Positions 1 through 64,000 of a stretch of 64,000 bases of DNA are shown one piece after another. Origin of the DNA: Qipengyuania sp. (GTDB taxonomy: Bacteria > Pseudomonadota > Alphaproteobacteria > Sphingomonadales > Sphingomonadaceae); assembly GCA_019745075.1 (NCBI GenBank), contig JAIETR010000004.1, forward strand, positions 1 to 64,000, read 5' to 3'. How positions within the stretch are numbered: position 1 is the first letter of the stretch; every line of letters starts with the position of its first letter. The notes below the pieces were generated by a model. That model did no database searches and was not told the origin of the DNA. It was given only the letters and a program-made list of their open reading frames with translations. The position numbers and the translations under genes were made by a program.

Positions 1-406
1 CAAGGTTCTCTCCGTTGGACTTGTCCAGTTCCACCGGCCCCCAGCCGTTGGTTGCCGTCAGCCAGTTGATGTCGCTCAGCCACACGCGCGACACCGGCGC
101 CGGCGGCGGAATGATCACCGCGGGCGGACGCGGCGGCGGAATGGTCGTCACCGTCTGGATCGGCGGCGGGGCCACGGAAATGCTGATCGGCGGCGGCGGC
201 GCGACCGGCGGCGGCGGGGCGACGTCGTCGGGCGGAGGCGGAGGCGGCTCGTCGGGCGGGGGCGGGGGCTCGCTGACATCCACCGTGGTCACCCGCTCGA
301 CCACCTTCTTGACCGCGTCATAAGCGAGGCCGGTGATCAGAGCATAGCCCAGGGCGATGTGGATAATGGCAACAATGATAATGGCGATAACCTTGTTACC
401 GCTCAT
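1..406 (-). CDS. Energy transducer TonB family protein (3' end outside the window)
   Basis: Minus-strand reading MSGNKVIAIIIVAIIHIALGYALITGLAYDAVKKVVERVTTVDVSEPPPPPDEPPPPPPDD...: N-terminal TM anchor then Pro-rich spacer, TonB-like. Confidence 0.75.
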   Translation of the reverse strand, partial: MSGNKVIAIIIVAIIHIALGYALITGLAYDAVKKVVERVTTVDVSEPPPPPDEPPPPPPDDVAPPPPVAPPPPISISVAPPPIQTVTTIPPPRPPAVIIPPPAPVSRVWLSDINWLTATNGWGPVELDKSNGENL

Positions 407-753
407 TTGTTGGTCAGCATAAGCCATTCGGTCGCATCACTCCATCGTCAGCACCGTGCTGCCGGTGCCCGGGATTGCCCGCCCGAAACAGCCGTGGCGC
501 CCCGTCAAAATTCAGTCGTCCCCGGAAGGGAGGACGCACCGGAATCGAGACGAACGGTTGTCGCCAGGGTTCCAGCCGTTTCCGCACCGGGCATCGGGAG
601 CAATTTTATGCCAATCGTCACCCGACAGGCCGGTCCTTAGCCATCATGCCCACGCCTCGCAAAGCCTTTTTCGGTTAAGTCCCGATTCACTCCGCCTCGT
701 TTCAGGGAAGGCGATATTGCCGGGCTCCGACCTGGCCCTTAGGACTGCCGACG

Positions 754-1584
754 ATGCGTTCGTTCCTCGCCATTCTCGCCGTCGCCAGCGCGCTCTGCGT
801 GGCCGCGCCATCACGCGCGGCCGCGCCGGGGACGGCGGCGGCCGCCACCTACGCCGACCTCGTCGACCTCGCCGACGAGGCGCCCTTGACGATACGCGTC
901 AAGGTCAAGGACCAGGCTGTCGTGCCCGCCGACCGGTCGCCAGGCCTCGCGACCGGCCACGCGCGGCTCTACGTCGAGGCGCAGACGATGGCGCTGCTGG
1001 CCGGCGCCGCCGCGCTTCCCGAATCGCTGCGCTATCTTGTCGATGTCCCGCTCGATGCGAAGGGCAGGCCGCCCAAGCTCAGGAAGCAGGAGTTCGTCCT
1101 GTTCGCGCGCCCCGTCGCCGGCCGGCCGGGCGAAGTTCAGCTGACGGGCCCTCGCGCCCAGCTGGCCCATACGCCCGCGCTGGAGGCGCGGCTGCGCCCC
1201 GTGCTCGCGGAATTGCTCGCCGCGGGCGCCCCGCCGCGCGTGACCGGCGTGCGCGACGTGCTCTCGAGCACCGGCAATCTCGCCGGCGAATCCGAGACCC
1301 AGATCTTCCTCGCCACCGCCGGCGGCGAACCCGCGGCGCTCACCGTGACTCGCCGCCCCGGCATGGCGCCGCGCTGGGGCGTGTCCTGGACCGAGCTGGT
1401 CGATCAGGCGGCGCGGGCCCCCGAGCGCGACACGCTCGCCTGGTACCGGCTGGCCTGCGCGCTGCCGCGTACGCTGCCCCCCGGCGCCCATGTCGCCGCC
1501 GATGCCGCCGACCGCGCGAGGGCGGCACAGGACTATCGCTTCGCGATCGAGCAGCTCGGCCCCTGCGCCCGCAATCTCGGCTAG
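754..1584 (+). CDS. Secreted hypothetical protein (signal peptide)
   Basis: 276 aa ORF, signal peptide MRSFLAILAVASALCVAAPSRAAAP; no recognised domain. Confidence 0.7.
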   Translation: MRSFLAILAVASALCVAAPSRAAAPGTAAAATYADLVDLADEAPLTIRVKVKDQAVVPADRSPGLATGHARLYVEAQTMALLAGAAALPESLRYLVDVPLDAKGRPPKLRKQEFVLFARPVAGRPGEVQLTGPRAQLAHTPALEARLRPVLAELLAAGAPPRVTGVRDVLSSTGNLAGESETQIFLATAGGEPAALTVTRRPGMAPRWGVSWTELVDQAARAPERDTLAWYRLACALPRTLPPGAHVAADAADRARAAQDYRFAIEQLGPCARNLG

Positions 1585-1641
1585 GTCGAGGCCCAGACAA
1601 ACTTGCATGGATTTTCGCCCCCGCCACGCTAGGCGGCGAGG

Positions 1642-2967
1642 ATGAGCGACACTGCCCCCGCCCCGCCCGCCACACCTCCGCTGCGCATCGCGCTCGCCGG
1701 GCTCGGCACTGTCGGCGTGGGCGTATTGCGGCTGATCGAGACCAACCGCGCGATCGTCGAGGCGCGCGCGGGGCGGCCGATCGAAGTGGTCGCGGTCAGC
1801 GCGCGCGAGGCCGGGCGCCAGCGCGGGATCGACCTCGCCGCCTCCGACTTCGTCTCCGACCTGACGGCGCTGGCGCGGCGGGGCGACGTCGATGTCGTGA
1901 TCGAGGCGGTCGGCGGCGCGGAGGGAGCGGCGCTGGCGCTGGCCGAGGCGGCGCTGGGCGCGGGCAAGGGACTGATCACCGCCAACAAGGCGATGATCGC
2001 GCACCACGGCCTCAGGCTCGCGCAGCTCGCCGAGGCGCATGGCGCGCCGCTCGCCTTCGAAGCCGCGGTCGCGGGCGGCATCCCGGTCGTCAAAGGGTTG
2101 CGCGAGGGCGCGGCGGCCAATGCCATCGAGCGCATCACCGGCATCCTCAACGGCACCTCGAACTACATTCTCTCGACCATGGAAGCGACCGGGGCGGATT
2201 TCGCCGAGGTCCTCGCCGAGGCGCAGGCCAAGGGCTATGCCGAAGCCGATCCCTCGTTCGACATCGACGGCATCGACGCGGCGCACAAGCTGGCGATCCT
2301 GGCCGCGATCGGCTTCGGCGCGCGCATCGACTTTGCCGCCGTCAGCACAAGCGGCATCCGCGAGGTGCGCGCCGCCGACATCGCCCAGGCGCGCGTGCTC
2401 GGCTTCGTGATCCGGCTGGTCGGCGTCGCCGATTGCCGCGAGGGCAAGCTGCTCCAGCGCGTCCGCCCCTGCCTCGTCCCCACCAGCCACCCGCTCGCCC
2501 ATGTCACCGGGGCCACCAATGCGGTGGTGGCGGAGGGCAATTTCTCCGGCCGCCTGCTGTTCCAGGGCGCCGGCGCGGGCGCGGGGCCGACCGCGAGCGC
2601 GATCGTCGCCGACCTCATCGACATCGCGCGCGGCACCGCCGGAGCGCCCTTCTCGCTCCCCGCCGGCGCGCTCGCGCCGATGGCGCGCGCCGACCCCGGC
2701 CACCGCGTCGGGCGCGACTACATCCGCTTCACCGTCGCCGACCGCACCGGCGTGCTTGCCGAGATCACCGCCGCGATGCGCGACGCGGGGGTCTCGATCG
2801 AAAGCCTGATCCAGCACGGCCGCGCCAGCGAGGATGGCGGCGAGGTGCTGGTGGCGATGGTCACCCACGAAGGGCCGGAACGCTGCGTCACCCGCGCGCT
2901 CGAGCTGCTCGAGGGATCGGCCAGCCTCACCGCGGCGCCTCTGGTGCTGCCGATTCTGCGCGATTAG
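1642..2967 (+). CDS. hom: Homoserine dehydrogenase
   Basis: GLGTVGVGVLRLI Rossmann motif, TANKAMIAHHG, GILNGTSNYILSTM, C-terminal ACT-like region. Confidence 0.95.
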   Translation: MSDTAPAPPATPPLRIALAGLGTVGVGVLRLIETNRAIVEARAGRPIEVVAVSAREAGRQRGIDLAASDFVSDLTALARRGDVDVVIEAVGGAEGAALALAEAALGAGKGLITANKAMIAHHGLRLAQLAEAHGAPLAFEAAVAGGIPVVKGLREGAAANAIERITGILNGTSNYILSTMEATGADFAEVLAEAQAKGYAEADPSFDIDGIDAAHKLAILAAIGFGARIDFAAVSTSGIREVRAADIAQARVLGFVIRLVGVADCREGKLLQRVRPCLVPTSHPLAHVTGATNAVVAEGNFSGRLLFQGAGAGAGPTASAIVADLIDIARGTAGAPFSLPAGALAPMARADPGHRVGRDYIRFTVADRTGVLAEITAAMRDAGVSIESLIQHGRASEDGGEVLVAMVTHEGPERCVTRALELLEGSASLTAAPLVLPILRD

Positions 2968-3502
2968 GCGGCGGTAGTCCGAGCTCGGCGCGCTGCCGCG
3001 CGTTGGGCACCCGCGGGGCGGCCGCGGCGTCCTCGCCCTGCGGCTTCAGCCCGCGCGCGATCCGGTCGGCGTCCGATCCGGGCGGCGCCGGCGGCAGCTT
3101 GGCGACATCGACCATCAGCGCCGGCGGCCTGGGGCAATTGAAGATGCCGGGGATGCAAATCCCGCTGACGGTCGGAGGTCCGCGAAAAATGCCCGGGCCC
3201 GACACATCGGGGGTCGAGCCGCCCATGGTCGCCTCGGCATAGCGGGTTCGCGCCTCCTCGCGGCTTGTGATGCGCTGATCCGCCCCCGGCACCGCGCCGC
3301 AGACCACGATCTCGCCCGAGATCACCGCCGATTCGCTACGGCGGCGGCACTCCTCGTCGGCACCGCGCGAGGGCTGCCGCGTGACGGTGAGGTCGATCCG
3401 CTCGGGAGGCGATCCGGTCGCGCCGTCCTGCGCGCTCGCGGGCGGGGCGGGCGCGCCCGCCGCGACCAGCGCCAGCAGCGTGGCAATCCGGCGTCTCGAC
3501 AT
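2927..3502 (-). CDS. Secreted hypothetical protein
   Basis: MSRRRIATLLALVAAGAPAPPASAQ signal peptide; the C-terminus overlaps the convergent hom 3' end. Confidence 0.65.
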   Translation of the reverse strand: MSRRRIATLLALVAAGAPAPPASAQDGATGSPPERIDLTVTRQPSRGADEECRRRSESAVISGEIVVCGAVPGADQRITSREEARTRYAEATMGGSTPDVSGPGIFRGPPTVSGICIPGIFNCPRPPALMVDVAKLPPAPPGSDADRIARGLKPQGEDAAAAPRVPNARQRAELGLPPPNRAESAAPEAPR

Positions 3503-3559
3503 TCCCCACCCCTTGCGGCTATCGGCACCGCCAATCGCACCTTGGGGACTGAACTTCCG

Positions 3560-4537
3560 ATGAACTCGACGGCTCACGAGAATGCTCTCGACCGCGTGCT
3601 CGTGCTCGAAATGGTGCGCGTCACCGAGGCTGCCGCGATCGCCGCCAGCAAGCTGATCGGGCGCGGCGACGAGAAGGCCGCCGACGCCGCCGCGGTCGAG
3701 GCGATGCGCGCCGCCTTCGACACGCTCGACATCGACGGCACCGTGGTGATCGGCGAGGGGGAGCGCGACGAGGCGCCGATGCTCTATATCGGCGAGAAGG
3801 TCGGCGGCGCGATCGGCAAGGGGCCGCGCATCGACATCGCGCTCGATCCGCTCGAAGGCACCACCATCACCGCCAAGGCCGGGCCCAACGCGCTCGCGGT
3901 GCTCGCCGCTGCCGAGCAGGGCAACCTCCTCAACGCGCCCGACACCTATATGGACAAGCTCGCGGTCGGCCCCGGCTATCCCGAGGGCATTATCGATTTG
4001 CGAAAGTCGCCGACCGAGAACGTCAAGGCGGTCGCCGCGGCCAAGGGTGTGAAGCCAAGCGACATCATCGTCTGCGTTCTCGACCGCCCGCGCCACGCAG
4101 GCCTGATCGCCGAACTTCGCGGGCTCGGCTGCGGAGTGGTGCTGATCGGCGACGGCGATGTCGCCGGCGTGATCGCGGTCACCGATCCCGACACCACCAT
4201 CGACATGTACATGGGCCAGGGCGGCGCGCCCGAGGGCGTGCTGGCCGCCGCCGCGCTGCGCTGCGTCGGCGGGCAGTTCAACGGCCGGCTGGTGTTCCGC
4301 AACGAGGACGAGAAGGCCCGCGCGCGCAAATGGGGCATCGAGGATCTGGGCCGCATCTACCTGCGCGACGATCTGGTGAAGGGCGACTGCATCTTCGCCG
4401 CCACCGGCGTGACCGCCGGCTCGCTGCTCGACGGCGTCAAATACACCCGCGACGGCAAGATGACGACCGAGAGCGTGGTCATGCGGGCGTCGAGCGGCAC
4501 GGTGCGGTGGATCAAGGGCGAGCATAGGGCGCGTTAG
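3560..4537 (+). CDS. glpX: Class II fructose-1,6-bisphosphatase
   Basis: VVIGEGERDEAPMLYIGEKVG, DPLEGTT, GQGGAPEGVLAAAALRC motifs. Confidence 0.95.
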   Translation: MNSTAHENALDRVLVLEMVRVTEAAAIAASKLIGRGDEKAADAAAVEAMRAAFDTLDIDGTVVIGEGERDEAPMLYIGEKVGGAIGKGPRIDIALDPLEGTTITAKAGPNALAVLAAAEQGNLLNAPDTYMDKLAVGPGYPEGIIDLRKSPTENVKAVAAAKGVKPSDIIVCVLDRPRHAGLIAELRGLGCGVVLIGDGDVAGVIAVTDPDTTIDMYMGQGGAPEGVLAAAALRCVGGQFNGRLVFRNEDEKARARKWGIEDLGRIYLRDDLVKGDCIFAATGVTAGSLLDGVKYTRDGKMTTESVVMRASSGTVRWIKGEHRAR

Positions 4538-4554
4538 GCGCTCGCGAATCAAAG

Positions 4555-4672
4555 CCCTCCCCCGCTCGGGGGAGGGTTGGTTGGGGGCATCCCACGCCCG
4601 ATGGATCGGACGCGCGCATGCGGCGCGCTCCCCCTCCCCAGCCCCTCCCCGTGGGGAGGGGAGTTGGGCGGA
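4555..4672. repeat. Palindromic intergenic repeat, family C (ccctcccc.../...ggggaggg)
   Basis: ccctcccccgctcgggggagggttgg ... ctccccctccccagcccctccccgtggggagggg; related copies elsewhere in the window. Confidence 0.7.
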
Positions 4673-4889
4673 TACACACCCACCCGTGGATGACACCACC
4701 GGGGGGTTTTGCGAAACTTTGCCCGCCTCATGCGAGGGCCTGACCGAAGCGAACGCCGTCAGATCAAGCCAACCGGCGCGCGCGTCCACTGCGTAGTGCG
4801 GCGGCGTTGGTGGGCGAGCGCCCCCTGGGCGGCAATTTCATTTCTATTTTTCTGGAAATATGTTTGACATCCACGCGGCGCGCCTTCAT

Positions 4890-4905
4890 TTCGATAGTTA
4901 TCGAA
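4890..4905. promoter_or_regulatory. Putative ArsR operator upstream of the ars cassette
   Basis: Perfect inverted repeat TTCGATA-GT-TATCGAA just upstream of the arsR ATG; TTGACA at 4864-4869. Confidence 0.5.
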
Positions 4906-4920
4906 TCGAAGGGCGCGACC

Positions 4921-5262
4921 ATGAATGCTGAATCGGCCATCGAGGCCCTGGGAGCCTTGGCGCACGACCATCGTCTGGCGGCGTTCCGGCTGTTGGTTCA
5001 GGCCGGAGAGCGAGGCATGGCCGCCGGAGCGATCGCGACGGTTCTGGGGCTGCCCAACAGTTCGCTGTCCTTTCACCTCGCCCAGCTTCGCGGCGCCGGG
5101 CTCATCGTTCAGCAACGGCAGCACAGATCGTTGATCTATCGCGCCAACTATCCGGCGATGAACGCCCTCTTGGGATACCTCACCGAGAATTGCTGTGCCG
5201 GTTCCGACTGCACGGCCGAGGCTCTTTGCCCGCCCTCCGATAACGAAAGGAAGTCCGCATGA
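4921..5262 (+). CDS. arsR: ArsR-family transcriptional repressor
   Basis: MNAESAIEALGALAHDHRLAAFRLLVQAGERGMAAGAIATVLGLPNSSLSFHLAQLRGAGL winged HTH; heads an arsenic gene cluster. Confidence 0.88.
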   Translation: MNAESAIEALGALAHDHRLAAFRLLVQAGERGMAAGAIATVLGLPNSSLSFHLAQLRGAGLIVQQRQHRSLIYRANYPAMNALLGYLTENCCAGSDCTAEALCPPSDNERKSA

Positions 5263-5708
5263 AGCGCCTGCACGTCCATGTCGGGGTGAACAACCTCGAC
5301 CAGTCGATCGGTTTCTACTCCACGCTGTTCGCGGCCGCGCCCAGCGCGATCGAGGACGATTACGCCAAGTGGATGCTCGACGATCCGCGCGTCAACTTCG
5401 CCATCTCCTCGGGCAACCATGCGCGCAAGGGCATCGAGCACCTCGGCATCCAGGTCGAGAACGGTGAGGAACTCGCGGAGGTTTATCGTCGCCTGAAAGC
5501 CGCCGACCGGCCGGTGCTCGAAGAAGGCGCCACCACCTGCTGCTATGCGAAGTCGGAAAAGAGCTGGATCGCCGATCCCGACGGCGTGGTCTGGGAAGCG
5601 TTCCTGACGAATGGCGAAGCAACCGTCTATGGCGACAGCCCCGCCCCCGACACAATCGGCGCGCCCTCCGCCGAGGTGAAGTGTTGCGCCCCGGCGGGTG
5701 TCCAATGA
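5259..5708 (+). CDS. ArsI/CadI-family metalloenzyme (glyoxalase/dioxygenase superfamily)
   Basis: MKRLHVHVGVNNLDQSIGFYSTLFAAAPSAIEDDYAKWMLDDPRVNFAIS; Cys pairs TTCCYAKSEKSW and EVKCCAP; ars context. Confidence 0.85.
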   Translation: MKRLHVHVGVNNLDQSIGFYSTLFAAAPSAIEDDYAKWMLDDPRVNFAISSGNHARKGIEHLGIQVENGEELAEVYRRLKAADRPVLEEGATTCCYAKSEKSWIADPDGVVWEAFLTNGEATVYGDSPAPDTIGAPSAEVKCCAPAGVQ

Positions 5709-6226
5709 GCAAGCCGCGCACGGTGCTGTTCCTGTGCACCGGCAATTCGGCCCGCTCGATCCTGGCCGAGGCGCTGCTGAACCGCATGGGCGAAGGCCGG
5801 TTCATCGCCCATTCGGCCGGCAGCCAGCCGAAGGGCGAGCCGCATCCGATGGCGCTGGAGGTTCTGCGCGGGCACGGATTCGAGACCGCGGGGCTGCGCT
5901 CGAAAAGCTGGCACGAGTTCGCCGGACCCGATGCCCCGCCGATCGACCTCGTCATCACGGTATGCGACAACGCGGCGGGCGAAAGCTGCCCGGTATGGCC
6001 CGGCCATCCGGTGGCCGCCCATTGGGGGATCGAGGATCCGGCGGCGGTCGAAGGCGACCGTCAGGCTGACGCCTTCGAACGCGCGCTGCACTACCTCCGC
6101 AATCGCATCCTGCTGCTGCTTGCGCTCCCGCTCGACAGCATCGACGAACTGGCCCTGCGCGCGAGCCTGCGCGAGATCGGGGCCAGCGAAGGCGCCACAG
6201 GCGGCGAGCAGGCCGCCGATGCCTGA
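5705..6226 (+). CDS. arsC: Arsenate reductase, LMW protein tyrosine phosphatase type
   Basis: VLFLCTGNSARS P-loop (CTGNSAR), TVCDNAAGESCPVWPG. Confidence 0.9.
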   Translation: MSKPRTVLFLCTGNSARSILAEALLNRMGEGRFIAHSAGSQPKGEPHPMALEVLRGHGFETAGLRSKSWHEFAGPDAPPIDLVITVCDNAAGESCPVWPGHPVAAHWGIEDPAAVEGDRQADAFERALHYLRNRILLLLALPLDSIDELALRASLREIGASEGATGGEQAADA

Positions 6227-6902
6227 TTCCCGGCCGCTGGCGCGGCGGCTGGCGGCGGAAGGGCTCGGGTCGTTCTTCCTGTTCGCCTGCGTGATCGGTT
6301 CGGGCATCATGGCCGCCAATCTGGCGCAGGGTAACGACGCCGTGGCCCTGCTCGGCATCACGCTGGCGACCGCTGCGATCCTGTTCGTTCTGATAACGAT
6401 ATTCGGGCCGATTTCGGGAGCCCATCTCAATCCCGCCGTAAGCCTGGTGGCCGCGTCCCGCGGCGATATCGCCTGGCGGGACGCAGCCGGATACATCGCG
6501 ATGCAGCTGAGCTGCGGCATCCTGGGCGCCTGAGCCGCGCATCTGATGTTCGATCTGCCCACGCTGCAGCTGTCGGAGAGGGCTCGCACGGGCCTGGGCC
6601 AATGGACGGGCGAGGCCATCGCCACCTTCGGGCTGATCCTGACCATAATCGGCACCGTCCGCTTTCGGGCGGCATGGGTGCCGGCGTCGGTCGCGCTCTA
6701 TATCGCCGCGGCCTATTGGTTCACATCCTCCACCAGCTTCGCCAATCCGGCGATCACGGTGGCGCGCGGCCTCACCGACAGCTTTTCCGGAATAGCGCCG
6801 GCCGATGTTCCCGGCTTCATCGCCGCACAGTTGATCGGCGCCGCCGGGGCTGCCTGGGTGGCGCGATGGCTCTTCGCGCCGGACTCCGGGCCGCCCGGCT
6901 AG
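6219..6902 (+). pseudogene. MIP/aquaporin-type (AqpS-like) arsenite channel interrupted by one in-frame TGA
   Basis: Both halves in the same frame: ...GAHLNPAVSLVAA...QLSCGILGA[TGA]AAHLMFDLPTLQL...SFANPAITVARGLTDSF; both NPA boxes intact; the stop falls where MIP proteins carry Trp. Confidence 0.8.
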
Positions 6903-6944
6903 GCAGCGGGGGATCGCCGCCGTGGCGCCTGGGGCAGCGGGCCT

Positions 6945-7151
6945 TGTTGCAATCCCGTGACCCTCCGCTATCCCGCCCGGCACCGAATCCCACCGCCACA
7001 GGACAGCGTCCCGCATGAAACTCATGGCCGCCAACGCCAACCTGCCGCTGGCCCGCGCGATCGCGCAATATCTCGAGCTGCCGCTGGTCGATGCGGCGGT
7101 GCGGCGCTTCGCCGACGAGGAAATCTTCGTCGAGATCCACGAGAACGTGCG
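6945..7151 (+). repeat. Direct repeat copy 1: prs upstream region plus first 137 nt of prs (truncated)
   Basis: Reads identical to 7912-8118; carries ATG at 7015 and [46 protein letters not shown], then diverges and stops at 7194. Confidence 0.95.
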
Positions 7152-7190
7152 TGGCGAGAGTAGTCGTTCGGCGAGGGTGTACCCAACCCG

Positions 7191-7577
7191 CTAGGCCAAG
7201 ACGCTGGCCACATCGGTTGTGCGGAAATCGGCACCGACGAAGAGCAGTGGGCACCGGCGTTCGCGCGCGAGTTCGTAAGCGAAGCAGTCGCCAAAGTTGA
7301 GCGCGGCGGGATGCACGCCCTTGCCCCATCGGGAATAGGCCTCGGCCACACGGCGCGCGGATGCCGCCGTCAGCTGCACGACTTCAACTCCCAGACCCTC
7401 GACGAGCTCGGCGAGCTCCTCGGCCACGCCGCGCCGCGCCGATACGATCAGGGCTTCCGCCAGCGTGCCGGCCGACATGACGATCTCATCCTCTCCCTCC
7501 AGCGCGGCGATGCAGGTGTCCGCGTCGGCTTCGTCGAGAAGGATCGCCATGAGCGCCGAGGTATCGACGGCGATCAT
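7191..7577 (-). CDS. vapC: PIN-domain ribonuclease toxin, VapC family
   Basis: [28 protein letters not shown] ... [33 protein letters not shown] acidic residues and [10 protein letters not shown] motif. Confidence 0.93.
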
Positions 7578-7831
7578 CCAGGCAGGCCGTCTGCATCATA
7601 GAGTTCGTCCTGACTGCGCGCCGCGTCCGATCCCGGCACGGCCTTCGTGACGGCGGCGGCCCGGAGCTTCCTCATAAGGGTCCCGCGCGTCTTTCGGTCG
7701 ATAACCGGTTTGATCGCCACCAGGCGAACGGCCGGATGCCCATGACGCGTAAGCACGACCTCGTCGCCGCCTTCCGCGCGCCGCACGAGTTCGGTCAACT
7801 GGCTCTTTGCATCGGAAACCGAAATACGCAT
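7574..7831 (-). CDS. vapB: Phd/YefM/VapB-type antitoxin
   Basis: MRISVSDAKSQLTELVRRAEGGDEVVLTRHGHPAVRLVAI; overlaps the vapC start by 4 nt. Confidence 0.9.
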   Translation of the reverse strand: MRISVSDAKSQLTELVRRAEGGDEVVLTRHGHPAVRLVAIKPVIDRKTRGTLMRKLRAAAVTKAVPGSDAARSQDELYDADGLPG

Positions 7832-7911
7832 CGCGCGCTCCTCGATCAAGTTTCGTGGAGATTGTAGACCACTCGTTGGTCCAAAGCAAGGGCGCCGCCG
7901 CTCTCCCCTTC

Positions 7912-8118
7912 TGTTGCAATCCCGTGACCCTCCGCTATCCCGCCCGGCACCGAATCCCACCGCCACAGGACAGCGTCCCGCATGAAACTCATGGCCGCCA
8001 ACGCCAACCTGCCGCTGGCCCGCGCGATCGCGCAATATCTCGAGCTGCCGCTGGTCGATGCGGCGGTGCGGCGCTTCGCCGACGAGGAAATCTTCGTCGA
8101 GATCCACGAGAACGTGCG
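7912..8118 (+). repeat. Direct repeat copy 2: 5' region of the intact prs
   Basis: Same 207 nt as 6945-7151. Confidence 0.95.
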
Positions 8119-8917
8119 CGGGCAGGACATGTTCGTGATCCAGTCGACGAGCTATCCGGCCAACGACAACCTCATGGAGCTGCTGATCTGCATCGATGCG
8201 CTGCGCCGCGCCTCGGCCAAGCGGATCACCGCGGTGATGCCCTATATGGGCTATGCGCGGCAGGACCGGAAGCCGGGGCCGCGCACGCCGATCTCGGCCA
8301 AGCTGGTCGCCAACCTGATCACCGAGGCCGGCGCCGACCGGGTGCTCGCGGTCGATCTCCACGCCGGACAGATCCAGGGCTTCTTCGATATCCCTACCGA
8401 CAACCTCTATGCCGCGCCGGTCATGGCCGCCGATATCCAGGCGCGCTATGCGGGCAAGGAGCTGATGGTGGTCAGCCCCGACGTCGGCGGCGTGGTGCGC
8501 GCGCGCGCGCTCGCCAAGCGGCTCGACAACGCCCCGCTCGCTATCGTCGACAAGCGCCGCGACCGGCCCGGCGAGAGCGAGGTCATGAACATCATCGGCG
8601 AGGTGCGCGGGCGGCACTGCATCCTGATCGACGACATCATCGATTCGGGCGGCACGCTGTGCAACGCGGCGCAGGCGCTGATGGACGCGGGCGCGGAGAG
8701 CGTGGCGGCCTATATCACCCACGGCGTGCTGTCGGGCGGCGCGGTGGCGCGCGTCGATGCCAGCGCCTTGAAGGAGCTGGTGATCACCGATTCGATCCGC
8801 CCGACAGATGCGGCGGTGGATTCGAAACGCATCCGCATCCTCACCATCGCCCCGCTGATCGGCGAGGCGGTGCGGCGCATCGCGGACGAGAGCTCGGTGT
8901 CGAGCCTGTTCGACTGA
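7982..8917 (+). CDS. prs: Ribose-phosphate pyrophosphokinase
   Basis: Full-length 311 aa; [53 protein letters not shown] motif. Confidence 0.97.
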
Positions 8918-8996
8918 TTTGAATCTCCCTGCGTCCCCGCCCTTCGGCGCCGCCTGCGGCGTCGCTCAGGGTAAACTTCAGCATAGCTGAAGGCGG

Positions 8997-9056
8997 GGAC
9001 CTCCCTCGGCATGGCGGTGCCTGGCCGACCGAGACCCCCGCCTGCGCGGGGGATCG
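8997..9056. repeat. Palindromic intergenic repeat, family D (CCCCCGC...GCGGGGG)
   Basis: ggggacctccctcggcatggcggtgcctggccgaccgagacccccgcctgcgcgggggatc; resembles 45653-45732. Confidence 0.6.
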
Positions 9057-9070
9057 GACCCGCTGTGACC

Positions 9071-10102
9071 TCACCCCTCCGGCTCGGCGCGTGGATCGCG
9101 CCAGGGGCGGGGGTCGCCGGCGCCGATGCGCGCGAGTGCCTCGATCCGGCGCGACTGGCGAATTTCCATGGTGATCCGCAACAGCGGGTGCGGCTCGTGC
9201 TGGAGCTGGCCCGGGGTCATGTCGAAGTAGTGGCGCATCTCGCGGATCAGGTGCGACTGGTCGAAATAGCGCAGCCGCAGCTCCTGCTCCTCCTCCTCCA
9301 GCGCGACGCCGAGCAGCACCGCCGCCATGTCGAGCGCGCGCGCGCGGCGCTGCGCCTGGTGCGGGGTCACCCCCCACTCGCGGTGGATCGCGCGCTCGAG
9401 CGTCCGCCGCGTCACCGCGTGGGCGCCCGCGAAACCGTCGAGCGAGCCGCCCGGATCGGTAAGGCACAGCGTCTCGAAGGCGGTCATCAGCGCGGCCGGA
9501 GGCGGCGGCGCGGCGCCCGCGACAGCCGCCGCGAGCTGGTCCTCCGCGGCATCGAGCCAGGCGCGCTTGTCGGATTGCGGCCGATATCCGGGCAGTACCC
9601 CCGCCGCGCCGGCGACCGGATCGAGCCGGTAGATGCGGTCGATCGTTTCGGGCGGCGGCGGCAGATCGAAACTGCCGCCCGCGCCGGGGCCGCAATTGAT
9701 GGTCACCACCCGAAAACCACCGTGGGCGACCAGCGGCATGTGGCGCGAATTGGGGCCGAAATAGAGCGCCAGCCCCGCCTCGCCCGGATCGTAGTCGAAG
9801 CCGCCATCGGCGGTCCGCGCGCTCCAGCGCGCGCCGAAGATGATCCGCAACACCGGATGCTCGTTGAAGGTGCGGCATTCGATCCGCTGGCCGGGCTGGA
9901 GCGTCACATCGGTCACGCCGATGCGCGTGATCCAGGGCCTCAGCGAATCGCGCGGGGTGCGGTTGAGCGCGAGCGGCATCCCGCCCGGAGTCGAGCCCGT
10001 CAGCGAGGTGATTGCGGAGGGCTCGCCCTTTCCCGAACGAGAGCTCTGGCCTTCACCGTTCCGGCCGCGCTTGCGGGGCCGGAGCCTTGCGTCGTGGGCC
10101 AT
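9071..10102 (-). CDS. AraC-family transcriptional regulator
   Basis: C-terminal HTH: VTRRTLERAIHREWGVTPHQAQRRARALDMAAVLL...FDQSHLIREMRHYFDMTPGQL. Confidence 0.8.
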   Translation of the reverse strand: MAHDARLRPRKRGRNGEGQSSRSGKGEPSAITSLTGSTPGGMPLALNRTPRDSLRPWITRIGVTDVTLQPGQRIECRTFNEHPVLRIIFGARWSARTADGGFDYDPGEAGLALYFGPNSRHMPLVAHGGFRVVTINCGPGAGGSFDLPPPPETIDRIYRLDPVAGAAGVLPGYRPQSDKRAWLDAAEDQLAAAVAGAAPPPPAALMTAFETLCLTDPGGSLDGFAGAHAVTRRTLERAIHREWGVTPHQAQRRARALDMAAVLLGVALEEEEQELRLRYFDQSHLIREMRHYFDMTPGQLQHEPHPLLRITMEIRQSRRIEALARIGAGDPRPWRDPRAEPEG

Positions 10103-10187
10103 GATGCTGCGCTATCCCCTCGATACGACCCGAAAGGCGGTGCTGGGTTGCCTTGACCTGCCGTCCTGATGACGCAAATGCGCGGGA

Positions 10188-10961
10188 GTGCCAAGTGCCG
10201 CCGACCTCGCCCTTGCCAACCGCCTCGCCGATGCCGCCGGCGCGGCGATCCGCCCGCTGTTCCGCGGGGCATGGAGCGAGGAGCGCAAACCGGACCGCAG
10301 CTATGTGACCGAGGCCGACCGCGCCGCCGAGGCGGCGATGCGCGCCATCCTCGAGGCCGAGCGGCCCGGCGACGGCATCGTGGGCGAGGAATACGGCGCC
10401 GTGCGCGAAGGCGCGGCGCGGCAATGGGTGCTCGATCCGATCGACGGCACCACCAGCTTCATCGCCGGGCGGCCGATCTTCGGCACGCTGATCGCGCTGG
10501 TGCGGGACGGCTGGCCGGTGCTGGGGGTGATCGATCAGCCGATCCTCAAGGAGCGCTGGGCGGGGCGCGTGGGGGAACCGACCACTTTCAACGCGAAGCC
10601 CGTCCGCACCCGGCCGTGCCCCGAACTGGCCGACGCCGTGCTCGCCTCCACCAGCCCCAATCTGTTCGGCGAGGTTGACGCCGACGCCTTCATGGGCCTC
10701 GCCAAAGGCGTCGCCGAGCGCAAGATCGTCTGGGGCGGCGACTGCTATTCCTACGGCCTGCTCGCCAGCGGCCACATCGACGTGGTGTGCGAGGCCGGGC
10801 TCAAACTCCACGACTACGCCGCGCTGGTCCCGGTGGTCGAGGGCGCGGGCGGCACGATGTCCGACTGGCAGGGCCACCCGCTCGACGCCGGCTCGGACGG
10901 CCGCGTCCTGGCGCTGGGCGATCCGGCGCGGCTCGAGGACGTGCTCGAGGCGATGAGCTGA
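10188..10961 (+). CDS. hisN: Inositol monophosphatase family, histidinol-phosphatase-like
   Basis: GTG start; GEEYGAVREGAARQWVLDPIDGTTSFIAGRPIFGTLIAL; LKLHDYAALVPVVEGAGG. Confidence 0.85.
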   Translation: MPSAADLALANRLADAAGAAIRPLFRGAWSEERKPDRSYVTEADRAAEAAMRAILEAERPGDGIVGEEYGAVREGAARQWVLDPIDGTTSFIAGRPIFGTLIALVRDGWPVLGVIDQPILKERWAGRVGEPTTFNAKPVRTRPCPELADAVLASTSPNLFGEVDADAFMGLAKGVAERKIVWGGDCYSYGLLASGHIDVVCEAGLKLHDYAALVPVVEGAGGTMSDWQGHPLDAGSDGRVLALGDPARLEDVLEAMS

Positions 10962-11005
10962 TTACGCTTGGGTCGGGGGCGGTCGCAGACCGCCCCGGAG
11001 GAACA

Positions 11006-11521
11006 TCAGCGTGCCAGGGCACTCCGTTGCCGGACGGCGCGGGAGCGCATCGCGCCGCCGATCGCGCCAAACCCAACGATCAGCATCAACCATGCGGCGG
11101 GCTCGGGAATGGCACCCGCCAGCGCGACGGTCAGCCTCCCGGCCTGGTCGTCGCCAAATAGCACGGTTTTGTAGGAGCCGATGCTTCCCATCACGCCATC
11201 GTCAAAATAGAAGTAATAGGTTGTGTCATTGAGCCGCAGACCGACAGTATCGTATCCAGGCCCAAAGTCCGGCATCAATTGCTGCGGATCGACACAGCTT
11301 TGGCCCGCAGGCACGGTGACCGTGCAGCTGTCCGGAGTGAAGTCCGTGTCGGTGGTTACGAAGCTGGGCGACTCATAGGTGAAAGTCGCAAGGGTTTCCC
11401 CGAGGCTATACGTCGAGTAGGACTCGAACGTGTATATTACAGCCGCACCCGCGGACGTCGAGGTGAAGGCGGCCCCCGCTAGCAGACAACCCTTCGCCAA
11501 TGTTTCGATCTTGCCCATCAT
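11006..11521 (-). CDS. PEP-CTERM (PEPxxWA type) sorting-domain protein
   Basis: Signal-like N-terminus and C-terminal AIPEPAAWLMLIVGFGAIGGAMRSRAVRQRSALAR. Confidence 0.88.
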   Translation of the reverse strand: MMGKIETLAKGCLLAGAAFTSTSAGAAVIYTFESYSTYSLGETLATFTYESPSFVTTDTDFTPDSCTVTVPAGQSCVDPQQLMPDFGPGYDTVGLRLNDTTYYFYFDDGVMGSIGSYKTVLFGDDQAGRLTVALAGAIPEPAAWLMLIVGFGAIGGAMRSRAVRQRSALAR

Positions 11522-11868
11522 AGCCCCCCATCGCAAATAGTTAACGACTCGTAGCACATTTCCGAATCAAGGTAAATGGCGATGGGGGTCTCGACAAGGC
11601 TGGTTCACGAATTGAGGGCGGCCGCAGCGATGTCCCGGGCATGACCTTCTCTCGTGGATTGCCCGTCCTAAAAAAACGACCAAAGTCGATCGCGGGATTC
11701 ACCGCAGACGGCATCGACGCTGCCGTTTGCGGGCAGCCTTTGCAACCGGCTTGCGTTTTGGCGCGCCTTGGCCTAACGGCGCGCGCTTCACCGACACGCA
11801 TACCACAGCCGGCCTGGCCAAAAGGGCTGCCAGGGCTGGTTCGAGCGTGTCCCCGAAAGGAGACGAAA

Positions 11869-12072
11869 ATGCCCAAGCTGAAGACCAAGAGCGGCGTCAA
11901 GAAGCGCTTCAAGCTCACCGCCACGGGCAAGGTCAAGCATGGTGTCGCCGGCAAGCGCCACCGCCTGATCAGCCACAATGCGAAGTATATCCGCCAGAAC
12001 CGCGGCACTTCCGTGCTCAGCGACAGCGATGTCGCGCATGTGAAGAAATGGGCCCCTTACGGGCTCGGCTGA
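11869..12072 (+). CDS. rpmI: 50S ribosomal protein L35
   Basis: [39 protein letters not shown]. Confidence 0.98.
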
Positions 12073-12099
12073 CCCCGGCTTTCATTCAGGAGATACGAT

Positions 12100-12456
12100 A
12101 TGCCTCGCATCAAACGCGGCGTCACCACGCGCGCCAAGCACAAGCGGATTCTGGACCAGGCCAAGGGTTACCGGGGCCGCCGCAAGAACACCATCCGCAT
12201 CGCCCGCCAGGCGGTCGAGAAGGCCGGGCAATACGCCTACCGCGACCGCAAGGTGAAGAAGCGCAGCTTCCGCGCGCTGTGGATTCAGCGCATCAACGCC
12301 GCGGTGCGCGCCGAGGGCCTGACCTATTCGCAGTTCATGCACGGCGCCAAGCTCGCCGGCATCGAGCTCGACCGCAAGGTCATGGCCGATCTGGCGATGA
12401 ACCAAGGCGGTGCCTTCACCGCGATCGTCGGCCAGGCGAAGCAAGCCCTGAGCTGA
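12100..12456 (+). CDS. rplT: 50S ribosomal protein L20
   Basis: [39 protein letters not shown]. Confidence 0.98.
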
Positions 12457-12511
12457 GTCGAAAGGGCCGCGCTGCCGGCCTGAGCGCCGCGCATTCGCAA
12501 CCGGCAACATG

Positions 12512-12544
12512 CGGGGGTGGCCTTCGGGCCGCCCCCGTTTTCGT
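12512..12544 (+). terminator. Rho-independent terminator after rplT
   Basis: cgggggtggccttcgggccgcccccgtttt: GC hairpin plus T run. Confidence 0.75.
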
Positions 12545-12598
12545 CGGACCGATGCCTGTTTCGCGCGGGCGCTTGAATATCGCTGCCAAATCCATGAC

Positions 12599-13552
12599 AT
12601 GGGACCCCATGCGGGTCACAAGCCGAATACGGCAATCGTGAAGATCACAGCGGTCGAAGCCGGCGGCCTGCGGCTGCATATCGTGCCGCCGCCGCCCGAT
12701 CTCGCCCCCTATGTTTCGCTCTTTTACCGGACCGATGTCGCCCCCGGCCACGTGTTCGAGGATTGCGTCCCGCCCGAATGGGCCAATCTGCGCGCGGGCC
12801 GGTCCCCGGTTTACGAGGCCGCTATCGGCAGCGAGGCGATGCGACCCGTACCCGAGACGATCATCTCCGGGCCGACCACTCAGGCTGTGCGGCTGCGCAT
12901 CGGCGAAGGGGAATATTGGGGCCTTGGCCTGCTCCCGCTCGGCTTCGCCAGATTCCTCGGCATTCCCGCCAGCGACTACGCCAATCGCTTCCGCGATATC
13001 GCCGCGGAGCCCGCGGCCGAACCGTTTCGTCTCCTGCTCGAAAAGCTGCTCCATTCCCCGATGCCGGTGGCCGACGGCGCCGCGCTGATGACCGAGACCT
13101 TGCGCGGGCTGCCGACGCGGCGGTTGCCGCAAGCGGACGCGATCATCGGCACGCACAAGGCGCTGGTATCCGACCTCTCGCGGTCCGTCGCCAATCTGGC
13201 GCGGGAGGTCGGCACAAGCACCCGCACCCTCGAGCGGTTCTGCTGCCGCAATTTCGGCTTCAATCCGCAGCTGCTGCTGCGCCGTCAGCGGTTCCTGCGC
13301 AGCCTCGCCAGCTTCATGGTCGATCCGACGATGAAATGGATCCACACGCTCGACAGCCATTACCACGACCAGGCGCATTTCGTGCGCGATTTCCGCGAGT
13401 TCATGGGGATGACGCCCAGCGATTATGCGGCAATGGACCATCCGATCACGATGACCGCGGTGCGCGCCCGGCGCGCGGCGCGCGCGGAAGCGATGCAGGT
13501 GCTGCACGAACCCGACCCTCGCCCGCTCGAGCCGTCCGCCGCCAGCGCCTGA
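12599..13552 (+). CDS. AraC-family transcriptional regulator (paralogue 1)
   Basis: VANLAREVGTSTRTLERFCCRNFGFNPQLLLRRQRFLRSLASFM...DQAHFVRDFREFMGMTPSDYA. Confidence 0.85.
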   Translation: MGPHAGHKPNTAIVKITAVEAGGLRLHIVPPPPDLAPYVSLFYRTDVAPGHVFEDCVPPEWANLRAGRSPVYEAAIGSEAMRPVPETIISGPTTQAVRLRIGEGEYWGLGLLPLGFARFLGIPASDYANRFRDIAAEPAAEPFRLLLEKLLHSPMPVADGAALMTETLRGLPTRRLPQADAIIGTHKALVSDLSRSVANLAREVGTSTRTLERFCCRNFGFNPQLLLRRQRFLRSLASFMVDPTMKWIHTLDSHYHDQAHFVRDFREFMGMTPSDYAAMDHPITMTAVRARRAARAEAMQVLHEPDPRPLEPSAASA

Positions 13553-13613
13553 CGCGGCCCGGCGGCTTTTTCTTGCGCGCGACGGTGAGGGCGTGGCATG
13601 AAATTGCGCAGAC

Positions 13614-14504
13614 ATGGGGGCACCAATCCTTCGGGCGCGATTCTTCGCCCCGCCGGCGCAACTGGCGGGATGCTTCACCAGCTTCTACCTCCTCGAGGTC
13701 GATCTGGCGGACGGCGAGCGCGTGGCGGACTATCTCCACCCCGAATGGGGCAATCTGCGCTTCTTTTTCGGCGGGCTGCCCGATTCGGAGATCGTCGGTG
13801 GCCGGACGGTCCGCGGCACGCCCTTCATCGCCACCGGACCGACCTGCCTGCCGGCGGCCTTCCGCCTGCCCGCGACCCGGCTGTGGGGCATCGGCCTGCT
13901 CCCGCTGGGATGGGCCAGGTTCATGGACGTCCCGGCGTGCGAACTGGCGAACGAGGCGAGCGACGGGCTGCGCCACCCGGCCTATGCGCCCTTCGCCGCG
14001 CTTTACGAGGCCCTGCTGGGCGCATCGGACGACGACGAGGCGCAAGCGAAGCTGATTGGCGATTTCTTCCTCGCGCGGGACCGCCCGGTGCGCGGGGGCC
14101 CGAAGATCGCCGCGGTTCACGACGCTCTGGTCGATCCCGCAATGCACGGCGCCGCCGAGCTGGCGGCCCGCGCCAACATCGCCCAGCGCACGCTCGAGCG
14201 GCTGTGCGCGCGCTATTTCGGCTTCGCGCCGCAGCAACTGATCCGGCGGCAACGGATGATGCGCACGCTGTCGGCCTTCATGCTGGCGGACAAGGCCAAC
14301 TGGTCGCAGGTGATCGACCTGCACTATACGGACCACGCCCATTTCACGCATGAATTCCACGCTTTCATGCGGATGAGCCCGAGCGAATACGCCGCGCTCG
14401 ATCATCCGGTCCTGTCGGCCTTCATGGCCGAGCGGGCGCGGGTCATGGGCTCGCCCGTGCAAACGCTCGACCGGCCGGGCAACCCGGCCGCCGCAACACG
14501 CTGA
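13614..14504 (+). CDS. AraC-family transcriptional regulator (paralogue 2)
   Basis: [43 protein letters not shown]...[21 protein letters not shown]; collinear with 12599-13552. Confidence 0.85.
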
Positions 14505-14556
14505 GCACTCGCATGGCGGGGTGGCGCTTTTCGCACGCGCCGCTAAATGCGCCGCG

Positions 14557-15696
14557 ATGAATCCGGAACACGACAAACTCACGGCCGAGGCTTTGGCGCG
14601 CATCGCGGCTGCGGTGAGCGCCGAGGCGGTCGAGGCCGAGCGCATCGCCGCGCTGGGCAAGCAGGGCTGGTTGTCCGCGCTGATGAAGACGCTCGGCGGG
14701 ATGAACCCGGAGGAGCGGCAGGCCGAGGCCCCGCGCATCCAGGCGCTGCGCGCGCGGGTGGCCGATGCGATCGAGGGCAAGAAGGCGGCGCTGGAGCAGG
14801 CTGATCTCAAGCGCAGGCTGGCCGAGGAGCGCCTCGACCTGACCCTGCCCGCCCCCCAGTCCCCCAGCGGCTCGGTCCACCCGGTCAGCCAGGTGATGGA
14901 CGAGCTTGCCGAGATCTTCGCCGACATGGGCTTTTCGGTCGCGACCGGGCCCGAGATCGAGGACGATTGGCACAATTTCACCGCGCTCAACATGGCCGAG
15001 ACGCATCCGGCGCGGGCGATGCACGACACCTTTTATTTCCCCAACGTTGATGCGGATGGCCGCCCGGCCTCAAGCAGCGGAGCGGTAGGCCAACAAACAC
15101 GGATGCTGCTCCGCACGCACACCTCGCCAGTGCAGATTCGCGCGATGGTGCAAGAGGGCGCCCCGCTGCGCATCATCGCGCCCGGCCGCGTCTATCGCTC
15201 CGACAGCGACGCGACGCACACGCCGATGTTCCACCAGGTCGAAGGGCTGGTGATCGACGAGGGCATCCACCTCGGCCACCTCAAGTGGACGCTCGAGACC
15301 TTCCTCAAGGCCTTCTTCGAGCGCGACGACATCGTGCTGCGGCTGCGGCCGAGCTACTTCCCCTTCACCGAGCCTTCGGTCGAGGTCGATGTCGGCTTTG
15401 CGCTTGAAAACGGACGCCGCGTGCTGGGGGGCGACGGCGATGCGCCGGGGCACGGCTGGATGGAGCTGCTCGGCAGCGGCATGGTCAATCGCCGGGTGCT
15501 CGAATCCGCCGGGCTCGACGCCGACAACTGGCAAGGTTTCGCCTTCGGGGTCGGCGTCGACCGGCTGGCGATGCTCAAATACGGCATGGACGACCTGCGC
15601 GCCTTCTTCGACGGCGATGGGCGCTGGCTGGCGCATTACGGCTTCTCCGCCTTCGACCAGCCGACGCTGAGCGCCGGCGTGGGAGCGCGGGCATGA
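14557..15696 (+). CDS. pheS: Phenylalanine--tRNA ligase alpha subunit
   Basis: [40 protein letters not shown]-like motif, [15 protein letters not shown]. Confidence 0.96.
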
Positions 15697-15715
15697 CCTT
15701 TGGGGACCACCCCCC

Positions 15716-15780
15716 GTTCGCCTCGAGCGCAGTCGAGAGGCGTTGGCGCGAGGTGTCTCGACTTCGCTCGACACGAACGG
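15716..15780. repeat. Palindromic repeat, family A (cgttcgtgtcgagcgcagtcgagac)
   Basis: cgttcgcctcgagcgcagtcgagaggcg...cgaggtgtctcgacttcgctcgacacgaacgg in the pheS-pheT gap. Confidence 0.8.
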
Positions 15781-15790
15781 AGTTGGTGCT

Positions 15791-18367
15791 GTGAAGTTCT
15801 CGCTCGAATGGCTGCGCTATTTCCTCGAGACCGGTGCGGGCGTCGCCGAGATCGCGGCTGCGCTCAATCGTATCGGGCATGAGGTCGAGGGGATCGAGGA
15901 TCCGGGCGAGAAGCTCAAGGGCTTCAAGGTCGCCAGAGTGCTCAGCGCGGCGCGCCATCCGGCTGCCGACAAGCTACAGGTGCTGACCGTCGATACTGGT
16001 GACGGCCAGCCGCTTCAGGTCGTATGCGGCGCTTCCAATGCCCGCGCGGGGATGGTCGGCGTGCTCGGCCTGCCGGGCGCGATTGTGCCCGGGAACGGCA
16101 TGGAGCTCAGGAAGAGCGCGATCCGCGGGGTCGAGAGCAACGGCATGATGTGCTCGGTGCGCGAGCTCCAATTGGGCGACGAGCACGAAGGGATCATCGA
16201 GCTGCCCGGGGACGCGCCGGTGGGCGCCGACTTTGCCGACTATCACTCGCCAAGCCCGGTGTTCGACGTGGCGATCACCCCCAACCGGCCCGACTGCATG
16301 GGCGTGATGGGAATTGCGCGCGACCTCGCGGCGGCGGGGGTCGGGACGTTCAAATCCTTCGACGTGCCCGAGATCGAGGCCTACGATCCGTGTCCGGTCG
16401 AGATCCGCACCGACGATGCCGAAGGCTGCCCGGCATTCTACGGCCGCACTATCGGGGGTGTCAGCAACGGCGCAAGCCCCGAATGGATGCAGCGCCGCCT
16501 GATCGCCGCGGGCCAGCGCCCGATCAGCGCGCTGGTCGACATCACCAATTACCTCATGCTCGCGTTCGGACGCCCGGCGCATGTCTATGACCTCGCCAGG
16601 CTATCGGGCGCGGTGGTGGCGCGACGGGCGAAGGCCGGCGAGCAGGTGCTGGCGCTCAACGAGAAGACCTACACGCTCGACCAGACCATGACCGTGATCG
16701 CCGACGCGGGCGGCGTGCACGACATCGCCGGCATCATGGGCGGCAAGCATTCGGGCGTGACCGCGGAGACGACCGATGTGCTGCTCGAGATCGCCTATTT
16801 CGATCCCGAGCGGATCGGCGCGACCGGCCGCAAGCTTGGCCTGACGAGCGATGCCCGCACGCGCTTCGAACGAGGGGTGGATCCGGCCTTCCTCGGCGAC
16901 GGCCTCGCGATCCTGACCGATCTGATCCTGCGCATCTGCGGCGGCACGCCGAGCGCGGTGGTGCGCGCCGGATCGCCGCCGGTCGAGCCCAAAGTGGTCG
17001 CCTTCGATCCGAGCCTCACGCAGCGGCTCGGCGGCATCGCCATCGATAACAGCGAGCAACGGCGCATTCTCGAAGCGCTGGATTTTCACCTTTCACCCCT
17101 CCCCTTCAGGGGAGGGGACGGGGGTGGGGCTTGTGCCGAAACCGCGTCGCAAGACAGCCCCCACCCCAACCCCTCCCCTGGAAGCGAAGCTGTTCCGGAG
17201 GAACAACGGGAGGGGCTTTGGCAGGTCACCTGCCCGCCGCGCCGCCACGACATCGAGGGGCCGGCCGATCTGGTCGAGGAAGTCGTGCGCATCCACGGGC
17301 TCGACAAGGTTGCCAGCACCCCCCTGCCGCGCGCGGACGGCGTCGCCAAACCCACCGCCACCCCACTCCAGCAGACCGAGCGCAAGCTGCGCCGCACCGC
17401 CGCCGCGCGCGGGCTGAACGAGGCGGTGACCTGGTCCTTCCTACCGGAGGCCGACGCTGCGCATTTCGTCCTTCGACAGGCTCAGGACGAGCGGAGTTTG
17501 GGAAAAACCTCTCCCGCTCATGCTGAGCCTGTCGAAGCAGGAGCAGCGCGCGACCTCTGGATTCTCGACAACCCGATCAGCGAGGACATGAAGGCAATGC
17601 GCCCCTCGCTGATCCCCGGCCTGCTCGCCGCCGCCAAGCGCAACGCCGACCGCGGCGCCGCCGGCTCGCGATTGTTCGAGATCGGGCGGCGCTACTTTCG
17701 CGCCGATGGCGGCGCGAGCGACGAGAAGCCGACGCTCGGCGTGGTGCTGGCGGGCGAGAAGTCGGCGCGCGGCTGGGCGGCGGGCAAGGCGCGCACCTTC
17801 GACGCCTATGACGCCAAGGCCGAGGCGCTGGCGCTGCTCGAAGCCGCCGGAGCGCCGGTCGCGACCTTGCAGGTGATGGGCGAGGCTGGGCCGCAATTCC
17901 ACCCCGGCCAGTCGGGCACGCTGCGGCTCGGACCCAAGGCGGTGCTCGCCCGCTTCGGCGCGCTCCATCCCGCGACGCTCAAGGCCTTCGATATCGACGG
18001 CCCGGTGGTGGCCGTCGAGCTTTTCCTCGATGCGATCCCGCCGCGAAAGAACGCGCAGTTCGCGCGGCCGGCCTTCGCGCCCCCCGCGCTCCAGCCGGTG
18101 ACCCGCGATTTCGCATTCCTCACCCCCGTCGATCTTGTCGTCGGAGACCTCGTACGGGCGGTGCGGGGCGCGGACAAGCAGGTGATCGTCGACGCGCGGG
18201 CGTTCGACGTTTTCGCCGGCCAGGGCGTGCCCGAGGGCCGCAAGTCGGTCGCCGTCGAAGTCACGCTCCAGCCAAGCGAGAAGAGCTTCACCGATGCGGA
18301 AATCAAGGCGATCTCGGAAAAGGTCGTCGCTGCTGCAGCGAAGCTCGGCGGGGAGTTGCGCGGGTGA
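15791..18367 (+). CDS. pheT: Phenylalanine--tRNA ligase beta subunit, with two repeat-derived in-frame insertions
   Basis: GTG start; MKFSLEWLRYFL-like, EMAT-fold core, CPPRRHDIEGPADLVEEVVRIHG, NPISEDMKAMRPSLIPGLL, C-terminal anticodon-binding-like domain. Confidence 0.95.
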   Translation: MKFSLEWLRYFLETGAGVAEIAAALNRIGHEVEGIEDPGEKLKGFKVARVLSAARHPAADKLQVLTVDTGDGQPLQVVCGASNARAGMVGVLGLPGAIVPGNGMELRKSAIRGVESNGMMCSVRELQLGDEHEGIIELPGDAPVGADFADYHSPSPVFDVAITPNRPDCMGVMGIARDLAAAGVGTFKSFDVPEIEAYDPCPVEIRTDDAEGCPAFYGRTIGGVSNGASPEWMQRRLIAAGQRPISALVDITNYLMLAFGRPAHVYDLARLSGAVVARRAKAGEQVLALNEKTYTLDQTMTVIADAGGVHDIAGIMGGKHSGVTAETTDVLLEIAYFDPERIGATGRKLGLTSDARTRFERGVDPAFLGDGLAILTDLILRICGGTPSAVVRAGSPPVEPKVVAFDPSLTQRLGGIAIDNSEQRRILEALDFHLSPLPFRGGDGGGACAETASQDSPHPNPSPGSEAVPEEQREGLWQVTCPPRRHDIEGPADLVEEVVRIHGLDKVASTPLPRADGVAKPTATPLQQTERKLRRTAAARGLNEAVTWSFLPEADAAHFVLRQAQDERSLGKTSPAHAEPVEAGAARDLWILDNPISEDMKAMRPSLIPGLLAAAKRNADRGAAGSRLFEIGRRYFRADGGASDEKPTLGVVLAGEKSARGWAAGKARTFDAYDAKAEALALLEAAGAPVATLQVMGEAGPQFHPGQSGTLRLGPKAVLARFGALHPATLKAFDIDGPVVAVELFLDAIPPRKNAQFARPAFAPPALQPVTRDFAFLTPVDLVVGDLVRAVRGADKQVIVDARAFDVFAGQGVPEGRKSVAVEVTLQPSEKSFTDAEIKAISEKVVAAAAKLGGELRG
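17096..17217. repeat. Family C palindromic repeat inside pheT
   Basis: cccctccccttcaggggaggggacgggggtggggc...cagcccccaccccaacccctcccc...gggagggg. Confidence 0.85.
17467..17538. repeat. Family B palindromic repeat inside pheT
   Basis: cgtccttcgacaggctcaggacgagcgg...ctcccgctcatgctgagcctgtcgaag. Confidence 0.88.
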
Positions 18368-19110
18368 AGACGGCCTTCGTCACCGGCGCCACTGCGGGCA
18401 TCGGCGCGGCTACTGTGCGGGCCTTGGTCACGAGCGGCTGGCGCTGCGTCGCCACCGGGCGGCGCGCCGAGCGGCTCGAGGCGCTGGTCGGCGAGCTGGG
18501 CGTGGACAAGGTCCATCCGGCGGTGTTCGACGTGCGCGACAGCGACGCGCTCGACGCCGCGCTGGCCGCGCTGCCCGAGGGCTTCCGCAACATCGACCTG
18601 CTGGTGAACAACGCCGGGCTCGCGCAGGGGCTCAAGCCCGCGCAGGAGGCCGACCTCGCCGACTGGCAGACCATGATCGACACCAACATCACCGCGATGG
18701 TGGTGCTGACGAGGAAACTGCTGCCGGGCCTCATCGAACGCAAGGGTGCGGTGATCGCGATCGGCTCGGTGGCGGGCAGCTACATCTACCCGATGGGCAA
18801 CGTCTATGCCGGATCCAAGGCCTTCGCGAACCACTTCACGCTGGCGCTGCGCGCCGATCTCCACGGCACCGGCGTGCGTGTGACCAGCATCGAGCCGGGC
18901 ATGGTCGAGACCGAATTCACGCTGGTGCGGACCGGCAGCCGGCAGGCGAGCGACGACCTCTACCGCGGCGTCAACCCGATGACCGCGGAGGACATCGCCA
19001 ACACCATCCGCTGGATCGCCGAGCTGCCCCTCCACCTCAACATCAACCGCATCGAGCTGATGCCGGTGAACCAGGACTTCGCCGGTTTCCGGGTGGCGCG
19101 GGAGAGCTAG
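18364..19110 (+). CDS. SDR-family NAD(P)-dependent oxidoreductase
   Basis: FVTGATAGIGAATVRAL, NNAGLA, YAGSKAFANHF; GTG start overlapping the pheT stop. Confidence 0.92.
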   Translation: MKTAFVTGATAGIGAATVRALVTSGWRCVATGRRAERLEALVGELGVDKVHPAVFDVRDSDALDAALAALPEGFRNIDLLVNNAGLAQGLKPAQEADLADWQTMIDTNITAMVVLTRKLLPGLIERKGAVIAIGSVAGSYIYPMGNVYAGSKAFANHFTLALRADLHGTGVRVTSIEPGMVETEFTLVRTGSRQASDDLYRGVNPMTAEDIANTIRWIAELPLHLNINRIELMPVNQDFAGFRVARES

Positions 19111-19140
19111 CGACAATTCGTTAGCCGTAACAAACCCAGC

Positions 19141-19206
19141 GCCGTTCGTGTCGAGCGCAGTCGAGACACCGGCGCGACGTGTCTCGACTGCGCTCGACAC
19201 GAACGG
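19141..19206. repeat. Palindromic repeat, family A
   Basis: gccgttcgtgtcgagcgcagtcgagacaccggcgcgacgtgtctcgactgcgctcgacacgaacgg, near-perfect inverted repeat. Confidence 0.88.
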
Positions 19207-19228
19207 ATTTGGATACGGACACATTGAA

Positions 19229-20752
19229 ATGACCTCCAGCCGCCGCACCTTCGCCATCATCTCGCACCCCGACGCGGGCAAGACCACGCTGACCGAGAAG
19301 CTGCTGCTGACCGGCGGCGCGATCCATCTCGCGGGCGAGGTGAAGGCTCGGGGTCAGGCGCGGCGGGCGCGGTCCGACTGGATGAAGATCGAGCAGCAGC
19401 GCGGCATCTCGGTCACCTCGAGCGTGATGACCTTCGAGAAGGACGGCATCACCTTCAACCTGCTCGACACGCCGGGGCACGAGGACTTCTCGGAGGACAC
19501 CTACCGCACGCTCACCGCAGTCGATTCCGCGGTGATGGTGATCGACGCGGCCAAGGGCATCGAGCCGCAGACGCGCAAGCTGTTCGAGGTCTGCCGGCTG
19601 CGCTCGGTGCCGATTATCACCTTCGTCAACAAGGTCGACCGCGAGGGCCGCCCGGTGTTCGAGCTGCTCGACGAGATCGCCGACATGCTCGCGCTCGACG
19701 TCAGCCCCCAAGGCTGGCCGGTCGGCATGGGCGGCGAGTTCGAGGGGGTGCTCGATTTCGCCAGCGGCGAGGTCGCCCGCCCCGAGGGACCGAGCAAGGA
19801 GTTCCACGGCCGCCGCGACGCCCATGCCGTCCTGCCCGAAGCGGTGGCGGAGAACGTCGAGCTGGCGCAGATCGGCTATCCCGAGTTCGACCTCGCAGCC
19901 TTTCGCCACGGCGATCTGACCCCGGTCTATTTCGGCAGCGCGCTCAAGAACTTCGGCGTCACCGAGCTGATCGACGCCATCGCCCGCTACGCACCGCCGC
20001 CGCGTCCGCAGCCGGCGGGCGAGGAGCAGATCGAGCCGAGCCGCGACGAGGTCACCGGTTTCATCTTCAAGGTCCAGGCCAACATGGATCCCAATCACCG
20101 CGACCGCATCGCCTTCATGCGGCAGGTCTCGGGCACCTTCAAACGCGGCATGAAGCTCACGCCCTCGGGCCTCGGCAAGCCGATCGCGATCCATTCGCCG
20201 ATCCTGTTCTTCGCGCAGGACCGCGAGCTGGCCGATACCGCCGAGGCGGGCGACATCATCGGCATCCCCAACCACGGCACATTGCGCGTCGGCGACACGC
20301 TCAGCGAAACCAACAAGGTGCGCTTCACCGGCCTGCCGAACTTCGCGCCCGAGATCCTGCGCCGCGTCGTGCTCGCCGATCCGACCAAGACCAAGCAATT
20401 GCGCAAGGCGCTCGACGACTTGAGCGAAGAGGGCGTGATCCAGGTCTTCTACCCGGAGATCGGCGCACAGTGGATCGTCGGCGTGGTCGGACAGCTCCAG
20501 CTCGAGGTGCTGATTTCGCGGCTCGAGGCGGAGTACAAGGTCGCGGCCAGCCTGGAGCCCAGCCCCTTCGCCACCGCCCGCTGGCTCAAGGGGTCCGACG
20601 CCGCGGTGAAGTCCTTCGAACAGTTCAACCGCGCCAACCTCGCCAAGGACCGCGACGGCGACCTGGTGTTCATGGCCAGGAGCGCCTGGGACGTCGGCTA
20701 CCAGCAGGAAAAGAACCCCGAGCTGGTGTTCTCAGCGACGAAGGAGCGGTAG
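19229..20752 (+). CDS. prfC: Peptide chain release factor 3
   Basis: FAIISHPDAGKTTLTEKLLL, RGISVTSSVM, DTPGHEDFSEDTYRTL, FVNKVDREGR. Confidence 0.96.
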   Translation: MTSSRRTFAIISHPDAGKTTLTEKLLLTGGAIHLAGEVKARGQARRARSDWMKIEQQRGISVTSSVMTFEKDGITFNLLDTPGHEDFSEDTYRTLTAVDSAVMVIDAAKGIEPQTRKLFEVCRLRSVPIITFVNKVDREGRPVFELLDEIADMLALDVSPQGWPVGMGGEFEGVLDFASGEVARPEGPSKEFHGRRDAHAVLPEAVAENVELAQIGYPEFDLAAFRHGDLTPVYFGSALKNFGVTELIDAIARYAPPPRPQPAGEEQIEPSRDEVTGFIFKVQANMDPNHRDRIAFMRQVSGTFKRGMKLTPSGLGKPIAIHSPILFFAQDRELADTAEAGDIIGIPNHGTLRVGDTLSETNKVRFTGLPNFAPEILRRVVLADPTKTKQLRKALDDLSEEGVIQVFYPEIGAQWIVGVVGQLQLEVLISRLEAEYKVAASLEPSPFATARWLKGSDAAVKSFEQFNRANLAKDRDGDLVFMARSAWDVGYQQEKNPELVFSATKER

Positions 20753-20775
20753 CCAACTTCCAATCCTATTCGTCA

Positions 20776-20879
20776 CCCCGGACTTGATCCGGGGTCCCGC
20801 TTCTTTTCTGGCGCGGCGCCCGAAGAAAAGCCTTGGCCCGGATCAAGCCTGTCCTGAGCCAGTCGAAGGGTCCGGGCCG
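20776..20879. repeat. Palindromic intergenic repeat, family E (ccccggacttgatccgggg)
   Basis: cgtcaccccggacttgatccggggtcccgc...ggcccggatcaagcctgtcctgagccagtcgaagggtccgggcc. Confidence 0.65.
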
Positions 20880-20952
20880 ACGAGTTTGGGTTTGTCATGC
20901 GAAAACGCTGGCGGGGTTGCGAGCGCCCGATCCCCGCGCCATTAGCCCGCCC

Positions 20953-21822
20953 ATGAACGGCACCGGTCCCACCTCGCAGACCTTCATCTCGCAGCGGCTG
21001 CGGCTCAACTATCTCGACTGGGGCAATCCCGAGGCCCCGCCGCTGGTGCTGGTCCACGGCGGGCGCGATCATGCGCGCAGCTGGGACTGGACCGCCGAGG
21101 CGCTGCGGGCGGACTGGCATGTCGTGGCGATGGATCATCGCGGCCACGGCGACAGCGACTGGGTCTCGGACGGCAATTACCGCGCCGAGGACATGGTCTA
21201 CGACCTCGCGCAGCTGATCCATCAGCTCGGGCGCGGGCCGGTGACCATCGTCAGCCACTCGATGGGCGGCCATGTCGCGCTGCGCTATGCGGGCATCTTC
21301 CCCGACATGGTGAGCAAGATCGTCGCCATCGAGGGACTCGGCCCCAGCCCCAGGCGCTCGGCCGAGATGCGCGCCACGCCCTACCCCGCGCGCATGGCCG
21401 AATGGATCGAGAAGAAGCGCAAGGCCGCGAGCCGTAGCCCGCGCAAATACGAGAGCATCGAAGCCGCCTTCGCGCGGATGATCGAGGAGAACTCCTACCT
21501 CACCGCAAGCCAGGCGCGGCACCTCACCATCCACGGCGTCAACCGCAACGAGGACGGCACCTTCAGCTGGAAGTTCGATCCGCACATGCATGTCTGGCCG
21601 GTGGAGGACATCGGCGACGAGTTCATCCACCAGACGTGGAACGCCATCACCGCGCCCACGCTGCTGCTCTACGGCAAGGACAGCTGGGCCTCGAGCCCGC
21701 TCTCCGACGGACGGTTGAAGCACTTCCGCAACGCCGAGGTGATAGAGTTCGAGAAAGCAGGCCACTGGCTCCACCACGACCAATTCGATCAGTTCATGGA
21801 CACACTTCGAGATTTCCTCTGA
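20953..21822 (+). CDS. Alpha/beta hydrolase
   Basis: LVLVHGGRDHARSWDW, DHRGHGDS, VSHSMGGHVALRYA, C-terminal His region. Confidence 0.9.
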   Translation: MNGTGPTSQTFISQRLRLNYLDWGNPEAPPLVLVHGGRDHARSWDWTAEALRADWHVVAMDHRGHGDSDWVSDGNYRAEDMVYDLAQLIHQLGRGPVTIVSHSMGGHVALRYAGIFPDMVSKIVAIEGLGPSPRRSAEMRATPYPARMAEWIEKKRKAASRSPRKYESIEAAFARMIEENSYLTASQARHLTIHGVNRNEDGTFSWKFDPHMHVWPVEDIGDEFIHQTWNAITAPTLLLYGKDSWASSPLSDGRLKHFRNAEVIEFEKAGHWLHHDQFDQFMDTLRDFL

Positions 21823-22511
21823 AGCTCCGTTTCGCCAGCTACAACATCCACAAGGCGGTGGGCATGGACCGCCGCCGCGATCCCGAGCGGATCATGACGG
21901 TGCTGCGCGAGCTTCACGCCGACGTCATCGCGCTCCAGGAAGTGGATCGCCGCATCGGCGCGCGCGAGGCGGTGCTGCCGCGCGCGCTGCTCGACGAGAG
22001 CCCGTGGCGCGTCGCCAGCGTGGCCAAGCGGGCGCAAAGCATGGGCTGGCACGGCAACGCCATCCTGATCCGGCGCGATCTCGACATCGACGAGTGCCAC
22101 GCGCTCGACCTGCCGACACTCGAGCCGCGCGGCGCGGCCTGCGCGGTGCTCGCCTGCGGCAAGCTGCGGTTTCGGGTCATCGGCACCCACCTCGACCTCT
22201 CGGGTCTCAGGCGCCGCGACCAGGTGCGCAGCCTGCTCGGTTTCGCGGCGCACCACGGCGTCTTGCCGACGGTGATGATGGGCGACTTCAACCAGTGGGG
22301 CCAAAGGACGGGCGCGATGCGCGAATTCGCCCGCGACTGGGGCCAGATCGCGCCGGGGCCGAGCTACCCCAGCCGCCGCCCAGTCGCACGGCTCGACCGG
22401 ATTGTGCACTGCGGCGGCTGGAAATGCCACGACGCCCATGTCCACCACAGCGCGCTCGCGGCCGTGGCGTCCGACCATTTGCCGATCCACGCCGACCTTG
22501 AGCTGCACTAA
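21819..22511 (+). CDS. Endonuclease/exonuclease/phosphatase family protein (start uncertain)
   Basis: FASYNIHKAVGMDRRRD, VIALQEVDRR, GDFNQW, SDHLPIHADL. No ATG close to the domain start. Confidence 0.82.
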   Translation: MKLRFASYNIHKAVGMDRRRDPERIMTVLRELHADVIALQEVDRRIGAREAVLPRALLDESPWRVASVAKRAQSMGWHGNAILIRRDLDIDECHALDLPTLEPRGAACAVLACGKLRFRVIGTHLDLSGLRRRDQVRSLLGFAAHHGVLPTVMMGDFNQWGQRTGAMREFARDWGQIAPGPSYPSRRPVARLDRIVHCGGWKCHDAHVHHSALAAVASDHLPIHADLELH

Positions 22512-22517
22512 AATTAG

Positions 22518-22979
<462 letters not shown>

Positions 22980-24433
22980 TGAGAGGGACAATCGGAATGT
23001 TTCGAGTTTTTGCGCGCGGCCTTGCCGCGCTGACGGCCGTTGCCGGCTCCGCTGCGGCCTTTGCCCAGGAAACCGCGGAAGCGGCCGCCGAGGCTGCCCC
23101 GGCCGCCTTCGTCCCCACCGCGGAAATGGTGAACAAGGGCGATGTCGCCTGGATGCTGGTCGCCTCGGCGCTGGTGCTGATGATGTCGGTGCCGGCGCTG
23201 GCGCTGTTCTATGGCGGGCTGGTGCGCACCAAGAACATGCTGAGCGTACTGATGCAGGTGCTCACCATTGTCTGCGTCGCGGCGCTGGTGTGGTTCGGCT
23301 GGGGCTATTCGCTGGCCTTTACCTCGACCGGATCGCCGTGGCCCACGATCGTCGGCGGGCTCGACAAGGCGTTCCTCGCGGGCGTCGATCCTACCACCCT
23401 CGCGGCAACCTTCTCGAACGGCGTCTATCTGCCCGAATATGTCTTCGTGATCTTCCAGATGACGTTCGCCTGCATCACCCCGGCGCTGATCGTCGGCGCC
23501 TTTGCCGAGCGGGTGAAGTTCACGCCGCTGATCGTCTTCACGGTCGCCTGGCTGACGCTGGCCTATTTCCCGATCGCCCACATGGTGTGGTACTGGGCCG
23601 GCCCCGACTTCCTCCACGCCGCGCCCGAGGACATGGGGCTGCTGTGGGGCTGGGGCGCGCTCGACTTCGCCGGCGGCACGGTGGTCCACATCAACGCGGG
23701 CATCGCCGGCCTCGTCGGCTGCCTGGTGATCGGGCCGCGGATCGGCTTCCAGCGCGAACCCATGCCGCCGCACAGCCTGGTGATGACCATGATCGGCGCC
23801 AGCCTGCTGTGGATCGGCTGGTTCGGCTTCAACGCCGGCTCGGGCCTCGAAGCCAACGCCTTCGGCGCGCTCGCCTTCATCAACACCCTCACCGCCACCG
23901 CCGCGGCGGGCGCGACCTGGGCGGTGATCGAACAGGTGCTGCACAAGCGCCCCTCGCTGCTCGGCGCAGCGACCGGCGTGGTCGCCGGGCTGGTGGGGAT
24001 CACCCCGGCGGCGGGCTTCGCCCATCCGGGCACCGCGATCGTCCTTGGCGCAGTCGCCTCCGCGGTGTGCTTCGTCTTCGTGACCACGGTGAAGAACAAG
24101 CTGCGCTACGACGACAGCCTCGACGTCTTCGGCGTCCACGCGGTCGGGGGCGTAATCGGCGCGATCGGCACGGGCATCGTCGCCGACCCGAAGCTCGGCG
24201 GCCAGGGCTGGATAGACTACACCGCGCCGGTTGCGAAACCGGGCGCATACGACATGGGCGGCCAGATCGTAACGCAGCTTTGGGCCGTGGGAACGACGGT
24301 CTTGTGGACAGGCGTGGTCTCCGCCGTGCTGTTCCTGGCGCTCAAATACACCATCGGCCTCAGAGTCGACGCCGACGCCGAACGCGAGGGCCTCGACCTG
24401 CGCGAACACGGGGAGCGCGCCTACAACTATTGA
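22980..24433 (+). CDS. amt: Ammonium transporter
   Basis: FYGGLVRTKNMLSVLMQ, FAGGTVVHINAGIAGLVG, GVHAVGGVIGAIGTGI. Confidence 0.95.
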
Positions 24434-24513
24434 CCTTACTGAATTGGCGGGGCGGGTTCTCTCTCTCCTCTTCGTCCCGCCAACCCTTGTTCCTCCTGCG
24501 AACAACCAGACTT

Positions 24514-24546
24514 GTGGGCCGGGGCATTGCCTCGGCCCATTTTTGT
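24514..24546 (+). terminator. Rho-independent terminator after glnK-amt
   Basis: gtgggccggggcattgcctcggcccattttt. Confidence 0.75.
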
Positions 24547-24563
24547 CGAGCGGGGAGGCTTCT

Positions 24564-26150
24564 TCAGGGTTTCAGCGCCGCTTCGACGAAGTCCGCGCAG
24601 CGCTCGCCGATCATGATGCTCGGCGCGTTGGTGTTGCCCGATATCAGCCGGGGCATCACGCTGGCGTCCGCGATCCAAAGCCCGTCCATGCCGCGCGCCT
24701 TGAGCGTCGGATCGACCACGCTGCCCTCGTCGTTCCCCATCCGGCAAGTGCCCACGGGGTGATAGACCGTGTCCGCGCGGCTGCGGATCAGATGGTCGAG
24801 CGCCGCGTCGTCGCGCAGGTCGATCGCATAGCGGTCCTTGGGATCGTAGTGCGCCAGCGCGGGCGAGGCGACGATCCGGTGCGACAGCCGCACGCCTTCG
24901 CGCAGCACCGCGATGTCGCGCTCGTCGGACAGGAAGTTCGGGTCGATCGCCGGCGCATCCGCGGCGCGCGGGCTCGCCAGCCGCACGGTGCCGCGGCTCT
25001 CGGGCCGCAGCACACAGGCGTGGAGCGAGAAGCCGTGGCCTTTCACCTTGGTGCGGCCGTGATCCTCGAGCATGGCGGGGACGAAGTGCCACTGCACGTC
25101 GGGCGCGGGCGCATCGGGCATCACGCGCCAGAAGCCGCCGGTTTCGGCATAGGGGGTGGTCATCGGGCCGGTGCGGCGGCGGCGGTGCTCCCAGATCGCC
25201 TTCGCCATCTTGATCGTGCCTTCGAGGCTGTCGCCGATGAAGTCGCGGCTCCCGGTCTCCCAGCTCGAGACATAGTCGATGTGGTCCTGAAGGCCCGAGC
25301 CGACCGCCGGGCAGTCGCGCACCACGGAAATCCCGTGCTCGGCGAGATGCGCGGCCGGTCCGACTCCCGACAGCATCAGCACCTGCGGCGAGTTGAACGC
25401 GCCAGCGCTCAGCACCACCGCCCCGCGCGCCTTGACCGTGCGGTGCTTCTTGCCGACCGCATAAATCACGCCCGTCGCGCGCGCACCCTCGATCACGATT
25501 TGCTGGACGGTGACGCCGATGCGCACGTCGAGCCGGCGATCGCCGCGCAAGGGCTCGACATAGGCGCGCGCCGCCGACCAGCGCTCGCCGTTGCGCTGCG
25601 TCACCTGGTAAAGGCCGAAGCCGTCCTGCTTCTCGCCATTGAAGTCGCGGTTGCGCGGCAGCTGGAGCTGGGCGGCGGCCTCGACGAAGGCGAGGCTGCC
25701 CTTGTTGGGCCAACGCTGGTCGCTGACCCACAGCGGCCCCTCCGCGCCGTGATACTCGTCCGCGCCGCGGACGTTCCTTTCCGAGCGCTTGAAATAGGGC
25801 AGCACATCCTCGTAGCCCCAGCCTGTGCAGCCGAGCGCGGCCCAGTTGTCGTAATCCCAGCGGTTGCCGCGAATGTAGACCATCGCGTTGATGGCGGAGG
25901 AACCGCCCAGACCGCGCCCGCGCGGCTGATAGCCGGTGCGCCCGTTGAGACCCTGCTGCGGCACTGTCTCGTAGCGATAGTTCGAGGAATTGCGCAGGAA
26001 GGGCATGAAGCCCGGCGTCTTGATCAGGAGATTGTCATTGCGGCCGCCCGCTTCGAGCAGGCACACGCTCCGGCCGGCGCGCGCCAGCCGTCCGGCGACC
26101 GCGCTGCCGGCGCTGCCGCCGCCGATGACGACGACGTCGAATTCGTCCAT
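24564..26150 (-). CDS. GMC-family oxidoreductase (choline dehydrogenase-like)
   Basis: DVVVIGGGSAGSAVAGRLA, GRGLGGSSAINAMVYIRG, YHPVGTCRMGND, ISGNTNAPSIMIGER. Confidence 0.94.
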   Translation of the reverse strand: MDEFDVVVIGGGSAGSAVAGRLARAGRSVCLLEAGGRNDNLLIKTPGFMPFLRNSSNYRYETVPQQGLNGRTGYQPRGRGLGGSSAINAMVYIRGNRWDYDNWAALGCTGWGYEDVLPYFKRSERNVRGADEYHGAEGPLWVSDQRWPNKGSLAFVEAAAQLQLPRNRDFNGEKQDGFGLYQVTQRNGERWSAARAYVEPLRGDRRLDVRIGVTVQQIVIEGARATGVIYAVGKKHRTVKARGAVVLSAGAFNSPQVLMLSGVGPAAHLAEHGISVVRDCPAVGSGLQDHIDYVSSWETGSRDFIGDSLEGTIKMAKAIWEHRRRRTGPMTTPYAETGGFWRVMPDAPAPDVQWHFVPAMLEDHGRTKVKGHGFSLHACVLRPESRGTVRLASPRAADAPAIDPNFLSDERDIAVLREGVRLSHRIVASPALAHYDPKDRYAIDLRDDAALDHLIRSRADTVYHPVGTCRMGNDEGSVVDPTLKARGMDGLWIADASVMPRLISGNTNAPSIMIGERCADFVEAALKP

Positions 26151-26175
26151 GACCCTCTCCCTGTTTCGAGAAAGG

Positions 26176-27114
26176 TTATGCGGCCTCGCGAGGCTCCGCA
26201 ATCGCGTTTTCCGGCGCAACCTGTTGGCGGCGCTCCTCCCAGCGGGCGCGGATGATGGCGCTGGTCTCGCGGCTGCCGTCGTGGCTCCAGCCGGGCTCAC
26301 GCAGGAGGTAGGACAGCTTGTGCCGCCACGGCGCACGCCACATGTCCTGAACGATGCCCACCCATTCGTGGAATACCGACCAGATCAGGTTGAAGGTGCC
26401 GAGCTGGCGCACGATGCCATAGCGGATGCGTTCCTCGTCGCTCTCGGGCTCGAAGGTTCCGAACAGTCTGTCCCAAACGATGAACACGCCGGCATAGTTG
26501 CGGTCGAGATAGCGCGGATTGGTGGCGTGATGGACGCGGTGGTGGCTGGGGGTGTTCATCGCCGCCTCGAACCAGCGCGGCATCTTCCGAATCGCCTCGG
26601 TATGGATCCAGAACTGGTAGATGAGGTTGAAGCCGGCGCAGATCGCGATCATCACCGGGTGAAAGCCCAGCAGGACCAGCGGCAGCGCGAACACGAAGCC
26701 CAGCGTCAGAAACCCGGTCCAGGTCTGCCGGAGCGCCGTGCTGAGATTGTAATGCTGGCTCGAATGGTGATTGACATGGCTGGCCCAGAACCAGCGCACG
26801 CGGTGGCCGAAGCGGTGCACCCAGTAATATTTGAGATCGTCGAGCACGAAGCACAGTGGCCAGGCCCACCACACCGTCCACCACTGCGGCCCGAAGTCGA
26901 AGATGCGGAACTGGTAGGCCCACATGAACAGCGCCAGAAACGCGCCGCCGGCGAGCGCGCCCGCGACCGTGCTGCCGAGCCCGAAGGCGAGGCTGGTGAG
27001 CGTGTCCCTGGGTTCATAGGCGTGCGGGCTGGTCTTCCAGGCCCACAGCATCTCGGCCAGCACCAGCGCCACGAACAGCGGAATCGCGAAGGTCGTGGGG
27101 TCGAAATCGGGCAT
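26176..27114 (-). CDS. Sterol desaturase/fatty acid hydroxylase family protein
   Basis: Histidine clusters WVHRFGHRVRWFWASHVNHHSSQHYN and NTPSHHRVHHATNP. Confidence 0.92.
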   Translation of the reverse strand: MPDFDPTTFAIPLFVALVLAEMLWAWKTSPHAYEPRDTLTSLAFGLGSTVAGALAGGAFLALFMWAYQFRIFDFGPQWWTVWWAWPLCFVLDDLKYYWVHRFGHRVRWFWASHVNHHSSQHYNLSTALRQTWTGFLTLGFVFALPLVLLGFHPVMIAICAGFNLIYQFWIHTEAIRKMPRWFEAAMNTPSHHRVHHATNPRYLDRNYAGVFIVWDRLFGTFEPESDEERIRYGIVRQLGTFNLIWSVFHEWVGIVQDMWRAPWRHKLSYLLREPGWSHDGSRETSAIIRARWEERRQQVAPENAIAEPREAA

Positions 27115-27515
27115 CAGCCGGCGATCCTGCGCAGACTGGCGGCCCAGATGGCGGCTTTGTCGCCGAGGTCGAAGGTGACGCTGCCGAAGCGCAGGTCGGC
27201 GGTGGCGAGCGTCAGGAACCCCCGGTCGAGCCGCGTGTGCGCGTGCGAATCGAGCAGGCGCGAGGCCCAGTGGCTGCCATGGCGACGCAGCAGCAGCACG
27301 CGCCCCCTGGCATCGCGGCACAGCGCGCCCATGCCGGCTTTGTCGAGCGCGATCTCGACGGGCTCGAAGCCGGAGATGGCTTCGTCGGCAAGCGCGCGCG
27401 CCTCTCCCTCGCTGCGGATGCGCGCATCGCCGCCCAGCCCGAGGCGGTGCGCGATCCAGGCGAGCGCGAGGATGGCGATCAGCGAACCGGCAAGCTGGAT
27501 GGCGAGGGCGCTCAT
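27114..27515 (-). CDS. Hypothetical membrane-anchored protein
   Basis: 133 aa with N-terminal TM segment; stop overlaps the desaturase-family start (ATGA). Confidence 0.65.
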   Translation of the reverse strand: MSALAIQLAGSLIAILALAWIAHRLGLGGDARIRSEGEARALADEAISGFEPVEIALDKAGMGALCRDARGRVLLLRRHGSHWASRLLDSHAHTRLDRGFLTLATADLRFGSVTFDLGDKAAIWAASLRRIAG

Positions 27516-27603
27516 GCTGCGCTTACTGACACAGAGGTCAGTTTGCGTCGAGACTTGCCGTCATCGGCGCGGGCGATAAAGTCGCGCGCAAAGGAGAGGC
27601 ACG

Positions 27604-29040
27604 ATGAGGGTTGCATGGCTGGTTTCGGCGGCATTGGCGTGCGCGCTTGGTGCTCTCGTTCAGGCCCCCGCGCTGGGCCAGAAGGCGGCGCCCGATCCGC
27701 TCGCGCTGGTCGATGCGCGCTACGACCGCACCGCCGCGGTGGCGCGCGCGATCTGGGATTTCGCCGAGCTCGGCTATCGGGAGAACCGCTCGAGCGCGCT
27801 GCTCCAGGCGGAGCTCGCCAGAGAAGGCTTCAAGGTGACCAAGGGCGTCGCCGAGATCCCTACCGCCTTCGTCGCCGAATGGGGCAGCGGCGGGCCGGTG
27901 ATCGGCGTCCTCGCCGAGTTCGATGCGCTTCCCGGGGTCAGCCAAGCCGATGTGCCGGTCAAGCAGCCCGACGGCAAGCCCGCGGCGCATGCCTGCGGGC
28001 ACAATCTGTTCGGCTCGGGCTCGGTCACCGCGGCGATCGCGCTCAGCCAGTGGCTCGAGGCGACGGGCACGCCGGGCCGGGTGCGGCTCTACGGCACCCC
28101 GGCGGAGGAGGGCGGCTCGGGCAAGGTCTACATGGTCCGCGCGGGGCTGTTCAGCGATGTCGACTTCGCGATCCACTGGCACCCCGATTCGGTGAACAGC
28201 GCGGCGGCGCAGACCAGCCTCGCCAACCGCTCGGCCAAGTTCCGCTTCCGCGGCAAGGCCGCCCATGCCGCCGGCGCCCCCGCGCAGGGCCGCAGCGCGC
28301 TCGACGGCGTGGAGGCCATGAACATGATGGTCAACATGATGCGCGAGCACACAACGATGGATTCGCGCATCCACTACGTCATCACCGAGGGCGGCAGCGC
28401 GCCCAACGTCGTGCCCGAGTTCGCCGAGGTGTTCTACTACGTCCGCCACTCGCAAACCGCCGAGGTCGAGGCGATGTGGAAGCGGCTCGAGGATGCCGCG
28501 AAGGGCGCGGCGCTGGGGACGGGCACGCAGGTCGAGTGGGAGATCATTCACGGCAACAACCCGCTGCTGGTGAACGAGACGCTCGCCAAGGCGATGGACG
28601 GCAAGCTGCGCCAGATCGGCGGGATGCAGCTCTCGGCCGAGGAGACGCGCTTCGCCACCGAGATCGGCAAGACGCTCGCCGAACCCAAGCCGGTGGCGCA
28701 GGCGGCGGTGATCGAGCCTTATGGCAAGACGCTCGGCTACGGATCGACCGACGTCGGCGATGTCTCCTGGGCCACGCCCACGGTGGGTTTGAACACCGCC
28801 AGCTGGGCGCCGGGCACGCCCGCGCATTCGTGGCAGTCGGCGGCGGCGAGCGGGACTTCGATGGGCTTCAAGGGCGCGCAGCTCGCGGCCAAGGCGATGA
28901 CGCTGATGGCGGTCCAGCTCTACACCGACCCGGCGCTGCGCCAGGCCGCGCGCGCCGAGTTCGACGCCTCGCGCGGGCCGAACTACCGGTACCGCTCGCT
29001 GCTCGGCGACCGCAAGCCGCCGCTCGATTTCAGGAAGTAG
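27604..29040 (+). CDS. M20-family amidohydrolase/peptidase, secreted
   Basis: Signal peptide; LAEFDALPGVSQ, AAHACGHNLFGSGSVTAA, GTPAEEGGSGKVYMV. Confidence 0.92.
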   Translation: MRVAWLVSAALACALGALVQAPALGQKAAPDPLALVDARYDRTAAVARAIWDFAELGYRENRSSALLQAELAREGFKVTKGVAEIPTAFVAEWGSGGPVIGVLAEFDALPGVSQADVPVKQPDGKPAAHACGHNLFGSGSVTAAIALSQWLEATGTPGRVRLYGTPAEEGGSGKVYMVRAGLFSDVDFAIHWHPDSVNSAAAQTSLANRSAKFRFRGKAAHAAGAPAQGRSALDGVEAMNMMVNMMREHTTMDSRIHYVITEGGSAPNVVPEFAEVFYYVRHSQTAEVEAMWKRLEDAAKGAALGTGTQVEWEIIHGNNPLLVNETLAKAMDGKLRQIGGMQLSAEETRFATEIGKTLAEPKPVAQAAVIEPYGKTLGYGSTDVGDVSWATPTVGLNTASWAPGTPAHSWQSAAASGTSMGFKGAQLAAKAMTLMAVQLYTDPALRQAARAEFDASRGPNYRYRSLLGDRKPPLDFRK

Positions 29041-29071
29041 CGGCCGCCATCACAGATAGAACCCACTCCCG

Positions 29072-29151
29072 CTCACCCTGAGCTTGTCGAAGGGTGTCGC
29101 GCTACGGTCGATCCGTTGCGACGGGTCCTTCGACAGGCTCAGGACGAGAGG
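29072..29151. repeat. Palindromic intergenic repeat, family B
   Basis: gctcaccctgagcttgtcgaagggtgtcgcgc...gacgggtccttcgacaggctcaggacgag. Confidence 0.85.
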
Positions 29152-29170
29152 GGGTAGAAAAAAAAGGGGG

Positions 29171-29605
29171 CTATAGCCGCGTCTGGCTCGCCAGCTGATC
29201 GACAGCCGCGCGCACCGGCGCGATGTCGTAACCGGCGGCGGCGGCGGCTTCCGCGATCGCATCGGGATCGACGCCCGCTCGCGCCCGCGCCAGCGACCAC
29301 AGCAGGGTCGAGCGCGTGCCGCTGCGGCAGAAGGCGAACACCGGCCCGCCCGCTGCCGCAAGCGCCTCCGCCATCTCGGCTATCTGCGGCTCCGAGAACC
29401 CGCCCGCCACCGGTATCGCGCGATAGGCCAGGCCCGCCGCCCGCGCCGCCGCTGCTATCTCGGCGCCGGCCGGCTGAGCCGGTTCCTCGCCATCGGGACG
29501 ATTGTTGATCACCAGCGCGAAGCCGCGTTCGCGCAGCACCGCCACGTCCTCGGGCGCGATCTGCGGCGCCACGCTGAACCCGTCGGTGATGCGGCGGATG
29601 TCCAT
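29171..29605 (-). CDS. TIGR01244/Blh-type sulfur-transferase/phosphatase family protein
   Basis: MDIRRITDGFSVAPQIAPEDVAVLRERGFALVINNRPDGEE...FAFCRSGTRSTLLW. Confidence 0.85.
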   Translation of the reverse strand: MDIRRITDGFSVAPQIAPEDVAVLRERGFALVINNRPDGEEPAQPAGAEIAAAARAAGLAYRAIPVAGGFSEPQIAEMAEALAAAGGPVFAFCRSGTRSTLLWSLARARAGVDPDAIAEAAAAAGYDIAPVRAAVDQLASQTRL

Positions 29606-29609
29606 CGCA

Positions 29610-30413
29610 TCAGGCCTGCGCCGCGATCCGCGCGCGCCGTTTGCGCTGCACCATGTTGAGCAGCTCCACGCCGAGCGAGAAGCCCATCGCGCCGTAGACA
29701 TAGCCCTTGGGCACGTGGACTCCGAAGCCGTCGGCGATCAGCACCGCGCCGATCATCACCAGGAAGGCGAGCGCCAGCATCACCAGCGTCGGATTCTTCT
29801 CGATGAACCGGGCCAGCGGATCGGCGGCGACCATCATGATGCCGACGGTGATCACGACCGCGGCGACCATGATCGGCACGTCGTCGGTCATGCCCACGGC
29901 GGTGAGGATCGAATCGATCGAGAACACCAGGTCGATGGCGATGATCTGCGCGATCACCGCGCCGAAAGTGGCGGTCGCGGCGGCGGCGACGCCGGGCGTC
30001 TTGTCGAGCAGCTCGCCCGAAGGGTCCGCCGGCTCCATCGAGTGATGGATTTCCTTGGTCGCCTTCCACAGCAGGAACAACCCGCCGGCGAGCAGGATCA
30101 GGTCTCGGCCCGAAAACGCGGTTTCGAAGGTCGGCTCTCCTGTCGTTTCGTTAACCGCCCCGATGAGTCCCAGATCGAAGAGCGGCTGCGTCAGCGTCAC
30201 CAGCCAGCCGATCAGCAGCAGCAGCCCGATCCGCATGACCAGCGCCAGTGCGAGGCCGATCCGGCGCGCGCGCTGCTGCTGATGGGCGGGCAGCTTGTTC
30301 GAGAGGATGGCGATGAAGATCAGATTGTCCACGCCCAGCACCACTTCGAGCGCGATCAGCGTGAGGAGGGCGAGCCAGGTCGCCGGGTCGGAGAGCAGCG
30401 CGACGATGTCCAT
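29610..30413 (-). CDS. TerC-family membrane protein
   Basis: [40 protein letters not shown]. Confidence 0.93.
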
Positions 30414-30671
30414 CGCCCGCTCCTGCCGCAGCCGGGAAAACAGGGCAAGCCGCCTCCGGGAGAAATGCGCCCGGTCACTGGTGAAAATGTCACAAATAGG
30501 GTGAATTTCGCCCTCGGACGGTAAATCGTTCGCACCGGCGAATTTTTGCGCTATGCGAGTCACTTGCTTGGGGCCGGCGCTTGTTGCCGTGTTCCCGCGC
30601 GCCGGGCGTCAAAGGCGCTCCCCGTCCGGCGTGCCAGAGGCTGGGGCGCCGCGTGGGATATTTGCAAAGTC

Positions 30672-31481
30672 ATGGGTTACGACAAAGGCGGCCGCGGCAA
30701 ACGGGGACGGGACAAGCGCGACGGTTTCGGCGAAGACAACTTCGATCCGTTCGGCGGCCCTCAGGGGGGCGGCTTCGGCGGCGGTGATCGCGGCGGCGGG
30801 TTCGGCGGAGGCGGCTTCGGCGGCGGCGGTTTCGGCGGTGGCGGCGGCGGTTTTCGTGGGGGCGGTGGCGGCGGCTTCGGTGGCGGCGATCGCGGCGGCG
30901 CCGGCGGATTCCGTGGCGGTGGCGGTGGCGGTGGCGGCGCTCCGCGCATGCCCGCTCAGGTTGTCGGTACCGGCGAAGGCACGGTCAAGTTCTTCAACGC
31001 CCAGAAGGGCTTCGGCTTCATCCAGCAGAAGACCGGCGGCGAAGACGTGTTCGTCCACATCAGCGCGGTCGAGCGCGCGGGGCTCGCCGGCCTTGCCGAA
31101 GGGCAGGAGCTGGCCTTCAATCTCGTCGATCGCGGCGGCAAGATTTCCGCCCAGGATCTCCAGATCGTCGGCGACGTCATCGAAGTTCAGGAGCGCAGCG
31201 GCGGCGGCGAGCGCGGCTTCGGCGGCGGCGATCGCGGCGGCGCGCCGCAGCGCGAGCTGACCGGCGAGAAGGCGACCGGCACGGTCAAGTTCTTCAACGG
31301 CCAGAAGGGCTTCGGCTTCCTGACCCGCGACGACGGCCAGCCCGATGCCTTCGTCCACATCAGCGCGGTCGAACGCTCGGGCCTCAGCGGCCTCAACGAA
31401 GGCGAACGTTTCGAGTTCGACCTCGAGGTCGACCGACGCGGCAAGCATTCGGCGGTCAACCTCGTTCCGGTCAGCGAATGA
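30672..31481 (+). CDS. Tandem cold-shock-domain protein with Gly/Phe/Arg-rich low-complexity N-terminus
   Basis: Two CSDs (GTVKFFNAQKGFGFIQQ...VFVHISAVERAGL and GTVKFFNGQKGFGFLTR...AFVHISAVERSGL) after an FGGG/RGG tract. Confidence 0.93.
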   Translation: MGYDKGGRGKRGRDKRDGFGEDNFDPFGGPQGGGFGGGDRGGGFGGGGFGGGGFGGGGGGFRGGGGGGFGGGDRGGAGGFRGGGGGGGGAPRMPAQVVGTGEGTVKFFNAQKGFGFIQQKTGGEDVFVHISAVERAGLAGLAEGQELAFNLVDRGGKISAQDLQIVGDVIEVQERSGGGERGFGGGDRGGAPQRELTGEKATGTVKFFNGQKGFGFLTRDDGQPDAFVHISAVERSGLSGLNEGERFEFDLEVDRRGKHSAVNLVPVSE

Positions 31482-31542
31482 GGGGGCGCCCCGCCCGGTT
31501 TGACCGGGACCGCGGGGCCCGATAGACCAGCCGGACAACCAG

Positions 31543-31577
31543 CATGGCGGTTCCCTTGGGAGCCGCCATTTGCTTTT
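31543..31577 (+). terminator. Rho-independent terminator after the cold-shock gene
   Basis: atggcggttcccttgggagccgccatttgctttt. Confidence 0.75.
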
Positions 31578-31606
31578 CACTCGATTCGAGTTTCGCGGGA
31601 GCCCCC

Positions 31607-32800
31607 ATGTCGATCACCCCATTGATGCCCGTCTATCCGCGCTGCGGTGTGCGCCCGGTGGAGGGCGATCGCTGCCATCTGATCGACGAGGACGGCACCC
31701 GCTACCTCGATTTCGCCAGCGGCATCGCCGTCAATTTGCTCGGCCATTCGCACGAGGGGCTGATCGGCGCGATCCAGGCCCAGGCCGCCCGGCTGATGCA
31801 CGTCTCCAACCTCTACGGCAGCCCGCAGGGCGAGAAGCTGGCACGGCGGCTGGTCGAGCTGACCTTCGCCGACACGGTGTTTTTCACCAATTCGGGCGCC
31901 GAGGCGGTCGAATGCGCGATCAAGACCGCCCGCGCCTATCACCAGCATGCCGGCAACGATCGCAAGTTCGAGCTGATCACCTTCAAGAACGCCTTCCACG
32001 GCCGGACGATGGCGACGATCAGCGCCAGCAACCAGGAGAAGATGCACAAGGGCTTCCTGCCGCTGCTCGCCGGGTTCAAATATGCCGAGTTCGACGATCT
32101 CGAGGCGGCCAAGGCGGAGATGGGCCCGAACACCGCGGGTTTCCTGGTCGAGCCGATCCAGGGCGAAGGCGGCATCCGGCCCGCCTCCGACGCCTTCATC
32201 CAGGGTCTGCGCGCGCTGGCCGACGAACACGACCTGATGCTGGTGTTCGACGAGGTGCAATGCGGCGTCGCGCGCACCGGCAAGATGTACGCCTATGAGC
32301 ACTATGGCGTCGCGCCCGACATCCTCGCCACCGCCAAGGGGATCGGCGGCGGGTTCCCGCTCGGCGCCTGTCTTGCGACCGAGAAGGCGGCGCGGGGCAT
32401 GGGCCTCGGCAGCCACGGCTCGACCTATGGCGGCAACCCGCTGGCGATGGCGGCGGGCGAGGCGGTGCTCGATGCGGTCGCGAACGAGGACTTTCTCGCC
32501 GAGGTGACCGAGAAAGGCGAGCGGCTGCGCACCCGGCTCGAACAGTTCATCGGCAATTATCCCGAGCTGTTCGATCTGGTCCGCGGCAAGGGGCTGATGC
32601 TCGGCCTCAAGATGAGGGTCGAAAGCCGCCCTTTCTATGCGCACCTGCGCGACAACCACCGCCTGCTGACCGTGGCGGCCGGCGACAATACGCTGCGGAT
32701 CCTGCCGCCGCTGGTGGCGGGCGACGCCGAATTCGACGAGTTCTTCGACAAGCTCAGCGCCGGGTCGGCCGATTACGCCGTGGACGCGCCGGTCGAATGA
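31607..32800 (+). CDS. argD: Acetylornithine aminotransferase
   Basis: [51 protein letters not shown], followed by argF. Confidence 0.95.
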
Positions 32801-33726
32801 CAATCCGGCATTTCCTCTCGCTCTGCGACGCGGGCGGCGATGCGGTGGCCGCAATGCTGGGTGACGCGATCGACCGCAAAGCCGCGCGCGCGAGCCGGCC
32901 CAGGGGCATGGCCGATGGCGATGCGCCGCTCGCCGGCCATGTCCTGGGAATGATCTTCGAGAAGGCCTCGACCCGCACCCGTGTCAGCTTCGACATCGCG
33001 ATGCGCCAGCTCGGGGGATCGGCGCTGATCCTGGACAGCGGCACCAGCCAGCTCGGCCGCGGCGAGAGCATTGCCGACACCGCGCGCGTGCTCGGCCGCA
33101 TGGTCGATGCCATCATGATCCGCACCGACGATCACGCCAAGGCCGAGGAACTGGCGCGCCACGCCAGCGTGCCGGTGATCAACGGGCTCACCGACCGCTC
33201 GCATCCCTGCCAGATCGTCGCCGACCTGCTGACACTGGTGGAACGTGGCAAGGCGCTGCCCGGGCTCGAGCTCGCCTGGATGGGCGACGGCAACAACGTT
33301 CTGCACTCGCTGCTCGAAGCCGCCGCGCTGTTCAAATTCAACGTCCGCATCGCGACGCCCGCCGGATACGAGCCCAAGGCCGAGTTCGTCCGAATGGCGC
33401 GCGAGACCGGGGCGACCGTCACACTGACGCAGGACGCCGCCGAGGCTGCCTCCGGCGCCGACGTGATCGTGACCGACACCTGGGTTTCGATGGGGCAGGA
33501 GCACACGCACAACAAGCTCGCCGCGATGGCGCCCTATCAGGTCGGCGCCAAGCTGATGGCCGGCGCGAAAAGCGATGCGCTGTTCCTCCATTGCCTGCCC
33601 GCGCATGTCGGCGAGGAGGTGACCGAGGAGGTGTTCGAAGGCCCACAGTCGGCGGTGTTCGACGAGGCCGAGAACCGCATTCACGCGCAGAAGTCGATCC
33701 TGCTGTGGTGCTTCGGCAAACTCTGA
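32797..33726 (+). CDS. argF: Ornithine carbamoyltransferase
   Basis: [52 protein letters not shown]. Confidence 0.96.
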
Positions 33727-33766
33727 GCCCTTCACTCGGCGCTCCGCGCCCCCATATGCGCCGGCC

Positions 33767-34684
33767 ATGACCGCAATCAGCCTTACCCATCCCGAGATCA
33801 CCACCGACCAGGTGCTCGGCTTCACCATACCCGCCCAGCACGCGCGCGGGCGAATGGTGCGGCTGGAGGCGGTGTTGGACGAAATCCTGTCCGCGCATGC
33901 CTATCCGCCGCCGATAACGAACCTGCTCGCCGAAGCGCTGGCGCTGACCGCGCTGGCGGGATCGCTGCTCAAGGACGACGGCTCGCAGGCCACGATGCAG
34001 GCGCAAAGCGAGGATGGAGCGGTCAGGTTGCTGGTGTGCGACTTCCGCGGCGACGAGCTGCGCGGCTATGTCGATTTCGATGCCGAGAAGCTGACCGAGC
34101 TCGGGGCCAATCCTTCGCTCGAGGCGCTGTTCGGCCCAAAAGACTGTGGGGGCTATCTGGCGCTGACCTTCGACCTCGCCAACGGCAAGGGGCGCTATCA
34201 GGGCATTGTTCCGCTCGAGGGCGTGAGCCTGGCGCAGTCCGTCGAAGGCTATTTCACCCAGTCCGAGCAAGTCCCCACACTGATCCGCCTCGCGATCGAA
34301 ACCGGCAGGAACCATTGCCGTGCCGCGGCGCTGCTGGTCCAGCACCTCCCCGAAGGCGAGGAAGGCCGCGAGCGCCTGCACACGCGCTTCGATCACCCCG
34401 AGTGGGAGCATGTCGCCACGCTGGCCGGCAGCCTGCGTCACGACGAATTGCTCGATCCCGCGCTCTCGCTCGACGCCATCGTGTGGCGGCTGTTTCACGA
34501 GGAAGACGAGGTGCGCGTTTTCGCCGGCCCGCCGATCGCGCGCGGTTGCCGCTGCAGCCGCACGCATTACGAGGAGGTGATCGCGCGCTTTACCGAGGAG
34601 GATCGCGCGGAAATGCGCAACGAGGCCGGCGAGATCGTGGTCGATTGCGCGTTCTGCTCGAAGGCTTTCGTCGTCGCCGGCTGA
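33767..34684 (+). CDS. hslO: Hsp33 redox chaperone
   Basis: Hsp33 fold residues and C-terminal CRCSRTHYEEV...VDCAFCSKAF zinc cysteines. Confidence 0.94.
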   Translation: MTAISLTHPEITTDQVLGFTIPAQHARGRMVRLEAVLDEILSAHAYPPPITNLLAEALALTALAGSLLKDDGSQATMQAQSEDGAVRLLVCDFRGDELRGYVDFDAEKLTELGANPSLEALFGPKDCGGYLALTFDLANGKGRYQGIVPLEGVSLAQSVEGYFTQSEQVPTLIRLAIETGRNHCRAAALLVQHLPEGEEGRERLHTRFDHPEWEHVATLAGSLRHDELLDPALSLDAIVWRLFHEEDEVRVFAGPPIARGCRCSRTHYEEVIARFTEEDRAEMRNEAGEIVVDCAFCSKAFVVAG

Positions 34685-34794
34685 GCGGGAATGCTGGCGC
34701 GGTTCGTCGTCAGCGCCTATGATGCCATCGAACCGCGGATGACAGGCGGGCCGGGTCGGGCATGCTGGGCTGCAACGCGGGGTTCGAAACTGTC

Positions 34795-35190
34795 ATGCGA
34801 AACATTGCGAAACATTGTCTTGTCCCGCTCGCGCTCGGCGCGGGCTCGGCCCTCGCCGCGCAGGGCGCCGCGCCCGCCATGCTGGCCAAGCTCCAGCGCG
34901 GCCAGTGGGCTGTCGCTTCGCGCGACGGCGGCCCGTCGCGCACGATATGCCTGGGGAACACCGCGCAGCTCATCCAGCTGAACCATGCGGGCAGCGCCTG
35001 CAGCCGTTTCGTGGTCGAGGACGCCCCCGACAAGGTGACGGTGCAATACACTTGCCGCCGCAACGGTTATGGCCGCACCAGCATTCGCAAGGAAACCGAT
35101 ACGCTGGTCCAGATCGAGAGCCAGGGCATCGCGGGCGGGCTGCCATTCCAGTTCCACGCCGAAGCGCGCCGCACCGGCGCCTGCAGATAG
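34795..35190 (+). CDS. Secreted hypothetical protein (DUF3617-like)
   Basis: Signal peptide; GQWAVASRDGG...CLGNTAQLIQLNHAGSACSRFVVEDAPDKVTVQYTC. Confidence 0.7.
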   Translation: MRNIAKHCLVPLALGAGSALAAQGAAPAMLAKLQRGQWAVASRDGGPSRTICLGNTAQLIQLNHAGSACSRFVVEDAPDKVTVQYTCRRNGYGRTSIRKETDTLVQIESQGIAGGLPFQFHAEARRTGACR

Positions 35191-35200
35191 CCAGCCGGGC

Positions 35201-35908
35201 ATGAGCGAAGCGATCCGGCATGCCGCGGGCAGCCCCGCTGCGGTGCTGCTGTCCGGCGGGCTGGATTCGATGGTCGTCGCCGCGCTGGCGAGGGAGCGCG
35301 GCCACGCGATCCATGCGCTCAGCATCGATTATGGCCAGCGCCACCGGCGCGAGATCGATGCCGCGCGCGCCATCGCGGAGCGGCTGGGTGCGGCGAAGCA
35401 TGTCGTGCTGCGGCTCGATCTCACGGTATTCGGCGGCTCGGCCCTGACCGCCGATATCGCGGTGCCCAAGAGGGGAATCGAGGACGGCATTCCGGTCACC
35501 TATGTCCCGGCGCGCAATCTGGTCTTCCTGGCGCTGACCACGGCCTTCGCCGAGACCGCCGGGGCGCGCGACCTGTTCATCGGCGTCAACGCGATCGACT
35601 ATTCGGGCTATCCCGATTGCCGCCCCGAGTTCATCGCCAGCTTCGCCGAGACCGCCCGCCTGGGCACGAAGGCCGGCGCCGAGGGCAGGCCCTTCGCGAT
35701 CCACGCCCCGCTCCAGTACATGGGCAAGGCCGAAATCGCCGCGGAATGCGCGCGGCTCGGGCTCGACCCGGCGTGGAGCTGGTCGTGTTACGATCCGACC
35801 CCCGATGGCATCGCCTGCGGCGCCTGCGATTCGTGCCGGTTGCGGCGAAAAGGCTTTGCCGAAGCGGGCGTTGCCGATAGCACCCCCTACGCCGAGGATG
35901 CGGTATAG
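35201..35908 (+). CDS. queC: 7-cyano-7-deazaguanine synthase
   Basis: VLLSGGLDSMVVAALA, SIDYGQRHRRE, VPARNLVFL, CGACDSCRLRRKGF. Confidence 0.95.
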   Translation: MSEAIRHAAGSPAAVLLSGGLDSMVVAALARERGHAIHALSIDYGQRHRREIDAARAIAERLGAAKHVVLRLDLTVFGGSALTADIAVPKRGIEDGIPVTYVPARNLVFLALTTAFAETAGARDLFIGVNAIDYSGYPDCRPEFIASFAETARLGTKAGAEGRPFAIHAPLQYMGKAEIAAECARLGLDPAWSWSCYDPTPDGIACGACDSCRLRRKGFAEAGVADSTPYAEDAV

Positions 35909-35923
35909 GAACGGGGGAGCGTT

Positions 35924-37477
35924 TTGGCGGACCAACAGGAACAGACCGTCCGTACGGCGGGGGGCGAAGCGCGCGCCTCGGGCTATAGCTGGTATGTGCT
36001 GTCCACCCTGGTCATCGTCTACATCTTCAATTTCATCGACCGCCAGATCCTCAGCATCCTCGCGGTCGACATCAAGCGCGACCTCGCACTCACCGACGGG
36101 CAGCTGGGGTTCCTCGGCGGCGCGGCCTTCGCCGTGTTCTATGCGCTGTTCGGGGTTCCGCTAGGCCGGCTGGCCGATCGCTGGCACCGGGTGCGGCTGC
36201 TCACCATCGGCCTGGCGCTGTGGTCGGCGATGACTGCGGCTTCGGGCCTGGCCAGGAACTATCTCACGCTGTCGCTGGCGCGCATGGGCGTGGGCGTGGG
36301 GGAGGCGAGCGCCAGCCCGACCGCCTATTCGCTGATTTCGGACTACTTCCCCTCGCGCCAGCGCGGCACCGCGCTCGCGATCTACTCATCGGGCCTGTAT
36401 CTGGGCGGGGGCGTGTCGCTGCTGATCGGCGCGAAGATTTCGAAGGTCTGGGATGCGGCCTATCCCGGCGGCGGCTGGGGCGGATTGGTCGGTTGGCAAG
36501 CGGCGTTTCTCGCGGTGGGCCTGCCGGGGCTGCTGGTGGCGCTGTGGGTGGCCACGCTGCGCGAGCCCGCACGCCCTGCCGCCGAAGCCGGTGCGAAGCC
36601 TCCGCTCAGGGAATTCGTCACCGATCTGTCGATGCTGATGCCGCCCTTCACCCTGTGGCATGCGGCGCAGCGCGGGGCGATGGCGGTGGCGGCGAACATC
36701 GCCTTCGCCGCAGCCATGATCGCTGGCGCGATGCTCATGATCGGGATCACCGGCAATGTGCCGCAGTGGACGGCGATGGCGTTCGGCTATTACGCGGTGT
36801 TCTCCTGGGCGGCCACGCTGCGGCGGCGCGATCCCGCGACCTTCCAGCTCATCTGGGGAACTCCAGCCTATATTTGCACCGCGCTCGGTTACGGCCTGGT
36901 TTCGCTCGGCGCCTATGCGCTGGCGTTCTGGGCCGCGCCCTATGCCGAGACGGTGCTCGAACTGCCCAAGGAGGAGCTGGCCTTCATCCTCGGCGCGAAC
37001 GGTGCGGTGTCCGGCTTCCTCGGGGTGATCCTCGGCGGACGGATGTCGGACGCGCTGCGCGCGCGCAATCCGGCGGGGCGAATCCTGGTGATCATGTTCG
37101 GCATCCTCGCACCGATCGTCCCGATCTGGATCGGTTTCACCACCAGCGACAGCACGGTGTTCTACGTCATGAACTTCCTTGCCGGCATGTTTGCGGCGAC
37201 CGCGTTGGGCGCGGCAGCGGCGACCACGCAGGACCTCGTGCTGCCGCGCATGCGCGGCACGGCGACGGCTTCGTTCTTCCTCGCCACCACACTGGTCGGC
37301 CTGGCGCTGGGGCCCTATATGGTCGGGCAAATCTCCGATCTGACCGGCAGCATGCGCACCGGCGTCCTGTCGATCATCGCAGTTGCTCCGATTTCGCTGG
37401 TGCTGCTGATCGTCGCCTACCGGGCGCTGCCCGCCGCCGAGGCGACCATCGAGGAGCGCGCCCGCACCGCGAGTTGA
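35924..37477 (+). CDS. MFS transporter
   Basis: TTG start; FIDRQILSILAVDIKRDLALTDGQLGFLGGAAFAVFYALFGVPLGRLADRWHRVR. Confidence 0.92.
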   Translation: MADQQEQTVRTAGGEARASGYSWYVLSTLVIVYIFNFIDRQILSILAVDIKRDLALTDGQLGFLGGAAFAVFYALFGVPLGRLADRWHRVRLLTIGLALWSAMTAASGLARNYLTLSLARMGVGVGEASASPTAYSLISDYFPSRQRGTALAIYSSGLYLGGGVSLLIGAKISKVWDAAYPGGGWGGLVGWQAAFLAVGLPGLLVALWVATLREPARPAAEAGAKPPLREFVTDLSMLMPPFTLWHAAQRGAMAVAANIAFAAAMIAGAMLMIGITGNVPQWTAMAFGYYAVFSWAATLRRRDPATFQLIWGTPAYICTALGYGLVSLGAYALAFWAAPYAETVLELPKEELAFILGANGAVSGFLGVILGGRMSDALRARNPAGRILVIMFGILAPIVPIWIGFTTSDSTVFYVMNFLAGMFAATALGAAAATTQDLVLPRMRGTATASFFLATTLVGLALGPYMVGQISDLTGSMRTGVLSIIAVAPISLVLLIVAYRALPAAEATIEERARTAS

Positions 37478-37490
37478 ACCGCCGGGCCGC

Positions 37491-38012
37491 TTAGCCGGTG
37501 CGACTAAGCACCCCGCAGGCGACCCGGTCCCCGGCGTTGCCGGTGGGATCGGTGCGGTAATCGTCGGGCTGGGCGTGGATCACCACCGCCGTCCCATCGC
37601 CGTCGAAGATCGCAGCTAGCGCGCCGCGGCCGCCCGGCACCACTTCGGTTGCGCGGCCGGAGCCGCCAGCACCGATCTCGAGGTTGGGGAGATCGCCGAG
37701 GTGCGCCCCGCCGGCAGCCAGCGCGCCGTGCTTGCGGTTGTCGGGGTTGAGGTGCCCGCCGGCCGAGGTGAAGCCGGGCGCCTCGCATTTGCCGGTGGTG
37801 TGGAGGTGGAAGCCATGCGCGCCAGGGGTCATGCCGGTCGCGGTCACCACGATCCGCAAGCCCCGTGCGTCGTTCAAGAGGGTGGCCGTGCCCGCGGGTG
37901 AACCGTTGGCGAAGCTGAGCCGCGCCTCACCCACAGGATCGGGCGGAACCTCGTCCATCGAGGCGCAGCCCGCCAGCGCGCTCGCCACCAGCGTCATTCC
38001 TACTTTGCGCAT
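37491..38012 (-). CDS. sodC: Cu/Zn superoxide dismutase
   Basis: GAHGFHLHTTGKCEAPGFTSAGGHLNPDNRKHG; lipoprotein-like N-terminus. Confidence 0.94.
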   Translation of the reverse strand: MRKVGMTLVASALAGCASMDEVPPDPVGEARLSFANGSPAGTATLLNDARGLRIVVTATGMTPGAHGFHLHTTGKCEAPGFTSAGGHLNPDNRKHGALAAGGAHLGDLPNLEIGAGGSGRATEVVPGGRGALAAIFDGDGTAVVIHAQPDDYRTDPTGNAGDRVACGVLSRTG

Positions 38013-38051
38013 CGTCTTCTCCCGGGTCCGTTCGCGTGTCTGGAGCTTCAA

Positions 38052-38082
38052 CGAAAAAGGGGCCGGATTGCTCCGGCCCCCG
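38052..38082 (-). terminator. Rho-independent terminator downstream of the OmpA-family gene
   Basis: Minus-strand reading gggggccggagcaatccggccccttttt. Confidence 0.75.
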
Positions 38083-38110
38083 ATCCATTCTCGCGAATTT
38101 CCGCGGAAGA

Positions 38111-39224
38111 TTACATGCCCGAGCCCGGGCCGTAGGTGATCTCCACGCGGCGGTTCTGCAGCTCGCGGACACCGTCGGCGGTCGGAACGCGGGGGTTCGC
38201 TTCGCCGAAGGCCTCGCTCGAGATGCGGCCATCCGGCACGCCGCGCGAGGTGAGGTAGCCGCGCACCGAGTCGTTGCGGCGAGCCGCGAGACCCAGGTTG
38301 TACTGCACCGACCCCGAACGGTCGGTGTAGCCGGCGAGCATGACCGCGGCGTTGCCGCAGTTTGCGTAAGCCGAGACCGCACTGTCGAGAACCGTGGCCG
38401 CTTCCGGCGTGATGTCCGACTTATCCCAGTCGAAGAACACGATGTACGGGCCCGACTCGCATGCCGGCGGAGGCGGCGGCGGGGGAGGCGGCGGCGGTGG
38501 CGGAGGCGGCGGGGGAGGCGGCGGGGGAGGCGGTGGCGGCGGCGGTGGCGGCGCACCGAAGTTGTAGGTCAACGTTCCGAGGAGCGAGTGCGTACGCACA
38601 TTGTCGCTCAGCGTGCGGCCCCGATTGTCGGTCAGGTTGACGTCGGTCGCATTGAACATGCGATACTTCAGGCCGACGTCCCAGTTGTCCCAGATCGGCG
38701 CGCGAACGCCGGCCAGAACCTGCCAGGCGAAGCCGCTGTCCGAATCGTTGACGGTCGAGGAGCCGGTGGTCAGGATCGCGTTGATCCCGGTGCGGGCCAC
38801 GCCCACGCCGCCGCCGACGAATCCCTGCAGGCCGTCATCGGGGCCGAAATCGAGCATGCCGTTGAGCATGAACGCCAGCGAGTCCATGTAGCCGTTCGCG
38901 GCGTACGTGCCCGCGGGGCGGATTATCCCGTTGGTGAGGACACCGCTGCTGCCAGCCGTGAAGTCCGAGGCATCGGCGCGGCGATAGCTCGCCTCGGCCT
39001 CGAGACGGAATGCACCGAAATCATAGCCGACGAAGCCGCCGAAATCGTATCCCGTGTCGAAGCTCACTTGGTTGGTCTCGGGGCCGCTGCCGATCCTGAA
39101 AGCAATGTCCTCGACGATCATCGGCCCGCCTTCGATACCGACGTACCAGGTGTTGTCCCGGGCGAGCGCCGGCGTGGCCAGGGCCGTCGAGGCCATCGCC
39201 ATTCCTATGACGAGTTTCCGCATT
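38111..39224 (-). CDS. OmpA-family outer membrane protein with 29-residue polyproline linker
   Basis: Signal peptide, 8-strand beta-barrel-like N-terminus, 29 consecutive Pro, OmpA C-terminal domain (MLAGYTDRSGSVQYNLGLAARRNDSVRGYL). Confidence 0.93.
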
Positions 39225-39419
39225 TTCTTATTCCCCTTTTGCGAATTAAAGCCACCGAATGGTGGGGTATCTAACTTTTCCCCTAGGGGGTGGCAAGCAA
39301 ACAAAATCCGGGAACTGTTGCAATAATGCCGCGCGAGAAATCCGCTTGGCGCATCAATCTGTCCGGACAAAGTTATCCTCCGTCCCCGTAACCCCCTCCC
39401 GGCCCGCCGGTTCCAGAGA

Positions 39420-39881
39420 TCATGCAGAAAAAACCCCCGCGGCGCGCAGCGCGGCGACAATCGCCGCGAGGGCGCCGCGTGCCTCGATGTCCTGTGTCGC
39501 CCCTCCGGTGGGCAAAGCGGGCGCATCGATCCTTCGCCATCCGTCTGCGGTGGTGAACAACGCCAACGAGCCGCTCGCCAGGTCGTAGACCCGCGCGCCC
39601 TCGCGCGGCGGCAGGTAAAGCCACTGGTTTTCGGCCCAGACCGCGATGTCGCGATCGTGACCCGACCATGTGCCGCTGGCGCCTTGGGCAAGCAGGTAAC
39701 TGTCACCCGGCGACGGCGCCGCCGGCGGCGTAGCCCGTTCGTCCAGCACGACTGGCTGGACCAGCGCGTCGAGACGCGCCAAGGCCTCGTTGACGAAGGC
39801 CTCCTTCTGCGCCTGGCCGGGAAACAGATAGGGCAGGCCGTGGCGCGGCGTGCGCGCGCTGGCGATGGCGGGAAGCGGCAT
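39420..39881 (-). CDS. DUF2793 tail-associated protein
   Basis: GLPYLFPGQAQKEAFVNEALARLDALVQPVVLDE, last gene of the GTA cluster. Confidence 0.85.
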   Translation of the reverse strand: MPLPAIASARTPRHGLPYLFPGQAQKEAFVNEALARLDALVQPVVLDERATPPAAPSPGDSYLLAQGASGTWSGHDRDIAVWAENQWLYLPPREGARVYDLASGSLALFTTADGWRRIDAPALPTGGATQDIEARGALAAIVAALRAAGVFSA

Positions 39882-39903
39882 GACGGTTTCCTTGTAGCGA
39901 AGC

Positions 39904-42075
39904 TCAGGGGAGCAGGTGGAGAGCAAGCACGCGCGAGCGGGCGTGGCTGCCGATCTGGCGCACCCACAACAGCGTTCCGGGAGGCAGCGGCGCCAGGTCC
40001 CCGGCCGCCAGCGCGAGCGTCGGGGCAGCGGCGGGCCACACGGCAAGCGGCGCGTCGGCGGGGCCCGCCCCGACTTCGTAGCGCTCGCTTTCCTCGACCA
40101 GCGGCACATCGACCCCGTCGCGCCACACCCAGCTCCCGCGCGCGCGGCGCGTCCATTCGAGCAGGAGCCCGCCGTCCGGGGCGGGACTTGCAACAGGGTG
40201 CACCGGCGCGAGTGGACGGCGCGAACGGCCCGGTGCGCGCACGGCGGCATAGACCGGCTCGGGATCGGCGACGCCGATGGCGGCAAGCCGCTCGGTCGCG
40301 GGATCGAAGGCGGCGCCGTCGAGCAGGTGCAGGCGGTCGTCGAGCAGGCACACCCGCGTCCCCACCGTGTGGCCTTCACCCGCCTCGGCCTCGGTCCCGC
40401 CGCGCCCGCGCAGCAGCCCGGCGAGCCGCCAGCGCCCCGCGCCCAGCGGCATCGCCTGCATGAACTGCACGATCTCGTCGCCAACCAGCAGGCGGTTGGC
40501 GCCGGCGGCCAGCGCGGCGCCATCGGCCGAGGCGAATTCCGCGGCGGGATCGTCGCAGAGCACTTCGAGGCTCGCCTCGGGCTCGAACACTATCGCCGGC
40601 GAAGCGGCGAGCGGCCGCTCGAGCCGCCCCATCGCCGCACGCACCGGGGCCGCGGTTCCCGCCGGGAGCAGCGCCCCCGCGCGCTCGACATAGAGCGCCG
40701 CCCCGGACCAGCGACCCGGCCCGGCCCCGAGCGCGGCATGGACCCGCTCGACATCGGGCGCGCCCGCGCCATCCCAGGGGAGTTCGAAGGCTTCCATGAG
40801 CGTCGCCGCGGGCAGGCGGTCGACGGGGCGCCAGGGGTTCCCGGAATCGCCCCGGGGCGCCGCCGCCGCCGCGCCTTCGAATCGCCGCAGATCGAGCTCG
40901 ACTCCGCCGCTGCGCCATTCCCAGGCCGCCACCCGCCAAACCCCCTCGCCGGGCACCGCGACCACCGCGCCTGGCGCGATCGCGGGATCGAGCGCGGCGA
41001 CGCGGATCCGCATCCGCTCCGACGCCGCGCCGTCGCGCCTCCGCCGGGCAGCGATCAGCGCGCGGGCGCCGTCGGCGGAGAGGGTCGCGGGAAGCTCCAG
41101 CGCGCGCTCGCCCGCGAGGCGCGCGCGGCCGGCAGCGCGCTGGAGACCTGGCTGGTAGTCGCGGCCGCTGTCGTAATAGCGCAGCGCGCTCGGTCCCTGA
41201 ACATCGGTGCGCGCCCGGCGCGCGCCGGTGCGGGTGCCGAAGTCGCCGTCGGGCCAGGCCACCGGCTCGGGCAACACCGCGGGAGCAGCGCCCGGATCCT
41301 CGGGGCCGAGGGCAAGCCCCGCGCCCTCGGAGGCGGCGGCCAGCGCCAGCACCTCGCCGAGCAGATCCAGGACCTGCGCGACCTGACCGCCCTCGTGCGC
41401 GAAGCCCTCGATGACGCCGGCTTGCGGAACCGGCCGGCCCGTGACCGGCGCGCCGGAAGCTTTCGCCAGCGCCCGCACCAGCGACTCCCCCGCGCCATCG
41501 GCGAACACCTCGAAGCTCAGCGCCGGGATGCGGTTGCCGAAATCGGCAAGCTGGAGGTCTTCGAACACCGCATAGGCCAGGCCGCGGTGGGCGGGACATC
41601 GCGCGCCCAGCGCCGCGGCCAGCAGGGGATCGGGCGCCTGATCGGCATGGCCCAGATGCACGCGCAAAGCGCCGCCGGTCTTGAGATCGCCCGCTTCGCC
41701 GCGCAGCAGGTTGCCGTCCGCCCAGATGCGCCCGACGCCCTCGATCGGGCGGCTCGACAGCGCCACCGCCAGCGAGATCGAATAGGCGTATTGGCGGGTC
41801 CGGGGCCGACCCTTGCCGCCGCCGCCGGTCTCGCTCGATTCCTTGAGGTCGGTCGCCCAGATGATCGTCCCGGCCGCGCGGGTGGCGCCGAACAGCCGCG
41901 CGATCGGCTGGCCATAGCTCGAGGTGCTGACCGCCAGCTCGGTGAGGCGCGGCCCTTCGCGGGTCGGAGCGCCGACGATCGCGCGGTCGGCCTCGCGGCC
42001 GAGCAGAGCGCCGATCGCGCCGCCGACGGGCCCGCCGACGAGCGTACCGAGCGCGCTGAAAACGAGAGTCGCCAT
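39904..42075 (-). CDS. GTA host-specificity/baseplate protein (gp15-like)
   Basis: MATLVFSALGTLVGGPVGGAIGALLGREADRAIVG; SYGQPIARLFGATRAAGTIIWATDLKE; 723 aa. Confidence 0.88.
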   Translation of the reverse strand: MATLVFSALGTLVGGPVGGAIGALLGREADRAIVGAPTREGPRLTELAVSTSSYGQPIARLFGATRAAGTIIWATDLKESSETGGGGKGRPRTRQYAYSISLAVALSSRPIEGVGRIWADGNLLRGEAGDLKTGGALRVHLGHADQAPDPLLAAALGARCPAHRGLAYAVFEDLQLADFGNRIPALSFEVFADGAGESLVRALAKASGAPVTGRPVPQAGVIEGFAHEGGQVAQVLDLLGEVLALAAASEGAGLALGPEDPGAAPAVLPEPVAWPDGDFGTRTGARRARTDVQGPSALRYYDSGRDYQPGLQRAAGRARLAGERALELPATLSADGARALIAARRRRDGAASERMRIRVAALDPAIAPGAVVAVPGEGVWRVAAWEWRSGGVELDLRRFEGAAAAAPRGDSGNPWRPVDRLPAATLMEAFELPWDGAGAPDVERVHAALGAGPGRWSGAALYVERAGALLPAGTAAPVRAAMGRLERPLAASPAIVFEPEASLEVLCDDPAAEFASADGAALAAGANRLLVGDEIVQFMQAMPLGAGRWRLAGLLRGRGGTEAEAGEGHTVGTRVCLLDDRLHLLDGAAFDPATERLAAIGVADPEPVYAAVRAPGRSRRPLAPVHPVASPAPDGGLLLEWTRRARGSWVWRDGVDVPLVEESERYEVGAGPADAPLAVWPAAAPTLALAAGDLAPLPPGTLLWVRQIGSHARSRVLALHLLP

Positions 42076-42078
42076 GAG

Positions 42079-42489
42079 TCAGGTGCTTTCGGTTGCGAGG
42101 CGCCAGCGGGCGCGCTCGGGCCAGGGCAGCGGCCCGGATTGCAGGACCACGCGGCGCAGGCCGGCGTGGGCGTGAACGAAGCGGCTCGATCCGAGCGCGA
42201 CGAGGAGATGGTGCTGCGCCGGGCCCGGCACCGTCAGGACGAGGTCGCCGCGTTCGACCGGCCCCGATGCCGGTGCGAAACCGGCGCGCGCGGCCAGGGC
42301 TAGGTGACGATCGATCGCGCCGTTGCGCAGCCCGTAGCCTTGCGGCGCTTCGGCTCCTCCCAGCGCGCAGGCGACCAGGCCCACGCAATCGATGCCTGTA
42401 GCCGGATCGCGCCCGCCGAGGCGGAACGGCGCGCCGAGCAGGGCCTCGGCCGCCTCGGCGAATGCGTGCGGGCTCGGGACCTCGCTCAT
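42079..42489 (-). CDS. NlpC/P60-type peptidase (GTA gp14-like)
   Basis: LLGAPFRLGGRDPATGIDCVGLVACAL; HHLLVALGSSRFVHAHAG. Confidence 0.88.
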   Translation of the reverse strand: MSEVPSPHAFAEAAEALLGAPFRLGGRDPATGIDCVGLVACALGGAEAPQGYGLRNGAIDRHLALAARAGFAPASGPVERGDLVLTVPGPAQHHLLVALGSSRFVHAHAGLRRVVLQSGPLPWPERARWRLATEST

Positions 42490-43292
42490 CGCGGCATCGG
42501 ATATTGCGCGAGCAGGTCGGTGCCCGGCAGGAAAGGCTCGCCCTGAAAGTTGGCGGCATTGCCGAAGCGCGCGGCACAGGTGGCGACGGTGTGGTCGCAG
42601 CCTTCGCGCAGCAGCGCGCGCATGCCCGGTTCGATGCCATCGAGGACGCGGTCGGGCAGCAGGCCGGCTGCGTCGGCCTCGAGGATCGCCGCGCCCAGCC
42701 CGGCCTGCGGGCCGTCGAGCCAGCGCAGCTCGCCGCCGGCGTAGAGCGCGGGGTCGATGGCGGCGAACCGGACCCGGTCCCCCGCGAGGGCGCTCACCGC
42801 CGCCCGGCGGGTGAAGCGCGCCGGCGAAAGCCCGCAGCCGGGCCCGCAGAAGCGCGCGCGGCAGGTCGGGCTTCCGCGCGGCACGGGATCGATCGCGAGC
42901 GCCGCCTTGGCCGAGGCCAGCTCGGCGGCAAAGCCGTTGCCCTCGCGGCTCACGCTCTGGATCGCGCCGCGGTAGAACACCGCATGCTCGCGCGTCTCCC
43001 AATCGACCGCGCCGATCGCGATCTCGGCTCCGTCGTAGCGCCCGGCGGCGAGATCGCTCTCGGCGATGCCATCGTGCGCCAGCGCACCCTCGACATCGGC
43101 GCCCTCGTCGGCGAAGCCGGCGGTGCGGCGAATCGCGCTCGGGGTCAGCCCCGGCGCGGCGCGATGGAGGAGGCCGCCGAACCACAGGTCGCGGTCGTGC
43201 GTGACGAAGCCGAGCGCGACGCCATCCTTGCGCCAGATGCGCGAGAACGTCGCCACGGTGTCGAGCTCGCGGTCGAGGAAGGCGCGGGTCAT
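42486..43292 (-). CDS. DUF2163 GTA tail protein (gp13-like)
   Basis: TFSRIWRKDGVALGFVTHDRDLWFGGLLHRAAPGLTPSAI; CRARFCGPGCGLSPARF. Confidence 0.9.
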   Translation of the reverse strand: MTRAFLDRELDTVATFSRIWRKDGVALGFVTHDRDLWFGGLLHRAAPGLTPSAIRRTAGFADEGADVEGALAHDGIAESDLAAGRYDGAEIAIGAVDWETREHAVFYRGAIQSVSREGNGFAAELASAKAALAIDPVPRGSPTCRARFCGPGCGLSPARFTRRAAVSALAGDRVRFAAIDPALYAGGELRWLDGPQAGLGAAILEADAAGLLPDRVLDGIEPGMRALLREGCDHTVATCAARFGNAANFQGEPFLPGTDLLAQYPMPR

Positions 43293-45631
43293 GGCGTCTC
43301 CCCGAACGCGTCTTCGCGGATTTCGATCAGGGGGACACTTGGCGCCTCGCCGGCGGCGAAGTTCACGCCGCTGACGTCGAGCCGGTCCTCGGCGAAGCGC
43401 ACCGGCACGTCGAAGCGGAACCCCGCCCGCACCTCGGACCCGGCGAGGGGCGCGGCGTCGAACACGATCCGCCCCTGGCCGGCATGGGTCCAGTCGGCGG
43501 CCGGTGCGCCGTCGATGCCGACCAGGATCGAGCCCGCCTCGGGCCGGGTGATCGCGCGGCGCTGCTCGCCATACTGTTTCACGAGCTGGAAGGTGGACGC
43601 CAACCCGTCGCCCACGCCGATGAGCTGGTCGCTCATCGCGGACGCGCCGGTCATGCCGTTGGAGCTGAAATCGAACGGGTCGCGCAGGCGGAAGCCGGTG
43701 GCGGGGCCGTGCCGGGCGCGGAAGAAGCCGATCAGCGCGCCTAGCTCCGCTTCCGAGCGGATGCCGGGGCCGACGTCGAAGCGCAGCCGCGCGTCGGACC
43801 ACAAGGCGTTGCGGCGCTCGTGGCCCGAGGCGGTCACCGCCACCCCGGTCGAGAATTCGCAGGCGACCGCGGCGTCGCGGCCGAGCGCGAGAGGATAGGG
43901 CACATCGTCGAAGGCGTTCATCTCGGATTCCTCTGCTGGAGGCGGCAGGCGCACGAAGCCGTCGCGCGCCACCTGTGGCAGCGCCCAGACGAAGCGGCGC
44001 GGGATGCCGCGCGCTTCCGCATCGTCGAGCGCGGCGTCGATACGCGGCCAGTAGGTTTCGGCGTCGTCCTCCGCGAGCACGAAACCGGCGAGATAGTCCT
44101 GCGCGCTCGCCGGATAGCCGAGCCTTTGCGCGACTTCGGCATAGGCGGCGCGGCGCGCGCCATCGGCTCCGGCGGTCAGCCAATCGTAGTCCTCCAGCTG
44201 GAGCCGGTCGAAGGCCGGCCAGGCCCAACCGAGCGGCAGCGCGGCGCGCTTCAATTCGGGCATGGCGGGATCGAGCAGCGTCGGGGTGAAGACGAGCAGC
44301 AAGATTTCGGCCGGCCCCGTCGCCGCCTCGCGCACCGCCAGCGCCAGCGCGGCGGTCGAGGCCGCGAGCAGCGCGCCCGCCTGGTCGAGAACTTCGGTTT
44401 GCGCGGGCGAGAGCGCGGCGCGCATGTCGGGGATCGCCACGGGGTCGCCGCCGAGCGCGGCACGCGCGGCATCGTCGTAGCAGCAGATCGCCCCGGTCTG
44501 CGGCTGCACCCACCACCACGGCTCGCCGATCTGGAACCTCACCGGCAGGCCCGCCGCCTCGGCGAGCGCGACGAACTGCGCCGCGACCGCCCGCAGCCAG
44601 CCCATCGCCGCCGCATGGGCGGGCGAAAGCAGCGCGCTCGGCGGGTCCCAGCCGGTGCGCGCGGGTGCGCCGTCAAACGCCAGCTGCTGCCAGGCCGCCG
44701 GGCAATGCTCGGCGAAGAGCTCGTAGCTCAGCGAGACGATCGGGGTCAGTCCGGCTTCGGCCAAAGCGGCGAAATAGGCGGCGTGCCAGGCCCGCGCCGG
44801 GCCGCACAGCGTGCCATCCGCCGCCGCCAGGAGCCGCCCTTCCCCCGGTTCGAGCCGGAAGAAATGGCTCATCCCGACATAGTGGACGAGCTGATCGAAT
44901 CCTGGGCCGCGATAGCCCAGGTGCTCGATCTGGCGGACCAGCCGCGCGGGGGTCTGGTCGAAGGCGTCGTCGTAGGCGGTCGCCATGCCGACTCCGTGCG
45001 GCGGCACGATCGCCTCGCCGACCGGCAGCATGGCGTTCTCGCCCCAGCAGAGGATTTCGCTCAGCTCCGCCCAGCCGTCGGCGCGCGCGGGCAGCGGCGC
45101 GGTGGCGCCCTCGACATAGCCCGGCGGAGCCAGGCTGACGAACATCCGGTCGATGTCGGCGGGATGGACCGGCTCGCCCGGCAGGCCATAGCCGGACTCG
45201 AGGGCGGAGAATGGCAGCGTCACCTCCGCGTCCTCGGGCGAGCCCACTGCGTAGTTCCACAGCCGGACATACCACGCGCGTGGGCTTCCGGCGGCGTCGC
45301 GGCCCTCGATGGTCAGCGTGGGGCCGTTGGGCTGGTCGAGCGCGATCACCCCACCGCTGCGCCAGCGGAAGCGCAGCACGCAATGCGCGTAGTCGCGCCG
45401 CGTCTCATAGGCGAGCAGCGGGTGATCGGCCGCGTCCGCGCTCGCCCAGATCAGCCCGGCGAGCTCGCCTGCGAAAAAGAACTCGCACTCCACCCGCAGC
45501 GCGTCGGGCGCGGTGGTGACGACGCTCGCCATCATCGGGCGCGGGAAGTTGACCGTCCAGAAGCGCGGGTCGAAGCGCTGGATGTGATCGGCATCCTGCC
45601 CGTTGCGGGCGGAGGCGAGGTAGAAGGGCAT
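43289..45631 (-). CDS. GTA gp12-like DUF2460 protein with large N-terminal extension
   Basis: C-terminal about 210 aa is a standard DUF2460 protein (MNAFDDVPYPLALGRDAAVACEFSTGV...FRARHGPATGFRLRDPFDFSSNG); about 570 aa precede it in frame. Confidence 0.85.
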   Translation of the reverse strand: MPFYLASARNGQDADHIQRFDPRFWTVNFPRPMMASVVTTAPDALRVECEFFFAGELAGLIWASADAADHPLLAYETRRDYAHCVLRFRWRSGGVIALDQPNGPTLTIEGRDAAGSPRAWYVRLWNYAVGSPEDAEVTLPFSALESGYGLPGEPVHPADIDRMFVSLAPPGYVEGATAPLPARADGWAELSEILCWGENAMLPVGEAIVPPHGVGMATAYDDAFDQTPARLVRQIEHLGYRGPGFDQLVHYVGMSHFFRLEPGEGRLLAAADGTLCGPARAWHAAYFAALAEAGLTPIVSLSYELFAEHCPAAWQQLAFDGAPARTGWDPPSALLSPAHAAAMGWLRAVAAQFVALAEAAGLPVRFQIGEPWWWVQPQTGAICCYDDAARAALGGDPVAIPDMRAALSPAQTEVLDQAGALLAASTAALALAVREAATGPAEILLLVFTPTLLDPAMPELKRAALPLGWAWPAFDRLQLEDYDWLTAGADGARRAAYAEVAQRLGYPASAQDYLAGFVLAEDDAETYWPRIDAALDDAEARGIPRRFVWALPQVARDGFVRLPPPAEESEMNAFDDVPYPLALGRDAAVACEFSTGVAVTASGHERRNALWSDARLRFDVGPGIRSEAELGALIGFFRARHGPATGFRLRDPFDFSSNGMTGASAMSDQLIGVGDGLASTFQLVKQYGEQRRAITRPEAGSILVGIDGAPAADWTHAGQGRIVFDAAPLAGSEVRAGFRFDVPVRFAEDRLDVSGVNFAAGEAPSVPLIEIREDAFGETP

Positions 45632-45652
45632 ACGCTATCCTTTCAGCGTCAC

Positions 45653-45732
45653 CGATCCCCCGCGAAGGCGGGGGTCTCAGGCCGCTAGGTCGAACATCGC
45701 CGAGGGAGGCCCCCGCCTTCGCGGGGGAGCAG
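45653..45732. repeat. Palindromic repeat, family D
   Basis: gatcccccgcgaaggcgggggtctcaggcc...gagggaggcccccgccttcgcgggggagc. Confidence 0.8.
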
Positions 45733-45742
45733 GTACTGCGTG

Positions 45743-46306
45743 TCAGCGCAGCGCTCTCCTCACCGCGCTCGCCAGCTGCCGGCTGCTGCGCTGCATCGCG
45801 GTCGGCGCGCTGGCGCCGCGTTCGGCATTGAGCTGGATCGCGACCCGGACCTCTCGCGGAGCGGCGGCGCTCGCCACAACTTGCCCCGCGCTGGTGGGCA
45901 CGAACACCTCGGGCCCGCGCTCGCCGACCAGATAGGGGCGTTCGGGGGCGACCAGGCCGCCGGTGGCGCGACCGGGCAAGCCGAGAAGCGAGCCGATCAG
46001 CCCGCCGAGCAGACCGCCTGCCGACCCGCCCCGGCCGGGGTTGCCGAAGGCCGCGTCGAGCCCCAGCCGCAGCGCGCGCGCCGCGATCTGGTCGAGCGCG
46101 GCGAGCGCGCCGCGCTTCAGATCGTCGAAGCCGAGGCTGCCCTTGCGCAGCGCGCCGAGCAGGCTGCGCTCCAGCAGCTGGCCGGCGCCGGCGAAGCCGT
46201 CCACCAGCCCGGTGTCGAAGCTGGTTCGCATCTGGGCGACATCGGCGGCGAAGCCGCGCGTGTCGGCGCGCACGGAGACCAGCAGCTCGTCAATGGGATC
46301 GGGCAT
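45743..46306 (-). CDS. Short GTA tail tape measure protein (gp11-like)
   Basis: SVRADTRGFAADVAQMRTSFDTGLVDGF...ATGGLVAPERPYLVGERGPEVFVP. Confidence 0.88.
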   Translation of the reverse strand: MPDPIDELLVSVRADTRGFAADVAQMRTSFDTGLVDGFAGAGQLLERSLLGALRKGSLGFDDLKRGALAALDQIAARALRLGLDAAFGNPGRGGSAGGLLGGLIGSLLGLPGRATGGLVAPERPYLVGERGPEVFVPTSAGQVVASAAAPREVRVAIQLNAERGASAPTAMQRSSRQLASAVRRALR

Positions 46307-46490
46307 GTGTGTCCCTTTCGATAAGAGTCATGATTTCATCGCGCGTCGGCGGTGGCGCATCCGTGGGCTCCTCCGCTCCGAGCGACAGCGCCAGTTCGGC
46401 CGGGGTCGCCGCCCAGAACTCGCCCGGCCGCCAGCCCAGCGCGCGCGCGGCAAGCCCGGCGAGGCGGGCTGTTGCGGTCGCAAACGACAC
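46290..46490 (-). CDS. Phage tail assembly chaperone (GTA gp10.1-like)
   Basis: VSFATATARLAGLAARALGWRPGEFWAATPAELALSL; GTG start at the edge of a family C repeat. Confidence 0.8.
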   Translation of the reverse strand: MSFATATARLAGLAARALGWRPGEFWAATPAELALSLGAEEPTDAPPPTRDEIMTLIERDTHARSH

Positions 46491-46492
46491 GC

Positions 46493-46608
46493 TCCCCTCC
46501 CCACGGGGGAGGGCTGGGGGAGGGGGAGCGCGCCGCGGGCGCGCGTCTGCCCCATCGGCGTCGCGCGCCCCCACCCAACCTCCCCCGGCCGGGGGAGGAG
46601 TTTGGCCG
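46493..46608. repeat. Family C palindromic repeat
   Basis: tcccctccccacgggggagggctgggggagggggagcgcgcc...caacctcccccggccgggggagg. Confidence 0.8.
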
Positions 46609-46624
46609 CGCTTGGGGGGATGCG

Positions 46625-46960
46625 TCACGGCTTGCCGCGCAAAATCTCGCCGAGCAGCACCCGCAGCGGCCTGGCGGCTTCGGCCAGCCCCATCGCCACC
46701 ACCGCCTCGCCCACCGCCTCGCGCGTCAGCTCTGCCCGGTCGGCAAGGCAATGCCAGAACAGCCCCGCGATCTCGGTCAGCCGCAGCTGCCCCTCGCCGG
46801 CGCGCTCGACCAGCGCGAACAGCGGGCCGAGCTCCTCCTCGGCGCGCACCAGCGCATCGAAGCTGGGGCGCAGCAGCCGCGCCTCGCCGTCGATCATAAT
46901 CGCGGCTTCGCCTCTCAGCGCATTTCCCCGCTCGTCCCGAGCCTGTCGAAGGACAGTCAC
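46625..46960 (-). CDS. GTA gp10-like protein with repeat-derived N-terminus
   Basis: (V)TVLRQARDERGNALRGEAAIMIDGEARLLRPSFDALVRAEEELG; GTG start overlapping the gp9-like stop. Confidence 0.82.
   Translation of the reverse strand: MTVLRQARDERGNALRGEAAIMIDGEARLLRPSFDALVRAEEELGPLFALVERAGEGQLRLTEIAGLFWHCLADRAELTREAVGEAVVAMGLAEAARPLRVLLGEILRGKP
46933..46953. repeat. Half-copy of family B repeat at codons 3-9 of the gp10-like gene
   Basis: cgtcccgagcctgtcgaagga; one arm only. Confidence 0.7.
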
Positions 46961-47364
46961 GACGGCGCCACCGCGCCCGAGCTTTCGAGGCTCAGGGCAT
47001 AGGTCCGCTCGCCGTTGAAGTCGCCGGCGTAGTCGAGCCGCTGGACGAGGAACTGCCCGCGCATCCGCGCGCCGTCCTCGAAGCTGAGCTCATAGGCGTC
47101 GAGCGTACCGGCGAGCGCATTGGCGCGCACCCGCCCCTCGGCCGCGCTGTCGAGGAAGATGCCGCTCGCCGAGACCGAGACCGAGCGCGTTCCCGCGCCC
47201 GACAATATCTCGCGCCAGCCGCCCGAACCCTTGTGGGTCACGACCACGGTATCGCCGTTGATCGTCATCTGCGTGGTTCTGAGGCCGGCGACGGTGTCGT
47301 AAGCGAGCGGCGTGCCGCCATCGCCGATCTTGAGGAGGAAGGCGGCGCCTTTCTGGGGGGTCAT
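46957..47364 (-). CDS. Major tail protein, TP901-1 family (GTA gp9-like)
   Basis: MTPQKGAAFLLKIGDGGTPLAYDTVAGLRTTQMTINGDTVVVTHKGSGGWREIL. Confidence 0.9.
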   Translation of the reverse strand: MTPQKGAAFLLKIGDGGTPLAYDTVAGLRTTQMTINGDTVVVTHKGSGGWREILSGAGTRSVSVSASGIFLDSAAEGRVRANALAGTLDAYELSFEDGARMRGQFLVQRLDYAGDFNGERTYALSLESSGAVAPS

Positions 47365-47393
47365 GATGTTGGTCCTTTCGATGAAAGTCTCGA

Positions 47394-47545
47394 TCCTCCC
47401 CATTTTGCGAAGCCAAATGGGGAGGTGGCAGGCCGCCGCAGGCGGGCTGACGGAGGGGAAATGGCGCGCATGACCCCTCCACCCCGAGGCCTGCGGCCTC
47501 GCGGTCCCCCTCCCCATTTGGCCTTCGGCAAAATGGGGAGGATCG
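47394..47545. repeat. Family C palindromic repeat (cctccccattttgc variant)
   Basis: cctccccattttgcgaagccaaatggggagg...ccctccccatttggccttcggcaaaatggggagg. Confidence 0.85.
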
Positions 47546-47546
47546 T

Positions 47547-47939
47547 TTACGGATTGGCCAGCAGCAGAAACCGGTACTCGGTCAGAACCGCGCGGATGTT
47601 GCCCGCGCGACGTTCGGCGCGACCGCGCAGGAACTCGGTCAGGACCAGACGGTAGCCGGCCTGCGCCGCGGGCATGGTCGCGACGCGGCGTTCGAGCGCA
47701 TTGGCGAGCGCGGCGACGGCCTCGGGCTCGTCCTCGCGCATCGCCAGCTCGAGCGCGACGCGGACCTCGCGGCCGCGCGCGCCCTTGGCGCCCCAGTCGG
47801 CGGACGCGCTGGCGGCGACGCCGAGCCACGGCGGGCTGGCGGCAACCGGCGCCTCCTCGGCGATGGCGTTGAGCCCCGCGGACAGCTCGGCGTCGGCGGC
47901 GAGCCAGGCGAGGAGATCGGTGCGGAGCTGCGTTTCCAT
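47547..47939 (-). CDS. DUF3168 tail-completion protein (GTA gp8-like)
   Basis: METQLRTDLLAWLAADAELSAGLNAIAE...VALELAMREDEPEAVAALANALE. Confidence 0.85.
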   Translation of the reverse strand: METQLRTDLLAWLAADAELSAGLNAIAEEAPVAASPPWLGVAASASADWGAKGARGREVRVALELAMREDEPEAVAALANALERRVATMPAAQAGYRLVLTEFLRGRAERRAGNIRAVLTEYRFLLLANP

Positions 47940-47940
47940 C

Positions 47941-48096
47941 TCAGCTCTCCCCCGTGAATTGCGGCCAGAGCAAGCGCGGCGAACGCCATTTGGCGTCGCC
48001 GCCGCGACGTTCGGCGGCGCGGGCCTTGGCGAGCCGCGCGGCATGGCGCTCGAGCGCCTCGGCGAGGCCGTCGAAGCTGGTGCGCGGGCCGGTCAC
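47941..48096 (-). CDS. Short GTA-cluster ORF of unknown function (51 aa)
   Basis: VTGPRTSFDGLAEALERHAARLAKARAAERRGGDAKWRSPRLLWPQFTGES; GTG start overlapping the gp6-like stop. Confidence 0.5.
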   Translation of the reverse strand: MTGPRTSFDGLAEALERHAARLAKARAAERRGGDAKWRSPRLLWPQFTGES

Positions 48097-48644
48097 AGCC
48101 GCAGCCTCCGCCAGGCGCGCCACAGCGCGGCGACCGCGGCGGGCGGCTCGCTCGCCCCCGAACCCTGGGCATTGTCGCGACCGCGGTAGGCGTGCGCCGC
48201 CAGCCGCAATATCCCGTCGCCGAGCGCGGGCGGGATCGCCGCCCAGTTTCCGGCGATGCCGGCGGTGAAGGACACGACCAGGCGGCCTTCCTTCGGCGGA
48301 TCGTCGAGGCGGATGCCGCCCGAGCCATCGGCCGCGATCGCTCGCGACCAGGCAGCGGTCTCGATAACCGTCGCCTCGCCGTCGGCGTCGAGCCAGGTCA
48401 CGCTGGTCAAGGCGCGCACCGGGCGCGTCGCCAGGCTTAGCCAGCCGGCACCCGGATCGAGCACCTCCTCGACTCCGCAGGCGAGCGGCATGAGGCCGGT
48501 GAAGCGCTCGCAGGTCTCGTGCGCGCTGGCGAGCAGCCGCAGGAGCAGCGCATCCTCGCGCGCGGTTGCGATCGCGAGCCACTCCTTGAGAGCAGCCAGC
48601 GCCGCGCCCGAGAAATCGGGCGGCGTGGTAATCGTGCGGGGCAT
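48093..48644 (-). CDS. Head-tail connector (GTA gp6-like)
   Basis: AALAALKEWLAIATAREDALLLRLLASAHETCERFTGL. Confidence 0.85.
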   Translation of the reverse strand: MPRTITTPPDFSGAALAALKEWLAIATAREDALLLRLLASAHETCERFTGLMPLACGVEEVLDPGAGWLSLATRPVRALTSVTWLDADGEATVIETAAWSRAIAADGSGGIRLDDPPKEGRLVVSFTAGIAGNWAAIPPALGDGILRLAAHAYRGRDNAQGSGASEPPAAVAALWRAWRRLRL

Positions 48645-48734
48645 GATGTGCTCCGTGAAAGGTCGGGAAGAAGCGCCCCGCCGGGGAAGGGGGAACCGGC
48701 GGGGCACAGGGGGCAAGCGCCCCCGAGGCAAATC

Positions 48735-48855
48735 CGTTCGTATCGAGCGCAGGAGCCCGCAGGGCTCCGCAGTCGAGATACCGCGGCCGTAGCGCGACGG
48801 TGTCTCGACGGGCGCCATCCGCCCTCGCGGGCGCATGGCTGCTCGACACGAACGG
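48735..48855. repeat. Family A palindromic repeat with a smaller palindrome nested in each arm
   Basis: cgttcgtatcgagcgca[ggagcccgcagggctcc]gcagtcgagatacc ... ggtgtctcgacgg[gcgccatccgccctcgcgggcgcatggc]tgctcgacacgaacgg. Confidence 0.8.
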
Positions 48856-48867
48856 AGGATGGTCTAG

Positions 48868-50007
48868 TTACACTTCGATCTTCAGAAGCTTGATCGCCGC
48901 CGAATCGAGCACCTGGCCCCCGATCCGCCTGGTCGCGTAGAAGTGCACGAAGGGCTTGTTGGTGAAGGGATCGCGCAGGATCTGGGTCGCGGTGCGCTCG
49001 GCGATCAGATAGCCGGCGCGGAAATTGCCGAAGGCGATCGGGAAGGCGCTGGCGGCGATGTCGGGCATGTCCTCGGCCTCGACCACCGGATAGCCGAGCA
49101 GCCGGTCGGGCTGGCCCTCGACCAGGCCCGGCTGCCACAGGAACGCGCCGTCGGCGGTCTTGAGCTTGCGGACCTCGGCCAGCGTCGCCGAGTTCATCAC
49201 CCAACTCGCGCCCTGGCGGTGGCCCGCCTTGAGGCTGTGGACGAGGTCGATCAGCTTGGCGTCGGGCTCGGCGCCGAAGCCGGTGGCATTGCCGCTGCCG
49301 ACATATTGCAGCGTGCCGAAGGGCCGGGTGGTGTCGCCGAGCGCGCTGACCGGGGCCTGGAGGAAGCCCTGGGGCCGGTTGACTCCGCCGCCGTTGACGA
49401 AGGCCGCGCCCTCGGCGCGGGCGAACTCCATCGCGATCTCGCTCGCCAGCCAGCTTTCGAGGTCGAACCCGGCATCGTCGAGCATCGCCTGGCTCGCCGC
49501 CGGATTGGCGTAGAGCTCGCCGCTCGGCGGCGCGATCTCGGCGAAGTTCGGCGTGCCGGTCTCGGGCCGGGCGGCGGTCTCGCTGACCCAGCCCGAAGCG
49601 GTGCCGCCCAGCGTCACCAGCTTGCGGTAGCCCGCGCTGCCGGTCTGCACGACCTGCGCGAGGGCGCGGATCGGGCTGATCTCGGTGAGTTGGCGCGCGA
49701 TCAGCGCGTCGATCTCGCGCGGGACGGCATAGCCGCCCTCGGCGGGCGTGGCGCCGGTGAGCGACTTCAGTTCGAGCGTGCTGCCGCGGCGGAGGTAGCC
49801 GTCGACGAAGCCCTTGACCTCGGGCGAGGCCGAAGCGCCGCCGATCTGCGGGCGTTGGGCGGCAACCGCGATCCGGTCGACGCGCGCCTTCACTTCGATC
49901 ACGTCGCTCTGGAGCGCGGCGATATCGGCCTCGGCGGCGTCCTGGCGCGCGACGATGTCGAAGCTCGCCTCGGCCGGATCGGCGGTTTGGGTGGTGATGG
50001 TATCCAT
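48868..50007 (-). CDS. Major capsid protein, HK97 fold (GTA gp5-like)
   Basis: EVKGFVDGYLRRG, AEGGYAVPREIDALIARQL, TASGWVSETAARPET, AFPIAFGNFRAGYLIAER. Confidence 0.95.
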   Translation of the reverse strand: MDTITTQTADPAEASFDIVARQDAAEADIAALQSDVIEVKARVDRIAVAAQRPQIGGASASPEVKGFVDGYLRRGSTLELKSLTGATPAEGGYAVPREIDALIARQLTEISPIRALAQVVQTGSAGYRKLVTLGGTASGWVSETAARPETGTPNFAEIAPPSGELYANPAASQAMLDDAGFDLESWLASEIAMEFARAEGAAFVNGGGVNRPQGFLQAPVSALGDTTRPFGTLQYVGSGNATGFGAEPDAKLIDLVHSLKAGHRQGASWVMNSATLAEVRKLKTADGAFLWQPGLVEGQPDRLLGYPVVEAEDMPDIAASAFPIAFGNFRAGYLIAERTATQILRDPFTNKPFVHFYATRRIGGQVLDSAAIKLLKIEV

Positions 50008-50041
50008 GGGGAACAGACCTTTCTCTTCGGGGCACAAAAAA

Positions 50042-50178
50042 ATCCTCCCCGGGACGGGGAGGGGGACCGCTCGCGAAGCGAGGGGTGGAGGGGGCTCGCC
50101 GCAGGCGCGGCGCTCGATCGAAAGCCCCCTCCGTCAGCCGCCTCCGGCGGCTGCCACCTCCCCGTCCCGGGGAGGATC
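50042..50178. repeat. Family C palindromic repeat overlapping the 3' end of the prohead protease
   Basis: tcctccccgggacggggagggggaccgc...ggcggctgccacctccccgtcccggggagga. Confidence 0.85.
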
Positions 50179-50688
50179 GACAAAATGCACCCTCGCGCCG
50201 TGCTGGAGCGGGTGGGTGACGAGGCTGACTTCGAACAGTTCGACCGCGGCGAGCTCGCGGCCCCGCGGTGTCAGGCGGAAATCCGCGGCGCGGTAGCCGA
50301 AACTGAGGCCGCTGACTTCGCGTGCCGCCAGCAGCTCGCCGGGCCGCGTACCCGAATCGAGCGTGGCAATCACGCGCAGGCCTTTCGCATCCTCGCGGGC
50401 CGTCTCCACCCAGCCAATCCGCTGGCCGGGCCGGTGCTGCCAGTAGAGCGGCAGTTTTTCGGTGCGCGCCGCGAGCGTGGCGGCGAAGGCGCCCGGCAGG
50501 ATGGTGTCCCTGTCCGCGTCGGGAACGCCGAACAGCGCCGCGTAACCGGCGAGGCGGAGGCTGCGCGGGGTATCTCGACTACGTTTACCCTGAGCGTGCC
50601 GAAGGGCTCGATACGAACGCGGTTTGGGTTCAAAACCCTTCCGTTCGTGTCGAGCGAAATCGAGACACGCTGGCGAACCCTTGCTCAT
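50134..50688 (-). CDS. HK97 prohead protease (GTA gp4-like) with repeat-derived termini
   Basis: Core RLAGYAALFGVPDADRDTILPGAFAATL...REVSGLSFGYRAADFRLTPRGRELAAVELFEVSLVTHPLQHGARV. Confidence 0.9.
   Translation of the reverse strand: MSKGSPACLDFARHERKGFEPKPRSYRALRHAQGKRSRDTPRSLRLAGYAALFGVPDADRDTILPGAFAATLAARTEKLPLYWQHRPGQRIGWVETAREDAKGLRVIATLDSGTRPGELLAAREVSGLSFGYRAADFRLTPRGRELAAVELFEVSLVTHPLQHGARVHFVDPPRDGEVAAAGGG
50571..50670. repeat. Family A palindromic repeat inside the prohead protease 5' coding region
   Basis: gtatctcgactacgtttaccctgagcgtgccgaagggctcgatacgaacg...ccgttcgtgtcgagcgaaatcgagacacg. Confidence 0.85.
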
Positions 50689-50993
50689 CGCAGCATCTCC
50701 CCAACGCCCAGCCGCAGCGCGATGCCGACCAGCAGCAGCGCCAGGCATCCGCGCACCAGCCATTCGATCGCCGCCTTCCAGGCGCTTTTCTTGGCGTCGC
50801 GCCAGGCGGAGAGCAGCTCGCGCAGCTCGGTCATGTCGGCGCGGGCGCGGGCGTCGTCGAGGCCGAGGCGTTCGAGCGCGCGCGCCGCGCCGAGCTCGCT
50901 CGCCTCCTCGACCAGGGCGCGCAGGGTGACGATGTCGCCGCGCTCCACCGCCGCCTGCGCGACCAGCCGCGCCAGCATGTCTTCTCGGGTCAT
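50685..50993 (-). CDS. Small membrane protein of the GTA cluster (between portal and protease)
   Basis: MTREDMLARLVAQAAVERGDIVTLRALVEEASELGAARALERLGLDD with C-terminal TM segment. Confidence 0.75.
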   Translation of the reverse strand: MTREDMLARLVAQAAVERGDIVTLRALVEEASELGAARALERLGLDDARARADMTELRELLSAWRDAKKSAWKAAIEWLVRGCLALLLVGIALRLGVGEMLR

Positions 50994-52147
50994 GGCTCGA
51001 TCCCCAGCATCGCCCGCTTCTCCTGGTCGGAGAGGAAATCGGCGGCGCTGACTTGCGCCCACAGCGTCTGCCGGTCCTCGGCGAGCGCGGGGACGCGGTC
51101 GAGATCGACGCGCAGGCGCCTGCCCGCGAACCACGGCGACAAGCCCTGGCCCAGCCCGTCGAGGATCCGCCCCGCCAGCGGCAGCAGCGTCAGCCGCCAC
51201 AGCGCGCGCCCGGCCTCGCGGAAATTGGCGTAAGTGTTGTCGCCCGGCAGCCCGAGCAGCATCGGCGGCACTCCGAAGGCGAGCGCGATGTCGCGCGCCG
51301 CGGCGGCCTTGAGCCCGGCGAAGTCCATGTCCGCGGGGCTCAGCGCCATCGACTGCCAGGAGAGCCCGCCCTCGAGCAGCATCGGCCGCCCGGCGTTGCC
51401 CGCGCCCTGGTAGGCGGCGGCGAGTTCCTCCTTGAGCCGCTCGAACTGGTCGGGCGCGAGCGGCGCGCCGTCGCCCGGCGCATAGACCAGCGCGCCCGAG
51501 GGCCGCGCGGCGTTGTCGAGCAGCGCGCGGTTCCACTGCGAGGCGGCGTTGTGCACCGCCACCGCCTGCGCGGCGGCGGCGAGGCAGCCCGCGCCGTAGT
51601 GGTCGTCCGCCGGGTTGAAGCTCCTCAGATGCACGAGATTGGGCCAGCCCGCCTCGTCCTCGGGCGCGATGGTCAGGGTCTCGCCGCCGAGCTTGTAGGC
51701 GTAGGCGGCCGGCCACCCGTCCGCCCCCGCGACCACGCTCACCCGTTCGGGCCGCAGCGGGAACAGCTCGACAGGCCGAGAACCGCCAGGGCCGGCGGCG
51801 TCCTTGATCACCTGCACATAGGCGTTGCCGTGGAGCAGCAATTGCGCCGCCAGCACCTCGAGCAAGGGCGTGGTCCCCGCCGATCCGCGGACCAGCTTTT
51901 CGAGCGCGGGGTCTTCGGCCACCAGCGGCGCCCCGCCCACGCCTTCGGCCACGATCCGCACGCTGCGCTGCGCCACCGGATTGGCGAGATAGCCCTCGCG
52001 CACGGTGTTGGCGTAATCGAACGGCGGGACGCGGGCCGGGCTCTCGAAAGCGGTGGCCCAGGGGGAGATGAACCCGCGCCCAATAGGGACGTGCGAAGAC
52101 CCGCCCCCGCCCTTGAAGGCGGACGCGAGCGTGGTGAGGAAGGACAT
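50990..52147 (-). CDS. Phage portal protein (GTA gp3-like)
   Basis: NPVAQRSVRIVAEGVGGAPL, LLLHGNAYVQVIKD, HLRSFNPADDHYGAGCLAAAAQAVAVHNAASQWNRALLDN. Confidence 0.94.
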   Translation of the reverse strand: MSFLTTLASAFKGGGGSSHVPIGRGFISPWATAFESPARVPPFDYANTVREGYLANPVAQRSVRIVAEGVGGAPLVAEDPALEKLVRGSAGTTPLLEVLAAQLLLHGNAYVQVIKDAAGPGGSRPVELFPLRPERVSVVAGADGWPAAYAYKLGGETLTIAPEDEAGWPNLVHLRSFNPADDHYGAGCLAAAAQAVAVHNAASQWNRALLDNAARPSGALVYAPGDGAPLAPDQFERLKEELAAAYQGAGNAGRPMLLEGGLSWQSMALSPADMDFAGLKAAAARDIALAFGVPPMLLGLPGDNTYANFREAGRALWRLTLLPLAGRILDGLGQGLSPWFAGRRLRVDLDRVPALAEDRQTLWAQVSAADFLSDQEKRAMLGIEP

Positions 52148-52164
52148 GGAAAGCTCCCAGATAC

Positions 52165-52193
52165 GAAAAAGGCCCCTCCGAAATGGAGAGGCC
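52165..52193 (-). terminator. Rho-independent terminator downstream of the NYN gene, upstream of the portal gene
   Basis: Minus-strand reading aggcctctccatttcggaggggcctttttc. Confidence 0.75.
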
Positions 52194-52246
52194 TGACGGT
52201 GTTGAGTTGCTGTTGGCGTGGCGCCCAGACGCCGGTCCGATGAAGC

Positions 52247-52879
52247 TCAGCCAGATGACTTCGGTCGATAATCTCGAGAGTCGAGACAGCTGTCGTAAGT
52301 CGCCCGATCTATCCTGATCCAATCAGTCTTGTTGATCCCCCGCACTCTCGGAGTAGCTGGGCTGTGCGGGTAGGCCGAGGCAATTTTGATCCACCGCTTC
52401 TGCTCCCCGGCGATGACGCGGATTTCATCGGCTACCTCCGAAAGGTCCTGATCCCGGCAGAAGAGGAGAGCGACGTCGAACTCCTTCTTGTGGGCGAGCC
52501 GGATGACATCCACCGCAATCCGAACGTCGATTCCCTTCTCGTCGCCGTCGAGGAAACTGTGAGTGCTTCCGTCGGATAGCCGGATCACCTTGTTACGATA
52601 ACGCAGCGGCCGGGTGTAGACGTGAATACCCTGCCTCCCCATCTGGGCGCCCTTGGCAGTCCAGAAGTGATTCCAGAAGGCATTGTCCGCAGCGTCTGGT
52701 ATGCCGGTGTAGAACCTTACGGCGGTGCAATCCCATCCTTCCTTGGCACACACAGCCTGAGCCAAGGCAAGCGGATCGTAGCTGGGAAAAGTATGGCCGA
52801 ATGCGGCTTTCGCGCAGTGAAAAAGATTCTGGCCATCGAAGAAAGCGACAGCGCGTTTGACTTCAGGTTCGTAGGGCAT
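52247..52879 (-). CDS. NYN-domain (LabA/DUF88-like) putative nuclease
   Basis: MPYEPEVKRAVAFFDGQNLFHCAKAAF...DGDEKGIDVRIAVDVIRLAHKKEFDVALLFCRDQDLSEVADEIR: NYN Asp motifs FFDGQN, KGIDVRIAVD, DQDL. Confidence 0.9.
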   Translation of the reverse strand: MPYEPEVKRAVAFFDGQNLFHCAKAAFGHTFPSYDPLALAQAVCAKEGWDCTAVRFYTGIPDAADNAFWNHFWTAKGAQMGRQGIHVYTRPLRYRNKVIRLSDGSTHSFLDGDEKGIDVRIAVDVIRLAHKKEFDVALLFCRDQDLSEVADEIRVIAGEQKRWIKIASAYPHSPATPRVRGINKTDWIRIDRATYDSCLDSRDYRPKSSG

Positions 52880-53035
52880 AGCCAATCCTATCGCGACTCT
52901 CAGCCGGGATAAAGATCGGCAAATAAGGTATAACCCAATCGGAGGCTGCATTCGCAGCGTGTCCAATGGGGGAAAAGTGATGCGCCCTATATATGCGGCT
53001 ATTCCTTACCGTCAAGTGAATGTGTGCTACTAATC

Positions 53036-54406
53036 TCACAACCCCCGAACCCGCGGCTCGCTCTTCGGCTTGAGCATCAACTCGGTGAGCGCCCAGACCA
53101 GGGCGTCGGCGCGGTCGGGGCTGCGGCCGGGGCCCTGGTAGCTTCCGCCCGCCATCAGGCCGCAGAGCTGATCTTCCAAAGCGCCGAACAGGCCGGCGTG
53201 GCGCACCCTGCCGGCTTCGTAGAGCGCCGCCACCGGCTCGGCGCGAGCCGCCTTGCCGCGGCTGGCGTGGACCAGCCGCAAGGGCAGCGTCACGTCGGCG
53301 GCGCGCAGCACGCTGGCGACCATCTCGCCGCCCTGATTGGCCTCGGCGACCACGCGGTCGGCGCCCCAGGCGCGCGCCGCCACCGCCACCGCGCGGGCCC
53401 ATTGCTCGGGGCTCGCCTGTGGGGTCGAGCAGTCGGCGCGGACCGTGGCGATCCTGTCGGCGCCGAGCTCGGCGACCACGATCCCGCAGGCGTCGCCGGT
53501 GGCGCTGGCCGGGGGATCGACCGCCACCACCACGCGGCGCGCATCCGGGATCGCGCCGCTCACCCGGCAACGCTCGAGCAGCGCGCGGCTCCACAGCGCG
53601 CCCTCGATCGCGCCCGCCATCTCGCCATCGAGTTCCTGGCGTCCGAAGCTGCCGCCATCGAACTGCTCGACCATCGCGCGCAGATAGTCGGCGGGCAGGA
53701 TTGCGGCGTTGTCGTGGGTTCGCCCGCGCGCCACCACCACCCGGCCGCGCTTGGCCTCTTCGGTCAGATGGACCATCAGCGGCGCGAGCCGCGGCGTCGT
53801 GGTGGCGAGTACGCGGGGGGTTTCCCCAAGCCGCATGGTAAGTTGCAGATTGTTCCAGGCCATCATCGCGCGTTCGTTGGAATTGTCCCATTTGGCGATT
53901 TCGTCGCACCAGGCGTGGCTGTGCTGGGGTCCGCGCAGGCTATCGGGTTCGCCCGCCGAATAGAGCCAGGCGATGGCGCCGTTCTCCCAGGTCAGCCTGC
54001 GCAGGCTCGGCTCGAACGCCGGCGGCAGCGCGCCCGGCGCGGCGGCGAGCACGCCCGAATCGCCCTCGACCATGACATTGCGGACCTCGGTCAGGCTGGC
54101 GCTGACCAGCGCGATCCGCGCCTTGCCGTCGTGGCGAGCGACGTCGCGAACCCATTCGGCGCCCGCGCGGGTCTTTCCGAACCCACGCCCGGCGCAGATC
54201 AGCCAAATGCGCCAGGCCTCCTCGGGCGGCAGCTGCTCGTCGCGCGCCCAGCCCTGCCAGTAATAGCTGCCGAGCGCGGCCAGCTCGTGCGGCTCGAGCA
54301 TGCCGCCCAGCTTCTCGCGGGCGGCATCGGCATCCTCGCCGAAACGCCTCAGCCAGGTCCCGCGCGAAGGGGGCTCCCATATCCTGGGCTTCCTTTTAGC
54401 GGGCAT
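53036..54406 (-). CDS. Terminase large subunit (GTA gp2-like)
   Basis: WLICAGRGFGKTRAGAEWVRD Walker A; HAWCDEIAKW Walker B; VVAVDPPASATGDACGIVVAEL nuclease domain. Confidence 0.95.
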   Translation of the reverse strand: MPAKRKPRIWEPPSRGTWLRRFGEDADAAREKLGGMLEPHELAALGSYYWQGWARDEQLPPEEAWRIWLICAGRGFGKTRAGAEWVRDVARHDGKARIALVSASLTEVRNVMVEGDSGVLAAAPGALPPAFEPSLRRLTWENGAIAWLYSAGEPDSLRGPQHSHAWCDEIAKWDNSNERAMMAWNNLQLTMRLGETPRVLATTTPRLAPLMVHLTEEAKRGRVVVARGRTHDNAAILPADYLRAMVEQFDGGSFGRQELDGEMAGAIEGALWSRALLERCRVSGAIPDARRVVVAVDPPASATGDACGIVVAELGADRIATVRADCSTPQASPEQWARAVAVAARAWGADRVVAEANQGGEMVASVLRAADVTLPLRLVHASRGKAARAEPVAALYEAGRVRHAGLFGALEDQLCGLMAGGSYQGPGRSPDRADALVWALTELMLKPKSEPRVRGL

Positions 54407-55127
54407 CGCCGGCGTCCGCGATCGGCGCCGGCAGCGCCCTGGCTTGCCCGCGCGTCTCCAGCTCCCTGGCCTTGGCCTTGCGCGCCGCCGCGATCGCCGC
54501 CGCGCCGGCCTCGCCCGCGAGCCGCAGCTTGTCGATCTTGGCGTTGATCGCGGCGATGGTCGTCACCTCCTCGGCGAGCGCGCGGCGGCCCTTCTCGCGC
54601 GCCACGCTCTCGCGGTGGGCGGCCAGGCAGCGCAGCGCGGCGGCGGTGTCGAACTTGCGCTTGTCGGTCGCCGCCGCGCCGCCACCCTCGCCCGAGCGCA
54701 GGCGGCCCAGCAGCTCCATTTCCAGATTGTCGTAGCCTTCGGCGAGCGCGGCATACCAGCGCCGCGCGAACTCGGCGTTGGTGCGGCGCAGCTTGTAGAT
54801 CGCGCCGACCGAAACATCCGCCACCGCGGCCGCGGCGGAAACGTTGGAGGTTTCGGCCAGCTCGGCGATGAAGCGGTCGAGCTTGGCGGCGCCGCGGGGC
54901 GCGCGGGGTGCGGTCGGGGACGGGGGGCGCCGCGTCGGTCGCGTCTTCACCACCTCGCATTCGGCCCAGGCGCGGGCGAACTCGGCATGGCGGCGGCGGC
55001 GCAGCGCGGCATTGGCGGTGGTGACCCCGGCGACGCGGGCCGCTTGGGCGGAATCGTTACCGGCCCGCAGCGCCGCCAGAAAGCGCGCCACCCAGGCGGG
55101 CTCCGGCGTTGTTCTGATGGTGATCAT
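54396..55127 (-). CDS. Putative small terminase (GTA gp1-like)
   Basis: Two HTH-like repeats (ARVAGVTTANAALRRRRHAEFARAW; AAVADVSVGAIYKLRRTNAEFARRW) directly upstream of TerL. Confidence 0.75.
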   Translation of the reverse strand: MITIRTTPEPAWVARFLAALRAGNDSAQAARVAGVTTANAALRRRRHAEFARAWAECEVVKTRPTRRPPSPTAPRAPRGAAKLDRFIAELAETSNVSAAAAVADVSVGAIYKLRRTNAEFARRWYAALAEGYDNLEMELLGRLRSGEGGGAAATDKRKFDTAAALRCLAAHRESVAREKGRRALAEEVTTIAAINAKIDKLRLAGEAGAAAIAAARKAKARELETRGQARALPAPIADAGDAR

Positions 55128-55274
55128 TTCGACCCGTCCCTTCTTCGTCGCGATGAACGCGAACGGGGCGGCTCCCTTTCGAGAACCGCCCCGCCCGGCG
55201 AATCGCAATTTTCGTATCTTCGGCTTTTTTAACCGAAGAGCGTCACGCTGTCAATCCTTTTTTTACCGTAACGG

Positions 55275-55500
55275 TTAGATTTCATCGGCCCCCGCCGCTC
55301 GAAAGGTGAACACGCGCCGCCCCGTGCCGTCCACGACCTCGACCCGGAACTCGCCGAGCCAGGCCATCTCGGGCCGGTCGCGAAGATATTTGGCGGCGGA
55401 CCGCATCGCGGGCGCGCGCGCCGCGTCCAGGCCGGCAAGTTCGTAACCCTGCTCGTCGGGCTCGTCGATCGCGCCGGCCAGATGGAAAAAATGGCGCACG
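55275..55500 (-). CDS. DUF6894-like small protein
   Basis: (V)RHFFHLAGAIDEPDEQGYELAGLDAARAPAMRSAAKYLRD; GTG start proposed. Confidence 0.55.
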
Positions 55501-55730
55501 ACAAGGACAGCTCGCGCCCCGGGGAGGCGTTCCAAAGCTGCCGTTCATTGGCGCGCGGCGCGTTTCGCCCTGGCGCCGCGAGCCGCGCGGCGGAACTCCC
55601 GCGATTTCCAGCCATTTGTCGAGCTGAGCGCCTCGCCGGCTCGAACATGGCGCGTCGGCATCGGCTCCAGCCCGAGGTGGAAGGGGCGTGGGCAAACCCC
55701 CGCCTCCGTGGCGGGCGAGAGGATCTGAAT

Positions 55731-56153
55731 ATGAAGGACATTTCCACCATCGCGGCATCCGGGGCGAAACCGGAATCGGCACCGGATGCCAGGATGGACA
55801 AGGGCGCGATCAAGCGGATCGGCGGTTACGTGTCCGAAGTCGTCGCCGACTTCGCCGCCGATCCAATGGCCCAGCTCGGGCTGGTCGCGTTCTGCGCGGC
55901 CTGGTTCGCGCTCCGCCTGCCGGTCGAGATCCTCACCGCCTTCCTCTCGATCCTCGCCATCACCCTCACCCAGATGGTGCTCAACAAGCAGAACGAACGC
56001 GAGGTCGACGCGCACCGCCGCGACGTGGCGCTGCACGCCAAGATCGACGAGCTGGTCCACGCCTCGAAGCGCGCCCGCGACGAACTCGCCGGGATCGAGG
56101 ACCTCGAGGAGGAGGATATCGAGCGGCTGAGGAACGCGGTGACGCGGATGTGA
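55731..56153 (+). CDS. Low-affinity iron permease family-like membrane protein
   Basis: Two TM segments (LGLVAFCAAWFALRLPVEILTAFLSILAITLTQMVL) then NKQNEREVDAHRRDVALHAKIDELVHASKRARDELAGIEDLEEEDI. Confidence 0.75.
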   Translation: MKDISTIAASGAKPESAPDARMDKGAIKRIGGYVSEVVADFAADPMAQLGLVAFCAAWFALRLPVEILTAFLSILAITLTQMVLNKQNEREVDAHRRDVALHAKIDELVHASKRARDELAGIEDLEEEDIERLRNAVTRM

Positions 56154-56247
56154 CGGGGGGCCGCGCGCCGTCACCCCCCCCGGCGCTGTTAAAACCCGCC
56201 CGCGAGGCGCTTTCCAAGCCGGCCGGCCTGCGCCACAACCCGCGACC

Positions 56248-57903
56248 ATGACCGACGTCCCCGCCCCCAACCGGCTCTACTACGGCGACAACCTGGAGGT
56301 GCTGCGCGACACCGCGCAGTTCCCCGACGCCTCCGTCGATCTCGTCTATCTCGACCCGCCCTTCAATTCGAACGCGGGTTACAATGTGCTGTTCAAATCG
56401 GCGCAGGGAACGAATGGGGGGAGCGGCGCGGACGCCAGCATCGAGGCCTTCGGCGACACCTGGACCTGGGGGCCGAGCAGCCACGCGGCGATGATGGACA
56501 TCGCCAGCGGCGCCAATCGCCCGCTGACGGTGATGATGCAGGCGATGCACAGCGCGCTCGGCGACAGCCCGCTGATGGCCTATCTTGCGATGATGGCGGT
56601 GCGGCTGGTCGAGCTCCACCGCGTGCTAAGGTCTACCGGCAGCCTCTACCTCCACTGCGACCCGACCGCGAGCCACTACCTCAAGCTGGTGCTGGACGCG
56701 GTATTCGGGGCGGAGAATTATCGCGCTGAAATAGTGTGGCGACGCACGAACGCTCGAAGCACCGCTGGTAAATGGCCAAGGCTCCACGATATAATTTTTC
56801 ACTACGCCGCTTCGCCGGACGCTATCTTCAATCCGCAGTTGGTGCCGGGCGATAAAGCCAAGATCCCTCACACTTTGATCACGTGGTCGGACGGCCTGAA
56901 ATACAACACGTTTGAGTTGACCGGTGCTGGACTGACCAAAGAAGGAGAAAGTGGTAAGCCGTGGCGAGGATTTGATCCCTCGATGATGGGGCGCCATTGG
57001 GGAAACAGCCATTCGCAGCTCGACGAATGGGCCAATGCCGGGATGATCCACTTTCCTAAGAATGGCGGCTTCCCCCGGCTACGGGCGGATGAACCCTTTG
57101 ATCCCGATGCCCGCATGGTGACTGTCGGCGACGTTTGGTCGGACATCGACAGGCTGAACCAGACCGCGAAGGAACGCCTCGGCTACCCCACACAAAAGCC
57201 GCGCGCCCTGCTCGAGCGGATCATCGCCGCCTCCTCCAATCCCGGCGACGTGGTGCTCGATCCGTTCTGCGGCTGCGGGACCGCGGTCGATGCGGCGCAG
57301 AAGCTGGGGCGGCGCTGGATCGGGATCGACGTCACCCATATCGCCATCGGCATGATCGAGGACCGGATGCGCTCGGGCTATCCCGGCATCGCCTTCGAGA
57401 CCATCGGCGTGCCGCGCGATCTCGCCAGCGCCGAGCGGCTCGCCGCCGACGATCCGCACCAGTTCCAGCAATGGGTGTGCTGGCAGGTGGGCGGCTTCCC
57501 GCGCGAGAAGAAGGGCGGCGACAAGGGGGTGGACGGCTGGTTCAACTACCTGACCGACCAGAACCGGATCGCCACGGGCGTCATCGGCGTCAAGGCGGGC
57601 GACAACGTCAACCCCGGCATGGTCCGCGACCTGGGCCAGGTGATGAAGCGCGATGGGCACGAGTTCGGGCTGTTCGTCATGAAGAGCCTGCCGACCAAGG
57701 GGATGCGCGAGGAGGCCGCCAGCCACCCGCTGGTCGAAACCCAATGGGGCCGCTTCCCGGCGCTCCAGATCGTCACCCTCGCCGAACTGATGCACGGCCA
57801 GCGCCCGAAATTACCGCCGCTGATCGGCCCGATGAAGAAGGCGCAGCGGGTGGAGACCCGCAAGAGCCACCAGAAAGGATCGCAGGGGGCGCTCGAACTC
57901 TGA
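56248..57903 (+). CDS. Site-specific DNA methyltransferase (N4/N6, Mod-like) fused to REase-like C-terminal domain
   Basis: VDLVYLDPPFNSNAGYN (DPPF), DVVLDPFCGCGTAVDAAQKLGRRWIGID; C-terminal GGDKGVDGWFNY...GVIGVKAGDNVNPGMVRDLGQVM resembles Mrr-like folds. Confidence 0.88.
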   Translation: MTDVPAPNRLYYGDNLEVLRDTAQFPDASVDLVYLDPPFNSNAGYNVLFKSAQGTNGGSGADASIEAFGDTWTWGPSSHAAMMDIASGANRPLTVMMQAMHSALGDSPLMAYLAMMAVRLVELHRVLRSTGSLYLHCDPTASHYLKLVLDAVFGAENYRAEIVWRRTNARSTAGKWPRLHDIIFHYAASPDAIFNPQLVPGDKAKIPHTLITWSDGLKYNTFELTGAGLTKEGESGKPWRGFDPSMMGRHWGNSHSQLDEWANAGMIHFPKNGGFPRLRADEPFDPDARMVTVGDVWSDIDRLNQTAKERLGYPTQKPRALLERIIAASSNPGDVVLDPFCGCGTAVDAAQKLGRRWIGIDVTHIAIGMIEDRMRSGYPGIAFETIGVPRDLASAERLAADDPHQFQQWVCWQVGGFPREKKGGDKGVDGWFNYLTDQNRIATGVIGVKAGDNVNPGMVRDLGQVMKRDGHEFGLFVMKSLPTKGMREEAASHPLVETQWGRFPALQIVTLAELMHGQRPKLPPLIGPMKKAQRVETRKSHQKGSQGALEL

Positions 57904-58280
57904 TGTTCGGAGAGCCACCGCCGCAAGAGTTCGAAGAATGGGTCGACTGGCTTGTCGGGCTCATCGGCCGTTATCCGGATAACATTACGATCGGCGAAAT
58001 CGGCTATGTGCAGATGATCCAGCACGTCCTGCTGGCGCGCGAAAAAGTGCCCTCGTCAGGCGCACATTGGGAAATCGCTGCATTTTTTGGACCTGCAGTG
58101 GCAGCGACCGTAGCGCTGCTCGCCCAGGGACGCGTCGAAAGCTACGGCAGTTCCGCCAACTCGGCTCGCGGCCATTTGGGGATGGGAGGTTCGCCCTCTC
58201 ATACCGTCCTTGTTCGCAGCCGGCACCATGCACCCAGGCCTGGATCGCGAGTGGGCGGACCGGCCTCGCGGCCAGCATGA
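57903..58280 (+). CDS. Hypothetical protein downstream of the methyltransferase
   Basis: ATG 1 nt before the MTase stop ends; N-terminal about 85 aa plausible, C-terminal part low complexity and possibly repeat-derived. Confidence 0.45.
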   Translation: MFGEPPPQEFEEWVDWLVGLIGRYPDNITIGEIGYVQMIQHVLLAREKVPSSGAHWEIAAFFGPAVAATVALLAQGRVESYGSSANSARGHLGMGGSPSHTVLVRSRHHAPRPGSRVGGPASRPA

Positions 58281-58377
58281 CGCTCCACGATCTCCGGATC
58301 ATGGAAACATAGGGGGGCGCACACGTCGGCCGGGCTCGGAACGACAATTTGCGATGGAAAGCGTTCCTTCGATGTCA

Positions 58378-58522
58378 TCCCCCTCTCCCCTTGCGGGAGA
58401 GGAGGGAGGCGCGTTAGCGCCGGAAGGAAAGGGGACGGCGGCGCAAGCCGCCGCTGGCGCGGCGGGCCCCTCGCCCGCCCGCGCTGCGCGCGAGGTACCC
58501 TCTCCCGCAAGGGGAGAGGGGA
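58378..58522. repeat. Family C palindromic repeat (ccctctccccttgcgggagagg variant)
   Basis: ccctctccccttgcgggagagg...ccctctcccgcaaggggagagggg. Confidence 0.85.
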
Positions 58523-58614
58523 AAGTCTTCCTCGATCAACCCACCCCGATTGCCCCCTCGCCGCCGCCTCGCTAGAGGCCCCGCACCCGCCCCTCCCGAC
58601 GGATTCTCCCCGCC

Positions 58615-59259
58615 ATGTTGCGCCGCCTCTACGACTGGACTCTCGCCAAGGCCGCGCATCCCCACGCCGAATGGTGGCTGGCGGCCTTCTCCTTCGTCGA
58701 GGCGAGCTTCTTCCCGATCCCGCCGCATCCGCTGCTCGGGCTCATGTGCCTGGCAGAGCCGAGGAAGGCGCTACGCTTCGCCGCCATCGCCACGCTCGCC
58801 TCGGTCGCGGGCGGCATGCTCGGCTATGCGATCGGCTGGGGGCTCTACGACACCGTGGGCACGCAGGTGCTCGCCGCGCTCGGCCTGACCCAGAGCTTCC
58901 CGCAGGCGGTCTGTTACCTCAACGAATACGGCTTCTGGCTGTTCGTGGCCAAGGGCGCGACGCCGATCCCGTTCAAGCTGCTGACCATCACCGCCGGCTT
59001 CATGGGCATGCAGCTGGGGCTGTTCCTGCTCGGCAGCCTGGTCAGCCGCGCCATCAGCTTCATGGTCGTTGGGCTGCTGTTCCAGTTCTTCGGCGCGCCG
59101 ATCAAGCGCTTCATAGACAAGTATTTGGGGCTGGTGACCGCGGGCTTCGTCGCGCTCGTCATCGGCGGTTTCCTCGCCATCGCCTTCCTCGGCGGCGGCG
59201 AGGAGAAGCCGGGCGACAAATGCGCGGGCGTGACCAGCCTGCCGGCGCGGCCGATCTAG
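58615..59259 (+). CDS. YqaA-family (DedA-like) membrane protein
   Basis: LYDWTLAKAAHPHAEWWLAAFSFVEASFFPIPPHPLL...VAKGATPIPFKLLTITAGFMGMQLGLFL. Confidence 0.9.
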   Translation: MLRRLYDWTLAKAAHPHAEWWLAAFSFVEASFFPIPPHPLLGLMCLAEPRKALRFAAIATLASVAGGMLGYAIGWGLYDTVGTQVLAALGLTQSFPQAVCYLNEYGFWLFVAKGATPIPFKLLTITAGFMGMQLGLFLLGSLVSRAISFMVVGLLFQFFGAPIKRFIDKYLGLVTAGFVALVIGGFLAIAFLGGGEEKPGDKCAGVTSLPARPI

Positions 59260-59260
59260 G

Positions 59261-60052
59261 CTAGGCGAAACTCGCCGCGCCCTTCGCCGCGACAAACAAC
59301 CCGACGCCGATCACCGCCAGCGCGAAGCCTATTTCGAGCGCGCGCTTCCGCCCGGCGAGGCGCGCGCCGAGCAAGCGGCCGGTCACGCTGCCCATGATCC
59401 CGCCCGCCACCAGCCAGCCGACCAGGGCCCAGTCGATCAGCCCCGACAGCGCATAGGATGCCGCCGTCGTGGCGCCGAGCGCGCTGACCGCCAGGAGCGA
59501 ACTGCCGATGGCGGCCCCGATCGGCATGGCGGTGGCGGCGATCAGGCCGGGGACGATCAGGAACCCCCCGCCGATGCCGAAGAACCCCGCCAGCAGCCCG
59601 ACCCCAAACCCGATGGGCACGAGGCGGAGCAGCAAGGGGCGCGCCGTGGCCGCGGTCAGCCGGACCTCGGGCGCTTCGCGCGCGCGGCGCCGCCGCAGCA
59701 TCGCCAGGCCGACCACCATCATGAGCACGCCGAACAGCGCCAGCAGCCGCTGACCATCGAAGGCCTTGCCCGCTTCGGCCCCCAGCGCCGCGCCCACCAC
59801 TCCGGCGGTCGCGAAAACCGCGGCGCAGGGCCATTTGACCGTGCCCGCCCGCGCGTGGCCGGCCAGCCCGGCCAGCGCATTGAACGCGACCGCCACCGCC
59901 CCCGTCCCGATCGCCACATGCGGACTCGTCACTCCCACGACGTAGACGAGCAGCGGCACCGCGAGAATCGAGCCGCCCCCGCCCACCAGGCCGAGAACGA
60001 AACCGATCAGCGCCCCCGCCAGGAGCGCGGCGAGGATGGTCTGCGGGTCCAC
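59261..60052 (-). CDS. TauE/SafE-family sulfite exporter
   Basis: GFVLGLVGGGGSILAVPLLVYVVGVTSPHVAIGTGAVAVAFNAL; second half GFFGIGGGFLIVPGLI; GTG start. Confidence 0.9.
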   Translation of the reverse strand: MDPQTILAALLAGALIGFVLGLVGGGGSILAVPLLVYVVGVTSPHVAIGTGAVAVAFNALAGLAGHARAGTVKWPCAAVFATAGVVGAALGAEAGKAFDGQRLLALFGVLMMVVGLAMLRRRRAREAPEVRLTAATARPLLLRLVPIGFGVGLLAGFFGIGGGFLIVPGLIAATAMPIGAAIGSSLLAVSALGATTAASYALSGLIDWALVGWLVAGGIMGSVTGRLLGARLAGRKRALEIGFALAVIGVGLFVAAKGAASFA

Positions 60053-60057
60053 GCCGG

Positions 60058-60570
60058 TCAGCGCGACGCCCGCCGGTTCCACGGTGCGCGGGCCAGCGTC
60101 CGGGCCATGCCGCACCACCCGCTCACGCCGGCAAAGACCAGTCCCGCGCCGACCGTTCCGGCCAGGGCGAACCACGCCGGACCGGCCAGCAGGCCGAGAA
60201 TGACACCAGTCAGGACCAGCCCGCCCGCGGCGATCTGGACCTGGCGCATGATTTCGATCGGTGCCCTGGCGTCCTGGCGAACGGGAAGCCCGGCGGCGCG
60301 CCAGGCCTCGAGACCGCCGTCGAGCACATGCGCCTGCGCCGGGTGGCAGGCGGCCAGCCTGGCGGCGTTCGCGGCGGTTCGCTGGCCCGAGCGGCACAGG
60401 AACACCACCGGCTCCCGACGGGCGAGCGGGCCGATGCGGTCGAGCGGATGGTTCTGCGAACCGGCGATGCTCGCGCGGGCGAATTCGTCGGGATTGCGAA
60501 TGTCGACCAGCACGGCGCCCTGGCGCTGCATACGGGCCGCTTCCTGCGGAGAAACGGAAACGAGGGTCAT
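60058..60570 (-). CDS. Rhodanese domain fused to DUF2892-like membrane domain
   Basis: GAVLVDIRNPDEFARASIAGSQNHPL, VVFLCRSGQRTAANAARL; two C-terminal TM segments. Confidence 0.9.
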   Translation of the reverse strand: MTLVSVSPQEAARMQRQGAVLVDIRNPDEFARASIAGSQNHPLDRIGPLARREPVVFLCRSGQRTAANAARLAACHPAQAHVLDGGLEAWRAAGLPVRQDARAPIEIMRQVQIAAGGLVLTGVILGLLAGPAWFALAGTVGAGLVFAGVSGWCGMARTLARAPWNRRASR

Positions 60571-60911
60571 CGGATTGGCTCCTGACAATAGAGGCGGTGA
60601 AGGGTGGCGAGGAGCTGCTCGGTGCGCGGATCGGCGATGCGATACCACAGCACCTGCGCCTCGCGCCGGAAGGCAACCAGCCCCGCGGCGCGCAGTACGG
60701 CGAGGTGCTGCGAGAGCGCCGACTGCGAAAGCCCGACTGTCGCGGCGAGATCGGTAACGCGCATCTCTCCGCGCTCCACAAGCTGGCACATCGCCATCAG
60801 CCGCCGCCGATTGGCGAGCGACTTGAGCATGACGGCCACAGCGTCGGCCTGGGCCTCGAAACTGGCGAGTTCCGCGGCCGTCATCGCAACAGACAGGGTT
60901 GTATCTTCCAT
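60567..60911 (-). CDS. ArsR-family regulator, BigR/SqrR-like
   Basis: VMLKSLANRRRLMAMCQLVERGEMRVTDLAATVGLSQSALSQHLAVLRAAGLVAFRREAQVLWYRIAD; divergent from an MBL persulfide dioxygenase-like gene. Confidence 0.85.
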   Translation of the reverse strand: MEDTTLSVAMTAAELASFEAQADAVAVMLKSLANRRRLMAMCQLVERGEMRVTDLAATVGLSQSALSQHLAVLRAAGLVAFRREAQVLWYRIADPRTEQLLATLHRLYCQEPIR

Positions 60912-60966
60912 TAGGCTTCTCTAAATAAGCTCGTCCTAAACTAAGTCAAGCGGAAAGGGACTCGCA

Positions 60967-61848
60967 ATGACCACCCCCGAGATTCACGCACACTTCGACG
61001 AGCCGACCAACACGGTGAGTTACCTTGTGGTCGATCCCGCAACGCTGCGCGCCGCGGTCATCGATCCGGTGCTCGATTTCGATCTGGCGAGCGGGGAAGC
61101 CGACGTGCGCTCCGCCGAGGCGATCTTGGCCGCGGCGCGCGAACGGGGCGCTGCGATCGACTGGGTGCTCGAAACCCATGCCCATGCCGATCACCTCTCG
61201 GCCGCGCCCTTTATCAAGGCCGAAACCGGAGCGAAGATCGGAATCGGCGCGCATATCCGCGACGTGCAGAAGATCTTCCGCCCGATCTTCGCCGCCGACG
61301 ACATCAAGACCGACGGCTCCGATTTCGACCGGCTGTTCGAGGATGGCGAGCGGTTCGGGATCGGATCGCTGGAGGTCGAGGTTCTCCATGTTCCCGGCCA
61401 CACCCCGGCCGACGTCGCCTATCGCATCGGCGACGCCGTTTTCGTCGGCGACACGCTGTTCATGCCCGATTACGGGACCGCGCGGGCCGATTTTCCGGGC
61501 GGCGATGCGCGCCAGCTCTACCGCTCGATCCGCAGGCTGTTGAGCCTGCCGCCCGAGACCCGGCTGTTCATGTGCCACGACTACAAGGCGCCGGGCCGCG
61601 ACAGCTACGCCTGGGAGACGACCGTCGCCGAGCAGCGCGCCGCCAGCGTCCATGTGCGCGATGGCATCGGCGAGGACGAGTTCGTCGCCATGCGCGAGGC
61701 CCGCGACGGCGCCCTGGCGGTGCCCCGGCTCCTCCTCCCCGCGGTCCAGGTCAACATCCGCGCCGGCAACCTCCCGCCGGCCGAAGCGAATGGTGTCAGC
61801 TATCTGCTGATTCCGGTGAAGCCGGTGCGCCGGGCGGTGGCGCCCTAG
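60967..61848 (+). CDS. MBL-fold persulfide dioxygenase-like hydrolase (Blh/ETHE1-like)
   Basis: ETHAHADHLSAAPFIKAETGAKIGIG, HVPGHTPADVAYRIGDAVFVGDTLFMPDYGTARADFPGGDARQLYRSI. Confidence 0.92.
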   Translation: MTTPEIHAHFDEPTNTVSYLVVDPATLRAAVIDPVLDFDLASGEADVRSAEAILAAARERGAAIDWVLETHAHADHLSAAPFIKAETGAKIGIGAHIRDVQKIFRPIFAADDIKTDGSDFDRLFEDGERFGIGSLEVEVLHVPGHTPADVAYRIGDAVFVGDTLFMPDYGTARADFPGGDARQLYRSIRRLLSLPPETRLFMCHDYKAPGRDSYAWETTVAEQRAASVHVRDGIGEDEFVAMREARDGALAVPRLLLPAVQVNIRAGNLPPAEANGVSYLLIPVKPVRRAVAP

Positions 61849-61970
61849 ACAATCCCCACCGCCTTGCCCGCCGCCTCGAAAATGCCGAGGATGGTCTCGA
61901 CCTCCTCCCCGGTGTGCTCGGCGCAGAGCGAGCATCTGAGCAGCGTCATATTCGCCGGCGTCGCGGGCGG
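61846..61970 (-). pseudogene. Truncated 3' end of serine palmitoyltransferase (duplicate)
   Basis: Minus-strand PPATPANMTLLRCSLCAEHTGEEVETILGIFEAAGKAVGIV-stop; nearly identical to the spt C-terminus at 63061-63186. Confidence 0.9.
61851..61970 (-). repeat. Direct repeat copy 1 (spt 3' end, about 120 nt)
   Basis: Aligns by eye to 63067-63186 with about 5 mismatches. Confidence 0.9.
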
Positions 61971-61998
61971 CGGGCCGAATGGCGCGCGGTCGACGGGG

Positions 61999-63012
61999 TC
62001 ATCGCCATCGACCGACGGCCGGGCCGCGCTGGTCCTGCCAGGCTTGCCAGTGGAGCTCGAGTTCGGCCGGGATATTCCGTTCAAATTCCGCATCGAGCGG
62101 ATAGTGGGGCATTGCTTCGGCGACGGCATCCAGCACCCCCATCCCTTGCTCGCGATCCTTGCGGCGCTTGAACGGATTCCGTTTCGCCTGATCCGAGAGC
62201 CACAGCTTGTGCAGCGCGAACCAGCGCGGGTCAGGCGCGACAATTCGCGCGGCGGTGGCGTCGCGGCAGGCGACGACCTGTTCGACCGGCCGCCCGAGCA
62301 ATAGCCATTCCTGCTCGGGCAGCGGGATCGGGTGAGGCTTGTCCAAGCGGCCGAGCGCTTCGGCACGCGAAGGGGCGACCAGCAGTTCCACTTCGTAGGA
62401 AGCCGCATTGCGGGCCTGGAAGCTACGCTCGGTGTTGACCGCGAAGGTCGGGTCGACGGCTTTGAGCATGTCCCAAACCGGTGCGCCGGCCGAGCTCTCG
62501 GTTCCTGACCACGCCAGATCGAAATCCTCGGTTTCATCGGATAGGCCGAGGCGCGCAACCGTCTCATAGGCGTACGCCGGCAAGGCGTTCGTGCCCACCA
62601 CCAACAGCTGGCCGTCGAGCAAGCCACGGACATCCGCTTCGCGAAGGATTGGCCCGGCCGCGCTCGCCAGCATCGGCACGCGCAGCGCGCGCGCCAGCCG
62701 CGCAGCTTCTTTCATCGCGGCACGGGCGCGCTCCAGCCGGTCCTTCAGCGCCGCCTTGTCACCGCGATAGGATTCCAGTCGCCTCGCCCTCTCCGCGTCC
62801 CACCGCCCGAGCGTCGTGCCGTTGCCCGAGCGATCGAAAATCTCGTAAAGATATTCGTACTGCCCGACCCGCTTGCGCCGCAGGTCATAGGGCAGTGCGC
62901 GCATCGCGCGCTGCGCGTCGCGCCACACCTCGTAGCGCTGCCGCAAATTGACCAGCGCGCGGGCCTGTTCGTCGGTGAAGGGGTGCAGCGCCATGCCCGA
63001 TTTATCCCACAA
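61999..63012 (-). CDS. GSU2403-like nucleotidyltransferase-fold protein
   Basis: LLDGQLLVVGTNALPAYAYETVARLGLSDETEDFDLAWSG ... YEVELLVAPSR ... FALHKLWLSDQAKRNPFKRRKDREQG: NTase-fold G-T-N / D-x-D pattern. Confidence 0.82.
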   Translation of the reverse strand: MWDKSGMALHPFTDEQARALVNLRQRYEVWRDAQRAMRALPYDLRRKRVGQYEYLYEIFDRSGNGTTLGRWDAERARRLESYRGDKAALKDRLERARAAMKEAARLARALRVPMLASAAGPILREADVRGLLDGQLLVVGTNALPAYAYETVARLGLSDETEDFDLAWSGTESSAGAPVWDMLKAVDPTFAVNTERSFQARNAASYEVELLVAPSRAEALGRLDKPHPIPLPEQEWLLLGRPVEQVVACRDATAARIVAPDPRWFALHKLWLSDQAKRNPFKRRKDREQGMGVLDAVAEAMPHYPLDAEFERNIPAELELHWQAWQDQRGPAVGRWR

Positions 63013-63060
63013 TTCTGCGAATCACGCAAAATGAAGGATAACATCTTCGAAAACAGTCGA

Positions 63061-64000
63061 TTATATAATCCCCACCGCCTTGCCCGCCGCCTCGAAAATC
63101 CCGAGGATGGTCTGGACCTCCTCCCCGGTGTGCTCGGCGCAGAGCGAGCATCTGAGCAGCGTCATATTGGCGGGGGTCGCGGGCGGGCGAGCGAGGTTGA
63201 CGTAGAGGCCGCCCTCGATCAGCGCCTCCCACATCGCGGCGCCGCGCTCCAGGTCCGGCATGATCACCGCGACGATGGCGCTCTGCGGCTCCTCGGTGCC
63301 GAGCTGGAAGCCGAGCGCCTTGAGCCCGGCGTGGAGCGTCTTCGAATTCTCCCACAGATGCGCGCGCTTGTTCGAGCCGTGCATCAGCTTGCGGATCGAG
63401 GTCGCGGCGGTCGCGACCACGCTCGGCGGCAGGCTGGCGGTGAAGACATAGGGCCGGCACACCAGCCGCAGGATCTCGAACTTGGGGTGGTTGGAGACGC
63501 AGAAGCCGCCCACCGTGCCGACGCTCTTGGAGAAGGTGCCGATCACGAAATCGACGTCGGCGAGGCAGTCCTGGTCCTCGGCCACGCCGCGGCCGTGGTG
63601 GCCGATGAAGCCCATCGAATGCGCCTCGTCGACCAGCACCATCGCGCCGTGCTTCTTCGCGACCGCGACCATCTCCTTCAGCGGCGCGATGTCGCCGAGC
63701 ATCGAATAGACGCCCTCGAGGATCACCAGCTTGCCCGCGCCATCGGGAATGCGGCGCAGGCGTTTTTCCATCGCCTCGATGTCGTTGTGCTTGAACGGCA
63801 CGATCTCGGCGTCGCCCAATTTGCAGCCGTCCCAGATGCTGGCGTGGCTGTCGATGTCGAGGACGATGTAATCGCCCTTGCCCGCGATCGTGCTGATGAT
63901 GCCGAGATTGGCCTGGTAGCCGGTCGAGAACACCATGGCGTGATCCATGGCGTAGAACTCGCACAGGGCCTTCTCGACCTCCTTGTGCCCCTGGTAGGTG
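63061..64000 (-). CDS. spt: Serine palmitoyltransferase (5' end outside the window)
   Basis: FVIGTFSKSVGTVGGFCVSNHPKFEILRLVCRPYVFTASLPPSVVATAATSIRKLM; LVDEAHSMGFIGHHGRGV; recalls sphingomonad SPT rather than ALAS. Confidence 0.85.
   Translation of the reverse strand, partial: TYQGHKEVEKALCEFYAMDHAMVFSTGYQANLGIISTIAGKGDYIVLDIDSHASIWDGCKLGDAEIVPFKHNDIEAMEKRLRRIPDGAGKLVILEGVYSMLGDIAPLKEMVAVAKKHGAMVLVDEAHSMGFIGHHGRGVAEDQDCLADVDFVIGTFSKSVGTVGGFCVSNHPKFEILRLVCRPYVFTASLPPSVVATAATSIRKLMHGSNKRAHLWENSKTLHAGLKALGFQLGTEEPQSAIVAVIMPDLERGAAMWEALIEGGLYVNLARPPATPANMTLLRCSLCAEHTGEEVQTILGIFEAAGKAVGII
63067..63186 (-). repeat. Direct repeat copy 2 (3' end of intact spt)
   Basis: See 61851-61970. Confidence 0.9.

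Follow-up and report, generated by a model that had tools for sequence, protein, structure and literature searches.

The window analysed here, a stretch of 64,000 nucleotides from Qipengyuania sp., carries a toxin-antitoxin (TA) operon lodged between two copies of the 5' end of prs. Residues 6945-7151 and 7912-8118, both read on the plus strand, are identical at 207 of 207 nt and mismatch at once beyond either edge; extending the alignment to 210 nt brings in one mismatch. The chance origin of an exact repeat of this length is far beyond expectation. The duplicated unit comprises 137 nt of coding sequence from the start of prs and the 70 nt upstream, which include the core promoter. Copy 1 runs into an ORF of 59 aa; only copy 2 leads into intact prs (7982..8917, plus strand), which encodes a ribose-phosphate diphosphokinase (PRPP synthetase) of 311 aa (NF002320, E=7.6e-145). 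A preliminary description, made by eye, had reported both the exactness of the repeat and the continuation of copy 2 alone into the full gene, and the alignment confirms it on both counts.

Between the copies lie 760 nt (7152-7911) that consist essentially of the TA operon alone, with the region upstream of its genes. Both genes are on the minus strand: the predicted antitoxin (7574..7831; 85 aa) belongs to the Phd/YefM family (PF02604, E=5.2e-10; TIGR01552), and the predicted toxin (7191..7577; 128 aa) is a VapC-type PIN-domain protein (PF01850, E=5.4e-15). The toxin gene follows the antitoxin gene and overlaps it by a few bases, the arrangement that defines VapBC operons. The domain matches thus bear out the self-contained vapB-vapC pair proposed earlier. 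The insert contains neither a recombinase gene nor a terminal inverted repeat, the features by which a transposon or integrative element would be recognized; here too the preliminary description, which had listed no integrase, transposase, or inverted repeat, was accurate. Reading by eye suggests a possible vapBC promoter (TTGCTT-17-TACAAT; 7861..7889, minus strand) and a candidate operator, the imperfect palindrome AGACCACTCGTTGGTCC (7866-7882); a scan for the strict sigma-70 consensus called no promoter, including at 7861..7889.

The left edge of the duplication coincides with the start of the −35-like element of the prs promoter. In 40 relatives a conserved promoter block (TGTTGC, 17 nt, and a CTAGGC-like hexamer) begins at precisely the first base of the duplication (7912 in copy 2), so the intact prs retains its core promoter only. 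This is what selection on an essential gene would demand. The left flank of copy 1 (CGGGCCT/TGTTGC, the slash marking the edge) is similar to the native flank (CGGGCT/TGTTGC) of the nearest relative, L032. Copy 1 therefore keeps the old left flank, and the joint to the left of copy 2 is the new one. The earlier view that intact prs keeps its own upstream region consequently needs dividing: the core promoter was carried over, but the ancestral sequence farther upstream stayed with the truncated copy. The copies themselves, being identical, are uninformative as to which is native. Gene conversion had been suggested as the keeper of their identity; it was considered as a cause and set aside, being unneeded and without evidence. 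Recombination between the copies is predicted to remove 967 nt and leave an identical prs ORF, the precise restoration foreseen from the sequence at the outset.

The ancestral locus and the source of the module

Empty sites were sought for prs in about 100 genomes, and for thiC, rpoD, and the SDR-cysH pair (see below) in genus relatives. The preliminary description had proposed to look for such sites in relatives, and no second prs 5' end turned up at any of the approximately 100 loci; in particular, a doubled 5' end in a relative that lacks vapBC, which would have spoken against the insertion, was not found among them. The proposal that an addiction module entered recently without loss of prs is thereby supported.

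The usual order in the genus and among its neighbours is glpX, a gap of 90-400 nt, and prs, sometimes with other inserts. In the window the two genes are separated by an ars operon (arsR, arsI, arsC, and an aquaporin gene); in an Erythrobacteraceae metagenome-assembled genome (L036) that operon lies immediately upstream of prs, which is present there as one copy. The glpX-prs interval (4538-7981) is variable: besides the ars operon, which the window shares with L036, it contains an OmpA-family gene in L032 and, in members of the genus, further inserts that reach about 1.5 kb. The aquaporin gene contains an in-frame TGA at 6531-6533, where L036 has a region with a TGG codon (GVWTAHLMF); it is either a pseudogene or the product of a sequencing error.

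The VapC of the prs locus is missing from 60 other genomes of the genus. In various forms, it occurs in 45 of 401 genomes of the family, and homologues 60-72% identical are found on alphaproteobacterial plasmids. A search of phages and plasmids for a donor returned matches in that same range and none above 72% identity, which leaves microhomology at the junctions unreadable. Homologous vapC loci in other genera, 29 in all, show no flank repeat at E<=1e-8 (one shows a weak repeat at 5e-8). The scar is therefore not a trait of this particular VapC family.

Recurrence of the scar in the same genome

A repeat scan covering 1.98 of the 3.02 Mb of the source genome revealed at least six further TA operons, each flanked on one side by an intact core gene and on the other by a truncated copy of that gene's end. 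In these cases it is the 3' end that is duplicated: rpoD with MazEF; thiC with HigBA; an aldehyde dehydrogenase (ALDH) gene and, at lower identity, cobT, each with ParDE; and cysH and bioB, each with BrnTA. Pfam matches support both genes in the ALDH ParDE pair and in each BrnTA pair, and the toxin alone in the MazF and HigB pairs. At cobT, the toxin figures among the matches to the ParE family, and the antitoxin was read by eye. The duplication varies from case to case (about 52-310 nt), and the inserts are bare operons, of 539-646 nt in the six further cases and 539-760 nt when prs is included. The copies in these six are 58-310 bp long and 72-93% identical. The prs insertion is thus one of a series of TA insertions that share the same scar, and the mode of insertion is recurrent.

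The same scar also holds cargo other than TA operons. Small genes lie in it at an SDR gene, pdhC, and mce. A genus relative (G004) has the SDR gene and cysH adjacent, about 26 nt apart, and about 3 kb of inserts separate them here; at L159 (10620-14193), gene-end duplications of SDR and cysH, adjacent genes in relatives, stand in tandem with an MFS gene between. The window itself contains a second example (61846-63186), in which a nucleotidyltransferase-like gene (61999..63012, minus strand; 337 aa; PF12281, E=2.4e-31) separates the intact 3' end of an aminotransferase-like gene from a truncated copy of that end. The intact gene (63061..64000, minus strand) encodes a PLP enzyme resembling the alpha-oxoamine synthases (PF00155, E=2.5e-45), and its ORF is still open at the end of the window. 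The truncated copy (61851..61970, minus strand) is 120 nt long and 95.8% identical to 63067-63186.

Several other direct repeats, on contigs C14, C57, C25 (at its start), and C5, were set aside as dispersed intergenic or protein-domain repeats. A repeat of 73 nt within the window (15714-15786 and 19142-19212), present in both orientations, probably is a dispersed intergenic palindromic element. On contig C26 of the source genome (26452-26953), two copies of an intergenic stretch, 73% identical, flank a small GIY-YIG gene. In a control, 400 kb of a genus relative (G012), no gene-end repeats were found.

TA loci carry the scar in excess. For toxin loci of five Pfam families, and counting repeats within 800 nt at E<=1e-8, a flank repeat was found at 6 of 18 TA loci versus 14 of 1500 random positions (p=4e-8, in a test devised after the pattern had been noticed). 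With the index locus left out, the count is 5 of 17 (p about 1e-6). Such a repeat is absent from 11 of the 18 sampled loci. The genome is also rich in these toxins, with 27 from the five families, whereas 60 genus members have about one per genome; of the 27, three are BrnT, which occurs nowhere else in the genus.

Identity between copies ranges from 100% (prs) to 72% (cobT), a range indicating that the process acted repeatedly. This spread is what would be expected of events differing in age. At thiC, private changes fall mostly in the truncated copy (17 versus 2 sites), a pattern that fits the predicted decay of that copy after duplication. Comparison with relatives reveals no clear one-sided decay in the rpoD and cysH copies. 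Sorted by codon position, the differences between copies show a third-position excess, which is not decisive.

Origin of the duplications and relation to known systems

Together, these observations make it likely that the prs locus records a recent insertion with long target duplication, and that the same genome took in at least six other TA operons likewise, at the ends of core genes and over a long time. A bare TA operon, some 0.76 kb long, would have inserted into the 5' region of prs and doubled 207 nt there, leaving one copy of prs complete behind its own core promoter. Presumably the duplication arises at insertion; capture of a TA fragment during fill-in of a staggered break with far-separated nicks, template switching, or one-sided recombination could provide the molecular step. 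The exact repeat includes the fast-evolving upstream part, which argues that the cell's own target was duplicated rather than acquired from a divergent donor. Survivors would be only those events that leave the essential gene complete, and hence 5' cases would have to carry the promoter. The truncated copy would decay afterwards. Addiction modules kill cells that lose them (post-segregational killing); since this is well established, it may be that addiction keeps the module from being lost by recombination between the repeats.

The closest competing explanation, which we regard as improbable, is one-sided homologous recombination (homology-facilitated illegitimate recombination, HFIR). Here the incoming DNA derives from a related strain in which the TA operon already lies beside the same gene: homology joins one end, an illegitimate joint forms at the other, and the gene end is doubled. 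Natural competence in bacteria and conjugation in E. coli are both settings in which HFIR has been documented (PMC3240628), and the final structure that it yields is the same. Moreover, the rpoD copies look mosaic, and the differences between the cysH copies all occur as alleles in relatives. Yet the prs copies are identical even across the poorly conserved 70 nt upstream, so that only the same strain could have served as donor. HFIR also requires a donor with the same neighbouring gene, and no relative was found with any of these TA operons beside the gene concerned. Finally, the duplications (50-310 nt or so) are shorter than the joints that unrestricted HFIR predicts.

Two other explanations are very unlikely. 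The source is a draft genome (93.8% complete, 82 contigs) and the prs repeat is exact, so the prs duplication, taken alone, could be an artefact of assembly or binning that joined two strain variants. Against this, a length of 207 nt does not match the usual k-mers; the junction, at prs codon 46, does not fall on shared sequence; and in at least six sister TA cases the copies have diverged (72-93%), which one misassembled repeat would not produce. The loci might instead be remnants of site-specific islands that inserted at gene ends with long att homology and have since shrunk to the TA operon. Duplication of a gene end beside the intact gene is indeed typical of islands, as in e14, which inserts in icd with long att homology. 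Here, though, seven different target genes share no common core, and the inserts are merely 539-760 nt, with no trace of an integrase.

Conceivably, an as yet undescribed and possibly toxin-linked insertion process carries bare TA operons from one gene end to another in this lineage, duplicating 50-310 bp of the target each time and independent of transposases and integrases; we offer this only tentatively.

The present cases bear on the movement of small chromosomal TA modules that lack a mobile element, and they suggest that TA pairs are able to spread without known jumping-gene machinery. At least seven TA operons lie in datable scars (at rpoD, prs, thiC, bioB, cysH, cobT, and ALDH), providing a set in which to measure insertion, excision, and decay. 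A limited search of the open-access literature turned up no account of TA modules in scars of this kind.

As a type II VapBC system the module itself is ordinary: gene order, overlap, and both Pfam domains (Phd/YefM antitoxin and PIN toxin) are as usual, and the genomic setting alone is unusual. The nearest parallel to that setting comes from restriction-modification systems, for which insertion with long target duplication was described by Nobusato et al. (2000, Gene 259:99, as cited in PMC3031569 and PMC1643837) and, according to the accounts in PMC3031569, PMC1643837, and PMC3874152, by Furuta et al. (2010); these target duplications are on the order of 100 bp (PMC3874152). Shared features are an addiction-type unit, no transposase, direct repeats of variable length derived from the target, and an empty site in relatives. 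What differs here is the cargo, type II TA operons from several families; the nature of the repeats, which are core-gene ends; and the occurrence of many cases in a single alphaproteobacterial genome. Since the flanking target repeats are long and vary from case to case, as in those insertions, but the cargo is not a restriction-modification system, the locus is classed as a variant of insertion with long target duplication. It would extend the restriction-modification mode of mobility to TA modules, a link that fits the post-segregational killing shared by both.
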